From Cupriavidus sp. YR651 (GTDB taxonomy: Bacteria > Pseudomonadota > Gammaproteobacteria > Burkholderiales > Burkholderiaceae): a stretch of DNA of 64,000 nucleotides. The stretch covers positions 123,571-187,570 of the forward strand of contig NZ_FMYZ01000004.1 in the NCBI RefSeq assembly GCF_900101625.1. The letters run 5' to 3'. The notes beneath the pieces were generated by a model, which was not told the origin of the DNA, searched no databases, and saw only the letters and a program-made list of their open reading frames with translations. The translations under genes and the position numbers were made by a program. Positions 1 through 64,000 of this stretch are shown one piece after another. Each line of letters opens with the position of its first letter. The first letter of the stretch is position 1.

Positions 1-497
1 GTGGCCTCGAACGTCATTCGTGCCTTCTCGCGCCGTCTGCGCGCGAGTCGCTCCGCGCCGGCGCTCCGTTCGGCCTCACCGGCAAGCAAGGCGTGAATGT
101 CGGGGAGCGTGTAGATGGTGGCACGACTGCCCCAGGTACCGTCTGGAATCTCCGTCGGGAAGACCCAGACGCGCGATACGACCTCGTCGAACGGTCGGTT
201 CTCGGCGCGAGCCACCGCTTCCGTGATTGCCTTGACCAGCGCTCTACGCGACTCGTCGGTGTATTGCCCTTCGGGCGCCGACGGAATGATCCGGTAGCGC
301 GCTGCTTTCGAGCGTTCCCCACCGACGAATACCGCGGCAGGTCGATGGAGATTGAGAACAGATACGCCCTGTGCAATCGGATTGGCCGGATCGTACCCCT
401 CCGCTTTGATCAGAATGTCAGTCAATTCTTTGACCAGATGGGCTTCCGCCTCAGGGGTCAAGGCATCTTCCGGCCAGAGTGCGTCGATCATTGGCAT
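1..497 (-). CDS. Tautomerase-family protein, 3' end cut by window edge
   Basis: Reading leftwards from the ATG at 497, the frame stays open for 165 codons to the window edge, so the C-terminus is missing. The protein starts MPMIDALWPEDALTPEAEA, giving the N-terminal proline (Pro-1 after Met removal) used as the catalytic base by the 4-oxalocrotonate tautomerase superfamily. A second half with a similar beta-alpha-beta layout (RYRIIPSAPEGQYTDESRRA onward) suggests the fused two-repeat form of about 130-165 residues. A GGAG motif lies about eight bases upstream of the start. The substrate cannot be told; family members act on keto/enol acids or dehalogenate. The opposite-strand frames here look like shadows. 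Confidence 0.7.
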   Translation of the reverse strand, partial: MPMIDALWPEDALTPEAEAHLVKELTDILIKAEGYDPANPIAQGVSVLNLHRPAAVFVGGERSKAARYRIIPSAPEGQYTDESRRALVKAITEAVARAENRPFDEVVSRVWVFPTEIPDGTWGSRATIYTLPDIHALLAGEAERSAGAERLARRRREKARMTFEA

Positions 498-514
498 GGT
501 GCTGCTCCATTTCT

Positions 515-979
515 AAGGGTGTCGGCATTCGCTGCCGAGGGTCCGCAGCGCCGTTGGATCGTCAATCTAGGCTTCCCCGACCCGCTTGCGTACACCCGGA
601 ATGGACAAACAGTTTTGATCGCCAGGAACAAGTTCGGCTGGTGTGTCTGTGCACTTCGAGCGTGTCTGAATGCGGGGTCGATGTGTCCAGATGGTCTTTA
701 ACCGGAGTTCAGTTGTGCGCGCGGCCACTCGAGCCGATGTCGGGCAACGTCGGCGTCAGATACCAGAGCGCACTTATCGCCATATGGCGCCAAATGCAAA
801 CTCAGGGGCGGCTCGAGCAAAGCCACGCCCTCGCGTTACGCCTACTTTCGTATCGAGCTCCCTGGATCTTGTCGGTCGAATGGATCATCAACCGACCCAA
901 TCCGCGCGGAGACTAGTTCACAGCCCGCCCTGCCGAGGGGAGGCGCACGAATCTCAATCTCGGTAACGAAGCACCCATC
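515..979. other. Intergenic stretch, no gene seen
   Basis: About 465 bases between two divergently arranged genes. The frames open here have low-complexity, Arg/Ser/Cys-rich translations without family resemblance. The stretch presumably holds the promoters of both neighbours, but I could not point to convincing boxes. Confidence 0.5.
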
Positions 980-1714
980 ATGAGCAAGACCATCACGGCT
1001 ATCCTCGCAACCGGCATTCTTACGGCCCCGCTCATCTGCACTCTTGTTGGTCTTGCTATTGGTTTTGCGTTCGGCCGCAGGCGATCTCGCACGCTTGCAT
1101 TCGACCGCAGCCGGCCTCACACGCTTGCGTTCGGCCGCAGCCGATCTCACACGCTCTCATTTCAGAATCACGGAGAGGCACGACTTTCCCGCGAGATACG
1201 AACACACTTCATTGCGCCCAACTACCATCTGATGAATCACATCACCTTACAGGTGCAAGATGGTACGACTCAGGTTGACCACATCCTTGTTTCAAGGTTT
1301 GGTGTCTTCGTCATAGAAACCAAGGACTACAAGGGCTGGATCTTCGCCAATGGCAAACACGCGAAGTGGACTCAAGTCCTGTTCAAGTGGAAGTTTCAGT
1401 TTCAGAACCCGATTTTTCAGAATTTTCGGCACGTTCGAGCCGTTCAAGAGTTGCTCGATTTTCTTCCGGCCGATTGCATCAAGTCGGTTGTGGTTTTCAC
1501 CGGAGACGCAGAGTTCAAAACTGAAGTCCCTCCCGGAGTTTTTGGTCTCTCGGAGTTTGTCGATCACATCACCGAGCAGACCACCGAGATCATGTCTCTC
1601 AATCGTATGCAGTTTTGCGTTGGTCGCCTCGAGGCAGCACGCCTCGCAATAACCAATGAGACGGACGTTGAGCACGTTGAGAATCTGAAGCGGAAGCATG
1701 GGATTGCGGCCTAA
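980..1714 (+). CDS. NERD-domain membrane-anchored protein
   Basis: A 244-residue protein. One hydrophobic segment (about residues 8-31) is followed by a basic linker made of three near-identical 10-residue units (32-61), then a NERD (nuclease-related) domain from about residue 68. The PD-(D/E)XK-like signature is visible as D100 followed by E113-T-K115 in VDHILVSRFGVFVIETKDYK. NERD proteins are presumed nucleic-acid processing or binding enzymes, and the biological role is unknown. Base composition is clearly lower in GC than the rest of the window, suggesting transfer. No strong ribosome-binding site precedes the ATG. Confident on the domain, not on function. Confidence 0.8.
   Translation: MSKTITAILATGILTAPLICTLVGLAIGFAFGRRRSRTLAFDRSRPHTLAFGRSRSHTLSFQNHGEARLSREIRTHFIAPNYHLMNHITLQVQDGTTQVDHILVSRFGVFVIETKDYKGWIFANGKHAKWTQVLFKWKFQFQNPIFQNFRHVRAVQELLDFLPADCIKSVVVFTGDAEFKTEVPPGVFGLSEFVDHITEQTTEIMSLNRMQFCVGRLEAARLAITNETDVEHVENLKRKHGIAA
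1070..1159 (+). repeat. 3 x 30-bp in-frame tandem repeat
   Basis: Three consecutive 30-base units (1070-1099, 1100-1129, 1130-1159), each starting ttcg(g/a)ccgcag and encoding a ten-residue unit of the form F-(G/D)-R-x-R-x-x-T-L-(A/S). They sit between the membrane segment and the NERD domain, so copy number changes would lengthen the linker in multiples of ten residues without a frameshift. Confidence 0.9.
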
Positions 1715-1992
1715 CCCGTAAGCCCCTTGGCAGTAGACATCCACGCGCCCATGAGATCTGGCACGCCAGACCTCGCACCTCTTTGTGCTACGAAGGTTCT
1801 AGAGCAGTCCTCGCGTTGCCCACTACGGACGACCGCCTTCGGCAAGGCGGAATGACCGACCGCTTCTGGCCGGTAGCTGCGTACCGCATTTGCGGGCAGC
1901 GATGCCTGGCAATTTTCGTCCCGCCTCGCCAGGCCCGGGGCGGGACTGAATTGGGGCACTGCTGCATCGACCGGTTGAATCGGCAGTCGAAT

Positions 1993-2949
1993 TCAGTCGC
2001 CACCCACACGCTGACGAGAGGTCATCCGCTGCCTGAATCCGCTTGGGTCCACACCATGCTGTTTGTGGAACGCTTGTGAGAAATTGCTGCGGCTGGAAAA
2101 ACCAACGGCGCGCGCTACCTGGGAGATTTGCAGGGTTGTGGTCGCCAGCAGCTCCGCGGCCTTGTGCAGCCGAACCGCTCGCAACATGGCCATGGGCGTC
2201 TGGCCGAACGCTCGTTCGAAGTGCGAAGCGAACGCTGAACGGCTCATACCGGCCAGGTCGGCCAATCGTTGCACTGACAGCGGCGCATCGGGATGTTCGA
2301 AGAGCTTCTCCAATGCAAGAAGCAGGCGGGGATCTGCAACGGCCGCCGTCCACGACAGCTCCGCGTCATTGCCCTCCACCTGGCGCCGCAGCAGCATGAC
2401 CAGACATTGTTTGAGCAACGCCTCGATCAGAACCCTCGAGCCCAATCCGGGCTGTGCGGATTCCGCCAACAGCATGACGAACTGGTCTTTCAACCCTGCG
2501 GGCCCGTCGAATCGCGTCACGATGGGACGCCGCAGCATCCTGAAGGGGTCGGCGGTACTGGTCGCAAAGCGCAGCTCGCCACACGCCATCTCGACGCCTA
2601 CTGCTGCCTCGCCCACCTTCACTGTCGGCGCCGTTTCGCGCGCGGACCACGAGCCAAGCCTTGCCCGATCCACCGAAACGGTCGGCAATTCGAGCGCGCA
2701 CTCCAGCCGGTAGGAAACGCCCGGCGGCATGAGGACGAAGCTGTGCGGTTGTAGTGCGATGCGGTGGCCATTGCCTGCGTCGAGCGTCCCGCGACCGTCC
2801 AGGCAATAGTGGAGGCTGGCCGTTTCACACGCGTCGAACCGCACGCTCCAGCCATCGCGAATGTCGCACCGTGTGATGTGCGTGACACCAATGTCGAGTG
2901 TGGCAAGGAAATGCTCGAGCACACGATGTGCAGAAGGGGAGGTTGTCAT
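1993..2949 (-). CDS. AraC-family regulator with Cupin_6 N-domain, RclR-like
   Basis: A 318-residue regulator. The N-terminal half is a cupin-like sensor domain of the type found in RclR-like AraC proteins (LHYCLDGRGTLDAGNGHRIA, then LMPPGVSYRL). The C-terminal ~100 residues carry two helix-turn-helix units (LSVQRLADLAGMSRSAFASH; ISQVARAVGFSSRSNFSQAF). The frame opens further upstream to 3387, but that extension overlaps the divergent AhpD-like gene; MTTSPSAHR at 2949 is the sensible start. C28 falls where E. coli RclR has its redox-active Cys21 by my own alignment from memory. It is divergent from the AhpD-like gene (90-base gap), which it probably controls. Confidence 0.85.
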   Translation of the reverse strand: MTTSPSAHRVLEHFLATLDIGVTHITRCDIRDGWSVRFDACETASLHYCLDGRGTLDAGNGHRIALQPHSFVLMPPGVSYRLECALELPTVSVDRARLGSWSARETAPTVKVGEAAVGVEMACGELRFATSTADPFRMLRRPIVTRFDGPAGLKDQFVMLLAESAQPGLGSRVLIEALLKQCLVMLLRRQVEGNDAELSWTAAVADPRLLLALEKLFEHPDAPLSVQRLADLAGMSRSAFASHFERAFGQTPMAMLRAVRLHKAAELLATTTLQISQVARAVGFSSRSNFSQAFHKQHGVDPSGFRQRMTSRQRVGGD

Positions 2950-3039
2950 TCTTGGACGAATTGAAACCAAACTAAGACCATCTGGAACCTTGCCATTCCT
3001 ATCATAGCGACTCCAATCCCAATCCTGATGGAGGTTCCC

Positions 3040-3345
3040 ATGTTCGATATGAAGGATCTCGCCCGTTTGAAGAAGCTGGACGAAAACGCCCCTGAAGCGA
3101 TGAAAAGCTTCCGTGCATTCGATCACGCAGCGTTCGTCGATGGCGCACTTTCTGCACAGCAGAAGCAAATTATTGCGGTCGCAGTGGCGCTGACCACGCA
3201 GTGCCCATACTGCATCGCCCTGCATACCGAGGCGGCCCGCGATGCCGGCGCCACCAATGAGCAACTGGCGGAAGCCGCACTTGTGGCGGCGGCAATCCGG
3301 GCGGGCGGTGCCGTAACGCATGCCACGCACCTGTTCCGCGACTGA
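3040..3345 (+). CDS. Carboxymuconolactone decarboxylase/AhpD-like protein
   Basis: A 101-residue one-domain member of the carboxymuconolactone decarboxylase/AhpD superfamily. The hallmark C-x-x-C with a downstream histidine is present (TTQCPYCIALHTEAARDAGA), typical of alkylhydroperoxidase-type thiol peroxidases rather than true decarboxylases, which lack the cysteine pair. The start at 3040 is chosen because GGAGG sits six bases upstream; the ATG at 3028 overlaps that site. It probably reduces peroxides or chlorinated/oxidised thiols. Divergent from the AraC gene, with the DUF417 gene 242 bases downstream on the same strand. Confidence 0.85.
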   Translation: MFDMKDLARLKKLDENAPEAMKSFRAFDHAAFVDGALSAQQKQIIAVAVALTTQCPYCIALHTEAARDAGATNEQLAEAALVAAAIRAGGAVTHATHLFRD

Positions 3346-3587
3346 ACGCCGCTCAAAGCGTCTTTCCGCTTGGGGATAGTCCCGCATTCCATGGGGCGAC
3401 TCCTATCGCTAAGGGACGCGCCTGATACGTCTATGGAAGATGGAATTTTCCGAATCACCGGCTCTGGCAGAGCTGGAACCGGCCGCGGCGGAATGCGCTG
3501 ATGCGTATCGTCGCAATGACAGACAAGGAGGTCTGCGCCACCAGGGCGTGCTCCTCCACCACACACCACATCTGTTGAGGAGTAAAC

Positions 3588-4079
3588 ATGCTGCCCATCA
3601 CCTCCGTTACAACATCGCGGACCAACCAAGCCATCCACAATACCGACGCGTTGCTGCGCTGGTCCCTGGTCATTGTCTTTCTCTGGTTCGGCGGGATGAA
3701 GTTCACCGGCTACGAAGCGCAGGGTATTGCGCCGTTCATTGAAAATAGCCCCTTCATGAGTTGGCTCATCGATGCATTCGGTGTTCGTGGAGCCAGCGGT
3801 GTCATTGGCGTGCTGGAACTGTCCACCGCAGTGACGCTGGCCGTCGGTGCATTCCATCGAGGCGTGTCGATGCTTGGTGCAGCCATGTCATGCGCGACGT
3901 ACGCCATCACGCTCACGTTCTTTGTCACCACCCCCGGCGTGGCCGAGCCGACTGCAGGCGGGTTCCCGGCGATCTCCGCACCGATCGGTCAGTTCCTGCT
4001 GAAGGATCTCGTGCTGTTGGCTGCGTCCGCTTCTCTGCTGCGCTCAGCGCTGGCGCGTTGGCAAGCGGCGCGTTCCTGA
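3588..4079 (+). CDS. DUF417 (YkgB/RclC-like) inner membrane protein
   Basis: A 163-residue membrane protein with about four hydrophobic segments and the DUF417 signature LLRWSLVIVFLWFGGMKFTG plus the E-x-x-G-I-x-P motif near residue 45. E. coli RclC belongs to this family and is part of the reactive-chlorine response; the biochemical role is unknown. A strong GAGGAG site stands just before the ATG. Position after an RclR-like regulator and a thiol peroxidase supports an oxidative-stress role here. No RclA-type flavoprotein is present in the window. Confidence 0.85.
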   Translation: MLPITSVTTSRTNQAIHNTDALLRWSLVIVFLWFGGMKFTGYEAQGIAPFIENSPFMSWLIDAFGVRGASGVIGVLELSTAVTLAVGAFHRGVSMLGAAMSCATYAITLTFFVTTPGVAEPTAGGFPAISAPIGQFLLKDLVLLAASASLLRSALARWQAARS

Positions 4080-4468
4080 TTTCACCGGCACACCAAAGTT
4101 GCGAGTTGGCTGTCGCTTCCCGACCCTAAGCCGACGGTCGAATCTGCAGGGCTAAGTTGCCGTTCGAAGAACTGTTTGAGAACTCGATTGAACGACCGCT
4201 GGTGGCCGGCAACCGCCATTACCAAATTTCGAGCGAACGGCAGGGAATCCGCCGACTTAGCTGTCCACCGGTGCAGCGGCCCCGCCACGCCGACAGTCAA
4301 TGATCCCGGCCGCCAAGGGCGGTGGACCAGGCGCCGTTACTCCCCTTGGTGGAAGGCAAACCGATCTTCTAGCATAGATACGCTGGCCAGGAGACCGACA
4401 AGGCAGGGACGCCTGATATGACGGTTGCGAGTCAAGTGACGGTTCCGAAGCTTCAGGAGGTAATGGAT
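4080..4468. other. Intergenic stretch, no gene seen
   Basis: Nearly 390 bases with no convincing frame. The right end carries AGGAGG at 4455-4460, the ribosome-binding site of the following small gene. No promoter boxes or repeats stand out. Confidence 0.4.
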
Positions 4469-4771
4469 ATGTCTGCCACAAGGATTGAGATGTGCGACCA
4501 CGATGGCGACGGGGTATTGACCATTCGGGATGACGGCGCCGCATTTTCAGGCGTTGCGCTGGAGCTTTCGAATCTCTTCGGTGAAGACGTGGTCGCCGAT
4601 ATTGACAAGCACCAGTTGCTCGAATGGTGCGAGACGGTTGCCGCCCACCTTCGCAACCAGGGCGTTACGCCAAGCGAGTGCGCTCCGGAGGGCTACGTCA
4701 ACAAGACGAGTCAAAGCCGGACGAAAGAGCAGCCTGGCGTCGAGGATCTCGTGCAGTCGGCGTCATCCTGA
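4469..4771 (+). CDS. Small protein with a single EF-hand-like loop
   Basis: A 100-residue soluble protein I do not recognise. Residues 10-21 (DHDGDGVLTIRD) fit a calcium-binding EF-hand loop: Asp at positions 1, 3 and 5, Gly at 6, Leu at 8, Thr at 9, Asp at 12. Only one loop is visible, and the flanking helices are less clear, so calcium binding is an inference. The start at 4469 is picked because AGGAGG lies eight bases upstream; the ATG at 4463 is only two bases from it. It stands alone between the DUF417 gene and the convergent phenol regulator and is closed by a strong terminator. Confidence 0.65.
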   Translation: MSATRIEMCDHDGDGVLTIRDDGAAFSGVALELSNLFGEDVVADIDKHQLLEWCETVAAHLRNQGVTPSECAPEGYVNKTSQSRTKEQPGVEDLVQSASS

Positions 4772-4791
4772 CTCTGACGAACCCGAGATCG

Positions 4792-4821
4792 AGACGCTCT
4801 GCTGGCGACAGAGCGTCTTTT
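4792..4821 (+). terminator. Rho-independent terminator
   Basis: A perfect 10-bp stem (AGACGCTCTG with CAGAGCGTCT) around a 7-base loop, followed by TTT, 20 bases after the stop of the EF-hand-like gene. No T-run exists on the other strand, so it serves the rightward gene. Confidence 0.9.
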
Positions 4822-4887
4822 CGCTGGCGCATTGCTTTCTGATCCCATCAGCCAGCGATTCCCGCCTATCTGGCGGCGTGCCCTGCC

Positions 4888-6513
4888 TTATTTCTTCAAC
4901 CGATACGCCAACTGAGGCCGGGTGATTCCCAGCATCCGCGCCGCGGACGACAGGTTGCCGCGCGTCGTATCGATGGCCAGCTGCATCAGCCTGGCCTCGA
5001 TCTGCGCCAGCGATACCTGCTGGTCCAGCAGCTTCTGCAACAGGGCATCGGCATCTTCCGGCGGCTCGGCCATGCCTGCCTGCTGGCTGGCGAACAGGTG
5101 GGAAGTATCGATCAGCCCCGCCGCGGGGGCGAGCAGTACGCCACGTTCGATCATGTTCTCCAGTTCGCGGATATTGCCCGGCCACTGGTACTGCATCAGC
5201 GCATTGCGCGCCCGCTGGCTCAGGCCGCGTACCTGCTTCTGGTAGCGCGCATTGAATCGTTGGATGAAGGCCTGCGCCAGTTCGGGAATGTCATCGCGGC
5301 GATCACGCAAGGCCGGGATGCTGACAGGGTAGGTGCTGATGCGGTAGAACAGGTCGGCGCGGAACTGGGTCTGCCGGATCGCCTGGGCCAGGTTGACGTT
5401 GGTGGCCGCGATCAGGCGCACATCGACCTTGCGTGTCTCGACACCGCCCAGCCGCTCGACCTCGGCGTTTTGCAGCACGCGCAGCAGCTTGACCTGCGCC
5501 GACAGCGGCAGGTCGCCGATTTCGTCGAGAAACAGCGTGCCGCCGTGGGCCCGCTCGAAGCGCCCGGGGCGCGACTGTTGGGCGCCGGTGTAGGCGCCTT
5601 TCTCCACGCCGAATAGCTCCGATTCAATCAGCTCGTGCGGGATCGCGGCGCAGTTCACCGCAATGAACGGCTGCTCGCTGCGCGGGCCGTGGTCGTGCAG
5701 CCAGCGGGCGAACATCTCCTTGCCGGCGCCGGTCTCCCCGGTCAGCAGTACGGTGATGTGGCTGTCGGCTGCGGCGGACAGCAGGTTGAAGGCCTCGCGG
5801 AACGCGGGCGACTGTCCGATCAGGTTGCCCTGGTTGGCGCCGCACAGCGTCTCGCGCAACGTGCTGACTTCCTGCTGCAGGGTCAGCAGGTCGCTGATGA
5901 CCGAATCGGGTTCGAAGTACTTCAGGTAGTCCGGATCGTCCCACGCTTCGGCCGGCTTGCCGACGATGCGGCACAGCGAGTCCAGCCGCCGCTGGCATTC
6001 GGTTTCCTTGTAGATGACGAGGCGGTCCATGAAGGTGCTGCTGTAGCCCGATGCATAGCCCAGCTGCACCCAGCAGCCGCCTTCCTCGCGGCTGAGCGCT
6101 TCGTTGTAGGGCGCTTCGCCTTCCCACGAATCCTGCCAGAGAAACTCGCCGTAGAAGTGGCCGGTGTCGCGGTCGATCTCCAGGCGCACCGGGTCGACCC
6201 GTGTCACGCCTTCGAGCATGTGCAGCTGCGGGCCCAGCAGGAAGGCATCGTTGGGCGAGCTCGCCAGTTCCTCCTTGCGCTCGCGCTTGACCATCTCGGC
6301 ATCGCGCATGCCCTGCGCGTAGCCCATCCGGATCAGGAGGCCCTTGCCGCGCTCCAGCCCCAACGTGTCCAGGATCTCCTTGCGCAGATAGCTCAGTGCC
6401 TCGGTATGCATCAGCACCATGCGGGATTCCCCGAGCCGGATTTGTGCGGCCTTGGGGTCGATTGTCAGCAGCGAAGCCAGGTCGAACGGCGGCTGCTTGG
6501 GGGGCGCGGTCAT
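4888..6513 (-). CDS. poxR: Sigma-54-dependent phenol-responsive activator, DmpR/PoxR/MopR family
   Basis: A 541-residue activator of the XylR/DmpR class. Residues 1-210 form the effector-sensing (XylR_N plus V4R) domain. By spacing, the residues described for MopR are all kept with an offset of eight: H98 and W126 (phenol contacts), C147, E170, C173 and C181 (zinc site). The AAA+ domain has Walker A GETGAGKE (259-266), a GAYTGA sigma-54 contact loop and GGTLFLDEIGDL. A Fis-type helix-turn-helix ends the protein (NLSSAARMLGITRPQLAYRL). MTAPPK at 6513 is preferred because GGAGG then sits six bases upstream. Divergent from the phenol hydroxylase operon, whose activator sites lie in the shared intergenic region. 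Confidence 0.95.
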   Translation of the reverse strand: MTAPPKQPPFDLASLLTIDPKAAQIRLGESRMVLMHTEALSYLRKEILDTLGLERGKGLLIRMGYAQGMRDAEMVKRERKEELASSPNDAFLLGPQLHMLEGVTRVDPVRLEIDRDTGHFYGEFLWQDSWEGEAPYNEALSREEGGCWVQLGYASGYSSTFMDRLVIYKETECQRRLDSLCRIVGKPAEAWDDPDYLKYFEPDSVISDLLTLQQEVSTLRETLCGANQGNLIGQSPAFREAFNLLSAAADSHITVLLTGETGAGKEMFARWLHDHGPRSEQPFIAVNCAAIPHELIESELFGVEKGAYTGAQQSRPGRFERAHGGTLFLDEIGDLPLSAQVKLLRVLQNAEVERLGGVETRKVDVRLIAATNVNLAQAIRQTQFRADLFYRISTYPVSIPALRDRRDDIPELAQAFIQRFNARYQKQVRGLSQRARNALMQYQWPGNIRELENMIERGVLLAPAAGLIDTSHLFASQQAGMAEPPEDADALLQKLLDQQVSLAQIEARLMQLAIDTTRGNLSSAARMLGITRPQLAYRLKK

Positions 6514-6663
6514 CTCCATCCTCCAGATTACCTGTGGGCGTGGATCGATCCAGAGGGGAGTCGTCCTGCCGCGTTTTGCTCGTAGCCTACACGCCGGTTC
6601 AAGGGCCACGCAAGCACGCGTCGCGTGCCGCGCAAGGCATGGTGCGCCGCAATAGCGGCGGAT

Positions 6664-6711
6664 TTGATCATTTGGTGAAAACCGGCTTCCTCACCTCATC
6701 AAATCGTCAAG
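6664..6711 (+). promoter_or_regulatory. Pair of activator (UAS) sites for the phenol operon
   Basis: Two degenerate copies of the XylR/DmpR-type palindrome TTGATCA-N2-TGATCAA: TTGATCATTTGGTGAA at 6664-6679 and CTCATCAAATCGTCAAG at 6695-6711. Their centres are about 31-32 bases apart, three helical turns, and lie roughly 100 and 130 bases upstream of the expected transcription start. Geometry matches known enhancer sites of this regulator family. Confidence 0.75.
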
Positions 6712-6777
6712 CGACCAACGCTTGAAAACCCGTGCCGATTTCTCCCCAGCCCTTGTGGCGCATGGTTTCGCGGCCGA

Positions 6778-6793
6778 TGGCACGGCTCTCGCT
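6778..6793 (+). promoter_or_regulatory. Sigma-54 (-24/-12) promoter of the phenol hydroxylase operon
   Basis: TGGCACGGCTCTCGCT matches the -24/-12 consensus TGGCACG-N4-TTGCW with one mismatch; the GG at 6779-6780 and GC at 6791-6792 have the required spacing. Transcription should start near 6804, about 50 bases before the first gene. Confidence 0.8.
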
Positions 6794-6854
6794 ATATATC
6801 CCTCCACCAAAAACAGCGCACGCCAGCCGGTGTGCAGCGCAACAGGGGCGAGAC

Positions 6855-7097
6855 ATGACCACTCCGATGATCCCTTCCACCACGCCGGGCCGCCGCTATG
6901 TGCGGGTGACCGCGCGCGACCAGCACTGGGTCGAGTTCGAGTTCTCGCTCGGCGACCCGGCGCTCTATGTGGAGCTGGTCATGCGCCCCGACCAGTTCGC
7001 CGCGTTCTGCGCGACGCAGGGCGCCACCGCGGTGTCGCGTCAGGTCGGGCAGGCGCTCGAGCAGGAACGCGGCAAATGGAGCGAGACCGTGGCCTGA
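6855..7097 (+). CDS. dmpK: Phenol hydroxylase assembly protein, DmpK type
   Basis: An 80-residue protein, first gene of the operon, matching the DmpK/PoxA family (RRYVRVTARDQHWVEFEFSL, then MRPDQFAAFC). DmpK is not part of the active enzyme; it helps build or activate the oxygenase, probably in iron loading. The start at 6855 follows an AGGGG ribosome-binding site. The next gene begins 93 bases later after a small repeat-rich spacer. Confidence 0.9.
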   Translation: MTTPMIPSTTPGRRYVRVTARDQHWVEFEFSLGDPALYVELVMRPDQFAAFCATQGATAVSRQVGQALEQERGKWSETVA

Positions 7098-7136
7098 GGC
7101 CGCTACGACGCGCACAGACAGCAGCCAGGCACCAGA

Positions 7137-7169
7137 CAGACACCAGCCAGACACCACAAGCAGACACCA
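7137..7169 (+). repeat. Three copies of CAGACACCA in the dmpK-dmpL spacer
   Basis: The nonamer CAGACACCA occurs at 7137-7145, 7148-7156 and 7161-7169 in the 93-base gap between two operon genes, the longest gap inside the hydroxylase operon. No secondary-structure role is evident. Confidence 0.6.
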
Positions 7170-7190
7170 GGGAGACAGGAGCAAGCCACC

Positions 7191-8189
7191 ATGCAAATCG
7201 ATATCCGTACGGACAGCGTCAGCCCGATCCGGCAGACCTTCGCCAACCTCGCGCGGCGCCTTGGCGCCGACAAGCCGGCCACGCGCTACCAGGAGGCGAT
7301 GTACGACCTGCAGCCGGAAACCAGTTTCCACTACCGCCCGCTGTGGCAGCCGCAATACGAGCTCTACGATGTGCGCCGCACGCAGGTGGTCATGCAGGAC
7401 TGGTACGCCCTGAAGGACCCACGCCAGTTCTACTACGGCAGCTATGTCAACATCCGCGCCCGCCAGCAGGAGGCGATGGACAAGAATCTCGAGTTCGTGG
7501 AGAAGCGCGGCCTGCTGGCGTCGCTGCCTGCGCACTTGCATGAGCTGCTGACGCTCGGCGTGGTGCCGCTGCGCCATGTCGAGTGGGCGGCCAATATGAA
7601 CAATGCCGCCATCACCGCCTACGGCTACGGCTCGGCCATCACCGAGGCGGCCATGTTCCAGACCATGGACCGGCTCGGCATTGCGCAGTACCTGACCCGC
7701 ATCGGCCTCTTGGCCGGCGACAAGGCGGCCGTTGACGCCGCCAAGGCGGCGTGGATGGAAGACCTCGCCTGGCAGCCGCTGCGCCATGCGGTCGAGGACC
7801 TGCTGGTGCGCGACGACTGGTTCGAGCTGCACGTCGCCCAGAACCTCGTCATGGACGGGCTGCTTTACCCGCTGGTCTACCAGCGCCTCGATGCGCGGCT
7901 GTCGGCCGAAAGCCCGGCGTTCTCGCTGGTCACCGATTTCATGAACACCTGGTACGCCGAGACCGCGCGCTGGGTCGACGCCACGGTCAAGACGGCGGCG
8001 CAGGAGCAGCCTGCCAACGCCGTCGTGATTGCCGGCTTCGCCTTTGCCTGGCTCGACCGCTTCCAGCACGCGCTGGCGCCACTGGCGCGCCGCCTGTTTG
8101 CCGGGGAAGCCGAGGCCGCGCTGGATGAAGCCGTGGCGGCGCTGACAAAGCGCCTGGCGGGACTCGGCCTTGTCCGTGCCGCCGCATGA
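7191..8189 (+). CDS. dmpL: Phenol hydroxylase oxygenase beta subunit, DmpL type
   Basis: A 332-residue subunit of the multicomponent phenol hydroxylase, the ferritin-like partner of the catalytic alpha subunit that lacks the diiron site. Length and sequence (QEAMYDLQPETSFHYRPLWQ; GSYVNIRARQQEAMDKNLEF) fit DmpL/PoxB. A GGAG site precedes the ATG. Third-party role: forms the (alpha-beta-gamma)2 oxygenase with the dmpN and dmpO products. The following gene starts 17 bases after its stop. Confidence 0.93.
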   Translation: MQIDIRTDSVSPIRQTFANLARRLGADKPATRYQEAMYDLQPETSFHYRPLWQPQYELYDVRRTQVVMQDWYALKDPRQFYYGSYVNIRARQQEAMDKNLEFVEKRGLLASLPAHLHELLTLGVVPLRHVEWAANMNNAAITAYGYGSAITEAAMFQTMDRLGIAQYLTRIGLLAGDKAAVDAAKAAWMEDLAWQPLRHAVEDLLVRDDWFELHVAQNLVMDGLLYPLVYQRLDARLSAESPAFSLVTDFMNTWYAETARWVDATVKTAAQEQPANAVVIAGFAFAWLDRFQHALAPLARRLFAGEAEAALDEAVAALTKRLAGLGLVRAAA

Positions 8190-8206
8190 CACCGAGGGAG
8201 CCCGCC

Positions 8207-8488
8207 ATGACCGCCCAGACCACCCAGATCGTATTCATCGCCTTGCAAGCCAACGAAGAGATGCGTCCCGTCATCGACGCCATCGAGGCCGACAACCCGC
8301 ATGCCACCGTCAACCGCTACCCGGCCATGGTCAAGATCGACGCGCCCGGCCGCCTGGAGATCAACCGCGCCAGTGTGGAGGACCGCATCGGACGCAGCTG
8401 GGACGTGCAGGAACTGCAGCTCGGCCTGATCTCGCTGGCCGGCAATATCGACGAGACCGAAGACCAGTTCGTGCTGGCCTGGCATTGA
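8207..8488 (+). CDS. dmpM: Phenol hydroxylase regulatory (coupling) protein, DmpM type
   Basis: A 93-residue cofactor-free effector protein that binds the oxygenase and couples electron transfer to hydroxylation. The sequence shows the family pattern (NEEMRPVIDAIEADNPHATV; MVKIDAPGRLEINRASVED). An in-frame ATG at 8186 overlaps the dmpL stop, but MTAQTTQ at 8207 has the ribosome-binding site GAGGGAG and gives the usual ~90-residue length. Confidence 0.93.
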   Translation: MTAQTTQIVFIALQANEEMRPVIDAIEADNPHATVNRYPAMVKIDAPGRLEINRASVEDRIGRSWDVQELQLGLISLAGNIDETEDQFVLAWH

Positions 8489-8522
8489 ACCGGAAACATC
8501 AGAAACATCAGGAGACAAGGAC

Positions 8523-10142
8523 ATGACTACCGCCACCCCCGAAGCGCCCGCAGCCCCCGCAGCCAATCAGCGGCAGGCCGCCAGGCCCAAGCTGTCGCTC
8601 AAGGACAAGTACGCCGTGCTGACGCGCGACCTGGGCTGGGAAACCACCTACCAGCCGATGGATACCGTATTCCCGCACGACAAGTTCGAAGGCATCGTGA
8701 TCCATGACTGGAACGGCTGGGAGGACCCGTTCCGCCTGACCATGGATGCGTACTGGAAATTCCAGTCCGAGAAGGAACGCAAGCTGTACGCGATCATCGA
8801 CGCCTTCCAGCAGAACAACGGCCAGCTGAACGTCACCGACGCGCGCTACGTCAACGCGCTCAAGCTGTTCCTGACCGGCGTGTCGCCGCTGGAATATGCC
8901 GCGCACCGCGGCTTTGCGATGGCCGGCCGCAGCCTGCGCGGCGCGGGGGCGCGCGTGGCCTGCCAGATGCAGTCGATCGACGAGCTGCGCCACTGCCAGA
9001 CCCAGATCCACACGATCAGCCACTACAACAAGTACTTCAACGGATTTTCCGACTGGCGCCACCTGCATGACCGGCTGTGGTACCTGTCGGTGCCCAAGTC
9101 CTACTTCGAGGACGCCATGACGGCGGGCCCGTTCGAGTTCATCACGGCCATCTCGTTCTCGTTCGAGTACGTGCTGACCAACCTGCTGTTCATGCCGTTC
9201 ATGTCCGGCGCGGCCTACAACGGCGACATGGCAACCGTGACCTTCGGCTTCTCCGCGCAGTCCGACGAATCGCGCCACATGACGCTGGGGCTGGAGGTGG
9301 TGAAGTTCATGCTGGAGCAGGACCCCGCCAACCGCCCCATCATCCAGAAGTGGATCGACAAGTGGTTCTGGCGTGGCTACCGGCTGCTGACGCTGGTGGC
9401 GATGATGATGGACTACATGTGTCCTAAGCGCGTGATGAGCTGGAAGGAGGCCTGGGAGATCTACTTCGAGCAGAACGGCGGCGCGCTGTTTGCCGATCTG
9501 GCGCGCTACGGCATCCGCATGCCCAAGTACCACGAGCAGGCGGCGAAGGAGAAGGACCACCTGTCGCACATCGCCTGGTCGATCTTCTACAACTTCAACC
9601 ATGCGGCCGCGCTCCATACCTGGGTGCCGGAGCCGTCGGAAATGGACTGGCTGGCCGAGAAGTACCCCGACAGCTTCGACAAGCACTATCGCCCGCGCTT
9701 CGACTACTGGCAGCAGCAACAGGAGGCGGGCCAGCGCTGGGCCAACCCGGGCCTGCCGATGTTGTGCCAGGTCTGCCAGATCCCGATGGCCTTCACCGAG
9801 CCGGACGACCCCACGCAGATCTGCTACCGCGAGGCCGAGCACGCCGGCGACCACTACCACTTCTGTTCCGATGGCTGCCGCGACATCTTCCTCGACGAGC
9901 CCGAGAAGTATGTGCAGGCCTGGCTGCCCGTGCATCAGATCTTCCAGGGCAACTGCGGCGGCACGACCCTGCCGGAGGTGCTCGACTGGTACCACCTCGG
10001 CCCGCAGGACCGTGGCGACTATGCCGATTCGCAGGATCGCGCCAACTGGCAGCGCTGGACCGGCACGGCAGCAGCGCCGGCAACGGCGCCGGGCAACAGC
10101 GCGCCGTGCTGCGACCACGGACACGACCACGGACACGACTGA
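8523..10142 (+). CDS. dmpN: Phenol hydroxylase oxygenase alpha subunit, DmpN type (diiron)
   Basis: A 539-residue catalytic subunit of the soluble diiron monooxygenase that converts phenol to catechol with O2. The two D/E-E-x-R-H iron-ligand motifs are present (QSIDELRHCQTQ and QSDESRHMTLGLE). A C-terminal cysteine-containing YHS-like stretch (LCQVCQIPMAF... HFCSDGCRDIFLDEPEKY) follows, as in other phenol/toluene alpha subunits. The extreme C-terminus is His/Asp-rich (CCDHGHDHGHD), possibly metal-binding. Lies between dmpM and dmpO. Confidence 0.95.
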   Translation: MTTATPEAPAAPAANQRQAARPKLSLKDKYAVLTRDLGWETTYQPMDTVFPHDKFEGIVIHDWNGWEDPFRLTMDAYWKFQSEKERKLYAIIDAFQQNNGQLNVTDARYVNALKLFLTGVSPLEYAAHRGFAMAGRSLRGAGARVACQMQSIDELRHCQTQIHTISHYNKYFNGFSDWRHLHDRLWYLSVPKSYFEDAMTAGPFEFITAISFSFEYVLTNLLFMPFMSGAAYNGDMATVTFGFSAQSDESRHMTLGLEVVKFMLEQDPANRPIIQKWIDKWFWRGYRLLTLVAMMMDYMCPKRVMSWKEAWEIYFEQNGGALFADLARYGIRMPKYHEQAAKEKDHLSHIAWSIFYNFNHAAALHTWVPEPSEMDWLAEKYPDSFDKHYRPRFDYWQQQQEAGQRWANPGLPMLCQVCQIPMAFTEPDDPTQICYREAEHAGDHYHFCSDGCRDIFLDEPEKYVQAWLPVHQIFQGNCGGTTLPEVLDWYHLGPQDRGDYADSQDRANWQRWTGTAAAPATAPGNSAPCCDHGHDHGHD

Positions 10143-10162
10143 ACCGACATCGGGAGACCACC

Positions 10163-10525
10163 ATGCCAGTCATCGCACTGAAGCCGGGCTATGCGGGCGA
10201 GACCCGCGACCGGATCGAGAATTTCCACGGCAACCAGCTGGTGTTCTTCGGCTGGGACCAGCACCTGCTGTTCTGCAGCCCGTTCACGCTGCCGCTGCCG
10301 CCCGACATGCCGTTCGGCACCTTGGTCAGCGACGTCATCGCGCCGTTGCTGGCCGCCCACCCGGAAGGCGCGGCCATCGACTGGACGCAGGCGCAGTGGC
10401 TGCGCGGCGGCGAGCCGTTCACGCCGGACTCCGATGCCAGCCTGACCGGCAACGGGCTCGGGCACAAATCGCTGCTGCGCCTGCGCACGCCTGGCCTTGC
10501 CGGCATCGCCGGTTCCTGCAACTGA
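10163..10525 (+). CDS. dmpO: Phenol hydroxylase gamma subunit, DmpO type
   Basis: A 120-residue small subunit of the oxygenase component. It matches the DmpO/PoxE family (NQLVFFGWDQHLLFCSPFTL; PPDMPFGTLVSDVIAPLLAA). The start at 10163 follows GGGAGA. It is required for the hexameric oxygenase; no catalytic residues are known. Confidence 0.92.
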   Translation: MPVIALKPGYAGETRDRIENFHGNQLVFFGWDQHLLFCSPFTLPLPPDMPFGTLVSDVIAPLLAAHPEGAAIDWTQAQWLRGGEPFTPDSDASLTGNGLGHKSLLRLRTPGLAGIAGSCN

Positions 10526-10565
10526 AAACCGAAACGTCGCCCCAGACAGACTTACGGAGGCTGCC

Positions 10566-11624
10566 ATGACCTATCAACTGACCATCGAGCCCCTCGGCCA
10601 GACCATCGACATCGAGGAAGGCCAGACCGTGCTCGACGCATGCCTGCGCGCCGGCGTGTGGCTGCCGCACGCCTGCGGCCACGGCCTGTGCGGGACCTGC
10701 AAGGTGCAGACGCTGGAAGGCGAACTGGATCACGGCGAGGCGTCGCCATTCGCCCTGATGGACTTCGAGCGCGAGGAGGCCAAGTGCCTGGCCTGCTGCG
10801 CGACGCCGATGTCCGACATGGTGATCGAGGCCGACATCGAGCCAGATCCCGACGCACAGTGCCTGCCGCTGATGGATTTCACCGCGGAGGTCGTACGCAT
10901 CGAAGCGCTGACGCCGACCATCAAGGGCGTGTTCCTGCGTATCGAGGGCGAGCCCCTGCAGTTCCAGCCCGGCCAGTACGTCAATGTCTGGCTAGGTCAG
11001 GAGGCCGCGCCGCGCGCGTTCTCCATCGCCAGCGCGCCATCGGCAGGGGAGATCGAGCTGAACGTCCGGCTGGTGCCCGGCGGCCGCGCCACCACCTATG
11101 TGCATGAACAGCTGCAAGCCGGCGAGCGCCTGCAGCTGTCGGGCCCGCTGGGCCGCTTCTTCGTGCGCAAGAGCGACCCGCGGCCGCTGATGTTCATGGC
11201 GGGGGGATCGGGGCTGTCGAGCCCGCGCTCGATGATCCTCGACCTGCTGGAGTGCGGCGATCCGCGCGAGATCGTCCTGGTGCAGGGCGCGCGCAATGCG
11301 GGCGAGCTCTACTACCGCGACGCCTTCGAGGCGCTGGCGCGTCGGCACGACAACTTCACCTACCTGCCGGTGCTGTCCGGCGAGCCGGAACATAGCGACT
11401 GGGCTGGCGAGCGCGGCTATGTCCACGATCTGGCAGGACGCCACTTCGACAACGACTTCCGTGGCTGGCGCGCCTACCTGTGCGGGCCGCCACCGATGAT
11501 CGAGGCCTGCATCGCCACGCTGATGCAAGGCCGGTTGTTCGAGAAAGACATCTTCACCGAGAAGTTCCTGTCGGCGGCCGACGCGAGCCAGGCCACCCGC
11601 AGTCCGCTGTTCCGCTCGCTCTGA
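10566..11624 (+). CDS. dmpP: Phenol hydroxylase reductase, DmpP type
   Basis: A 352-residue NADH-dependent reductase feeding electrons to the diiron centre. The N-terminal plant-type [2Fe-2S] domain has C37, C42, C45 and C77 (HACGHGLCGTC and CLAC). A FAD-binding domain follows (RAFSIAS motif) and then an NAD-binding domain (MAGGSGLSSPRSM; YLCGPPPMI). Start at 10566 behind a GGAGG site. No ferredoxin gene of the dmpQ/xylT type and no extradiol dioxygenase follow; the next gene is catA. Confidence 0.95.
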   Translation: MTYQLTIEPLGQTIDIEEGQTVLDACLRAGVWLPHACGHGLCGTCKVQTLEGELDHGEASPFALMDFEREEAKCLACCATPMSDMVIEADIEPDPDAQCLPLMDFTAEVVRIEALTPTIKGVFLRIEGEPLQFQPGQYVNVWLGQEAAPRAFSIASAPSAGEIELNVRLVPGGRATTYVHEQLQAGERLQLSGPLGRFFVRKSDPRPLMFMAGGSGLSSPRSMILDLLECGDPREIVLVQGARNAGELYYRDAFEALARRHDNFTYLPVLSGEPEHSDWAGERGYVHDLAGRHFDNDFRGWRAYLCGPPPMIEACIATLMQGRLFEKDIFTEKFLSAADASQATRSPLFRSL

Positions 11625-11663
11625 CGCCCGCCCATTTTCCCCACAAGACCCAAGGAGACAACC

Positions 11664-12581
11664 ATGGACAAGATCGCAATCGACGCCGTGCTCAACCGCA
11701 TCGAGGAAAGCACCGGCCAGAACGCCAACCCGCGCATCGCCGCCATCGTGCATCGGATGGTGCGCGACATGTTCTACATGATCGAGGACCTCGACATCCA
11801 GCCCGAGGAGTTCTGGGCCGGACTCAACTACCTCGCCGAGGCAGGCCGCGCCGGCGAACTCGGCCTGATCGCGCCGGGGCTTGGCTTCGATCACTTCCTG
11901 GATCTGCGCATGGATGAGGCCGAGGCGCGCGCCGGCGTCGCGGGCGGCACGCCGCGCACCATCGAAGGACCGCTTTACGTGGCCGGCGCCCCGGTCGTCC
12001 AGGGCGAGGCCCGCCTGGACGATGGCACCGATGACGGCGAGATACTGGTGATGGAAGGGCAGGTACTCGACAGGGACGGCAAGCCGCTGCCCGATGCCAG
12101 GGTGGAGGTGTGGCACGCGAACTCGATGGGCAACTATTCCTACTTCGATCCGACCCAGAGCGCGTTCAACCTGCGGCGCACCATCGTCACCGACAGCGAG
12201 GGACGGTATCGCCTCCGCAGCATCGTGCCGGTCGGCTACAGCGTGCCGCCGGGTGGCGCCACCGACCGGCTGCTGAAGCAGCTGGACCGTCACGGCACAC
12301 GTCCGGCCCACATCCATTTCTTCGTATCCGCGCCGGGACATCGCAAGCTGACCACGCAGATCAACATCGACGGTGACCCCTATCTGTGGGATGACTTCGC
12401 CTTCGCCACGCGCGAGGGGCTGGTGCCGCCGGTCACGCGCGTCGACGACGCGGCCGCCATGCAGGCGCTGGGCGTGGACAGGCCGTTTTCGGTGATCCGC
12501 TTCAACTTCACGCTGCATGCCGACAACGCGAACGCCCCGCTGGCAGAGGTGGCGCGCCGGCGCGCGGCCGTGACGGCGTGA
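11664..12581 (+). CDS. catA: Catechol 1,2-dioxygenase
   Basis: A 305-residue intradiol dioxygenase opening catechol to cis,cis-muconate, a non-haem Fe(III) enzyme. The N-terminal helical linker domain is present, followed by the dioxygenase core with tyrosine (MGNYSYFDP) and histidine ligands (RPAHIHFFVSAPGH). It lies 39 bases after the reductase gene with its own AAGGAGA site and is probably transcribed with the hydroxylase genes, so phenol would be taken through the ortho route. Muconate-processing genes (catB, catC) are not in the window. Confidence 0.95.
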   Translation: MDKIAIDAVLNRIEESTGQNANPRIAAIVHRMVRDMFYMIEDLDIQPEEFWAGLNYLAEAGRAGELGLIAPGLGFDHFLDLRMDEAEARAGVAGGTPRTIEGPLYVAGAPVVQGEARLDDGTDDGEILVMEGQVLDRDGKPLPDARVEVWHANSMGNYSYFDPTQSAFNLRRTIVTDSEGRYRLRSIVPVGYSVPPGGATDRLLKQLDRHGTRPAHIHFFVSAPGHRKLTTQINIDGDPYLWDDFAFATREGLVPPVTRVDDAAAMQALGVDRPFSVIRFNFTLHADNANAPLAEVARRRAAVTA

Positions 12582-12599
12582 CGCCATGCGCGCCGCGAT

Positions 12600-12646
12600 T
12601 TGATCATTTGATCAAAGCCGGGCCGCGAAATTGATCCATTGAGCAA
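12600..12646 (+). promoter_or_regulatory. Second pair of PoxR-type activator (UAS) sites
   Basis: TTGATCATTTGATCAA at 12600-12615 and TTGATCCATTGAGCAA at 12631-12646, centres 31 bases apart. These are closer to the XylR/DmpR enhancer consensus than the pair in front of the phenol operon; the first has perfect TTGATCA/TGATCAA arms. They start 18 bases after the catA stop and lie about 135-165 bases upstream of a -24/-12 promoter. Confidence 0.8.
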
Positions 12647-12765
12647 GGCCGTCGTGGCCCGGTCGGCCACACGCCGGGGATGTGGTGCGGGAATTGTCCT
12701 GCACCCGTCATCTCCCGGCGCCTTCACGCGTCGTCCTCACCACTCCGAACCCGCGAACACCTTCC

Positions 12766-12781
12766 TGGCACGCCCGATGCA
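12766..12781 (+). promoter_or_regulatory. Sigma-54 (-24/-12) promoter before the LRAT-domain gene
   Basis: TGGCACGCCCGATGCA matches TGGCACG-N4-TTGCA with one mismatch and the correct GG-N10-GC spacing (12767-12768 and 12779-12780). The expected transcription start is near 12792, about 40 bases before the ATG at 12834. Confidence 0.8.
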
Positions 12782-12833
12782 GAGAAAGGGCATGGCCGGG
12801 CGGCGGCCGGCAAGCAGTAACCAGGAGACGGTG

Positions 12834-13412
12834 ATGGAATCCAGCGGCAAAACTCCGGAGGCGATGATCCGGCCAGCGTCCCATGCGATGGCGGACGCGT
12901 CTGGGTGTGCCGCGGAGTCCGAACCACCGCTCGGCGCACACCTCATCACGCCGCGCCACGGCTACGCGCATCACGGCATCTACGTCGGCCACGGCATGGT
13001 GGTGCATTACGCGGGCTACTGCCACCGGCGGCAACGTGGCCCGGTGGAAGAGCTGACGCTGGCAGCATTCGCGGACGGCCACGGCATCACGATCCTGGCG
13101 ACACCAATGGCACGCTACAGCGCGGCGGAATCCGTCAGGCGCGCCCGCTCCCGGCTGGGCGAAGATCGCTACAACCTGCTGACCAACAACTGTGAACACC
13201 TTTGTACGTGGTGCCTGTACGGCGAAAGCCGCAGCGGGCAGGTACGGCATTGCCTGTTGCATCCGCTCCGGGGCCTGCGCATGGCGGCCGGCATGCTGAG
13301 GGGCTGGTGGGAGACCGAGACGCAGTCCGCAGCCGCCTGCCGTGGTCCTCGCTCGCGCTCACAAACGATTACAACCTCGTACGCTTGCTGGCAATATGCT
13401 CCCGAGCGCTGA
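12834..13412 (+). CDS. LRAT-domain (NlpC/P60-superfamily) protein under putative PoxR/sigma-54 control
   Basis: A 192-residue cytosolic protein with a lecithin:retinol acyltransferase-like domain (about residues 33-130). Two histidines spaced as in LRAT (H46 in HHGIYVG and H58 in VVHY, 12 apart) and C120 in NNCEHL form the expected Cys-His-His set. Such proteins are thiol acyltransferases, phospholipases or amidases. The start at 12834 has GGAG upstream; the longer frame from 12639 would overlap the promoter. Two PoxR-type sites and a -24/-12 promoter precede it, so aromatic effectors should induce it. The C-terminal ~50 residues (Arg/Cys-rich) look unlike a domain. The substrate is unknown. 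Confidence 0.8.
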   Translation: MESSGKTPEAMIRPASHAMADASGCAAESEPPLGAHLITPRHGYAHHGIYVGHGMVVHYAGYCHRRQRGPVEELTLAAFADGHGITILATPMARYSAAESVRRARSRLGEDRYNLLTNNCEHLCTWCLYGESRSGQVRHCLLHPLRGLRMAAGMLRGWWETETQSAAACRGPRSRSQTITTSYACWQYAPER

Positions 13413-13449
13413 TGGCCGATGGGGCCAATGCGTTACGAGGAGAGAATCA

Positions 13450-13716
13450 ATGGGTAAGATCCGGGCACTGGGTCTACTGGCGTCTGTTTTGACGCTATTG
13501 AGCGGTGGGAGCAATGCGGCCGCCCAGCAGGTGGTGGGAGGCATGGGCGAGCCGATCCATATCGGCACGTTCGACGCGCGCGGGGAGAACCGGCTTACGG
13601 GGCGTATGCCGCCGGAGAAGCCATCGGCAAAGGCCCGGCGCGTGCGCGATGCCGGAATGCCTGCAACAACTACGCGTTACGAGAAGCCGACCTTGCCGGG
13701 GAAGCATCTGCGCTAG
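13450..13716 (+). CDS. Small secreted protein of unknown function
   Basis: An 88-residue protein with a clear signal peptide (MGKIRALGLLASVLTLLSGG, cleavage likely after SNAAA) and a basic, proline-rich mature part (GRMPPEKPSAKARRVRDAGM). No family recognised. The start at 13450 has a GGAGAG site; a longer open frame back to 13342 has none. It begins 37 bases after the LRAT-domain gene and could share its transcript. Confidence 0.6.
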   Translation: MGKIRALGLLASVLTLLSGGSNAAAQQVVGGMGEPIHIGTFDARGENRLTGRMPPEKPSAKARRVRDAGMPATTTRYEKPTLPGKHLR

Positions 13717-13833
13717 TTTGCGATTGCCGTGACGGCGTCCCCCACCGTTCCCGACCGACCCGGGCGTGGCGCATCGCCATGACGGTACATCCGATCTGCT
13801 GCAACAACCTGCCGCCGGCAACATACTGAAAAA

Positions 13834-14508
13834 ATGGAAGAAATCGGGTCTGGCCCTCGCATTGACGACATCGAGCGTGCCGCGTTGTACCGCATCATGG
13901 CGCTACGGCGCGACTGTCGTCACTTCACGCCGGGGCCTGTCCTCCCCGATGCACAGCTGGGGCGTCTTCTGCACGCGGCCCACCAGGCGCCGTCGGTGGG
14001 CCTGATGCAGCCATGGCGGTTCATGCGCCTGAGCACCCCGGAATGGCGCGCGCGTCTGGCGCCGCTGGTGGAGGCGGAACGGCAGGCCACGGCGCAGGCC
14101 TTGGGGGAGCGTGCTGCGGAATTCCTGCGCCTCAAGGTCGAAGGCATTCGTGACTGCGCGGAGCTGCTGGCGGTCATCCTGGCGCCTGACGACGGCACGA
14201 TCTTCGGACGCCGCAGCATGCCTCGTGAAATGGCCTGGGCTTCCGCCGCATGCGCCGTACAGAATCTCTGGCTGGCGGCGCGTGCGGAAAACCTCGGCCT
14301 CGGGTGGGTATCGATGTTCGATCCCGACGCGCTCGCGCGCGAGCTCAGCCTCCCTTCCGGCGCAACGCCGTTTGGCCTGCTCTGCCTCGGGCCCGTACCC
14401 GCCTTCTACGAAGCGCCCATGCTCGAACAGTTGGGCTGGCGCAAGCGCTCCCCGTTGCATGACATCCTGTGGGACCCGTCGTCGGCTCCCACACCTTCCG
14501 CCAGTTGA
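13834..14508 (+). CDS. bluB: 5,6-dimethylbenzimidazole synthase, BluB type
   Basis: A 224-residue flavin-destructase of the nitroreductase fold that turns FMNH2 and O2 into 5,6-dimethylbenzimidazole, the lower ligand of cobalamin. Family hallmarks are present: RRDCRHFTPGPVLPDAQLGR, HQAPSVGLMQPWRFMR, EFLRLKVEGIRDCAELLAV and NLWLAARAENLGLGWVSMFD. It stands alone here, without other cobalamin genes and with no recognisable cobalamin riboswitch in the 117 bases upstream. Confidence 0.9.
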   Translation: MEEIGSGPRIDDIERAALYRIMALRRDCRHFTPGPVLPDAQLGRLLHAAHQAPSVGLMQPWRFMRLSTPEWRARLAPLVEAERQATAQALGERAAEFLRLKVEGIRDCAELLAVILAPDDGTIFGRRSMPREMAWASAACAVQNLWLAARAENLGLGWVSMFDPDALARELSLPSGATPFGLLCLGPVPAFYEAPMLEQLGWRKRSPLHDILWDPSSAPTPSAS

Positions 14509-14580
14509 GTGCGAATGGCGGGCACGCCGGTGGCCGATTCACTTCCCGGCGGCAAGCGTCTCGTGGAGGCATGGTGATGG

Positions 14581-14596
14581 CTGTATGGATATACAG
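14581..14596. promoter_or_regulatory. Inverted repeat upstream of the IclR-type gene
   Basis: CTGTAT-GGAT-ATACAG is a perfect 6-bp inverted repeat about 125 bases upstream of the IclR-type regulator start, in the 211-base gap after bluB. It could be an operator for that regulator; no copy was noticed elsewhere nearby. Confidence 0.35.
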
Positions 14597-14719
14597 TGCC
14601 GCCGGGGGGCTGGCCCCTAGGCTAACCTGCTGATTCGTATCTATTAGCCCCGTTTTTGGCGCACATGTTTTCTCGACATAGCCGGCTCGCCGAAGACGGG
14701 AACCTGATATTAATCAGCG

Positions 14720-15562
14720 ATGAAGCGCACCCTCACGATTCCGCAACCGGTCGACGCCGCGCTGGTTTCCGGCGAAGCGGCGTATCCCGCCGATGGCGAG
14801 GATCGCAACTTCGTGACCGCGCTGGCCCGCGGGCTGGAACTGCTGCGCGCATTCGGGCCCGATGACGACTTCCTCGGCAATGCCGAGTTGTCACGCCGTA
14901 CCGGTATCCCACGTCCTACCGTCTCGCGCCTCACCTACACGCTGGCGAGCCTGGGCTATCTGGTCTACGTGGAAGCGCAGGAAAAGTACCGCATGGGGCA
15001 GGGCGCGATGCTTCCTGGACAGCGCTACCTTTCCGGCGCGGGCATCCGGGACATCGCCCAGCCGCTGATGCAGTCACTGGCGTTTGCCACCGATTGCACA
15101 GTGGCGCTGGCGGCACCGGATCGCCACGACATGCTCTACCTGGAGGTCTGCCAGCCACGCGGTGCGCTGGTGATGCGGCTGACGCCGGGATCGCGGCTGC
15201 CCATGGCGACATCGGCGATTGGCCGCGCATGGCTGGCTGGGCTGACGCCGGCGCGGCGCGCGGCCGTGATCGCGGAACTCGAACGTCATCACGGCCCGCG
15301 TTGGCCCGGCCTGCGCACGAAACTGGACCGGTCGTTGCGCGAGCACGCGCGGCGCGGCTTCTGCCTGGCGCATGCCGAATGGGACCGCACGGTCAGCGGC
15401 GTGGCGGCGCCGGTGCGCCTGGAAGGCGGCACGGAAGTCCTGTCGATCAATATTGGCGGCGCCTCCTCCCGGCTGTCGCCGGAGATTCTGGAGAGCAACC
15501 TGGGGCCACGCATCCGCGAACTGGCGGACACGCTTGCCGCGCGGCTCTGGCAACCGGCCTGA
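14720..15562 (+). CDS. IclR-family transcriptional regulator
   Basis: A 280-residue regulator. A winged helix-turn-helix (NFVTALARGLELLRAFGPDD; NAELSRRTGIPRPTVSRLTY) is followed by the IclR effector-binding domain (RDIAQPLMQSLAFATDCTVA; SAIGRAWLAG). It resembles regulators of aromatic and carboxylate catabolism. It lies directly before an SDR dehydrogenase and a Bug protein on the same strand and probably controls them. Effector unknown. Confidence 0.85.
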   Translation: MKRTLTIPQPVDAALVSGEAAYPADGEDRNFVTALARGLELLRAFGPDDDFLGNAELSRRTGIPRPTVSRLTYTLASLGYLVYVEAQEKYRMGQGAMLPGQRYLSGAGIRDIAQPLMQSLAFATDCTVALAAPDRHDMLYLEVCQPRGALVMRLTPGSRLPMATSAIGRAWLAGLTPARRAAVIAELERHHGPRWPGLRTKLDRSLREHARRGFCLAHAEWDRTVSGVAAPVRLEGGTEVLSINIGGASSRLSPEILESNLGPRIRELADTLAARLWQPA

Positions 15563-15597
15563 ACAACGATTCCACCCGATTCGACGAGGAGACAAGC

Positions 15598-16410
15598 ATG
15601 GACATTCGCAACAAGACCGTCATCGTGACCGGCGGCGGCACCGGTATTGGCCGCGCACTGGTGCTGGCCTTCGCGCAAGCGGGCGCACGCGGCGTGGCGG
15701 TGGCCGATATCGACCACGCGGGCGCCGCGCAGGTCGCCGCGGAAGCCGTCGCCGTCGCGCCGGACTGCAAGCTGTTTGCGCAGCGCGTGGACGTGGCCGA
15801 TGCGGATGCCGTGCAAGGCCTGGTCGACGTGGCCACGGAGCGCTTTGGCCAGGTCGACATCTTCTGCTCCAACGCTGGCATCATCCTGCGCAAGGGCCTG
15901 GACGCCAGCGCGGCGGAATGGCAGCGCATCTGGGAGATCAACGTCATGGCGCATATCCATGCCGCCAAGGCCGTGTTGCCGCAGATGCTGGAGCGGGGTG
16001 ATGGTTATTTCATCAATACGGTGTCGGCGGCGGGCCTGCTGTCGCAGATCGGCTCGGCGCCGTACGCGGTGACCAAGCATGCGGCGATCGGGTTTGCCGA
16101 GTGGCTGTCGATTACCTACGGCGACCGTGGCATCAAGGTCAGCTGCATTTGCCCGCAGGGCGTGCAGACGAAGATGCTGTTCGGCGAGAGCGGCGAACGC
16201 AAGGGTTTCCTGCAGGAAGGATCGGTGACGGCGGAGCACGTCGCCGCCAAGACGCTGGAAGGCGTGGCCAGCGAAAGCTTCCTGATCCTGCCGCACCCCG
16301 AGGTGCTCGAGTACTACCGCCGCAAGGGGCAGGACTATGACCGCTGGCTGCGCGGCATGCGCCGTTTGCACGATCAGGTCACCCAGACATTCGGCGATAT
16401 TGCCGTATAG
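15598..16410 (+). CDS. Short-chain dehydrogenase/reductase
   Basis: A 270-residue classical SDR oxidoreductase. It has the cofactor motif TGGGTGIG (residues 10-17), the structural SNAG, a catalytic Ser in the TVSAAGL segment and the YAVTK pair. D41 after the second strand (VADID) favours NAD over NADP. MDIRNKTV at 15598 follows a GGAGA site; the frame is open further upstream but overlaps the IclR gene. The substrate is unknown; the operon with IclR and Bug genes suggests a hydroxy-acid or alcohol intermediate of a carboxylate pathway. Confidence 0.88.
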   Translation: MDIRNKTVIVTGGGTGIGRALVLAFAQAGARGVAVADIDHAGAAQVAAEAVAVAPDCKLFAQRVDVADADAVQGLVDVATERFGQVDIFCSNAGIILRKGLDASAAEWQRIWEINVMAHIHAAKAVLPQMLERGDGYFINTVSAAGLLSQIGSAPYAVTKHAAIGFAEWLSITYGDRGIKVSCICPQGVQTKMLFGESGERKGFLQEGSVTAEHVAAKTLEGVASESFLILPHPEVLEYYRRKGQDYDRWLRGMRRLHDQVTQTFGDIAV

Positions 16411-16568
16411 CAACACCCAGGCATATGCGGATTGCCGCGCGTCGGGCGGCATGGACAATCGGAGCAGGAGCGGGCCACGCGCTCGCCTCCCCGGTGATTG
16501 ACGATCGTCGAAGAAAATCGGACTGCCGATGGACTGACCAGAACGGCAGCCAACCAGGAGACATTTTC

Positions 16569-17558
16569 ATGCGTGTTCGTTTGTTCCAGCGCCGCCAGAT
16601 CCTGGCGATGATGGCGGCCGCTGCCGCAGTGGCCGTTGCGCCCGCGGCGCAGGCCGATACCTATCCGTCCAAGCCGATCCGGCTCGTGGTGGGCTTTCCC
16701 ACCGGCGGCGCGCCCGATACGCTGGCGCGCATCGTGTCCGAGAAGATCTCGTCGTCGTGGGGGCAGCCGGTCATCGTGGACAACAAGCCCGGTGCCGGCG
16801 GCAATATCGGCGCCGAAGCCGTGGCGCACGCCGCCCCAGATGGCTACACGCTCGCGCTGGGCACCGTGGGCACGCACTCGATCAACGGCGCGCTGTACAG
16901 CAAGATGCCGTACGACATGGTCAAGGATTTCACGCCGGTGATCCTGGTGGCATCGACCCCCAACGTGCTGGTCGTCAATCCGTCCGTGCCCGCGAAGAAC
17001 GTGGCCGAGCTGATCGCGCTGGCCAAGGCCAAGCCGGGGGGACTGACGTTTGGCACGCCCGGCATCGGCACGTCGCCGCACGTGGCGGGGGAAATGTTCA
17101 ACACGCTCGCGCAAGTCAAGATCACCCACGTGCCTTACAAGGGCCGGGCGATGGCGATTCCGGACCTGCTCGGCGGCCATATCACGATGATGTTCGACAA
17201 CCTGCCGTCGGCGCTGCCGGTGGTCAGGGAGGGCAAGCTGCGCGCGCTGGGCATCACGAGCCTCAAGCGGTCGCCGTCGGCACCGGATATCCCGACGCTG
17301 GCCGAGCAGGGCCTGCAAGGCTTCGACGCCGATTCCTGGTTTGCGATCTTTGCGCCGGCCAACACGCCGAAGGATGTCGTGGCGAAGCTCAATACGGAGC
17401 TCAATCGCATCTACTCGCTGCCGGACGTGCAGGCCAAGCTGAAGACGCTGGGGCTGGATCCGATCCTGGGTACGCCTGACAAGCTGGCTGGCTACCAGCG
17501 CAGCGAAATCGCGAAGTGGGCGAAGGTGGTGAAGGAGTCGGGCGCGAAGGCCGAATAA
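16569..17558 (+). CDS. Bug/TctC-family periplasmic solute-binding protein
   Basis: A 329-residue secreted binding protein. The signal peptide (basic MRVRLFQRRQ, then an Ala-rich core ending PAAQA) is followed by the family pattern YPSKPIRLVVGFPTGGAPDT, NKPGAGGNIGAEAVA and PDGYTLALGT. Such proteins bind carboxylates, amides or aromatic acids, often without a dedicated transporter. The start at 16569 has a GGAGA site. Last gene of the IclR-SDR-Bug cluster and convergent with the following MFS gene. Confidence 0.9.
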   Translation: MRVRLFQRRQILAMMAAAAAVAVAPAAQADTYPSKPIRLVVGFPTGGAPDTLARIVSEKISSSWGQPVIVDNKPGAGGNIGAEAVAHAAPDGYTLALGTVGTHSINGALYSKMPYDMVKDFTPVILVASTPNVLVVNPSVPAKNVAELIALAKAKPGGLTFGTPGIGTSPHVAGEMFNTLAQVKITHVPYKGRAMAIPDLLGGHITMMFDNLPSALPVVREGKLRALGITSLKRSPSAPDIPTLAEQGLQGFDADSWFAIFAPANTPKDVVAKLNTELNRIYSLPDVQAKLKTLGLDPILGTPDKLAGYQRSEIAKWAKVVKESGAKAE

Positions 17559-17587
17559 GGTCCGCGCCGTGGTGGCGTGCCGGACCG

Positions 17588-18979
17588 TCAGGCGTCCGGT
17601 TCCGCCGCTGCGGACGACGATGCCGCGGGGCGGCCGTCGCGTAGTCGGCTGAGGCTGATCACGGCGCCAGCGAACGCCACCGTTGCCGCCACATACAGCG
17701 CCAGTCGCGCGGCGCCCGAGCGATCGAGGCTGAACAACAGTGCCACGACCGCCGTGCCGGTGGTCTGGCCCAGCAGCCGCGTGGTCGCCTGGGCGCCGCT
17801 GGCGCCGCCGCTGCGCTCGCGCGGCGTGGCGCCGATCATGGCGCGGTTGTTGGGCGACTGGAAGAACCCGAAACCCAGTCCGCACAGTGCCATGCGCCAG
17901 GCTATGTCGAAGCTGCTGGCGTCCTTGCCCAGCACCGCCAGGCCGATCAGTCCCGCCGTCAGCATCACCAACCCCGCGCCGGCGAGGATGCTGGCCGGGT
18001 AGCGATCGGAGAGCCGGCCCGACACGGCGGCCATGACTGCCACCATCAGCGGCCAAGGCGTGATCAGCAGCCCGGTTTCCTGCAGGCTGCGGCCAAGCTG
18101 GTATTCCAGATAGAACGGCAACGCCACGAAGGCCAGCATCTGCGTCATGAACGAGCAGAACGATGTGCCGACCGCCAGTGTGAACGCACGGCTGGCAAAC
18201 AGATCCACCGGCACCAGCGGCGCGGGCTTGCCGTGCTGGCGACGCACCAGCAGCCAGCCCAGCACGACGGCGAGCACCAAGCCGGAAGCGCCGGCCAGAC
18301 GCAGCGGTGCGTGACCCAGTCCGTCCACCCCAAGGATGAACAGCCCAAAGACGACCGCCGACAGGGCGGCACTCGGATAGTCGAATTCGCGCGGCTGCGC
18401 TGGTGTCTCGGGCAGTGCGCCACGCGAGATCGCCAGGGCAAAGATTGCAACGGGAATATTGACCGCGAAGAGCCACGGCCAGCTGCCGATCGCCAGGATC
18501 AACGCGCCAAGCGACGGCCCCACGGCGATGGTGACGCCCACGACCAGCGCGTTGAGGCCGATGCCACGGCCCAGCTTGGTCGGTGGGTAGATAAAGCGGA
18601 TCAGCGCCGTGTTGACGCTCATGATGCCGGCACCGCCCACCCCTTGCAGCACGCGGGCCGCCACGAGCATGGGCAGGTTCACGGACAGTGCACACAGCAC
18701 CGATCCCGCCAGGAACGTGGCCAGGCCAACCCGGTAGACGCGCTTGTAGCCCAGGATGTCCCCCAGTGACGACAGCGGCAGCAGGCAAACCGTGACGGTC
18801 AGCTGGTAGGCATTGACGACCCAGATCGTACGCGCGGGATCGGCGTGCAATTCCCGGGAAATGGAAGGAAGGGCGATATTGGCGATCGAGCCATCCAGCA
18901 CGGCCATCACAAGACCGCAGAAGACGGTCAGGATGGCCCAGGTACGCTGGGGCCGAGGGAGGCCTTGATAGGGCTGCAT
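17588..18979 (-). CDS. DHA2-type MFS drug/organic efflux transporter
   Basis: A membrane protein of about 463 residues with the 14-helix DHA2 (EmrB/QacA) pattern: motif ILTVFCGLVMAVLDGSIANI in helix 1, LGDILGYKRVYRVGL between helices 2 and 3, and RVLQGVGGAGIMSVNTALI in helix 4. The frame is open to 19081, but the extension has no ribosome-binding site; the ATG at 18979 places helix 1 at the usual distance from the N-terminus. Substrate unknown. Convergent with the Bug gene. Confidence 0.85.
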   Translation of the reverse strand: MQPYQGLPRPQRTWAILTVFCGLVMAVLDGSIANIALPSISRELHADPARTIWVVNAYQLTVTVCLLPLSSLGDILGYKRVYRVGLATFLAGSVLCALSVNLPMLVAARVLQGVGGAGIMSVNTALIRFIYPPTKLGRGIGLNALVVGVTIAVGPSLGALILAIGSWPWLFAVNIPVAIFALAISRGALPETPAQPREFDYPSAALSAVVFGLFILGVDGLGHAPLRLAGASGLVLAVVLGWLLVRRQHGKPAPLVPVDLFASRAFTLAVGTSFCSFMTQMLAFVALPFYLEYQLGRSLQETGLLITPWPLMVAVMAAVSGRLSDRYPASILAGAGLVMLTAGLIGLAVLGKDASSFDIAWRMALCGLGFGFFQSPNNRAMIGATPRERSGGASGAQATTRLLGQTTGTAVVALLFSLDRSGAARLALYVAATVAFAGAVISLSRLRDGRPAASSSAAAEPDA

Positions 18980-19108
18980 GGATGGATAAGCGGCTGGCGT
19001 ATTCTCGCCATTCCCCGTGTTGGCGGAGATGCCCCACGGGATCGGAGGCGCCATTATCGTCCGGGCGGGCGTCGCCCGCAAATGCGGCGTTTGTGGTAGG
19101 CCGGAACG

Positions 19109-22100
19109 TCAGTCCGGCGCCACGTCCCCGCGCACCTCTCGCTCGGGAGGTGCGGAATGCGCGCCCCGGACCTGGGGCTTGAGCGCCAGCACCGGCTGGG
19201 GGCGCCCGGGATTCCCTGCAAAGGCGCCGGTCCCTGGATTCGAGGGCGATGTCGCGTCCTTGCCATACGCCAGGACGGCGGCGTACAGGGCTTCGGCGAG
19301 CGTGCCGACCTCCGGCGTCCAGATGTCCGTGCCAGCGCAGCGGTGCTCCAGGTTGCGGCATCGTTCGAAGATCTCGCGCGCCTGCACGATCAGGAACGCG
19401 CCTGCGGACCGATGGGCCCAGTGCCGCAGCGCCACGGTGTCATGACGCCGCATGATGGCGGCCAGCTCGGGCGCGTCGGTCTGCAGTTGCTGCCGGAGGA
19501 TGCCCTGATATCGGGCGAGTTCGGCGGGCGCAAGCGGCGCGTCTTCGACATCGGCGTGGCCGGCTGTGGCGGCCGCCGTGCCCGTACGCGGGGGAACCGG
19601 CGCAGCCCGCAGCGCAAGTTCCAGTTCCCGGAGCGAAGCGGGCTTTGCAATGTGTCCTGCAAAGCCACGGGCCTGCCAGTCGGTCGCGCGCCCGTCGACC
19701 GTGACCGCGCTGAAGGCGAGGACCGCGATGTCGGGCCATGAGGTCTGTACCGCGGCGAGCAACGCGTAGCCATCCATCATGGGCATGTGAATGTCCGTCA
19801 GGATCAGGTCGACGTGGTTGTGAGCGAGCACGGCGAGCGCCTGACGGCCGTCGCCGACCACGATCGGGTGCCACCCGAGCAGCTCCAGTTGCTCCGCGAT
19901 CAGCATCTGGTTCAGCGGGCTGTCCTCGGCAACCAGCACGGTGCGGGCATCCGGCCCGCCTGCGATGCCGGGGACGGGACGCGCATCGCGATGTTCGTTG
20001 CCTTCCGGCGATGCGTGGGCGTCTTCCTCCCTGTCATGCAGTGCGGCAGCGGTCGCGGCAAACAACGCATTGCGGCTGTAGGCGGCGACCGCGTACACAT
20101 TGGCCGCGCGCCGGACCGGCCTGTCTGGCCCGTCGCTTGTGACCCACACCACGGGGACCGGACAAACCGCACGCAACGTATCGAGGGTGCCCGGATCGTA
20201 TTCGTCAGTGACGACCAGCAGATGTGGGGGGTTGCTGCGCAAGGCTGCCAGCGCGGCGTTGGTGGCGTAGAAGGATGTGGCATGCCATCCGGCGGACTGC
20301 AGCCATGCCTGCAAGGTGGCGCCCGATTCGACTTCCTGGCACAGCACCATCGCACTGCTTTCGCGGGCCACCGGAGCGGGGCGGGCGAGGGGCTCGGTGC
20401 CTTCGACTGGCGCGCCTAGGGGCACCACGACGGTAAAGGCGCTGCCTACACCCTCCACACTCTCCACGGAAATGTGCCCGCCCATGAGTTCGCTGAGCCG
20501 CGCGCAGATGCACAAGCCGAGCCCCGTGCCGGCGTACCGGCCAGCGGCGCCGGCTTCGCCCTGGACGAAGGGGTGAAAGACACGGGCAGCCAGCGCCGCC
20601 GACATGCCGATGCCGGAATCCCGTACGCTGCAGATCAGGAGGCGGCGTGCCCCGCTGTCCGTGGCGATCTCCGCCTTGAGCGTGACCTTGCCGCTGGCGG
20701 TGAACTTGAAGGCATTGGTGAGCAGGTTGTTGACGATCTGCACCAGGCGTGTCCGGTCGCCGGTCAGCACGGCATCCAGCGATGGCGCCAGGTGCGCGTA
20801 GAAACGGAGGGGCCTGTCGGCCACCATCGGTGCATAGGAGCAGGCCAGGCTCTCGAAGTCATCGATCACGCGGAACGGTTCGTTGACCAGTTTCATCTCG
20901 CCGGCGTCGATCTTCGAGAAATCGAGAATGTCATTCACAATCCGTCGCAACCCGTCCGACGCCACGTTAAGCGCCCGCAACCGCGCCGCATGTGCCTGCA
21001 GCCCGTTCGCGCGAGCGAGTAACTCAAGATTGCCGAGCAACGCGTTCAGCGGTGTACGGATCTCGTGACTCATCGATGCGAAGAAGTTCGAACGCGCCCG
21101 CATCATCGCCTCCGATGTTTGCTGGGCCGTGCGCAGTTGCTGCTCGAGTTGCTGCTGCGCGGTGACGTCCTGGATGGCGCAGAACAAGACATCCTGGTTG
21201 CGGTAACGCACTGGCGCGCAGGTCAGCTGGAGGAACTGCCGGTCCGGCGCGTCGGCCGGCCCGGTGGCAACAGGCGCGGTTGGGTCGGGCGCCGGCCCGG
21301 GACGTCGCGGCACGATGATCTGCGCGATCGACGGAAGCTGCCCGCGCATTGCGCGGGGCGATTGCTGCCGCAGCGCGTCGACGATGTGCGGCGGCAAGGT
21401 GGTCCGGGTCTCCGGTCCCAGCAAGGACTCCGCCAACTGGTTCGCGGTCTGGATGGCGCCGTCCTGAAGCCGCAGGATGCAAAGCCCGATGGGCGTGGCG
21501 CTGACCAGAATATGGTTGATCGTCTCCTTTTCGAGCGTGCGGGCGGCCTCGGCATGGCTGCGGCGCAGCAGGTGTACGTCCCAGTATCGCGCCATCAGCA
21601 CGATGCCCGCGACCAGGATCAGGCCGATGGCGCCAATGACCGAGAGTTCATTGACGAGTGAACCGAGCAGCGTGCCGAACGAGAGGAAGTAGACCAGGGA
21701 CCCGAATCCTTGCCCGAGCGGCTGGACGCGCAGCAGGCCAGACCGTGTGAAGCCAAAGCGCTCCGGTGGCATATGCCGTGCGCGATCGAGCAGTTTCCCG
21801 ACCTGCGTGGAGGGCGCGACGGGCGATACGTCGATGGCGTGGCCGGCGCTGTTGACCAGCAATAGCGTGGACGCATCACTGGGGCGCATGAGGTCGGAAA
21901 GAAAGGATTCGACGGGAATGCTCGTCGCCAGCAGCATCGCCAGGCGCCATTCGGTATGGACTGCCATCACGGATGTCATGACGTGGGCCCCGAGCACCGG
22001 ATCGACGGCGGGGCCGGTCCATATGAGCTCGTCCTTCGGACGCAGGGCGGTGCCGGACCGTTCCTGCAGGCGGCGCGCGAGGTTGTCGCGCAGCGTGGGG

Positions 22101-22696
22101 ACGATGCCGGGGTCTAGCGTGGCGGTATTGCTGTGCGTGGCGGGCGATGGGGACAGCACGATCGCGTAGTCCGCATTGGGGTCGACCACATACGCCAGCT
22201 GGTCAAGCTTCAGTGCTTGCCGGGTGGTCAACGCCGCAGTGGCAATTTGCTGCAGTCGCCATACCCGATGTGGTGTTGCATGGCCCCATGCTCTGCGCGT
22301 GGAGGGAGGTACGAGCAGGGTGTAGCGGCCATCCGGCGCCACGGCGGTGCCGGTCAGCCGGATCTGATCGAGGAGATCGAGCAAGGTGGCATCGGGCGGC
22401 GAGTCACCGATGTCATTCTCGTGCTGTCGAACGGTCAGCGCGGTGCGCCGCAGGAAGGCCGCTTCGCCTTGCAGCCGCTGCGAGATGGCACGGACATACT
22501 CGGCAACGTGACTGCGGCGGTTGTCGAGGTCCATTGCCGCGGCAAGGCCGGCGAGCAACAGCATCGACACGATGACAATGGCGACCAGCAAGCCGACGGT
22601 AGCGTAATACAGTTGCTGCTGCCGCCTGGCGTTGCGGGCAAGCGATGCAAAGGCCTGGGTGAGCGATTCCTGTGTGCGGTCGAGAATCTGCTGCAT
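19109..22696 (-). CDS. Unorthodox hybrid sensor histidine kinase
   Basis: A 1195-residue inner-membrane sensor. Helix 1 is at about 30-54, a ~280-residue periplasmic domain follows, then helix 2 near 350-370, a PAS-like region and HisKA with phospho-acceptor H544 (SHEIRTPL). The HATPase core has GTGLGLCICARL. Around residues 780-890 a receiver-like segment lacks the phospho-Asp, like the RcsC pseudo-receiver. A true receiver follows (D968 in LTDIHMPMMDG), and finally an HPt domain (H1095 in AHRSAGAF). Starts seven bases after the stop of the NarL-type regulator, a BvgAS/EvgAS-like arrangement. The signal is unknown. Confidence 0.9.
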   Translation of the reverse strand: MQQILDRTQESLTQAFASLARNARRQQQLYYATVGLLVAIVIVSMLLLAGLAAAMDLDNRRSHVAEYVRAISQRLQGEAAFLRRTALTVRQHENDIGDSPPDATLLDLLDQIRLTGTAVAPDGRYTLLVPPSTRRAWGHATPHRVWRLQQIATAALTTRQALKLDQLAYVVDPNADYAIVLSPSPATHSNTATLDPGIVPTLRDNLARRLQERSGTALRPKDELIWTGPAVDPVLGAHVMTSVMAVHTEWRLAMLLATSIPVESFLSDLMRPSDASTLLLVNSAGHAIDVSPVAPSTQVGKLLDRARHMPPERFGFTRSGLLRVQPLGQGFGSLVYFLSFGTLLGSLVNELSVIGAIGLILVAGIVLMARYWDVHLLRRSHAEAARTLEKETINHILVSATPIGLCILRLQDGAIQTANQLAESLLGPETRTTLPPHIVDALRQQSPRAMRGQLPSIAQIIVPRRPGPAPDPTAPVATGPADAPDRQFLQLTCAPVRYRNQDVLFCAIQDVTAQQQLEQQLRTAQQTSEAMMRARSNFFASMSHEIRTPLNALLGNLELLARANGLQAHAARLRALNVASDGLRRIVNDILDFSKIDAGEMKLVNEPFRVIDDFESLACSYAPMVADRPLRFYAHLAPSLDAVLTGDRTRLVQIVNNLLTNAFKFTASGKVTLKAEIATDSGARRLLICSVRDSGIGMSAALAARVFHPFVQGEAGAAGRYAGTGLGLCICARLSELMGGHISVESVEGVGSAFTVVVPLGAPVEGTEPLARPAPVARESSAMVLCQEVESGATLQAWLQSAGWHATSFYATNAALAALRSNPPHLLVVTDEYDPGTLDTLRAVCPVPVVWVTSDGPDRPVRRAANVYAVAAYSRNALFAATAAALHDREEDAHASPEGNEHRDARPVPGIAGGPDARTVLVAEDSPLNQMLIAEQLELLGWHPIVVGDGRQALAVLAHNHVDLILTDIHMPMMDGYALLAAVQTSWPDIAVLAFSAVTVDGRATDWQARGFAGHIAKPASLRELELALRAAPVPPRTGTAAATAGHADVEDAPLAPAELARYQGILRQQLQTDAPELAAIMRRHDTVALRHWAHRSAGAFLIVQAREIFERCRNLEHRCAGTDIWTPEVGTLAEALYAAVLAYGKDATSPSNPGTGAFAGNPGRPQPVLALKPQVRGAHSAPPEREVRGDVAPD

Positions 22697-22703
22697 GAAG
22701 GGT

Positions 22704-23351
22704 TCAGGTCAGGCCATTCTCGTAGGCGTAGCGAATCAGGTCCGTGTTGGTCTGTACGCTGAGCTTGCGCATCGCCACGGTTTTCTGGCTTGAGATGGTG
22801 CTGACGGATCGCCCCAGCTTGTTGGCGATCTCATTGAGTTGCAGGCCCTGGGCATAGAGCCGCACGACTTCGAGTTCGCGCAGCGTGAGATCGGTGCCCG
22901 GAGACGTGCCGGCGGACACGCTCTCCAGTACCGCGCGAATCGACGGCGAATAGAAGTGGCCGTTGCTGACTGTCACATGGATGCAGGCTCGCACGATTTC
23001 GTCGAGTTCGTCTTCCTTGCTGACGAAGGCACGCGCACCGAGTTTCATGGCGCGGCTGACAACGCCCGGGTTGGTCTGGGCGCTCACGATGACGATGCGG
23101 GTATCCGGATAGCGGCGGGAGAGGCAACGCAGGAGATTGAAGCCATCGAGGGAGGCATCGCCGTGCCCCATGCTGAAATCCGTCACCGCGACGTCGACGG
23201 GGTTGTGGGCGAGCGCGCAGATCAGTTCGCTGCCGTTCGTGCTCTCGCAGGTGACTTGGAGTCCCGGAGTGCGCCGCAGGCAATCTCGCAAGGCAATGAC
23301 CACGAGCGGGTGGTCGTCAGCCAGGGCAACTCGAATGGTTTTTGCGGGCAT
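22704..23351 (-). CDS. NarL/LuxR-type response regulator
   Basis: A 215-residue regulator. The receiver domain has D12-D13 and phospho-acceptor D58 (VTDFSMG), with the conserved Lys in FVSKEDE. The C-terminal LuxR-type helix-turn-helix reads LTLRELEVVRLYAQGLQLNE, then IANKLGRSVSTISSQKTVAM, close to the RcsB/BvgA/EvgA branch. First gene of the two-gene operon with the hybrid kinase, which should phosphorylate it through its HPt domain. Targets are not visible in the window. Confidence 0.92.
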   Translation of the reverse strand: MPAKTIRVALADDHPLVVIALRDCLRRTPGLQVTCESTNGSELICALAHNPVDVAVTDFSMGHGDASLDGFNLLRCLSRRYPDTRIVIVSAQTNPGVVSRAMKLGARAFVSKEDELDEIVRACIHVTVSNGHFYSPSIRAVLESVSAGTSPGTDLTLRELEVVRLYAQGLQLNEIANKLGRSVSTISSQKTVAMRKLSVQTNTDLIRYAYENGLT

Positions 23352-23940
23352 GCCTCAGTGTCCTTTCGCTGGCCAGCCTTGCACCCGGGGGCCGGCGTGC
23401 GCTGGATCAATGCGTAGTGCTTTTGCAAGCATTGGAGATTTTTCGGTCAATGTCTTTTATGGAATGTCGCGGTAATTTCGGTGATATCGGATTTCAGACT
23501 TCGCGAAGAAATTCGGTAACTGCCGTCGCGAGTCCGCAAGCGCGAAGTTGACGCGCTCCCGTGGTGGACAGGCCGTGAGGGAGGCCGCCTTGCGGGGTGC
23601 GTGAGGACGGCGGTTCCACATGAGGTCGGACTGAGTATCGGGTGTATCGGGTGTATCGGGTGTATCGGGCGAGACGCCCTGGGAATGAAGGCTGAAGGTG
23701 TGAGCAGGCCGGCCCGCTCGGCGTGAGTCGCACGACGGATATGGCGATCCGTGCCGCAACGAGAAGCGTGCTCCTGCAGTTGGATGTCATAACGCGATGT
23801 CCCGGTGGGGCTCCTGGCTTCCCGATGGATGTGACGTCGTGCAGCGGAAATGTGCAGGCCGCAAGCGACAAATTCTGGCGATCAGCCCGTAACTTGAAAA
23901 TCGTAATTCGACTAATTTCAGCGCACTCTTCCGGGGTGCG
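23352..23940. other. Large intergenic region with a 9-bp repeat
   Basis: About 590 bases without a credible gene. It contains the four-unit 9-bp repeat listed separately and an AT-richer part near 23430-23480 that probably holds the promoter of the response-regulator operon. A frame at 23723-23983 gives no family resemblance and overlaps the next gene. Confidence 0.5.
23633..23668. repeat. 4 x 9-bp tandem repeat (GTGTATCGG)
   Basis: GAGTATCGG followed by three perfect GTGTATCGG units (23642-23668), head to tail, in intergenic DNA upstream of the two-component operon. Units of nine bases would keep frame, but no gene is seen here. Confidence 0.9.
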
Positions 23941-24870
23941 CTATGGCTCGCGAAGGCGCAGCGCCTGCGCCTCGATCGAGTGAAGGAGTCCTGTGTAGGA
24001 GGGCAGGAGCCCACTCACACGTTCCGCAAAGCGGATGCATCGCTGTGACGGGATGGGTGCGGTGATATCGGCAAGCGTGGCAATGGGGTGCCTGAGCACG
24101 GTGTGTTCGGCCAGCCAGGCCGGGATGGTTTTCAAGTCGCGCAATCTCAGCAGCATTAACAGCTCGACAGGCATGGCCTGTTCCACAGGGTGATCGAAGT
24201 CGAATAGAGATTGCTCGGTATCGAGCCGGCATTGCGCGAGGTGCCTCTCCGCCAGCTGGATCGAGAGCGGTGTGAATGTCGCGTCGTCGCTATGCCAGTG
24301 TTCGACGATATCGGCGAGCAAGGTCTCGCTTCTCTGGAATGCCATGATCGGGGGGGAGTTGCCAAGGGCCTGGCTTGCCACGGCGACGATCATGCCGGCG
24401 ACGCCGCCGATCGGGGCGGGCGGGGTCAGTTCGCTGTCGGCGCTGAACCAGGCCTGCAGCGCAAAGGTCGCGAGATCGCGCCAGCCGAGCGCAATCAGCA
24501 TGGCGATCTGCAATGCCATGTCGCGCTCGTAGGTCTGGCGTCGGTGAGGGCCGCTCCATTGCTCCCTGTGCAGCGCCAGCGCATGAGTCCCCGCGACGGC
24601 TTCCACGACGCCGAGCTGAAGCGTCAGCCGGTGGGTGCCGCTGCAGATTTCGCCGCCGTCGAGATGGATGGCCCGCCACTGGCGCAGCCGGCCAAGCCAG
24701 AACATCGCCCGCGCCGCGCGCGGCATCGGCACCGCGCCAGGCGTGGCAAGAAAGGTGCCCAGTGTCTCGCGATACATGCCATGCAGGGCTGCTGCCTGTG
24801 CCTGCGCGGTGTTCAGCACGGTCTGGTGCCGCTGTTCCGCTTCCTCTCTGTTTGCTGGTTTTCTCGCCAT
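23941..24870 (-). CDS. Conserved-looking protein of unknown function
   Basis: A 309-residue protein I do not recognise. It is rich in Ala, Leu, His and Trp and looks mostly helical, without signal peptide or clear membrane segments. Visible features are a basic N-terminus (MARKPANREEAEQRHQTVLN) and a middle stretch RRQTYERDMALQIAMLIALG. The ATG at 24870 is taken as start; a TTG at 24891 extends the frame by seven codons and neither has a good ribosome-binding site. Codon use matches the neighbours, which supports a real gene. Same strand as the two-component operon but 590 bases away. Confidence 0.6.
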   Translation of the reverse strand: MARKPANREEAEQRHQTVLNTAQAQAAALHGMYRETLGTFLATPGAVPMPRAARAMFWLGRLRQWRAIHLDGGEICSGTHRLTLQLGVVEAVAGTHALALHREQWSGPHRRQTYERDMALQIAMLIALGWRDLATFALQAWFSADSELTPPAPIGGVAGMIVAVASQALGNSPPIMAFQRSETLLADIVEHWHSDDATFTPLSIQLAERHLAQCRLDTEQSLFDFDHPVEQAMPVELLMLLRLRDLKTIPAWLAEHTVLRHPIATLADITAPIPSQRCIRFAERVSGLLPSYTGLLHSIEAQALRLREP

Positions 24871-25226
24871 CCATGTACCCGTGTTGGTCAAGTGCCAAGT
24901 GGCGACACACTACGGGCAGCGCGGCAGGGGGTCCATCGTCGTTCCATGAAATGCACGACGTCCCGACGATGCCATGGCTGTGATGTGATGGGGGAGCCTA
25001 TGGGGAGGGCAGGTGGGAGAGCCGATGGCGGGCCGCATGATTTGCCCGCCGTGTGTGTGGGCCGCCGGGAAAATCCGGCACGACAGGGTGGCATCACGTG
25101 CCCCAATACATGCGTGCTTGTCAGGGTCAATTGTGGTGCGACACGTCCATGCAAGATTAGTGGCATGCTGTGCGCGCGCGCGTGTATCTGCCACGCCCGT
25201 TGTCCCATGCCGGACGGAGGTGAACC
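24871..25226. other. Intergenic stretch, no gene seen
   Basis: About 355 bases between divergent genes. The right end holds a GGAGGTG ribosome-binding site for the next small gene. No repeats or clear promoter boxes were found. Confidence 0.4.
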
Positions 25227-25478
25227 ATGGCACATCGTCAATTCCCTGACTTTCCCGTAAATGAGCGTCAAGACGTGGAGGCCCTGCTGACGCAGGTCGG
25301 TCTTACGTCACAGGAGTTCGAGATTTCCGACGTCAATGGCACGTCGTCCCGCCAGGTCATGGTTCGCAGGCAGCGCACGGGCGCGGAAAGCGTCTACGAC
25401 GCGGGGCCCGGTACCACATGGATCGAGGAGTTCGAGAGCGATCTGGAGTGCGGGCTGTTTGGCCAGGTGTCCGCCTAG
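25227..25478 (+). CDS. Hypothetical 83-residue protein
   Basis: A small acidic, soluble protein without recognised family. The ATG is preceded by a very good CGGAGGTG site, and codon use is normal. The sequence has polar patches (TSQEFEISDVNGTSSRQVMV) and an acidic end (WIEEFESDLE). Convergent with the BLUF gene. Confidence 0.6.
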   Translation: MAHRQFPDFPVNERQDVEALLTQVGLTSQEFEISDVNGTSSRQVMVRRQRTGAESVYDAGPGTTWIEEFESDLECGLFGQVSA

Positions 25479-25511
25479 CGCACCACATTCGCCACGCAGG
25501 GCGCCTGTCGG

Positions 25512-25955
25512 CTAGTGTCGGCCACGTTCCGGGCTGCGCCCGACGATAGACGCCCCCGCGATCAGTTCCTTGAGCAAGGCCAGCGATGCCGCACCCGGCA
25601 TGCGGTAGGGGTCGAGTTCGCCCTGCGCGGAGTATTTCAGCAGCGTGGCGGCGTTGATCTTGCCGGCATTGACGCGCCCCATCGACCAGCCCGAGAACGC
25701 CCGCTCGGCAATCTCCTCGTAGTGCAGCAGCGTCACGTCGTGATGCCGTTTGTCCTGGCCGATGTTCAGGAACAGGCGCGACACCGCTTCGCGGCTGCCT
25801 TCCAGCGCCTGCAGGTAGACACCGTTGCCGTGGCACAGCACACCCGTGATGCCGTGGCGCGGATTCTGTTCCAGGCTGGTGTCCAGGATGGCATCCACCG
25901 TGGCCGGATCCAGCGGCGCCCTGGCGCGACTGGCATAAAGCAAGCGAACTAGCAT
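25512..25955 (-). CDS. BLUF-domain blue-light sensor
   Basis: A 147-residue single-domain FAD photoreceptor. The residues that define BLUF are all in register with AppA: Y7 (Y21), N31 (N45), Q49 (Q63), W90 (W104) and M92 (M106). About 50 residues follow as a C-terminal cap without an output domain, so it should act through a protein partner. It starts 12 bases after the folE stop with the same direction, so the two are probably cotranscribed. Confidence 0.93.
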   Translation of the reverse strand: MLVRLLYASRARAPLDPATVDAILDTSLEQNPRHGITGVLCHGNGVYLQALEGSREAVSRLFLNIGQDKRHHDVTLLHYEEIAERAFSGWSMGRVNAGKINAATLLKYSAQGELDPYRMPGAASLALLKELIAGASIVGRSPERGRH

Positions 25956-25967
25956 CGGCTTTCCTCG

Positions 25968-26702
25968 TCAGCGGCGGTTGAGGTTGAGCAGCGTCAGGAA
26001 TTCGCGGCGGAGCTTGTCGTCCTTGAGGAAGGAGCCCCGCATGACGCTGTTGGTCATCTTGGCATCGGTGTCGCGCACGCCACGCCAGTGCATGCAGAAG
26101 TGCTCGGCCTCCATCACGATCGCCAGTCCGTCCGGATTCATTTTCTCCTGCAGCAGGTCGGCGATCTGGGCCACGGCTTCTTCCTGGATCTGCGGCCGGC
26201 ACATGATCCACTCGGCCATGCGCGCGTACTTCGACAAGCCAATCAGGTTGGAGTGGCGATTTGGCATGACCCCGACCCACAGGCTGCCGATGATCGGGCA
26301 GAGATGGTGGGAGCAGGCGCTGCGCACGCGGATCGGGCCCACGATCATCAGTTCGTTGAGCTGTTCCACGTTGGGGAATTCGGTCACTTCCGGGGCCCTG
26401 GCATAGCGGCCCGCGAAAATTTCCTTGAGGTACATCTTGGCCACGCGCCGGGCGGTTTCACGCGTGTTGTGGTCCTGGTCGACGTCGATCACCAGTGTGC
26501 GCAGCACGTCTTCCAGCCGTGCCTGGACTTCCGCCTGCAGGTCATCCAGCTCGCCATGCTCGATGAAGCGCGCAATGTTGTCGTTGGCGTGGAAGCGTTC
26601 ACCGGCCGCCTCGATACGGGCGCGAATGCGGTCCGATACCGGACCGGTGACGGGCGAATGCGGCGGGTGCGAGCCCTCGCCGGAATGATCCTTGTGTGAC
26701 AT
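25968..26702 (-). CDS. folE: GTP cyclohydrolase I
   Basis: A 244-residue type I enzyme converting GTP to 7,8-dihydroneopterin triphosphate, the first step to folate and pterin cofactors. Zinc-site residues are present in RSACSHHLCPI and EAEHFCMHWRGVRD, with the GLSKYARM and catalytic HNTRETARRVAKM segments. MSHKDHSG at 26702 is chosen; a GTG at 26732 would add ten residues and neither has a clear ribosome-binding site. The N-terminal ~40 residues are a family-variable extension. Lies just upstream of the BLUF gene. Confidence 0.95.
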   Translation of the reverse strand: MSHKDHSGEGSHPPHSPVTGPVSDRIRARIEAAGERFHANDNIARFIEHGELDDLQAEVQARLEDVLRTLVIDVDQDHNTRETARRVAKMYLKEIFAGRYARAPEVTEFPNVEQLNELMIVGPIRVRSACSHHLCPIIGSLWVGVMPNRHSNLIGLSKYARMAEWIMCRPQIQEEAVAQIADLLQEKMNPDGLAIVMEAEHFCMHWRGVRDTDAKMTNSVMRGSFLKDDKLRREFLTLLNLNRR

Positions 26703-26840
26703 GAGTGGCCGCTGGCGATGGTGAGCGGGCACGGCCGGGCCCGATGGGGCGCCGGTGCGGTGCGCGGTGCTTCACTATATGGCAGATGGGAGGGCGCTAC
26801 AACCGGGACGGGCCCGCCGCCGCGCCAGGGTCAGCGAGGG

Positions 26841-28100
26841 TCAGCGCAGGACGGCCAGCGCCGGCAGCAGCGCCAGCGGCATCACGATCGCGCCGGTTTT
26901 GAGGAACGTGCCCGCGCCGATGGCATGGCCTTCCCGGCGCAGCGCGGTCAGCCAGAGCAGCGTGGCCAGCGATCCGGTCACGGACAGGTTCGGCCCCAGG
27001 TCGACGCCAATCAGCACGGCAGCCGTGACGGTGTCCGACGCGTGTCCGGCCGCCAGCGCCGATGCCGACAGCAAGCCGGCCGGCAGGTTGTTGACCACGT
27101 TGCTGACCAGGCCGACCACCACGCCGGCAACGCCCGCGCCAACCACGCCAGCCGATCCGGCCTGCGCGGACACCGTGCCGACCCAATGGGCGAGATGGCC
27201 GACCAGCCCAGTGCGCTCCAGCCCGGCCACCAGCACGAACAGGCCCGCCACCATCGGCAGGACGCCCCATGACACTTCCTTGAGTGCCGGGGCAAGCAGG
27301 CGCGGCTGCGTGGCGCAGACGGCGGCCAGCGTGGCCACGCCGCCGAGGAACGTGGGCCAGCCCAGGTCCTGGCCGCGCAGTGACGCCGTCAGCAGCGCCA
27401 CCCCGGTCAGCACGATGCCGGCCGTCGTCAGCCAGGCTTGCAGCGTCAGCGGTGGCACGGGGACATCGTCCTCGATGCGCTCGGCCAGCGCCTCGCGCTG
27501 CGTCCAGTACAGCGCCACGAATGTCATCACGATGGCCACCACGGACGGCAGCGTGAAGCGCGCAAGCCAGCCTGCCAGCGGCGGCATCCGGTCCCCGAAC
27601 AGCACCAGGTTGGCCGGATTGGAGATGGGCAGGACAAAGCTGGCGGCGTTGGCGATGAACGCGCAAGCATAGAGATAGGGCAGCGGATGTTTCACGCGCG
27701 CCGCGCGCGTGGCGGCCAGCACGGCCGGCGTCAGCACCACCGCAGTGGCGTCGTTCGACATGAACGCGGTGACCGCGATGCCAAAGCCATAGACCAGCAC
27801 GAAGAGCCGTCTTGCGGAGCCGCGGGCGCTGCGCACGGCCAGCGCGGCCACGTGGTCGAACAGTCCCGTCTTGCGGGCGAGTTCCGAGATCAGCATCATC
27901 CCGGCCAGGAACAGGTAGACGTCGTTGCCGCGCGCGACGGCGGCCAGGGCCTCCCTCCACGGCAGCAGCCCGGCCGCGCAGAGCAGGATGGCGCCCGCCA
28001 TGGCCCAGAACGCTTCCGGCAGCCGGAACGGCCTGAGCAGCACACCGGCGGTGGCAGTGGCCGCTACGGTCCAGATCAGCGTTGCGTTATCGGCGGGCAT
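26841..28100 (-). CDS. ArsB/NhaD-superfamily membrane transporter
   Basis: A 419-residue integral membrane protein with about eleven hydrophobic segments. It belongs to the ion-transporter superfamily that contains ArsB (NDVYLFLAGMMLISELARKT; MSNDATAVVLTPAVLAATRA; ISNPANLVLFG; NVVNNLPAGLLSASAL). These two N-(D/N) loops are the family's re-entrant signature. Without ArsR, ArsC or ArsA nearby, arsenite export is possible but not supported by context; an anion or dicarboxylate substrate is equally open. Confidence 0.8.
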   Translation of the reverse strand: MPADNATLIWTVAATATAGVLLRPFRLPEAFWAMAGAILLCAAGLLPWREALAAVARGNDVYLFLAGMMLISELARKTGLFDHVAALAVRSARGSARRLFVLVYGFGIAVTAFMSNDATAVVLTPAVLAATRAARVKHPLPYLYACAFIANAASFVLPISNPANLVLFGDRMPPLAGWLARFTLPSVVAIVMTFVALYWTQREALAERIEDDVPVPPLTLQAWLTTAGIVLTGVALLTASLRGQDLGWPTFLGGVATLAAVCATQPRLLAPALKEVSWGVLPMVAGLFVLVAGLERTGLVGHLAHWVGTVSAQAGSAGVVGAGVAGVVVGLVSNVVNNLPAGLLSASALAAGHASDTVTAAVLIGVDLGPNLSVTGSLATLLWLTALRREGHAIGAGTFLKTGAIVMPLALLPALAVLR

Positions 28101-28170
28101 CGAAAGAAGAGGGCGGGTTCAAGGCGAGGGTTCAAAGCGACAGATCAGGGCGACAGCTCAGGGCGAGGGA

Positions 28171-30240
28171 TCACAGCGGCCCGGCGGCGGCGCCGTTTCG
28201 TGGCGCCGGGTCCGGCGCGGGCGAGACGGCGGCAGCCGGGGTCGCTACCCCACCAGGCCCGCCCGGCGCACCGGGCGCAACCGGGCTGGCCGGGCTGTCC
28301 GTGGCCGTGCCCGGGGGCGGGAAGCCCAGCGCGACGATGCCGTGCGTGCCATCGGCGTTCTCGGCATAGGCCCAGTCATTGTTCATTCTTGCCAGGTCGC
28401 GCGGCGCGGGGAAATCGGCTTCGGGCACGCCGGCCAGCCGGCCTTCCATATACGCGGCCCAGATGGGCAGCGCCGTGGTGGCGCCGAATTCCCGCCGGCC
28501 CAGGCTGCGGTTGTCGTCAAAGCCCATCCAGGCCACGGTTACGACCTCCGCCGCGTAGCCGGCAAACCAGCCATCGACGGCGTCGTTGGTCGTGCCGGTC
28601 TTGCCGGCCACATCGTCGCGGCGCAGATAGCGGCGCACGCCGGCCCCGGTGCCTTCGTCCACCACGCTCTGCAGCAGGCTGTTCATGACGAACGCGTTGC
28701 GCTCCGAAATCACGCGCGGCGGCTCGGCCTCGGTGCTGGCGGAAAAGAGCACATGGCCATCGCCGTCGGTAATTTTTGCAATCAGGTATGGTTCGATGCG
28801 ATGCCCCTGGTTGGCAAACACGCCGTAGGCGGCCGCCAGCCGCAGCGGCGAGGTCGTGCCCGTGCCGAGCGCCATCGCCAGGTAGGGCGGCAGGCGCCTG
28901 GTGGCGAAGCCGAACTTGCCGGCGTGGTCGATCGTGTACGGAATGCCGATGGATTGCAGCGTGCGGATGGCGGGCAGGTTGCGGGACTCCGCCAGCGCCT
29001 GGCGCACGGTAATCGGGCCGACGAAGCGGTTGTCGTCGTTGGAGGGCTGCCAGCGCGGATCGTCCAGCGGCGCATCGTTGATCAGCGTGCCGGGCGAGAT
29101 CCCGCGTTCCAGCGCGGCCGAGTAGACAAACGGCTTGAACGTCGAGCCCGGCTGCCGTTGCGCCTGCGTGACGTGGTTGAAGCGGCTGGTGGCAAAGTCG
29201 GCGCCGCCGACCATCGCCTCGATGGCGCCGGTGCGGGCATCGAGCGATACCAGCGCGGCCTGCGGCAAGGCGGCCGCCGCCAGGTTCGTGCCCGGATGCC
29301 GCTTGCCGTAGCGTTCCAGCCCGGCATGCACCGCGTCATAGGCCAGCCTCTGCCGGACGGAGGACACCGTGGTGTAGACGTTGATGCCGCGCGTGTAGGC
29401 GTCATCGCCAAAGCGATCGTGGGCCAGTTGGCGCGCGAGTTCGGCCACGTACTCGGCATGGCCGGCAAAGCGGCCATTGGTGTCGCCGGAGACGAGGAGG
29501 CGCGCGGCGCGGGCGTCGCGATACTGATCCTGCGTGATCATGTCCAGCGCCAGCATCCGGCCCAGCACGTATTCCTGCCGCCGTTTGGCGCGCGGATAGT
29601 TGACCACCGGGTTCATCGTGGACGGCGCCTTGGGCAGCCCGGCCAGCATCGCGGTTTCGGCCAGCGACAGCGACGCGAGCGGCTTGCCGAAGTAGGCCTG
29701 CGCGGCGCTGCCAAAGCCGTAGGCATGTTCGCCCAGGTAGACCTGGTTCATGTACAGCTCGAGCACGCGCTCCTTGGGCAGCGAACGGTCGATCTGCCAG
29801 GCCAGCAGGATTTCATACCACTTGCGCGCCAGCGTCTTTTCGCGCGACAGGTAGAAGTTGCGCGCCACCTGCATCGTGATGGTCGACGCACCCTGCGCGT
29901 AGCCTTCGCCGAGATTGGCCAGCGCGGCGCGGAACAGGCCGGGCACGTCCACGCCGACGTGGTTGTAGAACTGATCGTCCTCGGCGGCCAGCAGCGCGTT
30001 GGCCATGAGCTTCGGCATGCGCTCGATCGGGATGAACTCGCGGTGCTCCGTGCCGAACTCGCCGATCAGCACGTCGTCGCTCGTGTAGACGCGCAGGGGG
30101 ACGTCGGGGCGATAGTCGCGCAGGGCATCGACGGAGGGGAGCTGCCGGAGGCTGATCACGGCGGCAAAGCCGGCGAGCAACACGCCGGCGGCGGCCAGCG
30201 CGGCGGCGATGCCGGCGGCCTTGACTGCGATTCGTTTCAT
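28171..30240 (-). CDS. Class A penicillin-binding protein (PBP1A-like)
   Basis: A 689-residue bifunctional cell-wall enzyme. An N-terminal membrane anchor (about 8-30) is followed by a GT51 glycosyltransferase with catalytic Glu in AAEDDQFYNHVGVD and the GASTITMQVARNF motif. The transpeptidase domain has the active Ser in GSTFKPF, an SRN-type motif and KTGTTND. The tail is Pro/Ala/Gly-rich and likely disordered. It is shorter than E. coli PBP1A (~850), lacking much of the OB insertion. MKRIAVKA at 30240 is taken as start, with an ATG three codons upstream possible. Transpeptidase motifs are intact. Confidence 0.92.
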   Translation of the reverse strand: MKRIAVKAAGIAAALAAAGVLLAGFAAVISLRQLPSVDALRDYRPDVPLRVYTSDDVLIGEFGTEHREFIPIERMPKLMANALLAAEDDQFYNHVGVDVPGLFRAALANLGEGYAQGASTITMQVARNFYLSREKTLARKWYEILLAWQIDRSLPKERVLELYMNQVYLGEHAYGFGSAAQAYFGKPLASLSLAETAMLAGLPKAPSTMNPVVNYPRAKRRQEYVLGRMLALDMITQDQYRDARAARLLVSGDTNGRFAGHAEYVAELARQLAHDRFGDDAYTRGINVYTTVSSVRQRLAYDAVHAGLERYGKRHPGTNLAAAALPQAALVSLDARTGAIEAMVGGADFATSRFNHVTQAQRQPGSTFKPFVYSAALERGISPGTLINDAPLDDPRWQPSNDDNRFVGPITVRQALAESRNLPAIRTLQSIGIPYTIDHAGKFGFATRRLPPYLAMALGTGTTSPLRLAAAYGVFANQGHRIEPYLIAKITDGDGHVLFSASTEAEPPRVISERNAFVMNSLLQSVVDEGTGAGVRRYLRRDDVAGKTGTTNDAVDGWFAGYAAEVVTVAWMGFDDNRSLGRREFGATTALPIWAAYMEGRLAGVPEADFPAPRDLARMNNDWAYAENADGTHGIVALGFPPPGTATDSPASPVAPGAPGGPGGVATPAAAVSPAPDPAPRNGAAAGPL

Positions 30241-30250
30241 GGCGCGCATT

Positions 30251-31141
30251 CTACCGCGCGGCGGGGAGCGGCAAAGGCACGCCAGTCTCGGTGTGATCTT
30301 CGGGTGGCGTCTTGCGGACGCGCTCGGGCGGATGATGCGGCACTTGCCGCGCGAATTCGCAGAGCGCGTGCCATGTCTCGGGCCGTTCCACGATCGAGAA
30401 ATGGTCGGTGCCGGCAATCGTCTGCAGCGCCACCGGGCCGGGCCACGCGGCGATCAGCCGTTCGGAGCATGCGTGCGGGACCACGTCATCCGATTCCGCA
30501 AGCAGGACCTTCGTGCTCTGGACCACCTTCTTGCAGTGGGAGATCGAGTCGAAATGGTGGCGCATCAGCTGGCGCAGCGGCACCAGCGGAAAGCGCTTGC
30601 CCACGATCTCGAGCAGGGAGTCATAGGGGGTGATCAGTTGCAGGCTTTCGAAATCCTGCAGGTCCGCGAGCTGGATGGCCACGCCGGTGCCGAGCGAGCG
30701 GCCCACCACGTGCACCCGCACGCCAGGAAAGGCGCGGCGGATATGGAGCAGGAACTGGCTGGCATCGGCCACGGCGGCGGCCTCGGAAGGCATGCCGTCG
30801 GAGTGGCCAAGTCCCCGGTAGTCGAACGTGGCAAAGCCCATGCCGGCCGGTAGCCACTTCACGAACTGCAGCGTGTCCAGCACGTCCTCGCCGCGGCCGG
30901 GCAGGTAGAACAGCAGGTCGCGCACGCCCACGTGGTCCGCGTGATAGACGTAGCCGCGGAACAGTCCGCCCGGCACCGTGTGCGAATAGGCGACGATGCC
31001 GTCGGGCAGGTCGCGCGGCGGGCGCCGGCGGGCATCGAACAGCAGGCGTTCCTGGTTGACGGTGAGGTAGGTCCAGTAGCAGGCAAAGCTGCCGGCGGTC
31101 AGCAGGGTGACGGCAATCGTCTTGCGGGCGAGGGAAGGCAT
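30251..31141 (-). CDS. Membrane-anchored alpha/beta hydrolase
   Basis: A 296-residue hydrolase. One N-terminal hydrophobic segment (about residues 8-28) is followed by an alpha/beta fold with nucleophile Ser in VGRSLGTG. The probable acid is Asp in LAESDDVVPH and the His is in GTDHFSIV, in the usual order. It resembles the BEM46/ABHD13-like serine hydrolases; substrate unknown. The gene ends ten bases before the PBP start on the same strand, so cotranscription is likely. Confidence 0.85.
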   Translation of the reverse strand: MPSLARKTIAVTLLTAGSFACYWTYLTVNQERLLFDARRRPPRDLPDGIVAYSHTVPGGLFRGYVYHADHVGVRDLLFYLPGRGEDVLDTLQFVKWLPAGMGFATFDYRGLGHSDGMPSEAAAVADASQFLLHIRRAFPGVRVHVVGRSLGTGVAIQLADLQDFESLQLITPYDSLLEIVGKRFPLVPLRQLMRHHFDSISHCKKVVQSTKVLLAESDDVVPHACSERLIAAWPGPVALQTIAGTDHFSIVERPETWHALCEFARQVPHHPPERVRKTPPEDHTETGVPLPLPAAR

Positions 31142-31298
31142 GGGGGCGCTGCTAAATGTTGGCCGGCTCTATTGAGCCTAATCCAAAAGGTGGCGTCACG
31201 GCGTTCGACCGGGCCGGGCTTGCGCGAGTTCTTGTACGATACGCCTCACAGTAACATGCGGCCGTCTGGTCGCCGGGCCAACAAGGGGGGCCATTTGC

Positions 31299-31532
31299 AT
31301 GGACGATGGACAAAAGCGCGCCGAAGAGGCGCAAGCGATGGAGCGGCTGGTCAGTGCCACACGGCAGGTGCAGGTAGCCTTCACCGCGCTGCAGAGCCAG
31401 TATCCGCCGGAGGGCAGCGGCAAGCCGTCGAAGATCGCGTTGCAGACCTTCGATGCCGCCCTGCAGGGGCTGGAAGACGCCCAGTCCGTGTTTGACGAGA
31501 TCCTCAACGACCTGCTCGACGGCAACCGCTGA
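31299..31532 (+). CDS. Small helical protein of unknown function
   Basis: A 77-residue soluble protein predicted to be two long helices (EEAQAMERLVSATRQVQVAF; ALQTFDAALQGLEDAQSVFD). The ATG is preceded by a G-rich run that can serve as ribosome-binding site. No family recognised. Divergent from the alpha/beta hydrolase and convergent with the GH3 gene. Confidence 0.65.
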   Translation: MDDGQKRAEEAQAMERLVSATRQVQVAFTALQSQYPPEGSGKPSKIALQTFDAALQGLEDAQSVFDEILNDLLDGNR

Positions 31533-31575
31533 CAGCGCGAGGGCGGGCCCGCCGGGCCCCGCCTGCGCCACCGCG

Positions 31576-33870
31576 TCATTGCAGCGCGAAGCGCTGCTGC
31601 CGCACCGACTCGGAATCCAGTCCGATCTGGACATTGAAGTCCCCCGGTTCCGCCGCGTATTCGAGCCTGGCGTTGAAGAACTTCAGCTTGTCTTCATCGA
31701 TCGGGAACGTCACCACGCGCGACTCGCCGGGCTTGAGCAAGACCTTCCGGAAATCCTTCAGCTCCTTGACGGGCCGCACCACGGACGCCGTGACATCCTG
31801 CACATACAGTTGCACGACCGTCTCGCCTTCGCGCTGGCCGGTGTTCTTCACCGTCACGCTCGCCGTCAGCTTGCCGTTGCGCGGCATCGTCTGGCCGGAC
31901 AGCGTGATGTCGGACAGGCTGAACGTCGTGTAGCTCAGGCCGTAGCCGAACGGGTAGAGCGGTCCCGATTCTTCCTCGAAGTACTGCGAGGTGTAGTTGG
32001 GCGGCTTGCCCGGCGTGAACGGCCGGCCGATGCGCAGGTGGTTGTAGTACGTGGGGATCTGGCCGAGCGAGCGCGGGAACGAGATCGGCAGCTTGCCCGA
32101 CGGATTCTCGTCGCCAAACAGCACGTCGGCGATGGCGTGGCCGCCTTCGGTGCCGGCGTACCAGGTTTCCAGCAGCGCGTCGGCATTCTCCTTTTCCCAG
32201 TTCACCGTCAGCGGGCGGCCGTTCATCAGCACCACCACCAGCGGCTTGCCCGTGGTCCGGAGTGCCTTGAGCAGCGTCTGCTGACTGCCGGGCAGCGACA
32301 GGCTCGTGCGGCTCGATGCCTCATGGGACATGCCGCGCGATTCCCCCACGGCCACCACGATGACGTCTGACTGACGCGCCGCTTCCACCGCTTCCGCGAT
32401 CATGTCGCCCGGGGACCGCTTGTCCTGCACCACTTCCGGATTGTCCCAGTTCAGGAAGTTCAGGTAACCCACCACCCTTTCATCGTCGGTCACGTTGGCG
32501 CCGCGCGCGTAGACCACCTTGCCGTTGCCCGCCAGCGCATCGCGCATGCCCTGCAGCAGCGTGACCGACTGCGTGGCCTTGCCGGCCGCGGACCAGCTGC
32601 CCATGATGTCGATCGGTGCGTCGGCCATCGGACCAATCACGGCGACCGTGCCAGACTTCTTCAGCGGCAGCGTCTGGTTGCGGTTTTCCAGCAGCACCAG
32701 CGACTTGCGCGCCGCGGCACGGGCCTCGGCGCGATGCAGGCGGGCCTCCGCGTTCACGTCGGCCGGATCCCCGGCCGCATTGCCGATACGGCGGTACGGG
32801 TCCTGGAACAGGCCCATGTCGTACTTGGCGCCCAGCACCTCGCGCACCGCGTCGTCGATCAGGCGTACGGGCACGTCGCCCGATTTCACCAGTCCGGGCA
32901 GTTGCTCCAGGTAGCGGGAATCGGCCATGCTCATGTCGACACCGGCCTGGATGGCCAGCTTTGCGGCTTCGCGGCCGTTGCTGGCCACGCCGTGCCGCAG
33001 AAGTTCGTCGATTGCGCCGTGGTCGCTCACGGTGACGCCCTTGAATCCCCATTCCTTGCGCAGCAGGTCGCGCAGCAGCCACGTGTTGGAGGTGGCCGGC
33101 ACGCCGTTGACCGAATTCAGCGCGATCATCACGCCACCCGCGCCGGCGTCGATGGCGGCGCGGTAGGGCGGGAGGTAGTCCTGGTACATGCGCTGCGGGC
33201 TCATGTCCACCGTGTTGTAGTCGCGTCCGCCCTCCACGGCGCCATACAGCGCGAAGTGCTTGACGAAGGCCATCACGCCTTGCGGATTGGCCGGCGAAGC
33301 GCCCTGGAAACCTTTCACGCTGGCCCTGGCGCATTGGGAGACCAGGTGGGGGTCCTCGCCAAAGCCCTCCGACGTGCGGCCCCAGCGCGGGTCGCGGGAG
33401 ATGTCGACCATCGGCGCGAAGGTGGCGTCGAGCCCGTCGGCACTCGCTTCCAGGCCGGAGATGCGTGCGGCCTGCTCCACGACGCCCATGTCCCAGCTCG
33501 ACGCCAGCCCGAGGCTGATCGGGAAGACGGTGCGATGGCCGTGCACGACATCATAGGCAAAGAAGATGGGAATCTTCAGGCGACTCTGGCGGGCCGCCGC
33601 GTCCTGCAACGGCCGGTTGTCGGCGCGCGTGACGGAGTTGAACGTGCCGCCCACGCGGCCCGCCGCGATCTCCTTGATCAGCTGCGGCTGGGGCATGTCC
33701 TGCCCGATGCTGATGAGCCGCAGCTGGCCGATCTTTTCCTCCAGCGTCATCTGGCCGATCAGGTCGGCGATGAACGCGTTCTTGTCTCCCATCGGCGCCG
33801 GGGCCGCGCCGGCAAGCCCCGCCGTACAAACCAGGCTGGCCGCGACGGCCAGCGTAGAAAGCATTCGCAT
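31576..33870 (-). CDS. bglX: Periplasmic beta-glucosidase, GH3 family
   Basis: A 764-residue exported GH3 glycosidase, almost the same length as E. coli BglX (765). A signal peptide (cleavage after LAGAA) is followed by the TIM-barrel domain with nucleophile Asp in GVTVSDHGAIDE and the substrate loop DPRWGRTSEGFGEDPHL. The GH3 C-terminal sandwich domain and a fibronectin-III-like domain complete it (GYGLSYTTFSLSDITL). It hydrolyses beta-glucosides or short beta-glucans. Divergent from opgG, so two glucan-related periplasmic genes share an intergenic region. Confidence 0.93.
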   Translation of the reverse strand: MRMLSTLAVAASLVCTAGLAGAAPAPMGDKNAFIADLIGQMTLEEKIGQLRLISIGQDMPQPQLIKEIAAGRVGGTFNSVTRADNRPLQDAAARQSRLKIPIFFAYDVVHGHRTVFPISLGLASSWDMGVVEQAARISGLEASADGLDATFAPMVDISRDPRWGRTSEGFGEDPHLVSQCARASVKGFQGASPANPQGVMAFVKHFALYGAVEGGRDYNTVDMSPQRMYQDYLPPYRAAIDAGAGGVMIALNSVNGVPATSNTWLLRDLLRKEWGFKGVTVSDHGAIDELLRHGVASNGREAAKLAIQAGVDMSMADSRYLEQLPGLVKSGDVPVRLIDDAVREVLGAKYDMGLFQDPYRRIGNAAGDPADVNAEARLHRAEARAAARKSLVLLENRNQTLPLKKSGTVAVIGPMADAPIDIMGSWSAAGKATQSVTLLQGMRDALAGNGKVVYARGANVTDDERVVGYLNFLNWDNPEVVQDKRSPGDMIAEAVEAARQSDVIVVAVGESRGMSHEASSRTSLSLPGSQQTLLKALRTTGKPLVVVLMNGRPLTVNWEKENADALLETWYAGTEGGHAIADVLFGDENPSGKLPISFPRSLGQIPTYYNHLRIGRPFTPGKPPNYTSQYFEEESGPLYPFGYGLSYTTFSLSDITLSGQTMPRNGKLTASVTVKNTGQREGETVVQLYVQDVTASVVRPVKELKDFRKVLLKPGESRVVTFPIDEDKLKFFNARLEYAAEPGDFNVQIGLDSESVRQQRFALQ

Positions 33871-34084
33871 GTGGTAGTGGTCCCAAGAGGCGTGACGCCG
33901 AACGTGGCCCCGCCATGGTGCGGGGATTCGGGTCCTGCCGGCTGTCGTCGGACGCGCCGGGTGGCACGTCAGGCGAAATCGGTTATTTTTGTGGACTGCG
34001 CCCGCAGTGTAGCGCCATACACTGGCAACTTCGGCTGCTGTGGCGTGTCAGCCTGTTTTTGATTCGTTTTTCCTGGAGGGATTC

Positions 34085-35683
34085 GTGGTTCTTGCCATCT
34101 TCGCCGTGTCGTTTCGTAACAAGATGAAATTTGCCTTGCCGGCATTCGCGATTGCCGCAGCGCTGCTGGGCGCCGGCCAGGCCCGCGCATTTTCACTCGA
34201 CGACGTGACCTCGCGTGCCAAGGTGCTGGCGGACAAGCCCTATGCCGCGCCGGTCAGCAACCTGCCGCCGGCATTCGCCCAGATGCAGTTTGCCGACTAC
34301 ATCAAGATCCAGCCCAGGGTCGACAACATGGAGTGGAAGGATCAAGGCACGCCGTTCCGCCTGGGCTTCTACCACCAGGGCATGCACTTCAGCACGCCGG
34401 TGCGGATCAACGAGATCGTCGGCAATGCCGTCAATGAAATGAAGTACGAGCCGGCGCGTTTCGATTTCGGGGACCTGAAGCTCGACCGCGCCGCCACCAG
34501 CCGGCTCGGTTACGCGGGCTTCCGCGTGCTGTATCCGATCAATCGCGCCGACAAGCTCGATGAAATCATGAGCGTGCTGGGCGCCAGCTATTTCCGCGTC
34601 ATCGGCAAGGGGCAGGTCTACGGCCTGTCCAGCCGCGGGCTGGCCATCAACACCGGGTTGCCGGTGGCCGAGGAGTTTCCGGCCTTCCGCGAATTCTGGA
34701 TCGAACGTCCCAATCCGCAGGACAAGCACCTGGTCTTCTACGCGCTGCTCGATTCGAAGAATGCCACCGGGGCGTACCGGTTCGATCTCTATCCCGGCGA
34801 GGACGCCATCCTGAAGGTGCAGGCGCGCGTGTTCATGCGCGGGCCGGTCACCAAGCTCGGCATCGCACCGCTGACCAGCATGTTCCTGTTCGGGCCGAAC
34901 CAGCAGCGCGATGCCAACAACTTCCGCCCCGCGCTGCACGATTCCAACGGGCTGTCGATCCATACCGGCGACGGCGAATGGCTGTGGCGCCCGCTGAACA
35001 ACCCGCGCAACGTCGCCATCAGCACGTTCCAGGTGAACAATCCGCGCGGGTTCGGGCTGCTGCAACGGGGGCGCGATTTCTCCGGTTATGAAGACCTGAA
35101 GGACCGCTACGACCTGCGCCCGAGTGCCTGGATCGAGCCGCAAGGGGACTGGGGCAAGGGCAAGGTGGAGCTGGTGGAGATTCCCACGCCCGACGAGACC
35201 AACGACAACATCGTGTCCTTCTGGACGCCAGACCAGCTGCCGCCGAAAGGCCAGCCGATCAAGGCGGACTACACGATGCACTGGACCATGGACGAGCGCG
35301 GCGTCTTCAGCAAGGACCTGGCATGGGTCAAGCAGACGCTGCGCACGGCGGGCGAGATCATGCAGGCCAACCTGATCCGCCACCTCGACGGCAGCCTGGG
35401 CTTCGTGATCGATTTCGAGGGCCCGGTGCTGACCAGCCTGCCGGCCAATGCGCCCGTGCGCGCGGTGTACAGCGTCAGCGACAACGCCGAGGTCATCGAG
35501 AACGTGCTGCAGCCCAACCCGGTGACCAAGGGCTATCGCGTGACACTGCGGATCCGGGTCAAGGATCCGAAGAAGGTGGTGGAGATGCGCGAGGCGCTGA
35601 TGACCGGCGACAAGGTGCTCAGCGAGACCTGGAGTTACCAGATTCCCCCGAACACGGCCGGCGGGAAGCCCCCCGTCCAGTAA
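34085..35683 (+). CDS. opgG: Osmoregulated periplasmic glucan biosynthesis protein OpgG
   Basis: A periplasmic protein required for backbone branching of osmoregulated periplasmic glucans. It shows the family sequence throughout ([48 protein letters not shown]). The GTG at 34085 has GGAGGG four bases upstream and gives 532 residues; the ATG at 34124 gives 519 with a textbook signal peptide ([20 protein letters not shown]) but no ribosome-binding site. I chose the GTG for its site. No opgH glucosyltransferase follows, unlike the usual opgGH pair. Confidence 0.9.
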
Positions 35684-35744
35684 GTCGCGCGGCAGGAACC
35701 GCGCCGGCGACGGCGCGGTGGCCGGCTCGGAATCTTCCGGAATG

Positions 35745-35763
35745 GCACCCGTAGGGTGCTTTT
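35745..35763 (+). terminator. Rho-independent terminator after opgG
   Basis: A 6-bp GCACCC/GGGTGC stem with a GTA loop followed by TTTT, about 60 bases after the opgG stop. A second GC-rich hairpin (CCGCGCC/GGCGCGG) lies just before it. Confidence 0.75.
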
Positions 35764-35892
35764 GACACCCCACTTCAAGATGCTTCCCTTGTCACTTCCC
35801 GCCCGCTAAGGTTGCGGCCGGTGCACACCAGACTGGCGCGCACCGCCATAAAAACCAGCGGGCTCGATTCCGCATTCACAGGGAAGATGACT

Positions 35893-36681
35893 ATGAAATC
35901 AGCATTTGCGCTTCGCGTGACCGCGATGGCGCTGCCACTGTTCCTTGCCGCCTGCGGCGGCGGTGGCGATGACAGCGGCAAGGGCTCGCTCACGCCCACG
36001 AGTCCGCCGGTCCCGCCCACGACGGCGGAAGGTTTCTACAACGGCACCACTTCCACCGGGTATGACCTCTTCGCCGCCGTCCTCGAAAACGGCGAACTGT
36101 ACGCGCTCTACGCGCGCGGCGGCGTGCTGTACGGCGTGATGCAGGGTAGCGGCACGTCGTCGAGCGGCACGTTCAAGTCGACCAATGTCCTGGACATCAA
36201 CCTTTCCACGCTGACGCGTACGCCGGCCACGGCCACGGCGACGTACGTCGCCAAGGCCAGCCTGAACGGCAGCGTGGTGGAAGGCGCCCAGACGATCAAC
36301 TTCAACAGCACGTACGACAGCAGCTATGCCACGCCGGCCAGCCTGTCGACGATTGCCGGCGTCTACTCGGCGCAGACGGCCACCGGCACCAGCGCCGCGA
36401 CGGCCAGCAATCTGACCATCACCTCCGGCGGTCTCCTGACCGGCAACACGCCGGTGGGCGCGACGTCCTGCAGCTACAGCGGCACGATCGTCCCGCGTGC
36501 GAGCGGCAAGAACGTGTACGACGTGAAGGTGACGTTCCAGGGCGGCGCGTGCGTACTGGGTACGCAAACGACCACGGGCATTGCCATCCGTGCCACCAGC
36601 GGCACCGTGACGCGCTTGTACGCTGTGGGTCTGTTGCCTGACCGCAGCGACGGCTTCATCGCCCTCGGCACCAAGCTGTAA
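35893..36681 (+). CDS. Lipoprotein with Ser/Thr/Gly-rich repeats-like body
   Basis: A 262-residue predicted lipoprotein. The signal peptide ends in the lipobox LAAC, followed by a Gly/Asp/Ser linker and a beta-rich, Thr/Ser/Ala-rich body (GFYNGTTSTGYDLFAAVLEN). The start at 35893 sits six bases after GGGAAG; an ATG at 35887 directly abuts that site. It looks like the small outer-membrane lipoproteins common in Burkholderiales, with no assigned function. Follows opgG but is separated from it by a terminator. Confidence 0.75.
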   Translation: MKSAFALRVTAMALPLFLAACGGGGDDSGKGSLTPTSPPVPPTTAEGFYNGTTSTGYDLFAAVLENGELYALYARGGVLYGVMQGSGTSSSGTFKSTNVLDINLSTLTRTPATATATYVAKASLNGSVVEGAQTINFNSTYDSSYATPASLSTIAGVYSAQTATGTSAATASNLTITSGGLLTGNTPVGATSCSYSGTIVPRASGKNVYDVKVTFQGGACVLGTQTTTGIAIRATSGTVTRLYAVGLLPDRSDGFIALGTKL

Positions 36682-36739
36682 AAGGCTGGCCAGGGGAACG
36701 ATGACGGGGGGCGTGTCCCCCCGCTTCTCCGCGCCTCTC

Positions 36740-36838
36740 GATTCCCCAAATTCCCCGGATTCCCCGGATTCCCCGGATTCCCCGGATTCCCCGGATTCCT
36801 CGGATTCCCCGGATTCCCCGGATTCCTCGGATATCTCC
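36740..36838. repeat. 11 x 9-bp tandem repeat (GATTCCCCG)
   Basis: Eleven head-to-tail 9-base units, consensus GATTCCCCG, with three end-unit and two internal (CCTCG) variants. It fills most of the gap between two convergent genes. No gene is recognised across it, although the frame is open on both strands because 9 is a multiple of 3. Confidence 0.93.
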
Positions 36839-36867
36839 GCTTCCCCCATCGTCCCGTTCGTCCCGGC

Positions 36868-37860
36868 TCAGCCCTTGCCCGCCTCGGGGTAAAGCCCGTG
36901 CACGCGGCCAAACAGCCGTGTCAGGCCGAACAAGGCGCTGATGTTGGGGCTCGACATCCCGAGCACCTCGCCGATTTCCTGTACCGCACCGACGATGGCG
37001 TCGAGTTCGATCGCACGGCCCGCATCCACATCCTGCAGCATCGAGGTCCGGAACGCGCCGAGCCGGGCCGTCACCGCATGGCGGTCCTCCGGCGACTGGT
37101 CGATCTGGCAGCCGATCCTTGCGCCGATTTGCGCGGCTTCCTCCATGGCGGCGGAGCAGAAGCGGCGCACCAGCGGGTCCGCCTGAATCCGGTCGGTGGT
37201 GGCGCCGGTGATCGCGGACACGGGGTTCATCGTCAGGTTGCCCCACAGCTTGTACCAGATGTCCTGCCGCACGTTGTCGGAGACGGTGATCTCCATGCCC
37301 GCATGGTTGAACACCTCGGCCAGCCTTGCCACGCGGTCGCTGGCGCCGCCCGGCGGCTCGCCGATGATCAGGTGGTTGCCCATCTTGTGGTCGACCAGAC
37401 CGGCCTCCGGACTCGCCGCGCTCACATGCACCACGCATCCCACCACGTGCCCGAAGCCGATGGCGGCGGCGATCCGGCCGCCGGGATCGACGGATTCCAG
37501 CGGCTTGCCGGCAAACGCCGGCAGGCCCTGGCAAAACCACCACGGCACGCCGTTCATCGCGGGCAGCACCACGGTTTGCGGGCCGATCAGCGGCGCAATC
37601 TGCGTTGCCACCTGCCCAAGCGCCGGGCCCTTCACGGCAATCACCACCACATCCTGTTCGCCAAGCCTGGCCGCATCCTCCTCGGCGCGGGCGGGGGCCT
37701 GCATCAGCGCGCCGCCCTGCCTCATGCGCCAGCCGTGCGCGCGCAGCGCGGCCAGCGTGTCGCGGCGCGCCAGGGCGCTGACCTCGGCCCGGCCAGCGGC
37801 CGCGAGCCGGGTGCCGATCCAGCCACCGATAGCGCCGGCGCCGACGATGCAAATCTTCAT
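36868..37860 (-). CDS. panE: Ketopantoate reductase-family protein (PanE/ApbA)
   Basis: A 330-residue NADPH-dependent 2-dehydropantoate reductase-like protein. The Rossmann motif is MKICIVGAGAIGGWIGTRLA; the catalytic Lys lies in WYKLWGNLTMNPVSAITGAT and the C-terminal acidic segment is in the usual place. The start at 37860 follows AAGGAG. Several paralogues are common in this group, and some use other 2-keto acids, so pantothenate synthesis is likely but not certain. Confidence 0.85.
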   Translation of the reverse strand: MKICIVGAGAIGGWIGTRLAAAGRAEVSALARRDTLAALRAHGWRMRQGGALMQAPARAEEDAARLGEQDVVVIAVKGPALGQVATQIAPLIGPQTVVLPAMNGVPWWFCQGLPAFAGKPLESVDPGGRIAAAIGFGHVVGCVVHVSAASPEAGLVDHKMGNHLIIGEPPGGASDRVARLAEVFNHAGMEITVSDNVRQDIWYKLWGNLTMNPVSAITGATTDRIQADPLVRRFCSAAMEEAAQIGARIGCQIDQSPEDRHAVTARLGAFRTSMLQDVDAGRAIELDAIVGAVQEIGEVLGMSSPNISALFGLTRLFGRVHGLYPEAGKG

Positions 37861-37888
37861 GGTGTGCTCCTTGAAGGCCGTCAACCTG

Positions 37889-38110
37889 TTAGCGCCGCGC
37901 GCGCAGCGGCTTCAGCAAATCGGACAGCCCGTTGTGATCCAGTTCGTGCATCAGCGCCAGCAGCCGGCCGATCTCGCCCGGAGGAAAGCCTTCCCGCGCA
38001 AACCAGTTCAGGTAGTTGCCCGGCAGGTCGGCGATCAGCGTGCCCTTGTGCTTGCCGAAGGGCATCGTGCGGGTGACAAGGAGGGTGAGGGAATCACTGT
38101 CGGGAATCAT
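37889..38110 (-). CDS. DUF3820-family small protein
   Basis: A 73-residue protein matching DUF3820 (MPFGKHKGTLIADLPGNYLN, then FAREGFPPGEIGRLLALMHE and DHNGL). Function is unknown; the family is sometimes labelled a putative quorum-regulated virulence factor. The upstream part of the longer frame (to 38572) is not conserved-looking, so the ATG at 38110 is used. Lies 28 bases before the panE start on the same strand. Confidence 0.8.
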   Translation of the reverse strand: MIPDSDSLTLLVTRTMPFGKHKGTLIADLPGNYLNWFAREGFPPGEIGRLLALMHELDHNGLSDLLKPLRARR

Positions 38111-38404
38111 GGCGGAGAGATCGGGGGCAGGCCATCGGATGGCCTTGCATTGTAGCGCCGGATTTGGCCCGGATTCGCCCCGGAGCCGACCGGACCAGCG
38201 ACCGGACTGCAGGCCCCGCACCGCTGCCGAACGCGTTGCCGGGCCTGTCGAGGGAGGGTCGCGGCCGTGCCATCTGATTTCGCGATGGCGAGATCGCGAG
38301 ATGCTGTTTTGCAGGTGTCCGCGCCTCGCGCAACATGCATGGAAGACGTCGCGTGCCGCCATGTGGAGACAGGTCCGCGACCATTCCAGAAAGGAGACAG
38401 ACAG

Positions 38405-39370
38405 ATGCCCCGATTCAGATCCTTGCCGGCATGGCTGGCGTTCAGCCTGGTGGCCACCGCCAGCGCACAGGAGGCGTATCCCAACCGGCCCGTGGTTGTC
38501 GTCGTGCCGCAGGCACCGGGCGGCGCGAATGACGTGATCGCGCGGATCGTGATCCGGACGCTGTCCGCGCAACTGGGCCGGCAGGTCGTGATCGAAAACC
38601 GGCCGGGCGCGGGTGGCAACATCGGCACGGCCTACGTCGCCAAGGCCGCCCCGGACGGCTACACGTTGCTATTTACGGTCAGCAGCGCCCACGTCATCAA
38701 TCCGTCGCTCTATCGGCGCACGGGCTTCGACCCGTTGCGCGATTTCGCGCCAGTTGGCAGCGTCGCGACCGCCGGCTACGTGCTGGTGGCCAACCCGTCG
38801 TTCCGTCCGGGCAGCGTCCGCGAACTCGTCGATGCGGCGCGCGCCAGGCCCGACACCATCATGTATGCGTCCGCGGGCAACGGCACGCTGAATCACCTGA
38901 TCGGCGAGATGATCCAGCGCAGCGCGGGCATACGTCTGGTGCACGTGCCATACAAGGGCGCTTCCGCCGCTGTGGCGGACGTGGTGGGCGGGCAGGTGCC
39001 GGTGTCGGTGCAGAGCGTGCCGTCCGCACAGTCGTTCATCCGTGCGGGCAAGCTGAAGGTGCTGGCCGTGACCAACGAGCACCGGCTGCCCTCCATGCCC
39101 GATGTGCCGACGGTGGGGGAGACCCTGAAAGGGTTTGGCGCCACGCCGTGGTACGGCCTCTTTGCGCCGGCCAACACGCCGCAGGCGATCATGGTTCGCC
39201 TGCAGGCCGCGCTCGGCAAGGCGCTGGAAAGCGCCGAAGTGCGCGAGACGCTGGCGCAGCAGGGCTGCGAGCCGTTTTCGTCCAGTCCCCGGCAGTTCGA
39301 TGCGCTGATTCGCGCCGATCTCGCGCGCTGGTCGGAGATCGTCAGAACGGCCGGGGCTACGGTCGACTAG
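38405..39370 (+). CDS. Bug/TctC-family periplasmic solute-binding protein
   Basis: A 321-residue secreted binding protein. A short signal peptide (MPRFRSLPAWLAFSLVATAS) is followed by family motifs YPNRPVVVVVPQAPGGANDV, NRPGAGGNIGTAYVA and PDGYTLLFT. It binds a carboxylate or aromatic acid; ligand unknown. The start at 38405 has AAGGAGA. Convergent with the LysR gene, which may control it. Confidence 0.9.
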   Translation: MPRFRSLPAWLAFSLVATASAQEAYPNRPVVVVVPQAPGGANDVIARIVIRTLSAQLGRQVVIENRPGAGGNIGTAYVAKAAPDGYTLLFTVSSAHVINPSLYRRTGFDPLRDFAPVGSVATAGYVLVANPSFRPGSVRELVDAARARPDTIMYASAGNGTLNHLIGEMIQRSAGIRLVHVPYKGASAAVADVVGGQVPVSVQSVPSAQSFIRAGKLKVLAVTNEHRLPSMPDVPTVGETLKGFGATPWYGLFAPANTPQAIMVRLQAALGKALESAEVRETLAQQGCEPFSSSPRQFDALIRADLARWSEIVRTAGATVD

Positions 39371-39392
39371 GGCGGATCAGGTCGCCCCTTTT
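39370..39392 (+). terminator. Possible terminator between convergent genes
   Basis: A short GGGCG/CGCCC stem with an eight-base loop, then CTTTT. It overlaps the stop of the Bug gene and the first bases past the LysR stop. The stem is only five base pairs, so it is weak. Confidence 0.4.
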
Positions 39393-40303
39393 GCCGTGGC
39401 GGCGGCGATGGCTGCCGCCGTCGGGCAAAGATGGTCGACCAGCAACCGCGCCGCGACGGGCAGCCCGTCATAGGTGCGGATGCACAGGTTCAGCTTGCGG
39501 TCGGCCCACGGCGCATCGAGATCCACGATGCGGATGCCAAGCGTCCGGGCGTACCGCTGCGCCAGGCTCACGGGCAGAATGCCGATCCCCATGTCGGCTT
39601 CGACCATCAGGCACACCGCGTCGTAGCTGTTGACTTGCATGCGGAACTTGACGGGTATGCCCAGTTCGCCGGCGATGCGCAGCAATTGCAGGTTGATATA
39701 GCTGCCGGTCTGGAGCCCGATCAGGTAATGGCGCAGCAGCTCCTCGGTGGTCAGCCGCTTGCGCCGTGCCATGGAGTTGCCCTTCGACATCACGACAACG
39801 AGATGGTCTTCGCGATAGGGCAGCGTGATGACGTTCGCCGGCACGCTGCCGACGTCGGCATAGCAGCCGATATCCGCGGCGTTCTCCGCCACGCCGCGCA
39901 GGATGGCGGTGCTGATGCGCTCTTCCAGTTGCAGCTGCACGTCGGGATACTTCTCGACAAAACCGTGGAGATCCGTCGGCAGGAACTGGGCGATGGAGGA
40001 TACGTTCGCGTAGATGCGGACGAGCCCGCGTGTTCCGGTGGCGTAGTCCTGCATCATCGTCGCGATGTTGTCCAGATCGTTGACGATACCGCGCGACAGG
40101 TCCTGCAGCGCGAGGCCTGCCGGCGTGGGCGAGATGCCCTTGTTGCTGCGCGCGAGCAATTGCGTACGGAGCGCGCCCTCCAGATCGCTGATGCGCTTGC
40201 TGAGCGCGGACGCGGCGATATGCTCGCGCTCAGCGGCGGCGGCAATCGTGCCGAGCTCGGAAACGGCCAGGAACAGCTTGAGCGAGAGGGGATCGATTTT
40301 CAT
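39377..40303 (-). CDS. LysR-family transcriptional regulator
   Basis: A 308-residue LysR regulator. The N-terminal helix-turn-helix reads LKLFLAVSELGTIAAAAERE, then IAASALSKRISDLEGALRTQ; a LysR substrate-binding domain follows (GTRGLVRIYANVSSIAQFLP). The start at 40303 replaces a longer frame with a non-conserved extension. It lies at the end of a same-strand block with an MFS transporter and an iron dehydrogenase-like gene and convergent to a Bug gene; any of these may be its targets. Confidence 0.88.
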   Translation of the reverse strand: MKIDPLSLKLFLAVSELGTIAAAAEREHIAASALSKRISDLEGALRTQLLARSNKGISPTPAGLALQDLSRGIVNDLDNIATMMQDYATGTRGLVRIYANVSSIAQFLPTDLHGFVEKYPDVQLQLEERISTAILRGVAENAADIGCYADVGSVPANVITLPYREDHLVVVMSKGNSMARRKRLTTEELLRHYLIGLQTGSYINLQLLRIAGELGIPVKFRMQVNSYDAVCLMVEADMGIGILPVSLAQRYARTLGIRIVDLDAPWADRKLNLCIRTYDGLPVAARLLVDHLCPTAAAIAAATAKGAT

Positions 40304-40397
40304 GGCGGCGAGGCGGCAATGACGGAGCCCGGAGCCTGTATGCCGGCTCCGGACACATGGCGTGTCGATTGTGCCATCGTTGGCCGCGATGGCAAGC

Positions 40398-41618
40398 TCA
40401 GGCGGTGGCGCGCCCAACGGCGCGCAGCACGGCGGCGCCACAAGCCACGGCGACGAGCGCCAGCACCCCGGCGAACAACGTGGCGCCCGCCGCAAAGCCG
40501 GCGGCATCGATCGCAAAGCCGGCGAGCACGGGCAGCAGGCCGGCAGGCAGGTAGCCGCCCAGGTTCATGACGGCATTGGCCTCGGCCCGGCGCGTGGCGG
40601 GCACGTGCACGCTGATAAGCGTCAGGCCACCGAGCTGGCCCAGCCCCTGTCCGGCGCCCGCCAGCAACGCCGCGACAATGAGCACCGGCGCGGAGGCGGC
40701 GTGCACGGCGATGCCCAGCGCGGCCATGGACAGCACCGTGGCCGCCGATCCCGCTGCAAAGATCTTCCGCACCGACCATTGCCGCACCGCGAACTGCACG
40801 CCGGTCGCCGTCAGGAACATCGCGCACGCCATGCCGCCAGCCAGCAGCGGGCTGCGGACGTCCAGAAGACGGGCGAGCAGCGACGGTCCCAGCGCCAGCA
40901 CGAACGATGTGGCGGTAATGCCCGGGCCGAACACGCCGATGCCGGTTGCGACATGCCCGCGATTCTGCGCCGGCACCGCGGGCAGGCGCAGGCGCCGCGT
41001 GGTGGTGCCGGGGGGCGGGCGATGCAGGGGCAGGCGGACGACGATGAGGAGTGCGGCCAGCAGCACCAGGAACTCGATCCCGAAGATGGGCAGCACGGGA
41101 TGGCTGAGTGCCTGCGCGGCTGCGCCAGCCAGCAACGGTCCGAGTCCCGCGCCGAGCACCATCGCCACGGAGGCCTGCAAGGCGGCCTCGCGTTTGCGAT
41201 CCGGTCCGCCAAGATCGCCGACCGATGCCATGCCGGCCGAGACGATCACGCCGACCGCGACGCCGGTCAGCAGCCGCGCGACGGCAAGTGCCGCCACCGA
41301 TGTCGCCGTGGCAAACAGCACACAGGCGACCAGCGCGGCCAGCAGGCCGGGAATCAGGACTGGCTTGCGTCCATAACGGTCGGAGAGTTGGCCCGCTACC
41401 AGCAGCGTGGCGAGCAGCGACGCGATGTACAGCGCGAAGATCACCGTCAGCGTGCCGGAGGAGAACCCGAGCGACCGCTGCCAGACCACATACAACGGCG
41501 TCGGGGAATTGGAGAGCATGAACACCGCGGTCACGGCAGCGGCCGCCTGCCGCATGCCGGTGACCGGGTGGGGAACATGCAGCGCGGAGGCGGCATTCGG
41601 GCAGAGTGTGTTTGACAT
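40398..41618 (-). CDS. MFS transporter, 12 helices
   Basis: A 406-residue major-facilitator protein. Motif A lies between helices 2 and 3 (GQLSDRYGRKPVLIPGLLAA), with PLYVVWQRSLGFSSGTLTVI near the first loop. It resembles the YcaD/sugar-drug efflux-like families; substrate unknown. Same strand and 36 bases after the iron-dehydrogenase gene, so probably cotranscribed with it. Confidence 0.85.
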   Translation of the reverse strand: MSNTLCPNAASALHVPHPVTGMRQAAAAVTAVFMLSNSPTPLYVVWQRSLGFSSGTLTVIFALYIASLLATLLVAGQLSDRYGRKPVLIPGLLAALVACVLFATATSVAALAVARLLTGVAVGVIVSAGMASVGDLGGPDRKREAALQASVAMVLGAGLGPLLAGAAAQALSHPVLPIFGIEFLVLLAALLIVVRLPLHRPPPGTTTRRLRLPAVPAQNRGHVATGIGVFGPGITATSFVLALGPSLLARLLDVRSPLLAGGMACAMFLTATGVQFAVRQWSVRKIFAAGSAATVLSMAALGIAVHAASAPVLIVAALLAGAGQGLGQLGGLTLISVHVPATRRAEANAVMNLGGYLPAGLLPVLAGFAIDAAGFAAGATLFAGVLALVAVACGAAVLRAVGRATA

Positions 41619-41654
41619 GGCGAAGACTCCTGACGCGGGAAGCGATGCCGCGCG

Positions 41655-42845
41655 CTATGCGCGCCACGCCAGCGCCAGGACGGCACGCAGGTCGGCTTCG
41701 GTCGTGATCGGGCGGAGGTTGTTGCGCGTGACCATTGGATGGGCGAGCGCGGGGCCGATCATGTCGTCCACCTGCGCGCGCGTGAGGCCGAGATCGTCCA
41801 GCGTGGTCGGCATGCCGAGCGTCACCAGCAGGTCGTGCAGGATGTCATGGAACGGCTGGCCCGGCCGGCCCAGCGCGGCGCGCACGCGGTCGTGCTGGGG
41901 CGTGGCCCATCCTTCCAGCCACCTGGCCTGGGCGAGCATCAGCACGCACGCCGCGTCGCTGTGCGCCACGCCACCGTAGGGGCCGATGATGTGCACCATC
42001 CAGTGGCTGAAGCCGTGCGGCACCGACATCTGGCCCATCCCGGTGTACCACGTTGCCAGCTGGCATTGCGTGAACGCTTCCGGTCCGGTCGCGTCGCCGA
42101 GCCGGGGCAGGTTCTCCACGTAGAGCGGGATGGCGCGCTCGGCCAGCAGGCTGGCAAACGGGTGAGGCGACGAGGAACACGCGGTGTTGATCGCATGGTC
42201 CAGCCCGCGGATGCCGGTGGACTGCAGCAGGCGCGTGGGTGTCTGCCGCAACAGCGCCGGGTCGTAGAGGATGGCCTGTGGAGAGCCGTCCGGCACCACG
42301 AAGCGCGCTTTCAGGCGGGTTTCGTCGTCGATCGGCGTGCTGACGGGCGTCCACTCCGATGTGGCTAGCGTGGTGGGGATCGCGATCTGCCGGATGCGGG
42401 CCGGCGCGCGGGATGTCGTCAGCATCTCGGTGCCGTCCTCCGACAGGACGAATTGCAGGTCGAGCAGGCTGGCACGATCGTAGGCGTTCTCGGAGATGCA
42501 GAGTTGCATCGCCTTGCACATGTCCATGACGGACCCGCCGCCGACCGAAACGATCACGTCCGCGCGCGCGTCGCGTGCCTGCGTTGCCGCCTTCAGGACG
42601 TTGGAGAGCGGCGAATGCTCGCCGACATCGTCGGTCAGCCCGACCAGCCGCTCCCCGAGCGCTTGCCTGAGTTGATCGATGAAGCGGGTTTTCGTGTGGA
42701 TCGACCGGGAGCAGACGACGAAGACGCGTTGATATCCGAACAGCGACAGCACATCGGGCAAGGCGGCGGCTGCCGAGACATTGTGGAAGACCCTCTCGTG
42801 CCCGGTGAACCGGTAGCGGTGGGGTGTCTGTGTGAGGCTTTCCAT
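41655..42845 (-). CDS. Iron-containing alcohol dehydrogenase-family protein, altered metal site
   Basis: A 396-residue Fe-ADH/maleylacetate reductase superfamily protein. The NAD-binding GGGS is present (SVGGGSVMDMCKAM). Three metal-ligand histidines appear kept (H217 in GLDHAIN, then SHWMVH and GGVAHSDA). The Asp that normally stands four residues before H217 is Arg (R213 in GIRGLDHA); maleylacetate reductases have Asn there. Iron binding may therefore be lost. MESLTQTP at 42845 follows AGGAAG. First gene of the block with MFS and LysR genes; substrate unknown. Confidence 0.8.
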   Translation of the reverse strand: MESLTQTPHRYRFTGHERVFHNVSAAAALPDVLSLFGYQRVFVVCSRSIHTKTRFIDQLRQALGERLVGLTDDVGEHSPLSNVLKAATQARDARADVIVSVGGGSVMDMCKAMQLCISENAYDRASLLDLQFVLSEDGTEMLTTSRAPARIRQIAIPTTLATSEWTPVSTPIDDETRLKARFVVPDGSPQAILYDPALLRQTPTRLLQSTGIRGLDHAINTACSSSPHPFASLLAERAIPLYVENLPRLGDATGPEAFTQCQLATWYTGMGQMSVPHGFSHWMVHIIGPYGGVAHSDAACVLMLAQARWLEGWATPQHDRVRAALGRPGQPFHDILHDLLVTLGMPTTLDDLGLTRAQVDDMIGPALAHPMVTRNNLRPITTEADLRAVLALAWRA

Positions 42846-43024
42846 TTGGCTTCCTGAGGCTTCCTGAGAATCGAATTCCACGCTCTGCGGTGGCGTGGAC
42901 AGGTAGCCGGATGATGGCGCGCGGCGCGCGGACGGAAAACCAGTCATTGGCGAGGCCGCCATCGCGGATGGCGATGGCAGCGCACAGGCAGCGGGCGCCG
43001 CAACGAATCGGCGCCGGAGACGTA

Positions 43025-43252
43025 TCAGTCGCCCGGGGCGTCGGCGTCTCGGTCGCTCTCGCTGTCGCCGTCTGCCGCAGGGCATCCCATCACGCGCGCG
43101 AGCAACGGCCATCGCTTTGCCGCCGCGGCCGCCTCCACGTCGTCCTGCTGGTCGAAGTAGCGCTGCGCGTCGAAGCCTTCCACCCGCTGTGCCAGCACGT
43201 CGATATCGCTGTAGGCGATGGCGATCTTGCGCGCGGTTGGCGGCCGGATCAT
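43025..43252 (-). CDS. bcsR: BcsR-like cellulose synthesis protein at the operon end
   Basis: A 75-residue protein with the YhjR/BcsR (DUF2629) pattern: DIDVLAQRVEGFDAQRYF and the diagnostic AAKRWPLLARV (KRWPLL at 46-51). In E. coli BcsR binds BcsQ and is needed for synthase assembly and stability. Its start overlaps the bcsG stop by four bases (ATGA). Here it closes the operon instead of preceding bcsQ. The acidic tail (DGDSESDRDADAPGD) is extra relative to E. coli. Downstream 43-42.8 kb holds no further bcs gene. Confidence 0.8.
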   Translation of the reverse strand: MIRPPTARKIAIAYSDIDVLAQRVEGFDAQRYFDQQDDVEAAAAAKRWPLLARVMGCPAADGDSESDRDADAPGD

Positions 43253-44811
43253 TTCTGCTCCACCCAGACGCCGTCGGGCGTGTGAATGACGTAGCCGTTG
43301 GTCCGCTTCATCGTCACGGTGCCTTCGTTCTCCCCGACCATCTGCGTCTGCGGCAGGTCCTCGGCGTAGTGCGCCAGCGCCGGCGCGCCCTGCCGGAAGG
43401 GGCTGTCCGCGACGAGGTTGAATACCAGCTGGGACAGCGCAAGGAAGCTTGACGGCGCCTCGATGGACACCGGGTCGGTCGTGGCCGTGGTGGGCAGGCC
43501 GATCAGCTTGACGCCGACCGGCACGTGGATGATGTGGGGCGTGGGAATCTCGCGCAGGCCGGAGATCTGGTTCTGGTCGCCACGCAGCGCGGCGCCGTGC
43601 TCGGGCACAAAGACCACCACGGCCTTGCGCCCCGATTTGCTGATCGTCTCGATGATCTTGTCGACGTCGCCGAGCAGCATTCCCAGCCGCAGCGGATAGG
43701 ATTCCAGGCTGGTCAGCCGCTTGCCGGGCAGCCGGTTGCCGTCGTGTAGCGTGACCGTGTTGTAGTACAGCGCCACGGGGCCCTTGTTCTGGGTGAGCCG
43801 CTGCCTGTACCAGTGGTCGAACGTCGCGAAGTCGCTCAGCACCGGCGAATCGTCGAAGGCGCGCATGGCCACCGGCACGCCATCGGTCGGCTCCGGTTTC
43901 AGGCCCGGCGCGCCGATCTCCGTTTCGACCACGGTGTGGAAATTGTCGAAGCGCCCGTCGTGGTTCATCAGGATATGCGGCCCGAAGCCGGCCTGCGCCA
44001 GCGCCTGGAACAGGTGGCACTCGTCCGGGGCGGGACTGTAGAGGTCCTGATGGGCCTGCTGGCCGCAAGAGGCGCGCAGCAGCCGGATCGCCGCCGGACC
44101 GCTGTAGCTTGCCGCCGAGCTGAAATTCTTGAAGAGGTAGTCGAATCGCGACAGCAGGGGATGGTTGAGCGCCTTGGCGGCATCCAGGTCGTCCCAGGAC
44201 AGCGAGCAGATATGCAGCACGATGATGTCGAACTGCGCATCCGGGCTGGCGGTGAGCGGCGCGACGGTGGCGGTGCGCTGCGCCTCCTGCTCGCGGAACG
44301 CGGCAAGAATGGCGTCGTAGCTGTTGGTGGCCTCGATATTGGCGCGCGGCGTATCGGCCGCGCGTGCGGTCATCTGGTTGAGGCGCGTGGCGGGATTGCC
44401 GACACCCACGCCATACCAGAACGGCATCGCAACCAGCGCGATCAGCACGAGCGTGGTGACGCGCAGCCAGCGATTGACGAGCCAGTAGGCGATCAGCACC
44501 ACGATGATGGCCACCACCATCTGCAGCGAGATCAGGCGCTGCGCCAGTTCCAGCAGGTACGCCGGGGTGAATGCCTGGATGTTCGAGAACTGCGAGACCA
44601 CGCGCGCGAACGGCGGCAGCGTGGATTCGCGCCAGGCCAGCGCGGCCCCCACGATGATGGCCAGCACCTGGCGCAGCACGCGCAGGTAGCGCGTCTCCAT
44701 CGGCACCACCAGCAACAGCGCGAGCGCGATATTGAACAGCCATTGCGGGTGCAGCTGCCCGGTGTGGAACAGGTAGAGCTTGGCGAGGAAGTAGAGGTTC
44801 CAGAGTCCCAT
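43249..44811 (-). CDS. bcsG: Cellulose phosphoethanolamine transferase BcsG
   Basis: A 520-residue inner-membrane enzyme that moves phosphoethanolamine from phosphatidylethanolamine to cellulose. Several N-terminal helices (about 1-135) are followed by a periplasmic alkaline-phosphatase-like domain. Matching residues to E. coli BcsG: zinc-ligand Cys in HICSLSWDDL (C202), nucleophile Ser in SYSGPAAIRLLRASCGQ (235-237 region) and the E-H pair in FVPEHGAALRGD. The start at 44811 is the first that fits the membrane topology. Lies 14 bases past the bcsA stop. Confidence 0.92.
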   Translation of the reverse strand: MGLWNLYFLAKLYLFHTGQLHPQWLFNIALALLLVVPMETRYLRVLRQVLAIIVGAALAWRESTLPPFARVVSQFSNIQAFTPAYLLELAQRLISLQMVVAIIVVLIAYWLVNRWLRVTTLVLIALVAMPFWYGVGVGNPATRLNQMTARAADTPRANIEATNSYDAILAAFREQEAQRTATVAPLTASPDAQFDIIVLHICSLSWDDLDAAKALNHPLLSRFDYLFKNFSSAASYSGPAAIRLLRASCGQQAHQDLYSPAPDECHLFQALAQAGFGPHILMNHDGRFDNFHTVVETEIGAPGLKPEPTDGVPVAMRAFDDSPVLSDFATFDHWYRQRLTQNKGPVALYYNTVTLHDGNRLPGKRLTSLESYPLRLGMLLGDVDKIIETISKSGRKAVVVFVPEHGAALRGDQNQISGLREIPTPHIIHVPVGVKLIGLPTTATTDPVSIEAPSSFLALSQLVFNLVADSPFRQGAPALAHYAEDLPQTQMVGENEGTVTMKRTNGYVIHTPDGVWVEQK

Positions 44812-44825
44812 GGCGTTGTGCTGGC

Positions 44826-47387
44826 TCAGGGTCGGCGGGGCTGGCGCCGCGTGATGATGAGGTCGACGGCGTCCATGAACGCGTCGTAGAGGCGCAGCAG
44901 GCCCTGGTATCCCATCTCGATGACCTCCTTCAGGCTGCGCAGCGGCGCGTCGGCACGTTCGTCGTCGAGCCAGTCGATCCACGCGTCGGCGCGGCCGAAC
45001 GTGCATTGGATCAACTGGGTCTCGCGCTCCATGCTCAGGTCGTCCATGCGCACGCCCAGGTGACGGTTGACATTGCGCGTGACCACCGCCGGGAAATGAT
45101 AGGTGCGGGTGCCGCGCGACAGGCAGACGCCGACGTGTGCGCCTTCCTCGAGCGGCACGTCGACGGGCAGCACCATGCCCAGCCCGCCGATCGAGTAGTT
45201 CTCCGTCTTGCACGCGAGCGTGGTGCCGTCGGGCAGCAGCAGCGTGGCCGGCACGCGCATCGGGATGCGATGGGAAATGCGGACCTGCCGCGCTTCCCGG
45301 GCCACCCCGACCGCCGCGCCGAGCATGACGAGGTTGGCCAGCGCCCATGCCATGTTCATCAGCACCGTAGCGGGTTCGTTGGTGTCCCCGAACAGCAGGT
45401 GGCCCACGCCCAGCACAAGTCCCACCGCGTTGAGGGCCAGCAGCACCACATAGGGCTTGGAGATGGTCCAGTCGAGATAGTCCTCGGCAATCTGGCCGCC
45501 CTTGGCCGTGACGTTGAACTTGCCTGCATGCGGGTTGATGATGGCGACGGTCGTCGGCAGCACGATGTACCACGCCAGGACGGACTCGTAGACTTCGGCC
45601 CAGAACGAATGGCGGTAGCGCCCTTGCAGGCGTGAGTTGGTGACGTTGGCGACGAACAGGTAGGGCAGCACGTAGGCCATGATCATCAGCGCCGAGGTGT
45701 TGATGACGTGCAGGCCGAAGTACAGGTAGGCAATCGGCATGGTCAGGAAGATCAGGCGCGGAATGCCGTAGAAGAAATGCAGCATGGCGTTGCTGTAGCA
45801 GAGTCGCTGGAACAGCGTCAGGCCCTTGCCGAACAACGGGTTGTCGACGCGGAAGATCTGCGCCATGCCGCGCGCCCAGCGGATGCGCTGGCCGATGTGG
45901 CCCGACAGGCTTTCGGTGGCCAGGCCGGCGGCCTGCACGGTGCGCAGGTAGGCGCTGTTGTAGCCGTGCCGATGCAGCTTCAGCGCGGTATGCGCGTCCT
46001 CGGTCACGGTTTCCACGGCGAGCCCGCCGATTTCCAGAAGCGGTGCCCGCTTGATCACCGCGCAGGACCCGCAGAAAAACGTGGCGTTCCAGAAGTCGTT
46101 GCCGTCCTGGATCAGTCCGTAGAACAGGCTGCCTTCGTTGGGCACGCGGCGGAACGTATCGAAGTTGCGCTCGAACGGATCGGGCGAGAAGAAATGGTGT
46201 GGGGTCTGCACCAGCGCGCATTGCGGATCGGCGAGGAACTCGCCCATCGTCATCTGCAGGAAGGAGCGCGTGGGGATGTGGTCGCAGTCGAAGATGGCGA
46301 TGTATTCGCCCCCGGTCTTGGGCAGCGCCTGGTTGATGTTGCCGGCCTTGGCATGGCGGTTGTTGTCGCGCGTGATGTAGCCCACGCCGGCCGCCGCCGC
46401 GAAATCCCGCATCGCGGGGCGGCGGCCGTCGTCGAGGATGTAGACGCGCAGCTTGTCGGCGGGCCAGTCCATGCTGCGCGCGGCGAATACCGTGGGCTGC
46501 ACCACACTCAGCGCTTCGTTGTAGGTCGGAATGTAGACGTCGATGGCCGGCCAATCGGCGGGGTCGCCCGGCATGGTGCGCGGCTTGCGATGCAGCGGCC
46601 ACGCGGTCTGCAGGTAGCCGAGCGCCAGCACGAGCCACGTGTAGCACTCGGCGGCGTACAACAGGTAGCCGACCGCCGCCTCCGTGGCGCTGGAAAACTG
46701 CAGCGTCTGCGTGGAGCGCCACCAGATGTAGCGGCCTGCCATCAGCGTCGAGATGGCAATCATCGTGATGGTTGCCAGCCGCCCGGGAATGCGGCGCACG
46801 ACGAGCAACACCGCCCACACCACCACGAACAGCAACACCTGCCCGGTAAACGACAGCGGCGTGGTGCTGATGGCCACGCCTGTGAGCACGGCGAGCGTGA
46901 GCGAGATCGGCAGCGCGAACGGAATCCGGCCGATGCGTGAGGACAGGGCTTCCGCGCCGTGGCCGACGCGATGCCAGTCGGGGCGCGGCAGCCGGGCCAC
47001 GATCTTGCGGCGCAGCCGTGCCCCCAGGCGCCAGGCCGGCTCCAGCCGCCGGTCAAGCCATCGGCGCAGCCATGACACCTGGGCCGGTGGCGCGGTGTCG
47101 TGATGCTTGCGCGGGTCGGCGGCCAGATGATGCCGTGGCTGCGGCGGCCGCACGAACAGCCGCCACAGCCACGCGCCGGCGGTGCGGCGCTTGCCCATGC
47201 CCAGCCGGGCAATTGCGCGCTGGTGGATCCACAGGGCCCAGAGCGCGGGGATGTCCGGCTTGCCGGGGCGTGGTGGCTGGAAGAACACGCGCAGCAACCA
47301 CATGCCGCCGTGGGCGGGCGCGCGGATGCCCAGTGCGTGCGCGAGCGCGGCCTGCCTCGCCGCCATCCAGCGTCTGAGGTTTGCCAT
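44826..47387 (-). CDS. bcsA: Cellulose synthase catalytic subunit BcsA
   Basis: An 853-residue GT2 synthase polymerising UDP-glucose into beta-1,4-glucan and moving it through the membrane. Catalytic motifs are complete: YILDDGRRP, FDCDHIP, catalytic base D464 in TEDAH and Q500-RIR-W504. About eight membrane segments surround them, and a C-terminal PilZ domain binds c-di-GMP (R-x3-R in RISHR and the N-x-S-x-x-G form NYSIGG). The ATG at 47387 overlaps the bcsQ stop (TGATG). The N-terminal ~150 residues are a long cytoplasmic extension. Confidence 0.95.
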   Translation of the reverse strand: MANLRRWMAARQAALAHALGIRAPAHGGMWLLRVFFQPPRPGKPDIPALWALWIHQRAIARLGMGKRRTAGAWLWRLFVRPPQPRHHLAADPRKHHDTAPPAQVSWLRRWLDRRLEPAWRLGARLRRKIVARLPRPDWHRVGHGAEALSSRIGRIPFALPISLTLAVLTGVAISTTPLSFTGQVLLFVVVWAVLLVVRRIPGRLATITMIAISTLMAGRYIWWRSTQTLQFSSATEAAVGYLLYAAECYTWLVLALGYLQTAWPLHRKPRTMPGDPADWPAIDVYIPTYNEALSVVQPTVFAARSMDWPADKLRVYILDDGRRPAMRDFAAAAGVGYITRDNNRHAKAGNINQALPKTGGEYIAIFDCDHIPTRSFLQMTMGEFLADPQCALVQTPHHFFSPDPFERNFDTFRRVPNEGSLFYGLIQDGNDFWNATFFCGSCAVIKRAPLLEIGGLAVETVTEDAHTALKLHRHGYNSAYLRTVQAAGLATESLSGHIGQRIRWARGMAQIFRVDNPLFGKGLTLFQRLCYSNAMLHFFYGIPRLIFLTMPIAYLYFGLHVINTSALMIMAYVLPYLFVANVTNSRLQGRYRHSFWAEVYESVLAWYIVLPTTVAIINPHAGKFNVTAKGGQIAEDYLDWTISKPYVVLLALNAVGLVLGVGHLLFGDTNEPATVLMNMAWALANLVMLGAAVGVAREARQVRISHRIPMRVPATLLLPDGTTLACKTENYSIGGLGMVLPVDVPLEEGAHVGVCLSRGTRTYHFPAVVTRNVNRHLGVRMDDLSMERETQLIQCTFGRADAWIDWLDDERADAPLRSLKEVIEMGYQGLLRLYDAFMDAVDLIITRRQPRRP

Positions 47388-48151
47388 CACGGTTGCGCTC
47401 CTTGTGGATTGGCGTCGATCCACGCGGACAGCCACGAGGCCAGCCCGTTGAGGTCATGCGCGGCTTGCGAATGCGGCGTGCTGCGGCAGAAGCTCTGGCC
47501 CTGAGCGAAGGCTTCCGCCACGCCGCTGTCCTCATGCACGTGGTAGGGCAGCAGGGCCTGGCCGAGCGTGGCGTGGAGCATCGTCACGATATCGGCATGA
47601 AGCTGGCGCGCCGGCTGCAACCGCGTGGCAACGTAGATGCAGGGGCGGCCCAGTGTCGCCAATGCATCGCCCAGTCGACGCAGCGTCAGGCATACCTCAG
47701 GCTGCGCGGGCATGAGCGCGAGCACGAGGTCCGCAGCGGTGATGGCCTGGCTCGCATGAGCCGACGGCCACGGTGCGGTGTCGATCAGGGCCACGCCGCG
47801 TGCGGGCAGGTCCACCTGCGCGAGCAGGCCGCGCAGCCACTCCGGGCCGGCGTGGAGCAGCGCTCGCGTGGGGTCGTCCTGCCGGGGCTCTCCCCACGGG
47901 ACGAACAGCACGCCATCATCGCTGCGCTGCCCGGCCTCCGCCCAGGCGCCGGATGGCGAGGTGCCGAGGTGCCCGGACAGGCCGTCGCGTGCCGGCAGGC
48001 GCATGCCGAAGTGAAAACCGAGCACGTTGCGCGGATCGCATTCGAGGGCGAGTACGGCGTGTCCTCGTCCCGTCAGCAGCGATGCGAGCGCGGCCGTGAC
48101 CGTGCTGCGCCCGGCGCCGCCGGTGGTGGAGACGATGGCGATGGTCCTCAT
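47387..48151 (-). CDS. bcsQ: Cellulose biosynthesis protein BcsQ (MinD/ParA-like)
   Basis: A 254-residue P-loop NTPase of the MinD/ParA/SIMIBI class, needed for polar placement or activation of the synthase. The deviant Walker A reads TTGGAGRST: the usual Lys after the last Gly is Arg, recalling E. coli BcsQ, which also lacks it. VALIDTAPW holds the Walker B Asp. Start overlaps the bcsF stop by four bases. Confidence 0.88.
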   Translation of the reverse strand: MRTIAIVSTTGGAGRSTVTAALASLLTGRGHAVLALECDPRNVLGFHFGMRLPARDGLSGHLGTSPSGAWAEAGQRSDDGVLFVPWGEPRQDDPTRALLHAGPEWLRGLLAQVDLPARGVALIDTAPWPSAHASQAITAADLVLALMPAQPEVCLTLRRLGDALATLGRPCIYVATRLQPARQLHADIVTMLHATLGQALLPYHVHEDSGVAEAFAQGQSFCRSTPHSQAAHDLNGLASWLSAWIDANPQGAQP

Positions 48152-48345
48152 CGGCGGCCCCCGTCGTGCAGACGCTTGCCGCGAATCACCACGGCCTCCA
48201 GTTGCGGCGGCAGCCGCACCGCGCGCCGTGGGCGTGGTGCGGACCAGCGCGGCAGCCAGCGCAGCAGATGGAAGCGCCAGGTCAGCCACGCCAGCGGCGC
48301 CGCCAGGATCAGTCCCCAGATGAAGTAGCCAAGGAAGATGGACAT
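48148..48345 (-). CDS. bcsF: BcsF-like short membrane protein
   Basis: A 65-residue protein with one N-terminal membrane helix (MSIFLGYFIWGLILAAPLAW) and a basic tail, matching E. coli BcsF in size, topology and place beside bcsE. Sequence similarity is low, as expected for such a short protein. BcsF recruits BcsE to the membrane. Starts six bases past bcsE. Confidence 0.7.
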   Translation of the reverse strand: MSIFLGYFIWGLILAAPLAWLTWRFHLLRWLPRWSAPRPRRAVRLPPQLEAVVIRGKRLHDGGRR

Positions 48346-48351
48346 GGTGGA

Positions 48352-50148
48352 TCAATCCTGTCGTTTGAGCGGCACCGCATGCCGTTGCGGCTCGGCACGC
48401 GGCGTGGCATTGGCGGCGCGACGGCCGGGGCGCAGCGAAAGCGGTTCGGCGGCGGTTGCCGTTAGCGCGTCGGCGATGGCCGGCGCGTCCGTGGGCGCTT
48501 GCGTGGGCACGTGCGTAGGCAATGGGCCGGTCCCCCCCACAGGCGCTGGCGCAGGCGTCTCGTGATGCAGCGCGAGCCAGCTGGCGTAGTCCGGTGGTGG
48601 TTGCGCCACGATCTCCGCTTCCAGCATGCCCAGCGTCGCGGCAATGGACTCGGCGTCGCCGCAGCGGAGGTCGCCCTGGAACAGGTCCGCCAACGGTCGC
48701 TGGAACACGCGGCGGCATACGGCATCGACGTCGTCCATCCGGCAGGCAAAGAAGAATGCGTAGAGGCTGTCGCTGCCCGCCGTGCAGAGATCGCCGGCGC
48801 GATTCATCCGGCACGCATGCAAGGCGTCGACGTGAGCTACCTCGGGCAGCAACGGGAGCTGCAACAGCACATGAGGCAGGCGGATCAGGCGGCTGCGCTC
48901 GACGGCATCGCGCACCAGTGCGAGGAACGTGGAGGCCGTCACGTAGCCACTGGCGGTAGTGGTGAGCACCGCCGACAGCGCGCTGCGATAGTCCGCCAGG
49001 ATCGGACGCGAGAACACCTGGCCCTGCAGGCCTTCGATCATCGCCTGCATGCGGGCGAAGGGCGTGCGCTGCGCCACCACCAGATTGGCGCCGAGGTTGA
49101 GCATCAGCAGCTCGTATTGCTGCCGCATGGCTTCCCGGTCTTCGCGCACGACGATCTTCAGTGCCCGCCCACCGCCGCGCCGCAGCCGGTGTACCTGCTC
49201 GGCCAGCAATTCCAGGTCACGGCTGCCACCATAGCGCAGGATCACGGTGGCGGCCACGGCCTTGCCGGCGCTGGCCACCGCGGCCTCGTTGCTGTCCACC
49301 ACGCGCCAGTGTTCCGGGATCCAGCGCTCGCGCAATACCGCGTCCCGGCTGATGATCACGCTTTGCTCGTCGGGGGCGAGCATGCCGGCTTCCTCGATCG
49401 CATCCGTGAAGGTCTCGGCCGCAACCATCAGCCGATGCTCGTGCGGGGCAAAACGCAGCCGCACGATTTCCCCGGCAACCACTGCCTGGTTGTCGCGCCA
49501 GAACGCCACTTCCCACGTGTACTGCCCTTGCGCCTGCGAGAGCTGGACGGCGCCGGCAAACCGGCCATGGAATCCCTGCAGGTCGGGTGCGGACTGGCCG
49601 TCTGCCGTGGCGGGCGGGGCCAGCACCAGCAGCACGCCGCATCGCTGCTGCGCGCACCAGTCCGCCAGCCGTGCGCCTTCGCGCGCGAGCGTCGCGGCAT
49701 CGTGCCACGCGAAGAACGCTTGCGCGCCTTCGATCAGGAACATGCTGCCCTGCGCGCCGCATTGATCGACCACCGCCTGCAGCGCCTCCATCAGCGCGTC
49801 GGCGCCGGCCCGGTCCGGTTGAGGACGCAGCGCGCACAGGTTGGCGCGGGCGTGCAGGGCGCGGTTCACATCGATATCGAGCCCGTGCTCGCGCAGCGCC
49901 GTGGCGATGGATTCGGTGTCACGCGCGGAGAGCACCGTGGCCGGCCCACGCAAGGCGGATGCCGCGGTCTGCCAGAACAGCGCGTCGCGTGCCGGCGATG
50001 GCTCGGCATAGATGACATGCGCGCGGCCCGGTGCCAGCGCGGCCAGTGCTGGCGACAGCCCTTCGATGGCCAGCGTCGTGCGTGCCTGCAACCGGCTGAA
50101 CAGCGCCGCGCGCGGGGAGGATGGGGGATTGCGGTCGAGGTCGTTCAT
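48352..50148 (-). CDS. bcsE: c-di-GMP-binding cellulose regulator BcsE
   Basis: A 598-residue cytosolic protein. The N-terminal half is a degenerate NTPase-like domain (ARAHVIYAEPSPARDALFWQ) and the C-terminal half the GIL domain that binds c-di-GMP. The I-site R-x-x-D is visible as R495-C-G-D498 in FQGDLRCGDAE. A Pro/Ala-rich tail of about 70 residues follows. BcsE raises cellulose output by delivering c-di-GMP signals to the synthase. Starts eight bases after the bcsC stop. Confidence 0.88.
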   Translation of the reverse strand: MNDLDRNPPSSPRAALFSRLQARTTLAIEGLSPALAALAPGRAHVIYAEPSPARDALFWQTAASALRGPATVLSARDTESIATALREHGLDIDVNRALHARANLCALRPQPDRAGADALMEALQAVVDQCGAQGSMFLIEGAQAFFAWHDAATLAREGARLADWCAQQRCGVLLVLAPPATADGQSAPDLQGFHGRFAGAVQLSQAQGQYTWEVAFWRDNQAVVAGEIVRLRFAPHEHRLMVAAETFTDAIEEAGMLAPDEQSVIISRDAVLRERWIPEHWRVVDSNEAAVASAGKAVAATVILRYGGSRDLELLAEQVHRLRRGGGRALKIVVREDREAMRQQYELLMLNLGANLVVAQRTPFARMQAMIEGLQGQVFSRPILADYRSALSAVLTTTASGYVTASTFLALVRDAVERSRLIRLPHVLLQLPLLPEVAHVDALHACRMNRAGDLCTAGSDSLYAFFFACRMDDVDAVCRRVFQRPLADLFQGDLRCGDAESIAATLGMLEAEIVAQPPPDYASWLALHHETPAPAPVGGTGPLPTHVPTQAPTDAPAIADALTATAAEPLSLRPGRRAANATPRAEPQRHAVPLKRQD

Positions 50149-50156
50149 CACGGCGC

Positions 50157-53100
50157 TCAGTAGGTGGAGTAGGGCCGCACCGGCGTGGGCGGAAATGGCA
50201 CGGGGTCCTGTTGCCGGTCGAACAGGTAGCGTATCCAGGCCATCGCGCGGTTTGGCGCATAGTCGCGCGAGCGGTCGATCTGGAACCCCGCGCCAGCCAC
50301 CCAGCGTGGCGCAAACGTGTATTCGATCGTGGCCCCCAGCGTGTAGCTGAAGCCGCCGCCGGAGCCGCCGCCATGGACCGGGTTGCCGGCCAGCTGCTGC
50401 AGGTCCGGGCGGGTCGGGTAGAACGGCGCCGGGTCCTCGTAGGTGAAGGACCAGCCTGCCGAGCCCTGAAAACGCCACGACAGCTTCTGGCGCCGCCCGG
50501 TCCAGTCCAGGGGGATGCCGAACGACAGGTAGCGCTGCGGGCTGTAGTAGCCGCCGTGGCCAAACGTGTAGAAGCGCTGGTTGTCGGAGTAGTGCCAGTA
50601 GTTGAGCACCAGCCCGCTGGTGACGCGCTGGTTGCGTTGCGCCCAGACCGGGTAGTCGAATCCCGTGCGCACGGTCACCTCGTGGTTGGTCACGACATTG
50701 TGACCAGTGTAGAGGCCGGCACCGACGTCCGCAAACACGCCGGCGCGGCCAATATCGCGCGCATAGCGCAGATGAATGCCGTTGCGCACGATGCCGCCCC
50801 AGGTCTCGCCGGTCACCGGGTCCGTCGCGCCCGCATAGGAAATCAGGGAGCTGGTGACGGCGCGCCGCGACACATCGACACTTGCCGATGCCGGGCCCAG
50901 TTCCGCGCGGTAGCGGATGCCGCCAACGACGGTCTGCTCGGTGAAGCCGAGTGGCGTGGTGCCGACGTCTGCCCGCCAGCTGTTGTACGCCCCGTCATAT
51001 TCATAGCCCGCGGCAAGCGCCACGCCACGGTCGTGTTGCTGGCTCGGCGAGAGGCCCGCATTGCCCAGCGCGGCGATCTTGCCGAATTCCGATGCCGCGG
51101 ACAGCCGGTTCGCCGGGAGCGCGCCGGCATCGAGCAGCACGGTATCGGCGTGGAAGAACATATGCCCTGTATAGCCGTGCGGAATCCGCACATAGAGCGG
51201 GATTTCGGTCGCATGGAGCTTTGAGATGCCCTCGTCACCGGACTTGTTCGACTGCATGACGGCCGTCGCCACTTGTCCCTGCCGCCGTGATTCCAGCCCG
51301 CGCAGCGCGCGTCCGGCCGGCGTGCCCTCCGGCCCCGCCAGCAGGCTCTCGCGTTGCTCCTGTTCCTGCGCCGTGCGGTACAGCGCAGCCGCATCATTGA
51401 AGCTGCCGCGTGATTGCGCGATGCGGCCGCGCTGCACGGTGACGTCGGAACGATCGGGATAGCGCCGCGCCAGATCGTCCACGACGGCGCTGGCTTCGTC
51501 CTCGTGGCGCATCGCGGTAAAGCGGCGCGCCACGGCCAGCCGCGTATCGATATCGTCGTCCGCGGTGTCGGCCAGCACGGTGCGGACGAGGTCGAGCGCC
51601 TCGTCTTCGTGCCCCGTGCGCTCCAGCATGCGGGCCAGCGTGAGCCGCGCGCCGGCGTCCTCCGGCTGCGTGGCGAGCACCGCGCGGGCCGCCTGCGCGG
51701 CGCCGTTGTAGTCACCGCCCGCTTCGCGCAGGTCGGCCAGCGTGAGCAGCCATCGGCGGTCGGTCTGTTGCGCGGCGGGCACGGCATACAGCGTCTGCCG
51801 CGCGCCGCCGAGATCGCCTGCCGCAATTTGCCGGTCGGTACGGCGCAGGGCCAGACGCAGCGACTGGTCGTCGAAGGCGGCGCGTTGTTCCTCGGTGATG
51901 CCGGGCATGGCGCGCGATTCGGTGATCCAGTCACGCAGCGCATCGTCGCGGTTCGCGGCGGCCAGCAGTTCGCCGTAGCGCAGGCGGATGTCGAGATGGG
52001 GATCGGCGGGATGGGCCGCCAGCCAGCCACTCACTAGTTTCAAACCGGTGTCCGGCTCGCCCAGCGCGATCCACTCGCGACCGATCGAGGCCAGCATGTG
52101 CGGATCGTCCTTTGCCTCGGAGGCGGCCTGCTGCAGCAAGGCGCGGGCGTCCGCATCGCGGCCCTCCGCGAGCAGGCGCCGCGCATCGCGCAACAGCCGC
52201 TGCGCGGACAGGTTGCTCGCCAGGTTGCGCATGCCATCGGAACGTTCGGCCTGGGGCACGGCGGCAAGCACCTCGCTGGCTGCGTCGATGTCATCGAGCG
52301 AATTGAGATACAGCGCGGTGGCGTAGCGCATTTCGCTGGAAGGCGCCACCGCGAGCCCGTCTTCCATCACGGTCCGTCCCAGCGCCGGCAGGGCCAGATC
52401 CCGATACAGGCGCGCCAGCGTGAAGCGAGTCCACGGCGCGTCCGGTGCCAGCCGGATCGATTCCTCGAGCCGCGCCATCGCCTGGCTGCGCTCCTGCTGC
52501 GTGAGCAGCTGTTCCGCCTGAACGGACAGCAGGTCGGCGCGCAGTTGTCGCAACTCGCTTGCCGATCCCGCCGTGCCACCCATGCGCTTTTCCGTGCTGG
52601 CGATCAGCGGGCCGATTTCGTCGACACGCTGCAGGTCCTGCAACAACTTCACCAGCGTGCGCAGCGCGCCCAGATCGGGCTGCGGCCGCGCGATCATGGC
52701 GCGCAGCAGCGTCTCCGCTTCCGGCGCCTTGTTCTGCGCGATCAGCGCGTCGGCCAGGATCGATTGCGCGCTCGCATTGTCCGGTTGCAGGGCCAGCGCC
52801 TGTCGCGCCAGCGCTTCCGCCTGCGCCGGCTTGCCTTGCGCGTTGGCCTCGCGTGCCTTGGCCACCGTGCCCCAGAACGTGGCCGTGCCCATCAGGCTGC
52901 GCCATTTGTTCCGGTTGTCGGGGTCGAGCTCCATGGCACGCGCGAACAGTTCGCGGGCCTCGTCGTGGCGGCCCTGGCGCAGCCGCACCAGACCCAGGCC
53001 GCCGATCACCTCGGCATCGTCGCGCCGCTTGCGATAGGCGTTCTGCAAGGCGATATCGGCGTCGCCCAGCTGGCCGCGCTCCAGCTGGGCCAGCCCGCGC

Positions 53101-53969
53101 TGCCGCGCCTGATAGGCCGGATCGGCCTCCAGCCGCCGCTGCGCTTCCACCTTCTGGCCCAGGCTGGCCAGCGTTTCCTGCGCCACGGTGTCGTCCGGGA
53201 CTTCCTTCAGGTAGCGCTCGAACCAGCGGTAGTAGGCGGGATCATCGTTCACGCCATAGAGCGTGCGCCGCCAGATATCGAGCGCTGTCTTGCGATCGCC
53301 ATCCGGTCGCTGGGTGATGCGATAGAGGATGTCGAGCCCTTCCTCGCGGGTGGCGGCGCGATCCGTGAGCAGGCTGGCCAGGGCCATGGCGAGGCGCAGG
53401 TCATCGGGGTCCTGTCGCGCGCGTCGGCGCAACTCGGCGATGGCGCGCGTGCGGCCTGCGGGCGTGCCGGCGAGGATACGGTAGTAGTCGCCCGCCAGCT
53501 CGCCGCCGGGGGCGCCGCGCGGAAACAGGGCCTCCAGCCGCGCCGCCGCTTCCTCGGACTTGCCGCTGCGCGCGAGCAGGCGCACGGTGGCCATCTCGCG
53601 CTTGTCCCGCGTGGCGATGCGATAGGCGTCCTCGAGTTCCAGCGTTGCCGGCCCGCCGGGATCGCGCTCGCGCATCCTGCGCAGGATCTTTTCCGCTTCG
53701 ACGGGCCGGTTCGAGCGGATTTCGATCAGGCCGAGCATCTTGAGGGCCTCCGGCTGCCGGGGATCGATCAGCAGCGCCTTCTCCAGGATGCCGCGCGCCA
53801 TGTCCGCGCGGTTCTTCGCTTCCCACATGCGCGCCGCCGACAGCAGTTGCGTCATCTCGGCGGAGGGCGCTGCGCGGGGCGCCGAGGCGGCCGGCTGGCC
53901 GAGGGTGGGCTGGGTCGCGGCACTGGCCAGCAACAGCGCCAGCGTGGGGGCTAGCGCGTGGCGGGGCAT
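50157..53969 (-). CDS. bcsC: Cellulose export outer-membrane protein BcsC
   Basis: A 1270-residue secretion protein. A signal peptide (MPRHALAPTLALLLASAATQ) is followed by about 16-19 TPR-like repeats (roughly 40-880) forming the periplasmic scaffold. The C-terminal 16-strand beta-barrel begins near residue 920 and ends RPYSTY. It is slightly longer than E. coli BcsC (1157). The ATG at 53969 overlaps the bcsZ stop by 19 bases. The longer frame running to 54812 lies inside bcsZ and is not real. Confidence 0.93.
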   Translation of the reverse strand: MPRHALAPTLALLLASAATQPTLGQPAASAPRAAPSAEMTQLLSAARMWEAKNRADMARGILEKALLIDPRQPEALKMLGLIEIRSNRPVEAEKILRRMRERDPGGPATLELEDAYRIATRDKREMATVRLLARSGKSEEAAARLEALFPRGAPGGELAGDYYRILAGTPAGRTRAIAELRRRARQDPDDLRLAMALASLLTDRAATREEGLDILYRITQRPDGDRKTALDIWRRTLYGVNDDPAYYRWFERYLKEVPDDTVAQETLASLGQKVEAQRRLEADPAYQARQRGLAQLERGQLGDADIALQNAYRKRRDDAEVIGGLGLVRLRQGRHDEARELFARAMELDPDNRNKWRSLMGTATFWGTVAKAREANAQGKPAQAEALARQALALQPDNASAQSILADALIAQNKAPEAETLLRAMIARPQPDLGALRTLVKLLQDLQRVDEIGPLIASTEKRMGGTAGSASELRQLRADLLSVQAEQLLTQQERSQAMARLEESIRLAPDAPWTRFTLARLYRDLALPALGRTVMEDGLAVAPSSEMRYATALYLNSLDDIDAASEVLAAVPQAERSDGMRNLASNLSAQRLLRDARRLLAEGRDADARALLQQAASEAKDDPHMLASIGREWIALGEPDTGLKLVSGWLAAHPADPHLDIRLRYGELLAAANRDDALRDWITESRAMPGITEEQRAAFDDQSLRLALRRTDRQIAAGDLGGARQTLYAVPAAQQTDRRWLLTLADLREAGGDYNGAAQAARAVLATQPEDAGARLTLARMLERTGHEDEALDLVRTVLADTADDDIDTRLAVARRFTAMRHEDEASAVVDDLARRYPDRSDVTVQRGRIAQSRGSFNDAAALYRTAQEQEQRESLLAGPEGTPAGRALRGLESRRQGQVATAVMQSNKSGDEGISKLHATEIPLYVRIPHGYTGHMFFHADTVLLDAGALPANRLSAASEFGKIAALGNAGLSPSQQHDRGVALAAGYEYDGAYNSWRADVGTTPLGFTEQTVVGGIRYRAELGPASASVDVSRRAVTSSLISYAGATDPVTGETWGGIVRNGIHLRYARDIGRAGVFADVGAGLYTGHNVVTNHEVTVRTGFDYPVWAQRNQRVTSGLVLNYWHYSDNQRFYTFGHGGYYSPQRYLSFGIPLDWTGRRQKLSWRFQGSAGWSFTYEDPAPFYPTRPDLQQLAGNPVHGGGSGGGFSYTLGATIEYTFAPRWVAGAGFQIDRSRDYAPNRAMAWIRYLFDRQQDPVPFPPTPVRPYSTY

Positions 53970-55204
53970 GTCGAATCCCAGGCTGGTATCAACGTGCCGT
54001 CCGCGTCGAAACGATAGTGGCCGGAGAGGAAGCCCATGCCGAACAGGGCAAGCACCTGGCTGTAATAGCCCAGCGGCGCCTGTGCCGCCAGGGCGCGCAT
54101 GCGCTCCACCTGCGCGCGTGCCGCATCGGTGTGGCCGAGCGCGGCGAGATAGGGCGCGACGGCCGCGGAGTAGCCCGCGTTGCCGGCATTGGGCCCGGCT
54201 GCGCCGGTTTCGGTGTTGACGCGTTCCGGCGGATGGCCGTGGGCCAGCACATAGTCGGCGAGTGGCCGGAACGTGTGCAGGACCGTGGTGCGCAGCGGGT
54301 CGCGCGGCGACATGATGCCTGCCCACAGGTAGACACGGATCGCGTTGTAGGCGCTCTCGCCCCCGGTTGCCTTGTCGGGGCGGAAGCCGCGTCCCTTGTG
54401 ATATTCGACCCAGTCCGGCGAGAAGCCGCGCGGGGCCGTATCGACGATCAGCCTGGCGGACGAATCCACCATCGCCTTCCACGCGCTGTCTTCCGACAAG
54501 ACCACGGCCAGCCGGCGCATCACGGGCAGCGGCACGTAGCTTGGGTTCAGGCGCCACGTGTCGGGGGCCAGCCGGAAGCCGACCGGGCCGGGCAATACCG
54601 TACGGCCGAGGCCCGGCAGGACGGCGGTTTCCTCGTGCAGCACGCGCCGCGCCACCAGCGTGCCCAGCGCCGTGAAACGGCGTTCCTTCCAGAGCCGGCC
54701 CGCTTCCAGCAGCGTGTAGGCGATCCACAGGTCGGCATCGGACGCCGGATTGGCATCGATCACGCCCCAGGTGCCCGCGTCGGGGCCTTCCGTGCGCCGG
54801 CCCCAGATCCATGCGGGCAGATGGGCGCTGAGGTCGCCGCGCGCGAGATTGTTTTCGGTCCAGCCCAGCAGCTTGTCGAAGGTCGCCCGGTCATTGGCGA
54901 CCAGCGCGAAGAACAGCGCATAGGCTTGTCCTTCGGACACGGTGGCCTGGCGTTCGGTGCTCGCGTCGATGACCCGTCCGTCCTGGCTGACGGTGGTGCG
55001 CTTGAACGCATCCCAGTCGGGCCACGGACACGTTGCCGCGCTGGCGGGCAGCGCGATGCCGGCAAGCATGCAGGCCGATAGCAAGGGAAGCAGCGTGCGG
55101 AAAAGCGAGCGGAACAGTGGACCGGGCAGCGAGAAGGCCGGGGCTGGCCACCGGACCCGCCGGCGGGCCCACTGACGGACGAGGCAGGGCAGGGCCCGCC
55201 GCAT
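53951..55204 (-). CDS. bcsZ: Endo-beta-1,4-glucanase BcsZ (GH8)
   Basis: A 417-residue periplasmic cellulase that trims or frees nascent cellulose chains. A long basic N-terminus precedes the hydrophobic signal core (LLPLLSACMLAGIALPASA); the mature GH8 domain starts at about residue 58. The catalytic Glu is in TVSEGQAYALFFALV and the Asp-containing loop in DANPASDADLWIAY. The start at 55204 immediately follows the bcsB stop. No other in-frame Met precedes the signal core, so the long N-terminus is kept. Confidence 0.93.
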   Translation of the reverse strand: MRRALPCLVRQWARRRVRWPAPAFSLPGPLFRSLFRTLLPLLSACMLAGIALPASAATCPWPDWDAFKRTTVSQDGRVIDASTERQATVSEGQAYALFFALVANDRATFDKLLGWTENNLARGDLSAHLPAWIWGRRTEGPDAGTWGVIDANPASDADLWIAYTLLEAGRLWKERRFTALGTLVARRVLHEETAVLPGLGRTVLPGPVGFRLAPDTWRLNPSYVPLPVMRRLAVVLSEDSAWKAMVDSSARLIVDTAPRGFSPDWVEYHKGRGFRPDKATGGESAYNAIRVYLWAGIMSPRDPLRTTVLHTFRPLADYVLAHGHPPERVNTETGAAGPNAGNAGYSAAVAPYLAALGHTDAARAQVERMRALAAQAPLGYYSQVLALFGMGFLSGHYRFDADGTLIPAWDSTCPATR

Positions 55205-55205
55205 G

Positions 55206-57530
55206 TCAGCCTCCGGTGCGGCGCGCCGCAAGCCTGCCAAGTGCCCAGAACAGCGTCAGCGCGACCATCAGTCCGGCCAGGATGCCGGCGATGGCCAGCA
55301 ACGCCGGATGCGCCGACATCCTGATCCAGGCGCGCGCATACCAGGGCAGGTTGCCCACGTAATAGCGGTCGCCAAGCCGCAAGCCTTCGACCTCGCGCTG
55401 CCGCACCACGGTGATGTCGCCGCGAACCTGCGCGACCCTGCCCGGGTCTTCCAGCACGTCGAGCACGTCACGGACGTGGTCCGCGCTGGTGGCGGTGATG
55501 GCCACCACGCTGCGGCGTTCCGCGTAGGGGGACTCGAAGCCGATGAGCGCGGCCAGCGGACCGTCCGCGGTCAGGATGGCCCGGCCTGCCGGGGATACCG
55601 CGTCTTCCTCGGCGCCTGCGAGCCAGTTGGACCACGCGCCGGAGCGCTGGTCGCGCAAGGCGATCTCGGTGCGGCCCTGTGCGATCAGCAGCGGCAGCGA
55701 CTTGCCCCAGCTGGCCAGGATCTGCCCGGCGCTGCCGGTGCCGATCAACAGCAGATTGCGCTCCTTGACGCTGTCGATGGACCCGGCCGAGGCGACCATC
55801 ACGCGCAGCGCCGGCAGCCCGGTCCACTTGCCCATATGCCCCAGCAGCGTGAGCAGCGCTTCCTCGTCCATCGTGCCCGGCGCATCGGGCATCACGACGG
55901 CCGTGTCGGCCAGGTCGGCCAGCCGCGTGAACGGGTAGCCGCTGTTGGCGAAGAACGCCAGGTTGGGCAGCGCCGCGTAGTGCGAAAAGCCGCTGAAATC
56001 GATCGACGAGTCCGGGTCCACCGCCGCGCGCGCCACGCTGGTCACGCCGGACGCGCACAGGCTGGTCTTTTGCGAATCGATCTGGAAGCGGATCTGCATC
56101 TGGTTGTTGCTGCCCACGCGGAACGCCGGTATCAGGATCTCGCTGCTGGTGCTTGCGCTGCTGCCCGACAGCAGCGGCACGCTGACCAGGTTTTCTTCCG
56201 TCTGCGACGCGAGCGGCTTGAGCCGGTATGACCGCACGAGCTGCTCGTTGATGTCCACGCTGACCACCGAATCGTTGTAGGTGGATGGCGCGGTGTAGAG
56301 GTACTTCACGTTGAGCGGCACGGCGCGGTCGTTCCAGCCGAACAGATCGGCCGGCACGCGCAGGTTGACGCGGATGACGTCGGGGTTGTTGCCGGCGACC
56401 TGCAATTGCTGCGGATCGGTCACCAGTTCCCTGAACAGCACGGGCCGGTCGACGGGCGCCCAGGCCGGGGCGTCATAGGGCTTGCGCGGCTTGCCCAGTT
56501 CCACGGCCTGCACGGCTGCGCGGTTGCCGGCCATCGCGGCCTTGCCGAGCACCAGGGCGTTGGCGGCGATCTGCAGCTCCTGCGCGTTGCGCCCGGCCAG
56601 GACCAGCAGCTTGCGCGCGGGATTGGCGGGGTTGGGCATCACGCTGACCGATGCGCCGGTGATGTCCGGCAGGGAGAGGTCGGCCGGCATGGCGCCCGGT
56701 GTGGCGAGGACGATGGCGTGCGCATCGGCGGGCGCGGTGCGGCTGACTGGGAAGCGCATCTCGCGGTAGCTGGCCAGCGCGCCGAGCCACGACGCCACCA
56801 CGCCGGCGGCGCGCAGCGTGGCCGCGTCCGCGTTGGCGGGCAGCACGAAGGGCACCGTGACGCGGCGGTTGTCGCGGCGGTCGAAGAATGGGGCGGGCAG
56901 CAGCGCGAGGTTATCGGGCAGCGTGACGGATGCCTTGGTGAGCGCGAGCGTGCTGGTCGGGCTGATATCGGCCCACAGGCTCGAGTGATACGGGTCTTCG
57001 CAGTGATCGAGTGTGTAGTGCGCGATCAGCTGGAGGTTGATGCGATTGAAGTCGGTGAAGAAGCGCGGATCGAGATCGATCTCGCGCGTGATCTGCTGGC
57101 CGGCGCGTTCCTTTTCCAGCGGCAGCGTCGCCACCACCTCGTCGTTCAGCCTGACCTTCAGGTGCGAGAGCGGGTAGACCAGCGAAGGGGAATACGTAAA
57201 GACCAGCCTGAGCTTTGCGGCGGTCACCACTTCATCGAGGCGCACGCCGACATTGATCGTGCGGTCGGGGTCGACGCCGCGCAGCGCGATCGGATGATCC
57301 GCGCCCATCTGGCTGAACGTGAGGACTTGCGTGCGGCCGACGGGAGCGGCCGCGGTTGTGGTGGGATTGGGAAGGTTGGCGACGTTGGCGACGTTGGCGA
57401 TGGGGGCCGGGGCGGGGCCACGTTGCGCGGGATCGGCGGATTGCGCGATGGCGACGGCAGGGACGGCGGCCATCAGCAGTACGGCCAACCGGGTGCAACC
57501 ACATCTCAGGCCTGACACGAGAACAGTCAT
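55206..57530 (-). CDS. bcsB: Cellulose synthase periplasmic subunit BcsB
   Basis: A 774-residue periplasmic subunit with one C-terminal membrane anchor (AIAGILAGLMVALTLFWALG) packing against BcsA. A signal peptide is present (MTVLVSGLRCGCTRLAVLLM onward), then alternating carbohydrate-binding and flavodoxin-like domains (FTYSPSLVYPLSHLKVRLND; NVKYLYTAPSTYNDS). First gene of the nine-gene operon. The longer frame to 57653 has no ribosome-binding site; MTVLVSG at 57530 gives a proper signal peptide. Confidence 0.93.
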   Translation of the reverse strand: MTVLVSGLRCGCTRLAVLLMAAVPAVAIAQSADPAQRGPAPAPIANVANVANLPNPTTTAAAPVGRTQVLTFSQMGADHPIALRGVDPDRTINVGVRLDEVVTAAKLRLVFTYSPSLVYPLSHLKVRLNDEVVATLPLEKERAGQQITREIDLDPRFFTDFNRINLQLIAHYTLDHCEDPYHSSLWADISPTSTLALTKASVTLPDNLALLPAPFFDRRDNRRVTVPFVLPANADAATLRAAGVVASWLGALASYREMRFPVSRTAPADAHAIVLATPGAMPADLSLPDITGASVSVMPNPANPARKLLVLAGRNAQELQIAANALVLGKAAMAGNRAAVQAVELGKPRKPYDAPAWAPVDRPVLFRELVTDPQQLQVAGNNPDVIRVNLRVPADLFGWNDRAVPLNVKYLYTAPSTYNDSVVSVDINEQLVRSYRLKPLASQTEENLVSVPLLSGSSASTSSEILIPAFRVGSNNQMQIRFQIDSQKTSLCASGVTSVARAAVDPDSSIDFSGFSHYAALPNLAFFANSGYPFTRLADLADTAVVMPDAPGTMDEEALLTLLGHMGKWTGLPALRVMVASAGSIDSVKERNLLLIGTGSAGQILASWGKSLPLLIAQGRTEIALRDQRSGAWSNWLAGAEEDAVSPAGRAILTADGPLAALIGFESPYAERRSVVAITATSADHVRDVLDVLEDPGRVAQVRGDITVVRQREVEGLRLGDRYYVGNLPWYARAWIRMSAHPALLAIAGILAGLMVALTLFWALGRLAARRTGG

Positions 57531-57715
57531 ATCGGTAGCACTGTGGAGGTGGGCGCAGCAGCAACATCGCACTCGATGCGTGCGCCAGCGTACGGAACGT
57601 ACTGCGTGGCCAATATAGCACGCTGATTTCGCGTCGCGAATCGGCAACGTCACATGCGGAGGCGATCTAAAAAAAATTCAACAGGACCGCTCCGCGCGTC
57701 GAAGACGCTTAAGTC

Positions 57716-57736
57716 AGCCGCCTCGACGAGGCGGCT
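57716..57736 (-). terminator. Hairpin after the proline iminopeptidase gene
   Basis: A perfect 9-bp stem AGCCGCCTC/GAGGCGGCT with a three-base loop, seven bases past the stop. There is no real T-run behind it on the minus strand, so termination strength is uncertain. The remaining gap to bcsB (57531-57715) includes an A-rich run and probably the bcs promoter. Confidence 0.6.
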
Positions 57737-57743
57737 GGTGACG

Positions 57744-58706
<963 letters not shown>

Positions 58707-58774
58707 TCAGGCTCCGGAAGGGATGTGGAGCCTGAGTGTAGCGCGGCGGACAGCCATCCCGGCCCATGCGCCCG

Positions 58775-59551
58775 CTACGCGAGGTGCGCGCCGAATCCGC
58801 TTTGCCCCGGCGCGATGTCCGAGCGCAGCGTGAGTGCGGGGATCTCGTAGTCCCCGGCATTCTGGCGGCGGAACGGAATCGGCGTGGTGCCGAACAGGTT
58901 GTCGAGACGCTCGCCCAGTGCATCGCGGGTGGCGGGGAAGGATGCCTCGTCGATGCGGTGGGTCCGGTAGACCACGAACGGCGGCAGCACGTCGAAGCCG
59001 GGGTAGTACAGGATGCCGTGATGGATCGGGAACAGGATGTCCTCCATCGGGCCGTTGATGCCGCGCGGGCTGTAGTGCGATTCCCATCCGCCCGCCGTGA
59101 CCATCAGCATCGCGCGTTTGCCCGCGAGCGTGCCTTCGCCATAACGGTCGCCCCAGTGCGCCTCGGAGTGTTCGCCCACGCCATACGCGAAGCCGTAGGC
59201 ATAGACGCGTTCCACCCAGCCTTTCAGGATCGCCGGCATCGAGAACCACCACAGGGGGAATTGCAGGATGACCGCATCCGCCCAGCGCAGCTTGTCCTGT
59301 TCGCGCGCGATGTCCGGACTCTGCAGGCCATTCTCGAACGCGTGCAGGGAGTCCAGGGCGGGGTCGAAGCGCTCGCCGGCCCGCTGGCGCAGACTGTCGT
59401 CGGCATCGATGGCGGCTTTCCAGTTCATTGCGTACAAGTCCGATACCTGGACCACGTGTCCCGCGGCCTCGAGGCGCTGGATCGTGAAGTCCCTGAGCGC
59501 GCCGTTGAGCGAACGGGGTTCGGGATGGGCGTAGACGAGAAGAATATTCAT
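58775..59551 (-). CDS. Flavodoxin-fold NAD(P)H quinone oxidoreductase
   Basis: A 258-residue FMN/FAD-dependent reductase of the MdaB/NQO1 (Flavodoxin_2) family. It shows MNILLVYAHPEPRSLNGALR at the N-terminus, FPLWWFSMPAILKGWVERVY in the flavin-binding middle and MVTAGGWESHYS. It likely reduces quinones by two electrons for detoxification. Divergent from the LysR gene across 98 bases that contain a perfect palindrome, so it is probably that regulator's target. Confidence 0.88.
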   Translation of the reverse strand: MNILLVYAHPEPRSLNGALRDFTIQRLEAAGHVVQVSDLYAMNWKAAIDADDSLRQRAGERFDPALDSLHAFENGLQSPDIAREQDKLRWADAVILQFPLWWFSMPAILKGWVERVYAYGFAYGVGEHSEAHWGDRYGEGTLAGKRAMLMVTAGGWESHYSPRGINGPMEDILFPIHHGILYYPGFDVLPPFVVYRTHRIDEASFPATRDALGERLDNLFGTTPIPFRRQNAGDYEIPALTLRSDIAPGQSGFGAHLA

Positions 59552-59612
59552 GACCGAGAACTCCGGATGTCGGGAAGGAAGAGAGTAGGAACAGGGTAGG
59601 GTTTGGTCAGGT

Positions 59613-59636
59613 ATATTGGAAATGAATTTCCAATAT
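59613..59636. promoter_or_regulatory. Perfect palindrome between quinone reductase and LysR genes
   Basis: ATATTGGAAA and TTTCCAATAT form a perfect 10-bp inverted repeat around TGAA, 14 bases before the LysR start and about 60 bases before the reductase start. Placement in a divergent LysR/target gap fits a regulator binding site for both genes. It is much more AT-rich than its surroundings. Confidence 0.7.
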
Positions 59637-59649
59637 TGCAGGTATTGCC

Positions 59650-60543
59650 ATGAATAATCTCCGCAGGCTGGATCTCAACCTGCTGGTCACGCTGGATGTC
59701 CTGCTCTCGGAACACAATGTGACCCGTGCGGCGCAGCGGCTGAACTTGTCCCAGCCATCGGTCAGCGTCCACCTCGCCAAGCTGCGGGACATCCTGGGGG
59801 ATCCGCTGTTGTTGCCCGGGCCACGCGGCATGCGCCCGACGGCGCGGGCGGAAGCCTTGCGCGAACCGCTGCGGCTGGCACTGGAAGCGCTTGAACTTGC
59901 GGTGTCGCCCGCGACGCCGTTCGATCCGGCCGGGGCCAGTCACACCTGGAGGATTGCCGCGACTGACTACGTCGAGTCAACGGTGCTGCTGCCCGCGCTG
60001 GGCACGTTGCGCACCGCGGCGCCCGGCACGCGGCTGGCCGTGCTGGAACTCGCGCCGCCACGCATCGCCAGGCAGCTGGAGCGGGGCGATCTGGATCTGG
60101 CCTTTCATACCAGCGCGGACGCGCCGTCCGGGCTGCGTCACCGGCCGCTGTTCACGGAGCAATATGTGCTGGTGGGCCGCGCCGGCCACCCTCGCCTGAA
60201 AAGACGGCCCACGCGTGCGCAGTTTTGCGCCCTCGAGCACGTCATCGTGTCGCCGGATGGCGGCGGATTTCGCGGCGTCACCGATGAAGCGCTGGCCGAG
60301 GCCGGACTGACGCGCCGCGTCGTGCTATCGGTGCCGCACTTCCTGTTCGTGATGTCGGTCCTCGCGCGCACGGACCTCGTGGCGATGTTGCCCGCGCGCC
60401 TGGTGCGGGACACGGATGCGCTGCAAGTGGTCGAGGCCCCCGTCGACGTGGCGGGCTACGAGGTAAGCATGCTCTGGCACGAGCGCTCCCATCGCGACCC
60501 CGCCCACCAATGGCTGCGCGAGACCATCGCGGCGTCCGTCTGA
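59650..60543 (+). CDS. LysR-family transcriptional regulator
   Basis: A 297-residue LysR regulator of the NodD/PnbR-like branch (MNNLRRLDLNLLVTLDVLLS; HNVTRAAQRLNLSQPSVSVH; RDILGDPLLLPGPRGMRPTA). A LysR substrate-binding domain follows. Divergent from the quinone reductase gene and separated by the palindrome at 59613-59636, which it probably binds. Effector unknown; a quinone or electrophile would fit. Confidence 0.88.
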   Translation: MNNLRRLDLNLLVTLDVLLSEHNVTRAAQRLNLSQPSVSVHLAKLRDILGDPLLLPGPRGMRPTARAEALREPLRLALEALELAVSPATPFDPAGASHTWRIAATDYVESTVLLPALGTLRTAAPGTRLAVLELAPPRIARQLERGDLDLAFHTSADAPSGLRHRPLFTEQYVLVGRAGHPRLKRRPTRAQFCALEHVIVSPDGGGFRGVTDEALAEAGLTRRVVLSVPHFLFVMSVLARTDLVAMLPARLVRDTDALQVVEAPVDVAGYEVSMLWHERSHRDPAHQWLRETIAASV

Positions 60544-60654
60544 GCCGCCTCCCACGGACTCCCACGTATACCCTGAGCCGCAAGGCAGCCGACCGGCCTC
60601 TCCCGCCGCACGCCCAGCACCCGCGCGCCCTGGCGGGCGATACCTCGCCGGTAT

Positions 60655-60679
60655 CCAACACATACCCAACAGGTGTTGG
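60655..60679. promoter_or_regulatory. Inverted repeat upstream of the aromatic-acid transporter
   Basis: CCAACAC at 60655-60661 and GTGTTGG at 60673-60679 form a perfect 7-bp inverted repeat separated by 11 bases, about 110 bases before the transporter start. A regulator binding site is possible. Another CAACA lies in the spacer. Confidence 0.4.
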
Positions 60680-60786
60680 ACCCTCGGTATGCGGCGTGCC
60701 TATTCTCCTCGCCAGACGACGCACGCAAAGCGCGTCACCGTCATCCCGACGCAAGCAGCGGGACCCTTCATGACAGGAGAGAGGCA

Positions 60787-62181
60787 GTGAGACAGATCGA
60801 CGTTTGCAATGTGGTGGACCGTTCCACCTTCAGCCGCTTCCATGCGGGCGTGCTGTTCTGGTGCGCGGTGATCATCATCTTCGACGGATACGACCTTGCC
60901 ATCGCCGGCATCGCGTTGCCGTCGATCATGAAGGACATGGGCGTCTCCGCCACCTCCGCCGGCTTCATGGTCAGCGCGGCGCTGTTCGGCATGATGTTCG
61001 GCGCGATCTTCCTGGGCACCGTCGCGGACCGCATTGGCCGGCGCAAGGCGATTGCCATCTGCATCCTGCTGTTCAGCCTGTTCACGGCGGCGGCGGGCCT
61101 GACCAGTGATCCCGTGCTGTTCGCGGTCAGCCGCTTCCTGGCGGGACTCGGCATCGGCGGCGTGATGCCCAATGTGGTGGCCCAGATGACCGAGTATTCG
61201 CCGCGCAGGCTCCGCGGCACGCTGGTGACGCTGATGTTCAGTGGCTATTCGGTGGGCGGCATGCTTGCCGCGCTGCTGGGCAGGCAGTTGCTGGAGCAGT
61301 ATGGCTGGCAGTCGGTGTTCATCGCGGCAGGATTGCCGGCCTTGCTGGTCCCGCTGCTGGTGAAGTGGCTGCCGGAGTCGATGTCGTACCTGATCCGCAC
61401 CGGGCAGGACGCCCCGCTGCGCAAGATCGTGGCCGGGCTCGATCCCGCCTACGTGCATCGCGGCGGCGACCGCTTCGTGCAGCCGCAGGGCGGCGCGGGC
61501 GACCGCGCATCGATCCGGCAATTGTTCGAGGACGGACGTGGCCTCAGCACAGGCATGTTCTGGGTGGCATTCTTCATGTGCCTGTTCATGGTCTACGCGT
61601 TGAGCTCCTGGCTCACCAAGCTGATGGCATCGGCGGGCTACAGCCTGGGTTCGGCGCTGACGTTCGTACTGGTGCTCAATATCGGCGGCATGATCGGCGC
61701 CATCGGGGGCGGCTGGCTGGCGGACCGGTTCAGCATCAAGTACGTGCTGATGGCGATGTATGCGCTGGCCGCCGTGTCGATCGCGCTGCTGGGCTATCCG
61801 GTGCCGACGCCGGTGCTGTTCGTGCTCGTCGGTCTTGCGGGCGCGTCGACGATCGGCACGCAGATCGTCACGTATGCATATGCCGGGCAGTTCTATCCGA
61901 TTGCGGCGCGCTCGACCGGTATCGGCTGGGCGTCAGGCGTCGGCCGCGCGGGCGCCATCATCGCGCCGGTGCTGATCGGTGTGCTGGTCAGCATGGCGCT
62001 GCCGCTGGAGCGGAATTTCCTGGCCATCGCGGTGCCGGGCGTCCTGGCGATGCTGGCGGTGGCGTGCATCGATCACCGGCGTTCGGCATCGAGCCTCGCG
62101 TCGACGTCACCGGAAATCCCGGTGAAGGCGGGCGCCGTACCCAAGGTCGCCGCGATTCGCGCGTCGCGCGCGGAAGGCTAG
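60787..62181 (+). CDS. MFS aromatic acid:H+ symporter family (AAHS)
   Basis: A 464-residue 12-helix transporter. The AAHS signature is present: helix 1 IIIFDGYDLAIAGIALPSIM, then LGTVADRIGRRKAIAICILL and RFLAGLGIGGVMPNVVAQMT. BenK/PcaK/VanK relatives import benzoate-type acids. The start is a GTG at 60787 behind AGGAGAG; the upstream part of the frame is not conserved. It is monocistronic here. The ligand cannot be told, but the window's aromatic theme fits. Confidence 0.9.
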   Translation: MRQIDVCNVVDRSTFSRFHAGVLFWCAVIIIFDGYDLAIAGIALPSIMKDMGVSATSAGFMVSAALFGMMFGAIFLGTVADRIGRRKAIAICILLFSLFTAAAGLTSDPVLFAVSRFLAGLGIGGVMPNVVAQMTEYSPRRLRGTLVTLMFSGYSVGGMLAALLGRQLLEQYGWQSVFIAAGLPALLVPLLVKWLPESMSYLIRTGQDAPLRKIVAGLDPAYVHRGGDRFVQPQGGAGDRASIRQLFEDGRGLSTGMFWVAFFMCLFMVYALSSWLTKLMASAGYSLGSALTFVLVLNIGGMIGAIGGGWLADRFSIKYVLMAMYALAAVSIALLGYPVPTPVLFVLVGLAGASTIGTQIVTYAYAGQFYPIAARSTGIGWASGVGRAGAIIAPVLIGVLVSMALPLERNFLAIAVPGVLAMLAVACIDHRRSASSLASTSPEIPVKAGAVPKVAAIRASRAEG

Positions 62182-62186
62182 GTCCG

Positions 62187-63767
62187 TCACAGCAGCCACT
62201 CGATGGGCAGGATGGAAAGGAACCAGACGCCGAATCGCCCGAACCAGCCCGTGTTGGGTTCGGTATCGTGGCGAACGGTCTCGGTGCCGCGCCGCTCCAG
62301 CCAGTAGAGCTCGCCCGTGTCAGAGAGCCGGACCTCGTAGGCGTTCTCGGGCACCGTCGTCGAGAAGGCCGATTCGATGCGGCCCGCGAGTACCGGGCTG
62401 GCGATCACAAAGCCCAGTTCGGTGTTCAGGTTGGCGGAGCGCGGGTCGAAGTTGAAGGAGCCCACGAAGACGCGGGCCGCGTCCACCGCAAAGGTCTTTG
62501 CATGGAGGCTGGAGCCGGAACTGCCAACAGTGGCGCCCCGCTCTTCGCGCTTGCCGCTGCTGTCGGCTGGCGTGGCGCTGCGGCGCAGTTCGTACAGGTG
62601 AACGCCGCCCTCGAGCAGCGCCTTGCGGCGCCGCGCGTAGCCCGAGTGCACGGCAGTGACGTCGGTCGCCTCCCGGGCATTGGTCAGCACGCGCACGGTG
62701 ACGCCCTGGCCGGCGAGTTCGGTGAACGTCGCGGTGCCGGCCGCCGTGGGGACGAAGTAGGGCGATATCAGGTCCAGTTCGCGCTCGGGCGTGCCGATGA
62801 TCTCGCGCAACTGGTGGCCAATCAGTGCCTCCTTCGGCGCGGCGCCCAGGATCTTGCCCGGGTCGTCGCTGACGATCCGCGTGGCGGCCCACTCGAACGG
62901 CAGGCTGCCATCGAGCATCTGGCGCACCACGGGCAATCCCCGCAGCGCATCCATATAGGCGGCCGCAGCCGGGTCGCGCGCCACGCTGGCGGCCTTGTGC
63001 GCCAGTTCGTCGAGGCGGGCGGCGTCGACGGCCCTGACGATGCTGGTCACGGGATAGGCGCTCTCGCTGGCCCAGTAGCGGTCGAAGTCGTGCTCGACAT
63101 CGGCTGCGACGGGGCCGACGGCCAGCACGTCGAGGTCGGCAAACAGCACGCCGTCGGTGGCGCCGAAGTACTCGTCGCCCACGTTGCGGCCGCCGACGAT
63201 GGTGGCCTGTGCGTCGACGGTGAAGGACTTGTTGTGCATCCGTCGGTTGAGCCGCCGGAAATCGGTCACGTAGCCGATGGACTTCGGATGCCGCACCACG
63301 AACGGATTGAACAGGCGCACTTCGATATTGGGATGTGCGTCAAGCGCCGCGAGCGTTTCGTCGAGCCCGGAAATGCCGTTGTCGTCGAGCAGCAGCCGCA
63401 CGCGCACGCCGCGGTCGGCGGCCTCATGCAGTGCTTCCAGCAGCAGCGTGCCGGTCAGGTCGTCGCGCCAAATGTAGTACTGCACGTCGAGCGTCCGCTG
63501 GGCCGAGCGGGCTGCATGCACGCGTACCGCGAACGCCGCGCGCGCGTCGACCAGCGGATGGATGCCCGACAGGCCCGGATGCGCGTCCAGCGCGGGGGCC
63601 AGTACGCGCCCGAGATCGGTATCGCGGGATTGTTCCGTGGTGAGCGCGCGCGTCTCCGCCCGGTTTGCAAGGGGAGGGAGCGCGCAACCGGCCAGCAGGG
63701 CGGCGGCGAAGATTGGCGCTATGACGGCGCGCAGCAGGCGACGGAGTGGACCAGGCACAATGCGCAT
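62187..63767 (-). CDS. Phospholipase D-family lipoprotein (cardiolipin synthase-like)
   Basis: A 526-residue PLD-superfamily protein with a lipoprotein signal (lipobox LLAGC at about residues 24-28). Two HKD motifs are present: HNKSFTVDAQATIVGGRN and HAKTFAVDAARVFVGSFN. Family members make or remodel phospholipids such as cardiolipin, or hydrolyse them. The start at 63767 fits the signal peptide; the upstream frame (to 63818) has no clear site. It converges with the AAHS gene, five bases apart. Confidence 0.9.
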   Translation of the reverse strand: MRIVPGPLRRLLRAVIAPIFAAALLAGCALPPLANRAETRALTTEQSRDTDLGRVLAPALDAHPGLSGIHPLVDARAAFAVRVHAARSAQRTLDVQYYIWRDDLTGTLLLEALHEAADRGVRVRLLLDDNGISGLDETLAALDAHPNIEVRLFNPFVVRHPKSIGYVTDFRRLNRRMHNKSFTVDAQATIVGGRNVGDEYFGATDGVLFADLDVLAVGPVAADVEHDFDRYWASESAYPVTSIVRAVDAARLDELAHKAASVARDPAAAAYMDALRGLPVVRQMLDGSLPFEWAATRIVSDDPGKILGAAPKEALIGHQLREIIGTPERELDLISPYFVPTAAGTATFTELAGQGVTVRVLTNAREATDVTAVHSGYARRRKALLEGGVHLYELRRSATPADSSGKREERGATVGSSGSSLHAKTFAVDAARVFVGSFNFDPRSANLNTELGFVIASPVLAGRIESAFSTTVPENAYEVRLSDTGELYWLERRGTETVRHDTEPNTGWFGRFGVWFLSILPIEWLL

Positions 63768-64000
63768 GACGGTTCGGAGGTCTCCGGTTGGCGCGGAAGG
63801 TGGCCCGTGTCGGGGCACGTGTCGGGGCCCGAATTGCGGCGAATGAACCGTAATGTTGCCACGGCGGCGTGGCGCCAGGCATTTGCGGTGCGCGGAAGAC
63901 CTCTCGCGGCTGGGCGCCGGAGTGGCTCTCGCTCCACGCCGGCAACAGGCGGGGCGCGCCGGCCTCCGTTCGGTGCCGCACCGAGCCGGGACAAGTCGCT

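Follow-up and report, generated by a model that had tools for sequence, protein, structure and literature searches.

Phenol regulons controlled by activators such as DmpR, XylR and MopR are textbook systems that are also used as biosensors, and to our knowledge their targets described so far are catabolic or regulatory genes. We also know of hardly any natural role assigned to bacterial LRAT/PLAAT enzymes. In regulons of the XylR/DmpR type, the sigma-54 promoter is preceded at ∼100-200 bp by palindromic UASs (PMC7264223, in excerpt). Among the cases that we have seen, the nearest precedent for an additional promoter behind a hydroxylase operon that is inducible by phenol and dependent on the activator is that of mphX in Acinetobacter calcoaceticus PHEA-2, which, according to the parts of the source consulted, is phenol-induced, has its own promoter behind the operon and lowers operon expression (PMC3063778). 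In the acxRABC loci of Cupriavidus, a sigma-54 activator accompanies a solvent-degrading operon, and in C. metallidurans AcxR is described as a sigma-54 activator, with a sigma-54 promoter located between acxR and acxA (PMC2864759, in excerpt).

Here, we analyzed a 64-kb stretch of Cupriavidus DNA (the window), in which poxR, the phenol hydroxylase genes and catA are followed by a gene of the LRAT family (Table 1). The original prediction was that this gene is a second target of the phenol-sensing activator, and had located two palindromes, a -24/-12 element and an LRAT-domain gene behind catA. These features are all present: the palindromes lie exactly at 12600-12615 and 12631-12646 (31 bp apart, start to start), the -24/-12 element is found at 12766-12781 and the gene at 12834-13412 carries PF04970. 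The claim that this pair is nearer to the consensus TTGATCAATTGATCAA than the pair of the hydroxylase promoter also held, with one and two mismatches versus three (6664) and ∼5 by hand count (6695). The LRAT promoter thus resembles those of XylR/DmpR regulons in having two UASs ∼30 bp apart, a promoter in range and an XylR_N activator in the same genome; it shares the activator class with the XylR, DmpR, PoxR and MopR regulons, whereas its target would be an LRAT enzyme instead of a catabolic or regulatory gene. From sequence, we consider it probable (∼0.75) that the LRAT gene has a promoter of its own and is a second PoxR target, and that its product is a lipid-acting acyl enzyme.

Table 1 Features of the phenol/LRAT locus (positions in the window)
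Feature	Position	Strand	Remarks
poxR, XylR/DmpR-type phenol-sensing sigma-54 activator	4888-6609	-	Pfam and DmpR structure match
Hydroxylase UAS 1, TTGATCATTTGGTGAA	6664-6679	+	3 mismatches to TTGATCAATTGATCAA
Hydroxylase UAS 2 (weak), CTCATCAAATCGTCAA	6695-6710	+	31 bp after UAS 1; read by hand
Hydroxylase promoter, -24/-12 element, TGGCACGGCTCTCGCT	6778-6793	+	1 mismatch
Phenol hydroxylase genes	7191-11624	+	7191-8189, 8523-10142, reductase 10566-11624
catA, catechol 1,2-dioxygenase	11664-12581	+	Dioxygenase_C 222.5 bits, Dioxygenase_N 75.4 bits
LRAT promoter UAS 1, TTGATCATTTGATCAA	12600-12615	+	1 mismatch to TTGATCAATTGATCAA; kept in 4 relatives
LRAT promoter UAS 2, TTGATCCATTGAGCAA	12631-12646	+	2 mismatches to TTGATCAATTGATCAA; kept in 4 relatives
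Predicted LRAT -24/-12 sigma-54 promoter, TGGCACGCCCGATGCA	12766-12781	+	GG-N10-GC, 1 mismatch
Ribosome-binding site AGGAG	12823-12827	+	6 bases 5' of the LRAT ATG
LRAT-family gene, 192 aa	12834-13412	+	ATG at 12834; PF04970; triad H46-H58-C120
88-aa ORF	13450-13716	+	37 bp 3' of the LRAT gene; secretion-signal-like start by eye

The start of poxR was taken as a GTG, and the true start is probably downstream of it; the product was matched by XylR_N (116.6 bits), Sigma54_activat (233.8) and HTH_8 (48.2). The hydroxylase operon extends from ∼6.8 to 11.6 kb, its small subunits being left unannotated between the genes listed; the first two of these matched Phenol_Hydrox in Pfam with 228 and 244 bits, respectively, and all three have relatives in 11 further pox loci. 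At the position of the ribosome-binding site, the relatives of the LRAT gene likewise have a G-rich GGAGACGG-like stretch. A terminator was looked for between catA and the LRAT gene and none was found, so read-through from pox could also express the LRAT gene. The 88-aa ORF, possibly co-transcribed with the LRAT gene, had no Pfam match and, among the loci read, matches only in its own genome. It should be noted that the gene finder and the choice of starts were simple heuristics, so that promoter-to-start distances and neighbor counts are approximate.

The possibility that the sites are due to chance was rejected on the basis of window and genome counts, a composite search and the footprint in relatives. 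With up to three mismatches, three UAS sites were found in the window versus 0.04 expected in shuffled sequences, the third being the site at 6664 in the hydroxylase promoter. Perfect matches to TTGATCNNTTGANCAA in the 6.96-Mb genome were exactly the two LRAT UASs; with one mismatch, two other places (C25 and C38) were found, and the reversed control gave none. The -24/-12 match, on the other hand, is not meaningful by itself: the number of such sites in the window (≤2 mismatches) was at chance level (10 found versus 15.5 expected), and the element gains weight only because of its position and conservation. In 119 fetched stretches of Cupriavidus DNA (1.74 Mb), a composite pattern (a UAS pair 28-32 bp apart with a -24/-12 element 60-200 bp further) occurred eight times, at five LRAT genes and three of 13 pox loci (in one of these three, L255, on the opposite strand), and not at all in a Markov control (60 stretches, one strand); as this DNA was fetched for its LRAT or pox content, the count shows specificity within the set and is not a genome rate. 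The window's own pox promoter does not fit the composite pattern, its second UAS being weak. A stricter pair pattern had only two matches in 60 genomes of the genus, namely the LRAT promoters of the window's own genome (G000) and of G014, and it is too strict in that it misses the pairs of G010, G039 and G040. The stretch between the UASs and the promoter of the LRAT gene is 30% AT and, judged by composition only, an AT-rich IHF site is therefore not evident.

We then searched for the LRAT protein in 60 genomes of the genus Cupriavidus, 43 of which had a match, and in 398 Burkholderiaceae genomes, where no match with more than 60% identity was found outside Cupriavidus (matches at E≤1e-50). 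Homologs with at least 66% identity outside the window's own genome were found at six loci in five genomes (G014, G010, G039, G040 and two in G033). The sites are conserved with the gene in four of the six (L115-L118; one in each of four genomes, with LRAT homologs 70-77% identical) and absent in two (L119 and L120). In L115-L118, the UAS pair is 29-31 bp apart and a promoter-like element follows 134-136 bp past UAS 2 (135 bp in the window); a third UAS lies farther upstream in L118. Pairwise comparison of the window, L115, L116 and L118 (six pairings, L117 being omitted as a near copy of L116) revealed that the UASs and the -24/-12 element are 69-94% identical, versus 39-45% for the intervening 118-120 bp (shuffled mean 47%, highest 57%); the exception is the intervening stretch of the window and L115, which is 60% identical. 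L115, also listed as L035, belongs to C. lacunae S23 (G014), the only one of the six close-homolog loci that shares the position of the LRAT gene behind pox-catA, and its -24 box is degraded (GGGCATG, three mismatches). In tblastn searches of the 16, 8 and 16 kb surrounding L116, L117 and L118, respectively, no pox genes were found; as contigs of the four draft assemblies of L115-L118 end near some of the loci (∼3 kb away for L117), linkage to pox past a contig end is possible and only a position behind catA is excluded. The poxR genes of these genomes are on other contigs. Because L116-L118 keep the sites with no pox gene in the stretch read, it appears that the sites travel with the LRAT gene and not with the pox operon. 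For the same reason, namely that the pair stays with the LRAT gene where this is not behind catA, a contribution of the UAS pair to expression of the pox operon upstream is unlikely.

On the original prediction, close relatives that keep the gene should also keep the sites, which was true of four genomes and failed in one, G033, with two homologs. Neither L119 (73.9% identity) nor L120 (66.5%) has UAS sites; a -24/-12 match is lacking in L119 and weak in L120 (three mismatches), even though G033 encodes a DmpR-type activator and its hydroxylase promoter carries a perfect UAS. In a more distant homolog (63%) of G058, L123, one good UAS is followed 30 bp on by a half-site, and the promoter-like stretch, read by eye, has a 1-bp insertion; no XylR_N protein was found in this genome, which fits decay of the sites without an activator. 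The arrangement behind catA recurred in C. lacunae and not in the other catA-bearing pox loci compared (two of 11, the window included). An LRAT gene was absent behind the operon in all 11 further pox loci, which were taken from genomes with XylR_N and of which nine have catA and two (L254 and L255) do not (tblastn, bits >100). In one of these loci, L251 (G043), catA is immediately followed by a lone UAS (TTGATCATTTGATCAG, position 7705), which may be a remnant, as no LRAT gene is present there. In a phylogenetic tree, the five UAS-bearing LRAT genes formed a clade with the two from G033 (99/98); this clade is nested in a group of 11 genes with weak support (90/63), to which the G058 gene also belongs. 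A single gain of the sites followed by losses would be the simplest reading, though not a proven one.

PoxR is the only XylR_N protein found in the window's own genome; one XylR_N match each was also found in G010, G039 and G040, and two in G014. It matches the DmpR structure 6iy8 with E 1e-144 and, in our residue mapping, keeps a His and a Trp, 28 residues apart, that are named as residues of the DmpR phenol pocket (PMC7264223, in excerpt). A census of six genomes selected for their LRAT homologs gave 22 UASs (≤2 mismatches), of which 10 are at LRAT genes, seven at pox genes, one near a Phenol_Hydrox-family monooxygenase gene and four elsewhere (one of them inside the norR ORF of the window's own genome); the reversed control gave one site. 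Based on the single XylR_N protein, the census and the DmpR-like pocket residues, PoxR is likely to be the activator of the LRAT promoter here. Thus, the original prediction of a second target for the phenol-sensing activator is strongly supported by the footprint in relatives and the single XylR_N protein, at the level of sequence inference. The monooxygenase gene in the census (L171; G010, contig C195:5846) has a two-mismatch UAS upstream and is likely a further target of the single XylR_N activator of that genome.

PF04970 was the only Pfam match of the LRAT protein at E≤0.001 (81.5 bits versus a cut-off of 24.3), and NCBIfam models gave no match. Human PLAAT2 (4dpz) was matched both by sequence (E 5e-10) and by predicted fold (E 7.9e-6). 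H46, H58 and C120 (in an NCEH motif) align to the PLAAT2 triad, are invariant in 25 sequences, and presumably have the catalytic roles of the PLAAT His-His-Cys triad; of 108 homologs in the genus, 106 fit a triad motif. The structure model has a mean pLDDT of 68.3, with eight of the ten ten-residue blocks from 31 to 130 at 85-92 and both ends disordered, and its top seven matches in a structure search were PLAAT structures (TM-score 0.65-0.79 over the target). Ranked eighth was chain E7 of 8iuf, the respiratory supercomplex of Euglena gracilis (E 7.6e-4), which may be an LRAT-like subunit. With a hydrophobic moment of ∼0.5, the C-terminal helix fails the hydropathy cut for a membrane span, which 24 of 106 homologs pass. 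Sequence and model suggest that the product is a permuted papain-like cysteine enzyme (NlpC/P60 superfamily, LRAT/PLAAT-like), predicted to be an acyltransferase or phospholipase, and acyl chemistry on membrane lipids is our best guess for its activity. It has the fold and triad of human PLAAT2/PLAAT3 (HRASLS2/3) and LRAT, whereas it is bacterial, has another C-terminal part and an activity that is predicted only. The permuted papain-like fold is also common to Tox-Act1, LnsA, YiiX and BcPPNE, whose lipid or acyl substrates are shown or proposed: in the available excerpts, Tox-Act1 cleaves PG and PE (PMC12994826), LnsA takes part in lipoprotein N-acylation (PMC7387801) and YiiX is able to bind lipid (PMC3142127). 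According to the same excerpts, Tox-Act1 forms a clade apart from LRAT and has the role of a secreted toxin, YiiX and BcPPNE are YaeF/YiiX-like, and LnsA is a remote member of the superfamily.

In the mechanism that we propose, phenol-bound PoxR would bind the palindrome pair at 12600-12646 and loop onto sigma-54 RNA polymerase at 12766-12781. Transcription, which would be phenol-induced and RpoN-dependent, would then begin at ∼12792, a start that we assume from the usual spacing to the -12 element. Judged by its family, the LRAT product would most likely form an acyl-enzyme from a membrane phospholipid, and the acyl chain might then be released or passed to another lipid, an amine or a lipoprotein. 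As a guess at its physiological role, the envelope may thereby be adjusted while membrane-active phenol is degraded, which is made more plausible by the LRAT genes in acetone-carboxylase/AcxR loci. As the switch region looks built for the phenol sensor and several relatives keep it even where the gene lies elsewhere, phenol breakdown is probably tied to a second, perhaps membrane-related response. The suggestion that lipid or acyl remodeling forms a solvent-stress arm of the regulon appears plausible and would fit the PLAAT-like triad, the fold and the LRAT genes of the acetone-carboxylase loci.

To examine the pattern more widely, we analyzed 108 LRAT genes of the genus. Thirteen matches were not fetched, two of them strong (G041:C253 and G045:C56) and the rest fragmentary or weak, and the weak match L137 was dropped for lack of a tblastn match. 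A -24/-12 element (≤2 mismatches, within 300 bp) was found at 38 of these 108 versus 30 of 870 control genes, the controls being other predicted genes from the same stretches. The element was also present within 350 bp of the match at 16 of 22 further loci, which comprise four plasmid records, two named genomes and 16 matches in the family from other genera; one of the plasmid records, L180, is also among the 108 as L221. None of 76 scanned Acinetobacter LRAT loci had such a match (≤2 mismatches); for two of these, L087 and L100, the stretch scanned was misplaced, their match being elsewhere in the locus, and L103 was too short to be included. At one Acinetobacter locus (A. sichuanensis L068; 4501-4956 and 7974-8513), a translation by eye suggested a phenol-hydroxylase-reductase-like fragment ∼3 kb upstream of the LRAT gene.

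Within 6 kb of the 108 genes, sigma-54 activators of one neighbor cluster were present at 53, PP2C phosphatases at 33, ABC exporters at 31, small GG-leader-like proteins at 25 and acetone-carboxylase genes at 14. As the LRAT genes are related, these counts are not independent events. Neighbor clusters were formed by single linkage and, for every kind except the acetone-carboxylase genes, a single representative was scanned with Pfam, which gave the sigma-54 interaction domain for the activator, PP2C for the phosphatase, C39 peptidase, ABC and cNMP-binding domains for the exporter and no family for the GG-leader-like protein. The LRAT gene has the carboxylase genes on one side and the activator on the other in 13 of the 14 acetone cases; of the 14, eight have the promoter element with up to two mismatches, one has it with three and five have none. 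The C. pinatubonensis HN-2 plasmid p2 is an annotated example. LRAT genes adjoin a sigma-54 activator and acetone-carboxylase genes at L180, L213, L218, L226, L239, L242, L244 and L245, all but L180 with a -24/-12 element at approximately -43 to -56. The acxRABC loci thus resemble the phenol locus in combining a sigma-54 activator and a solvent-degrading operon (PMC2864759, in excerpt), here with an LRAT gene inside, and differ from it in the activator (GAF-type in L180), the LRAT clade and the absence of any XylR-type UAS found. Exporter- and acetone-labeled LRAT genes form mostly, not wholly, separate clades (six and four label changes on the tree). A recurring exporter cluster with an LRAT gene was observed in L135 (the window's own genome, contig C32) and ∼30 other loci, for example, L124 and L129; it includes an HlyD-like fusion protein, a PpiC isomerase, a C39-peptidase ABC exporter with cNMP domains, a sigma-54 activator, a PP2C phosphatase and a GG-leader-like protein (AIRGGGAPWVFGW or AVRGGGAPWVFGW), and its LRAT gene has a sigma-54 promoter. 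It looks like a peptide-export system, although not one familiar to us. Small proteins with repeated Y-T-D-G-A-R-like units are encoded near the LRAT genes of L122, L123 and L136. The pattern looks more general than a single locus, and the position of the largest labeled group of LRAT relatives beside peptide-exporter genes suggests other roles as well.

Several other explanations have to be weighed against a second PoxR target with a lipid-acting product. The LRAT gene could be a passenger whose UAS pair and -24/-12 element have fallen out of use and whose expression, if any, comes from pox-catA read-through. Such a passenger would fit the lack of a detected terminator behind catA, the partial degradation of the promoter in C. 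lacunae and of the promoter and UAS pair in the distant G058 homolog, and the absence of sites in G033. However, L116-L118, not behind catA, keep the sites and their spacing with no similarity in the DNA between them, and no other place in the window's own genome matches the UAS pattern as well as its two sites do, which makes a passenger decidedly unlikely. It would be highly improbable that the sites serve another activator of the XylR family, for example, a toluene-sensing one: TTGATC palindromes are common to the whole XylR/DmpR subfamily and G014 has two XylR_N proteins, but G000, G010, G039 and G040 have only one match each, which in G000 is the PoxR of the window.

The product, on the other hand, might be a regulator or modulator of the pathway, like MphX. 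The genetic position is similar, in that mphX also lies behind a hydroxylase operon and its promoter depends on the XylR/DmpR-type activator MphR (PMC3063778, in excerpt), a dependence that is predicted for the LRAT gene. The idea that MphX is an LRAT protein was rejected, as it is assigned to COG4313 in the parts of that source consulted; MphX has a predicted signal peptide, whereas the LRAT protein is an unrelated cysteine enzyme with no obvious signal peptide by eye; an MphX-type (COG4313) repressor is likewise not what its sole Pfam match indicates. With the triad motif so widely kept, a modulator appears unlikely. Finally, the substrates of the family may be peptides or secreted proteins, for example, an exported peptide that is acylated or processed, and the copy at the phenol locus may have been recruited for this purpose instead of for membrane lipids. 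We regard this as somewhat unlikely: PP2C, ABC exporter and GG-leader-like genes are frequent neighbors in the genus and a small secreted-looking ORF follows the LRAT gene, yet all 11 genes in the wider UAS clade are without the exporter label, the acetone clade is mostly without it (two acetone loci have an ABC gene at the edge) and, in the excerpts available, characterized relatives act on lipids (PMC12994826 and PMC3142127).

A search of open-licence PMC papers found nothing on LRAT with phenol hydroxylase; among the best 8-20 matches listed there of up to 18,834 papers, no title linked an LRAT gene to a regulon for phenol or acetone or to one under sigma-54, and the sole match for LRAT and Cupriavidus concerns pig lungs. 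A conserved lipid-type enzyme under a phenol enhancer would add an envelope arm to phenol regulons, and a link between LRAT and phenol would give a bacterial handle on LRAT/PLAAT enzymes. The sigma-54/LRAT pattern, with its phenol, acetone and exporter contexts, is testable in a genetically tractable genus. More tentatively, and with some doubt on our side, LRAT/PLAAT may be a sigma-54-driven satellite module of Burkholderiaceae that was recruited at least twice, under unrelated activators, into regulons for small membrane-active substrates (PoxR for phenol and AcxR for acetone), and that remodels membrane acyl chains. If so, one sensor would turn on solvent degradation and solvent resistance together.
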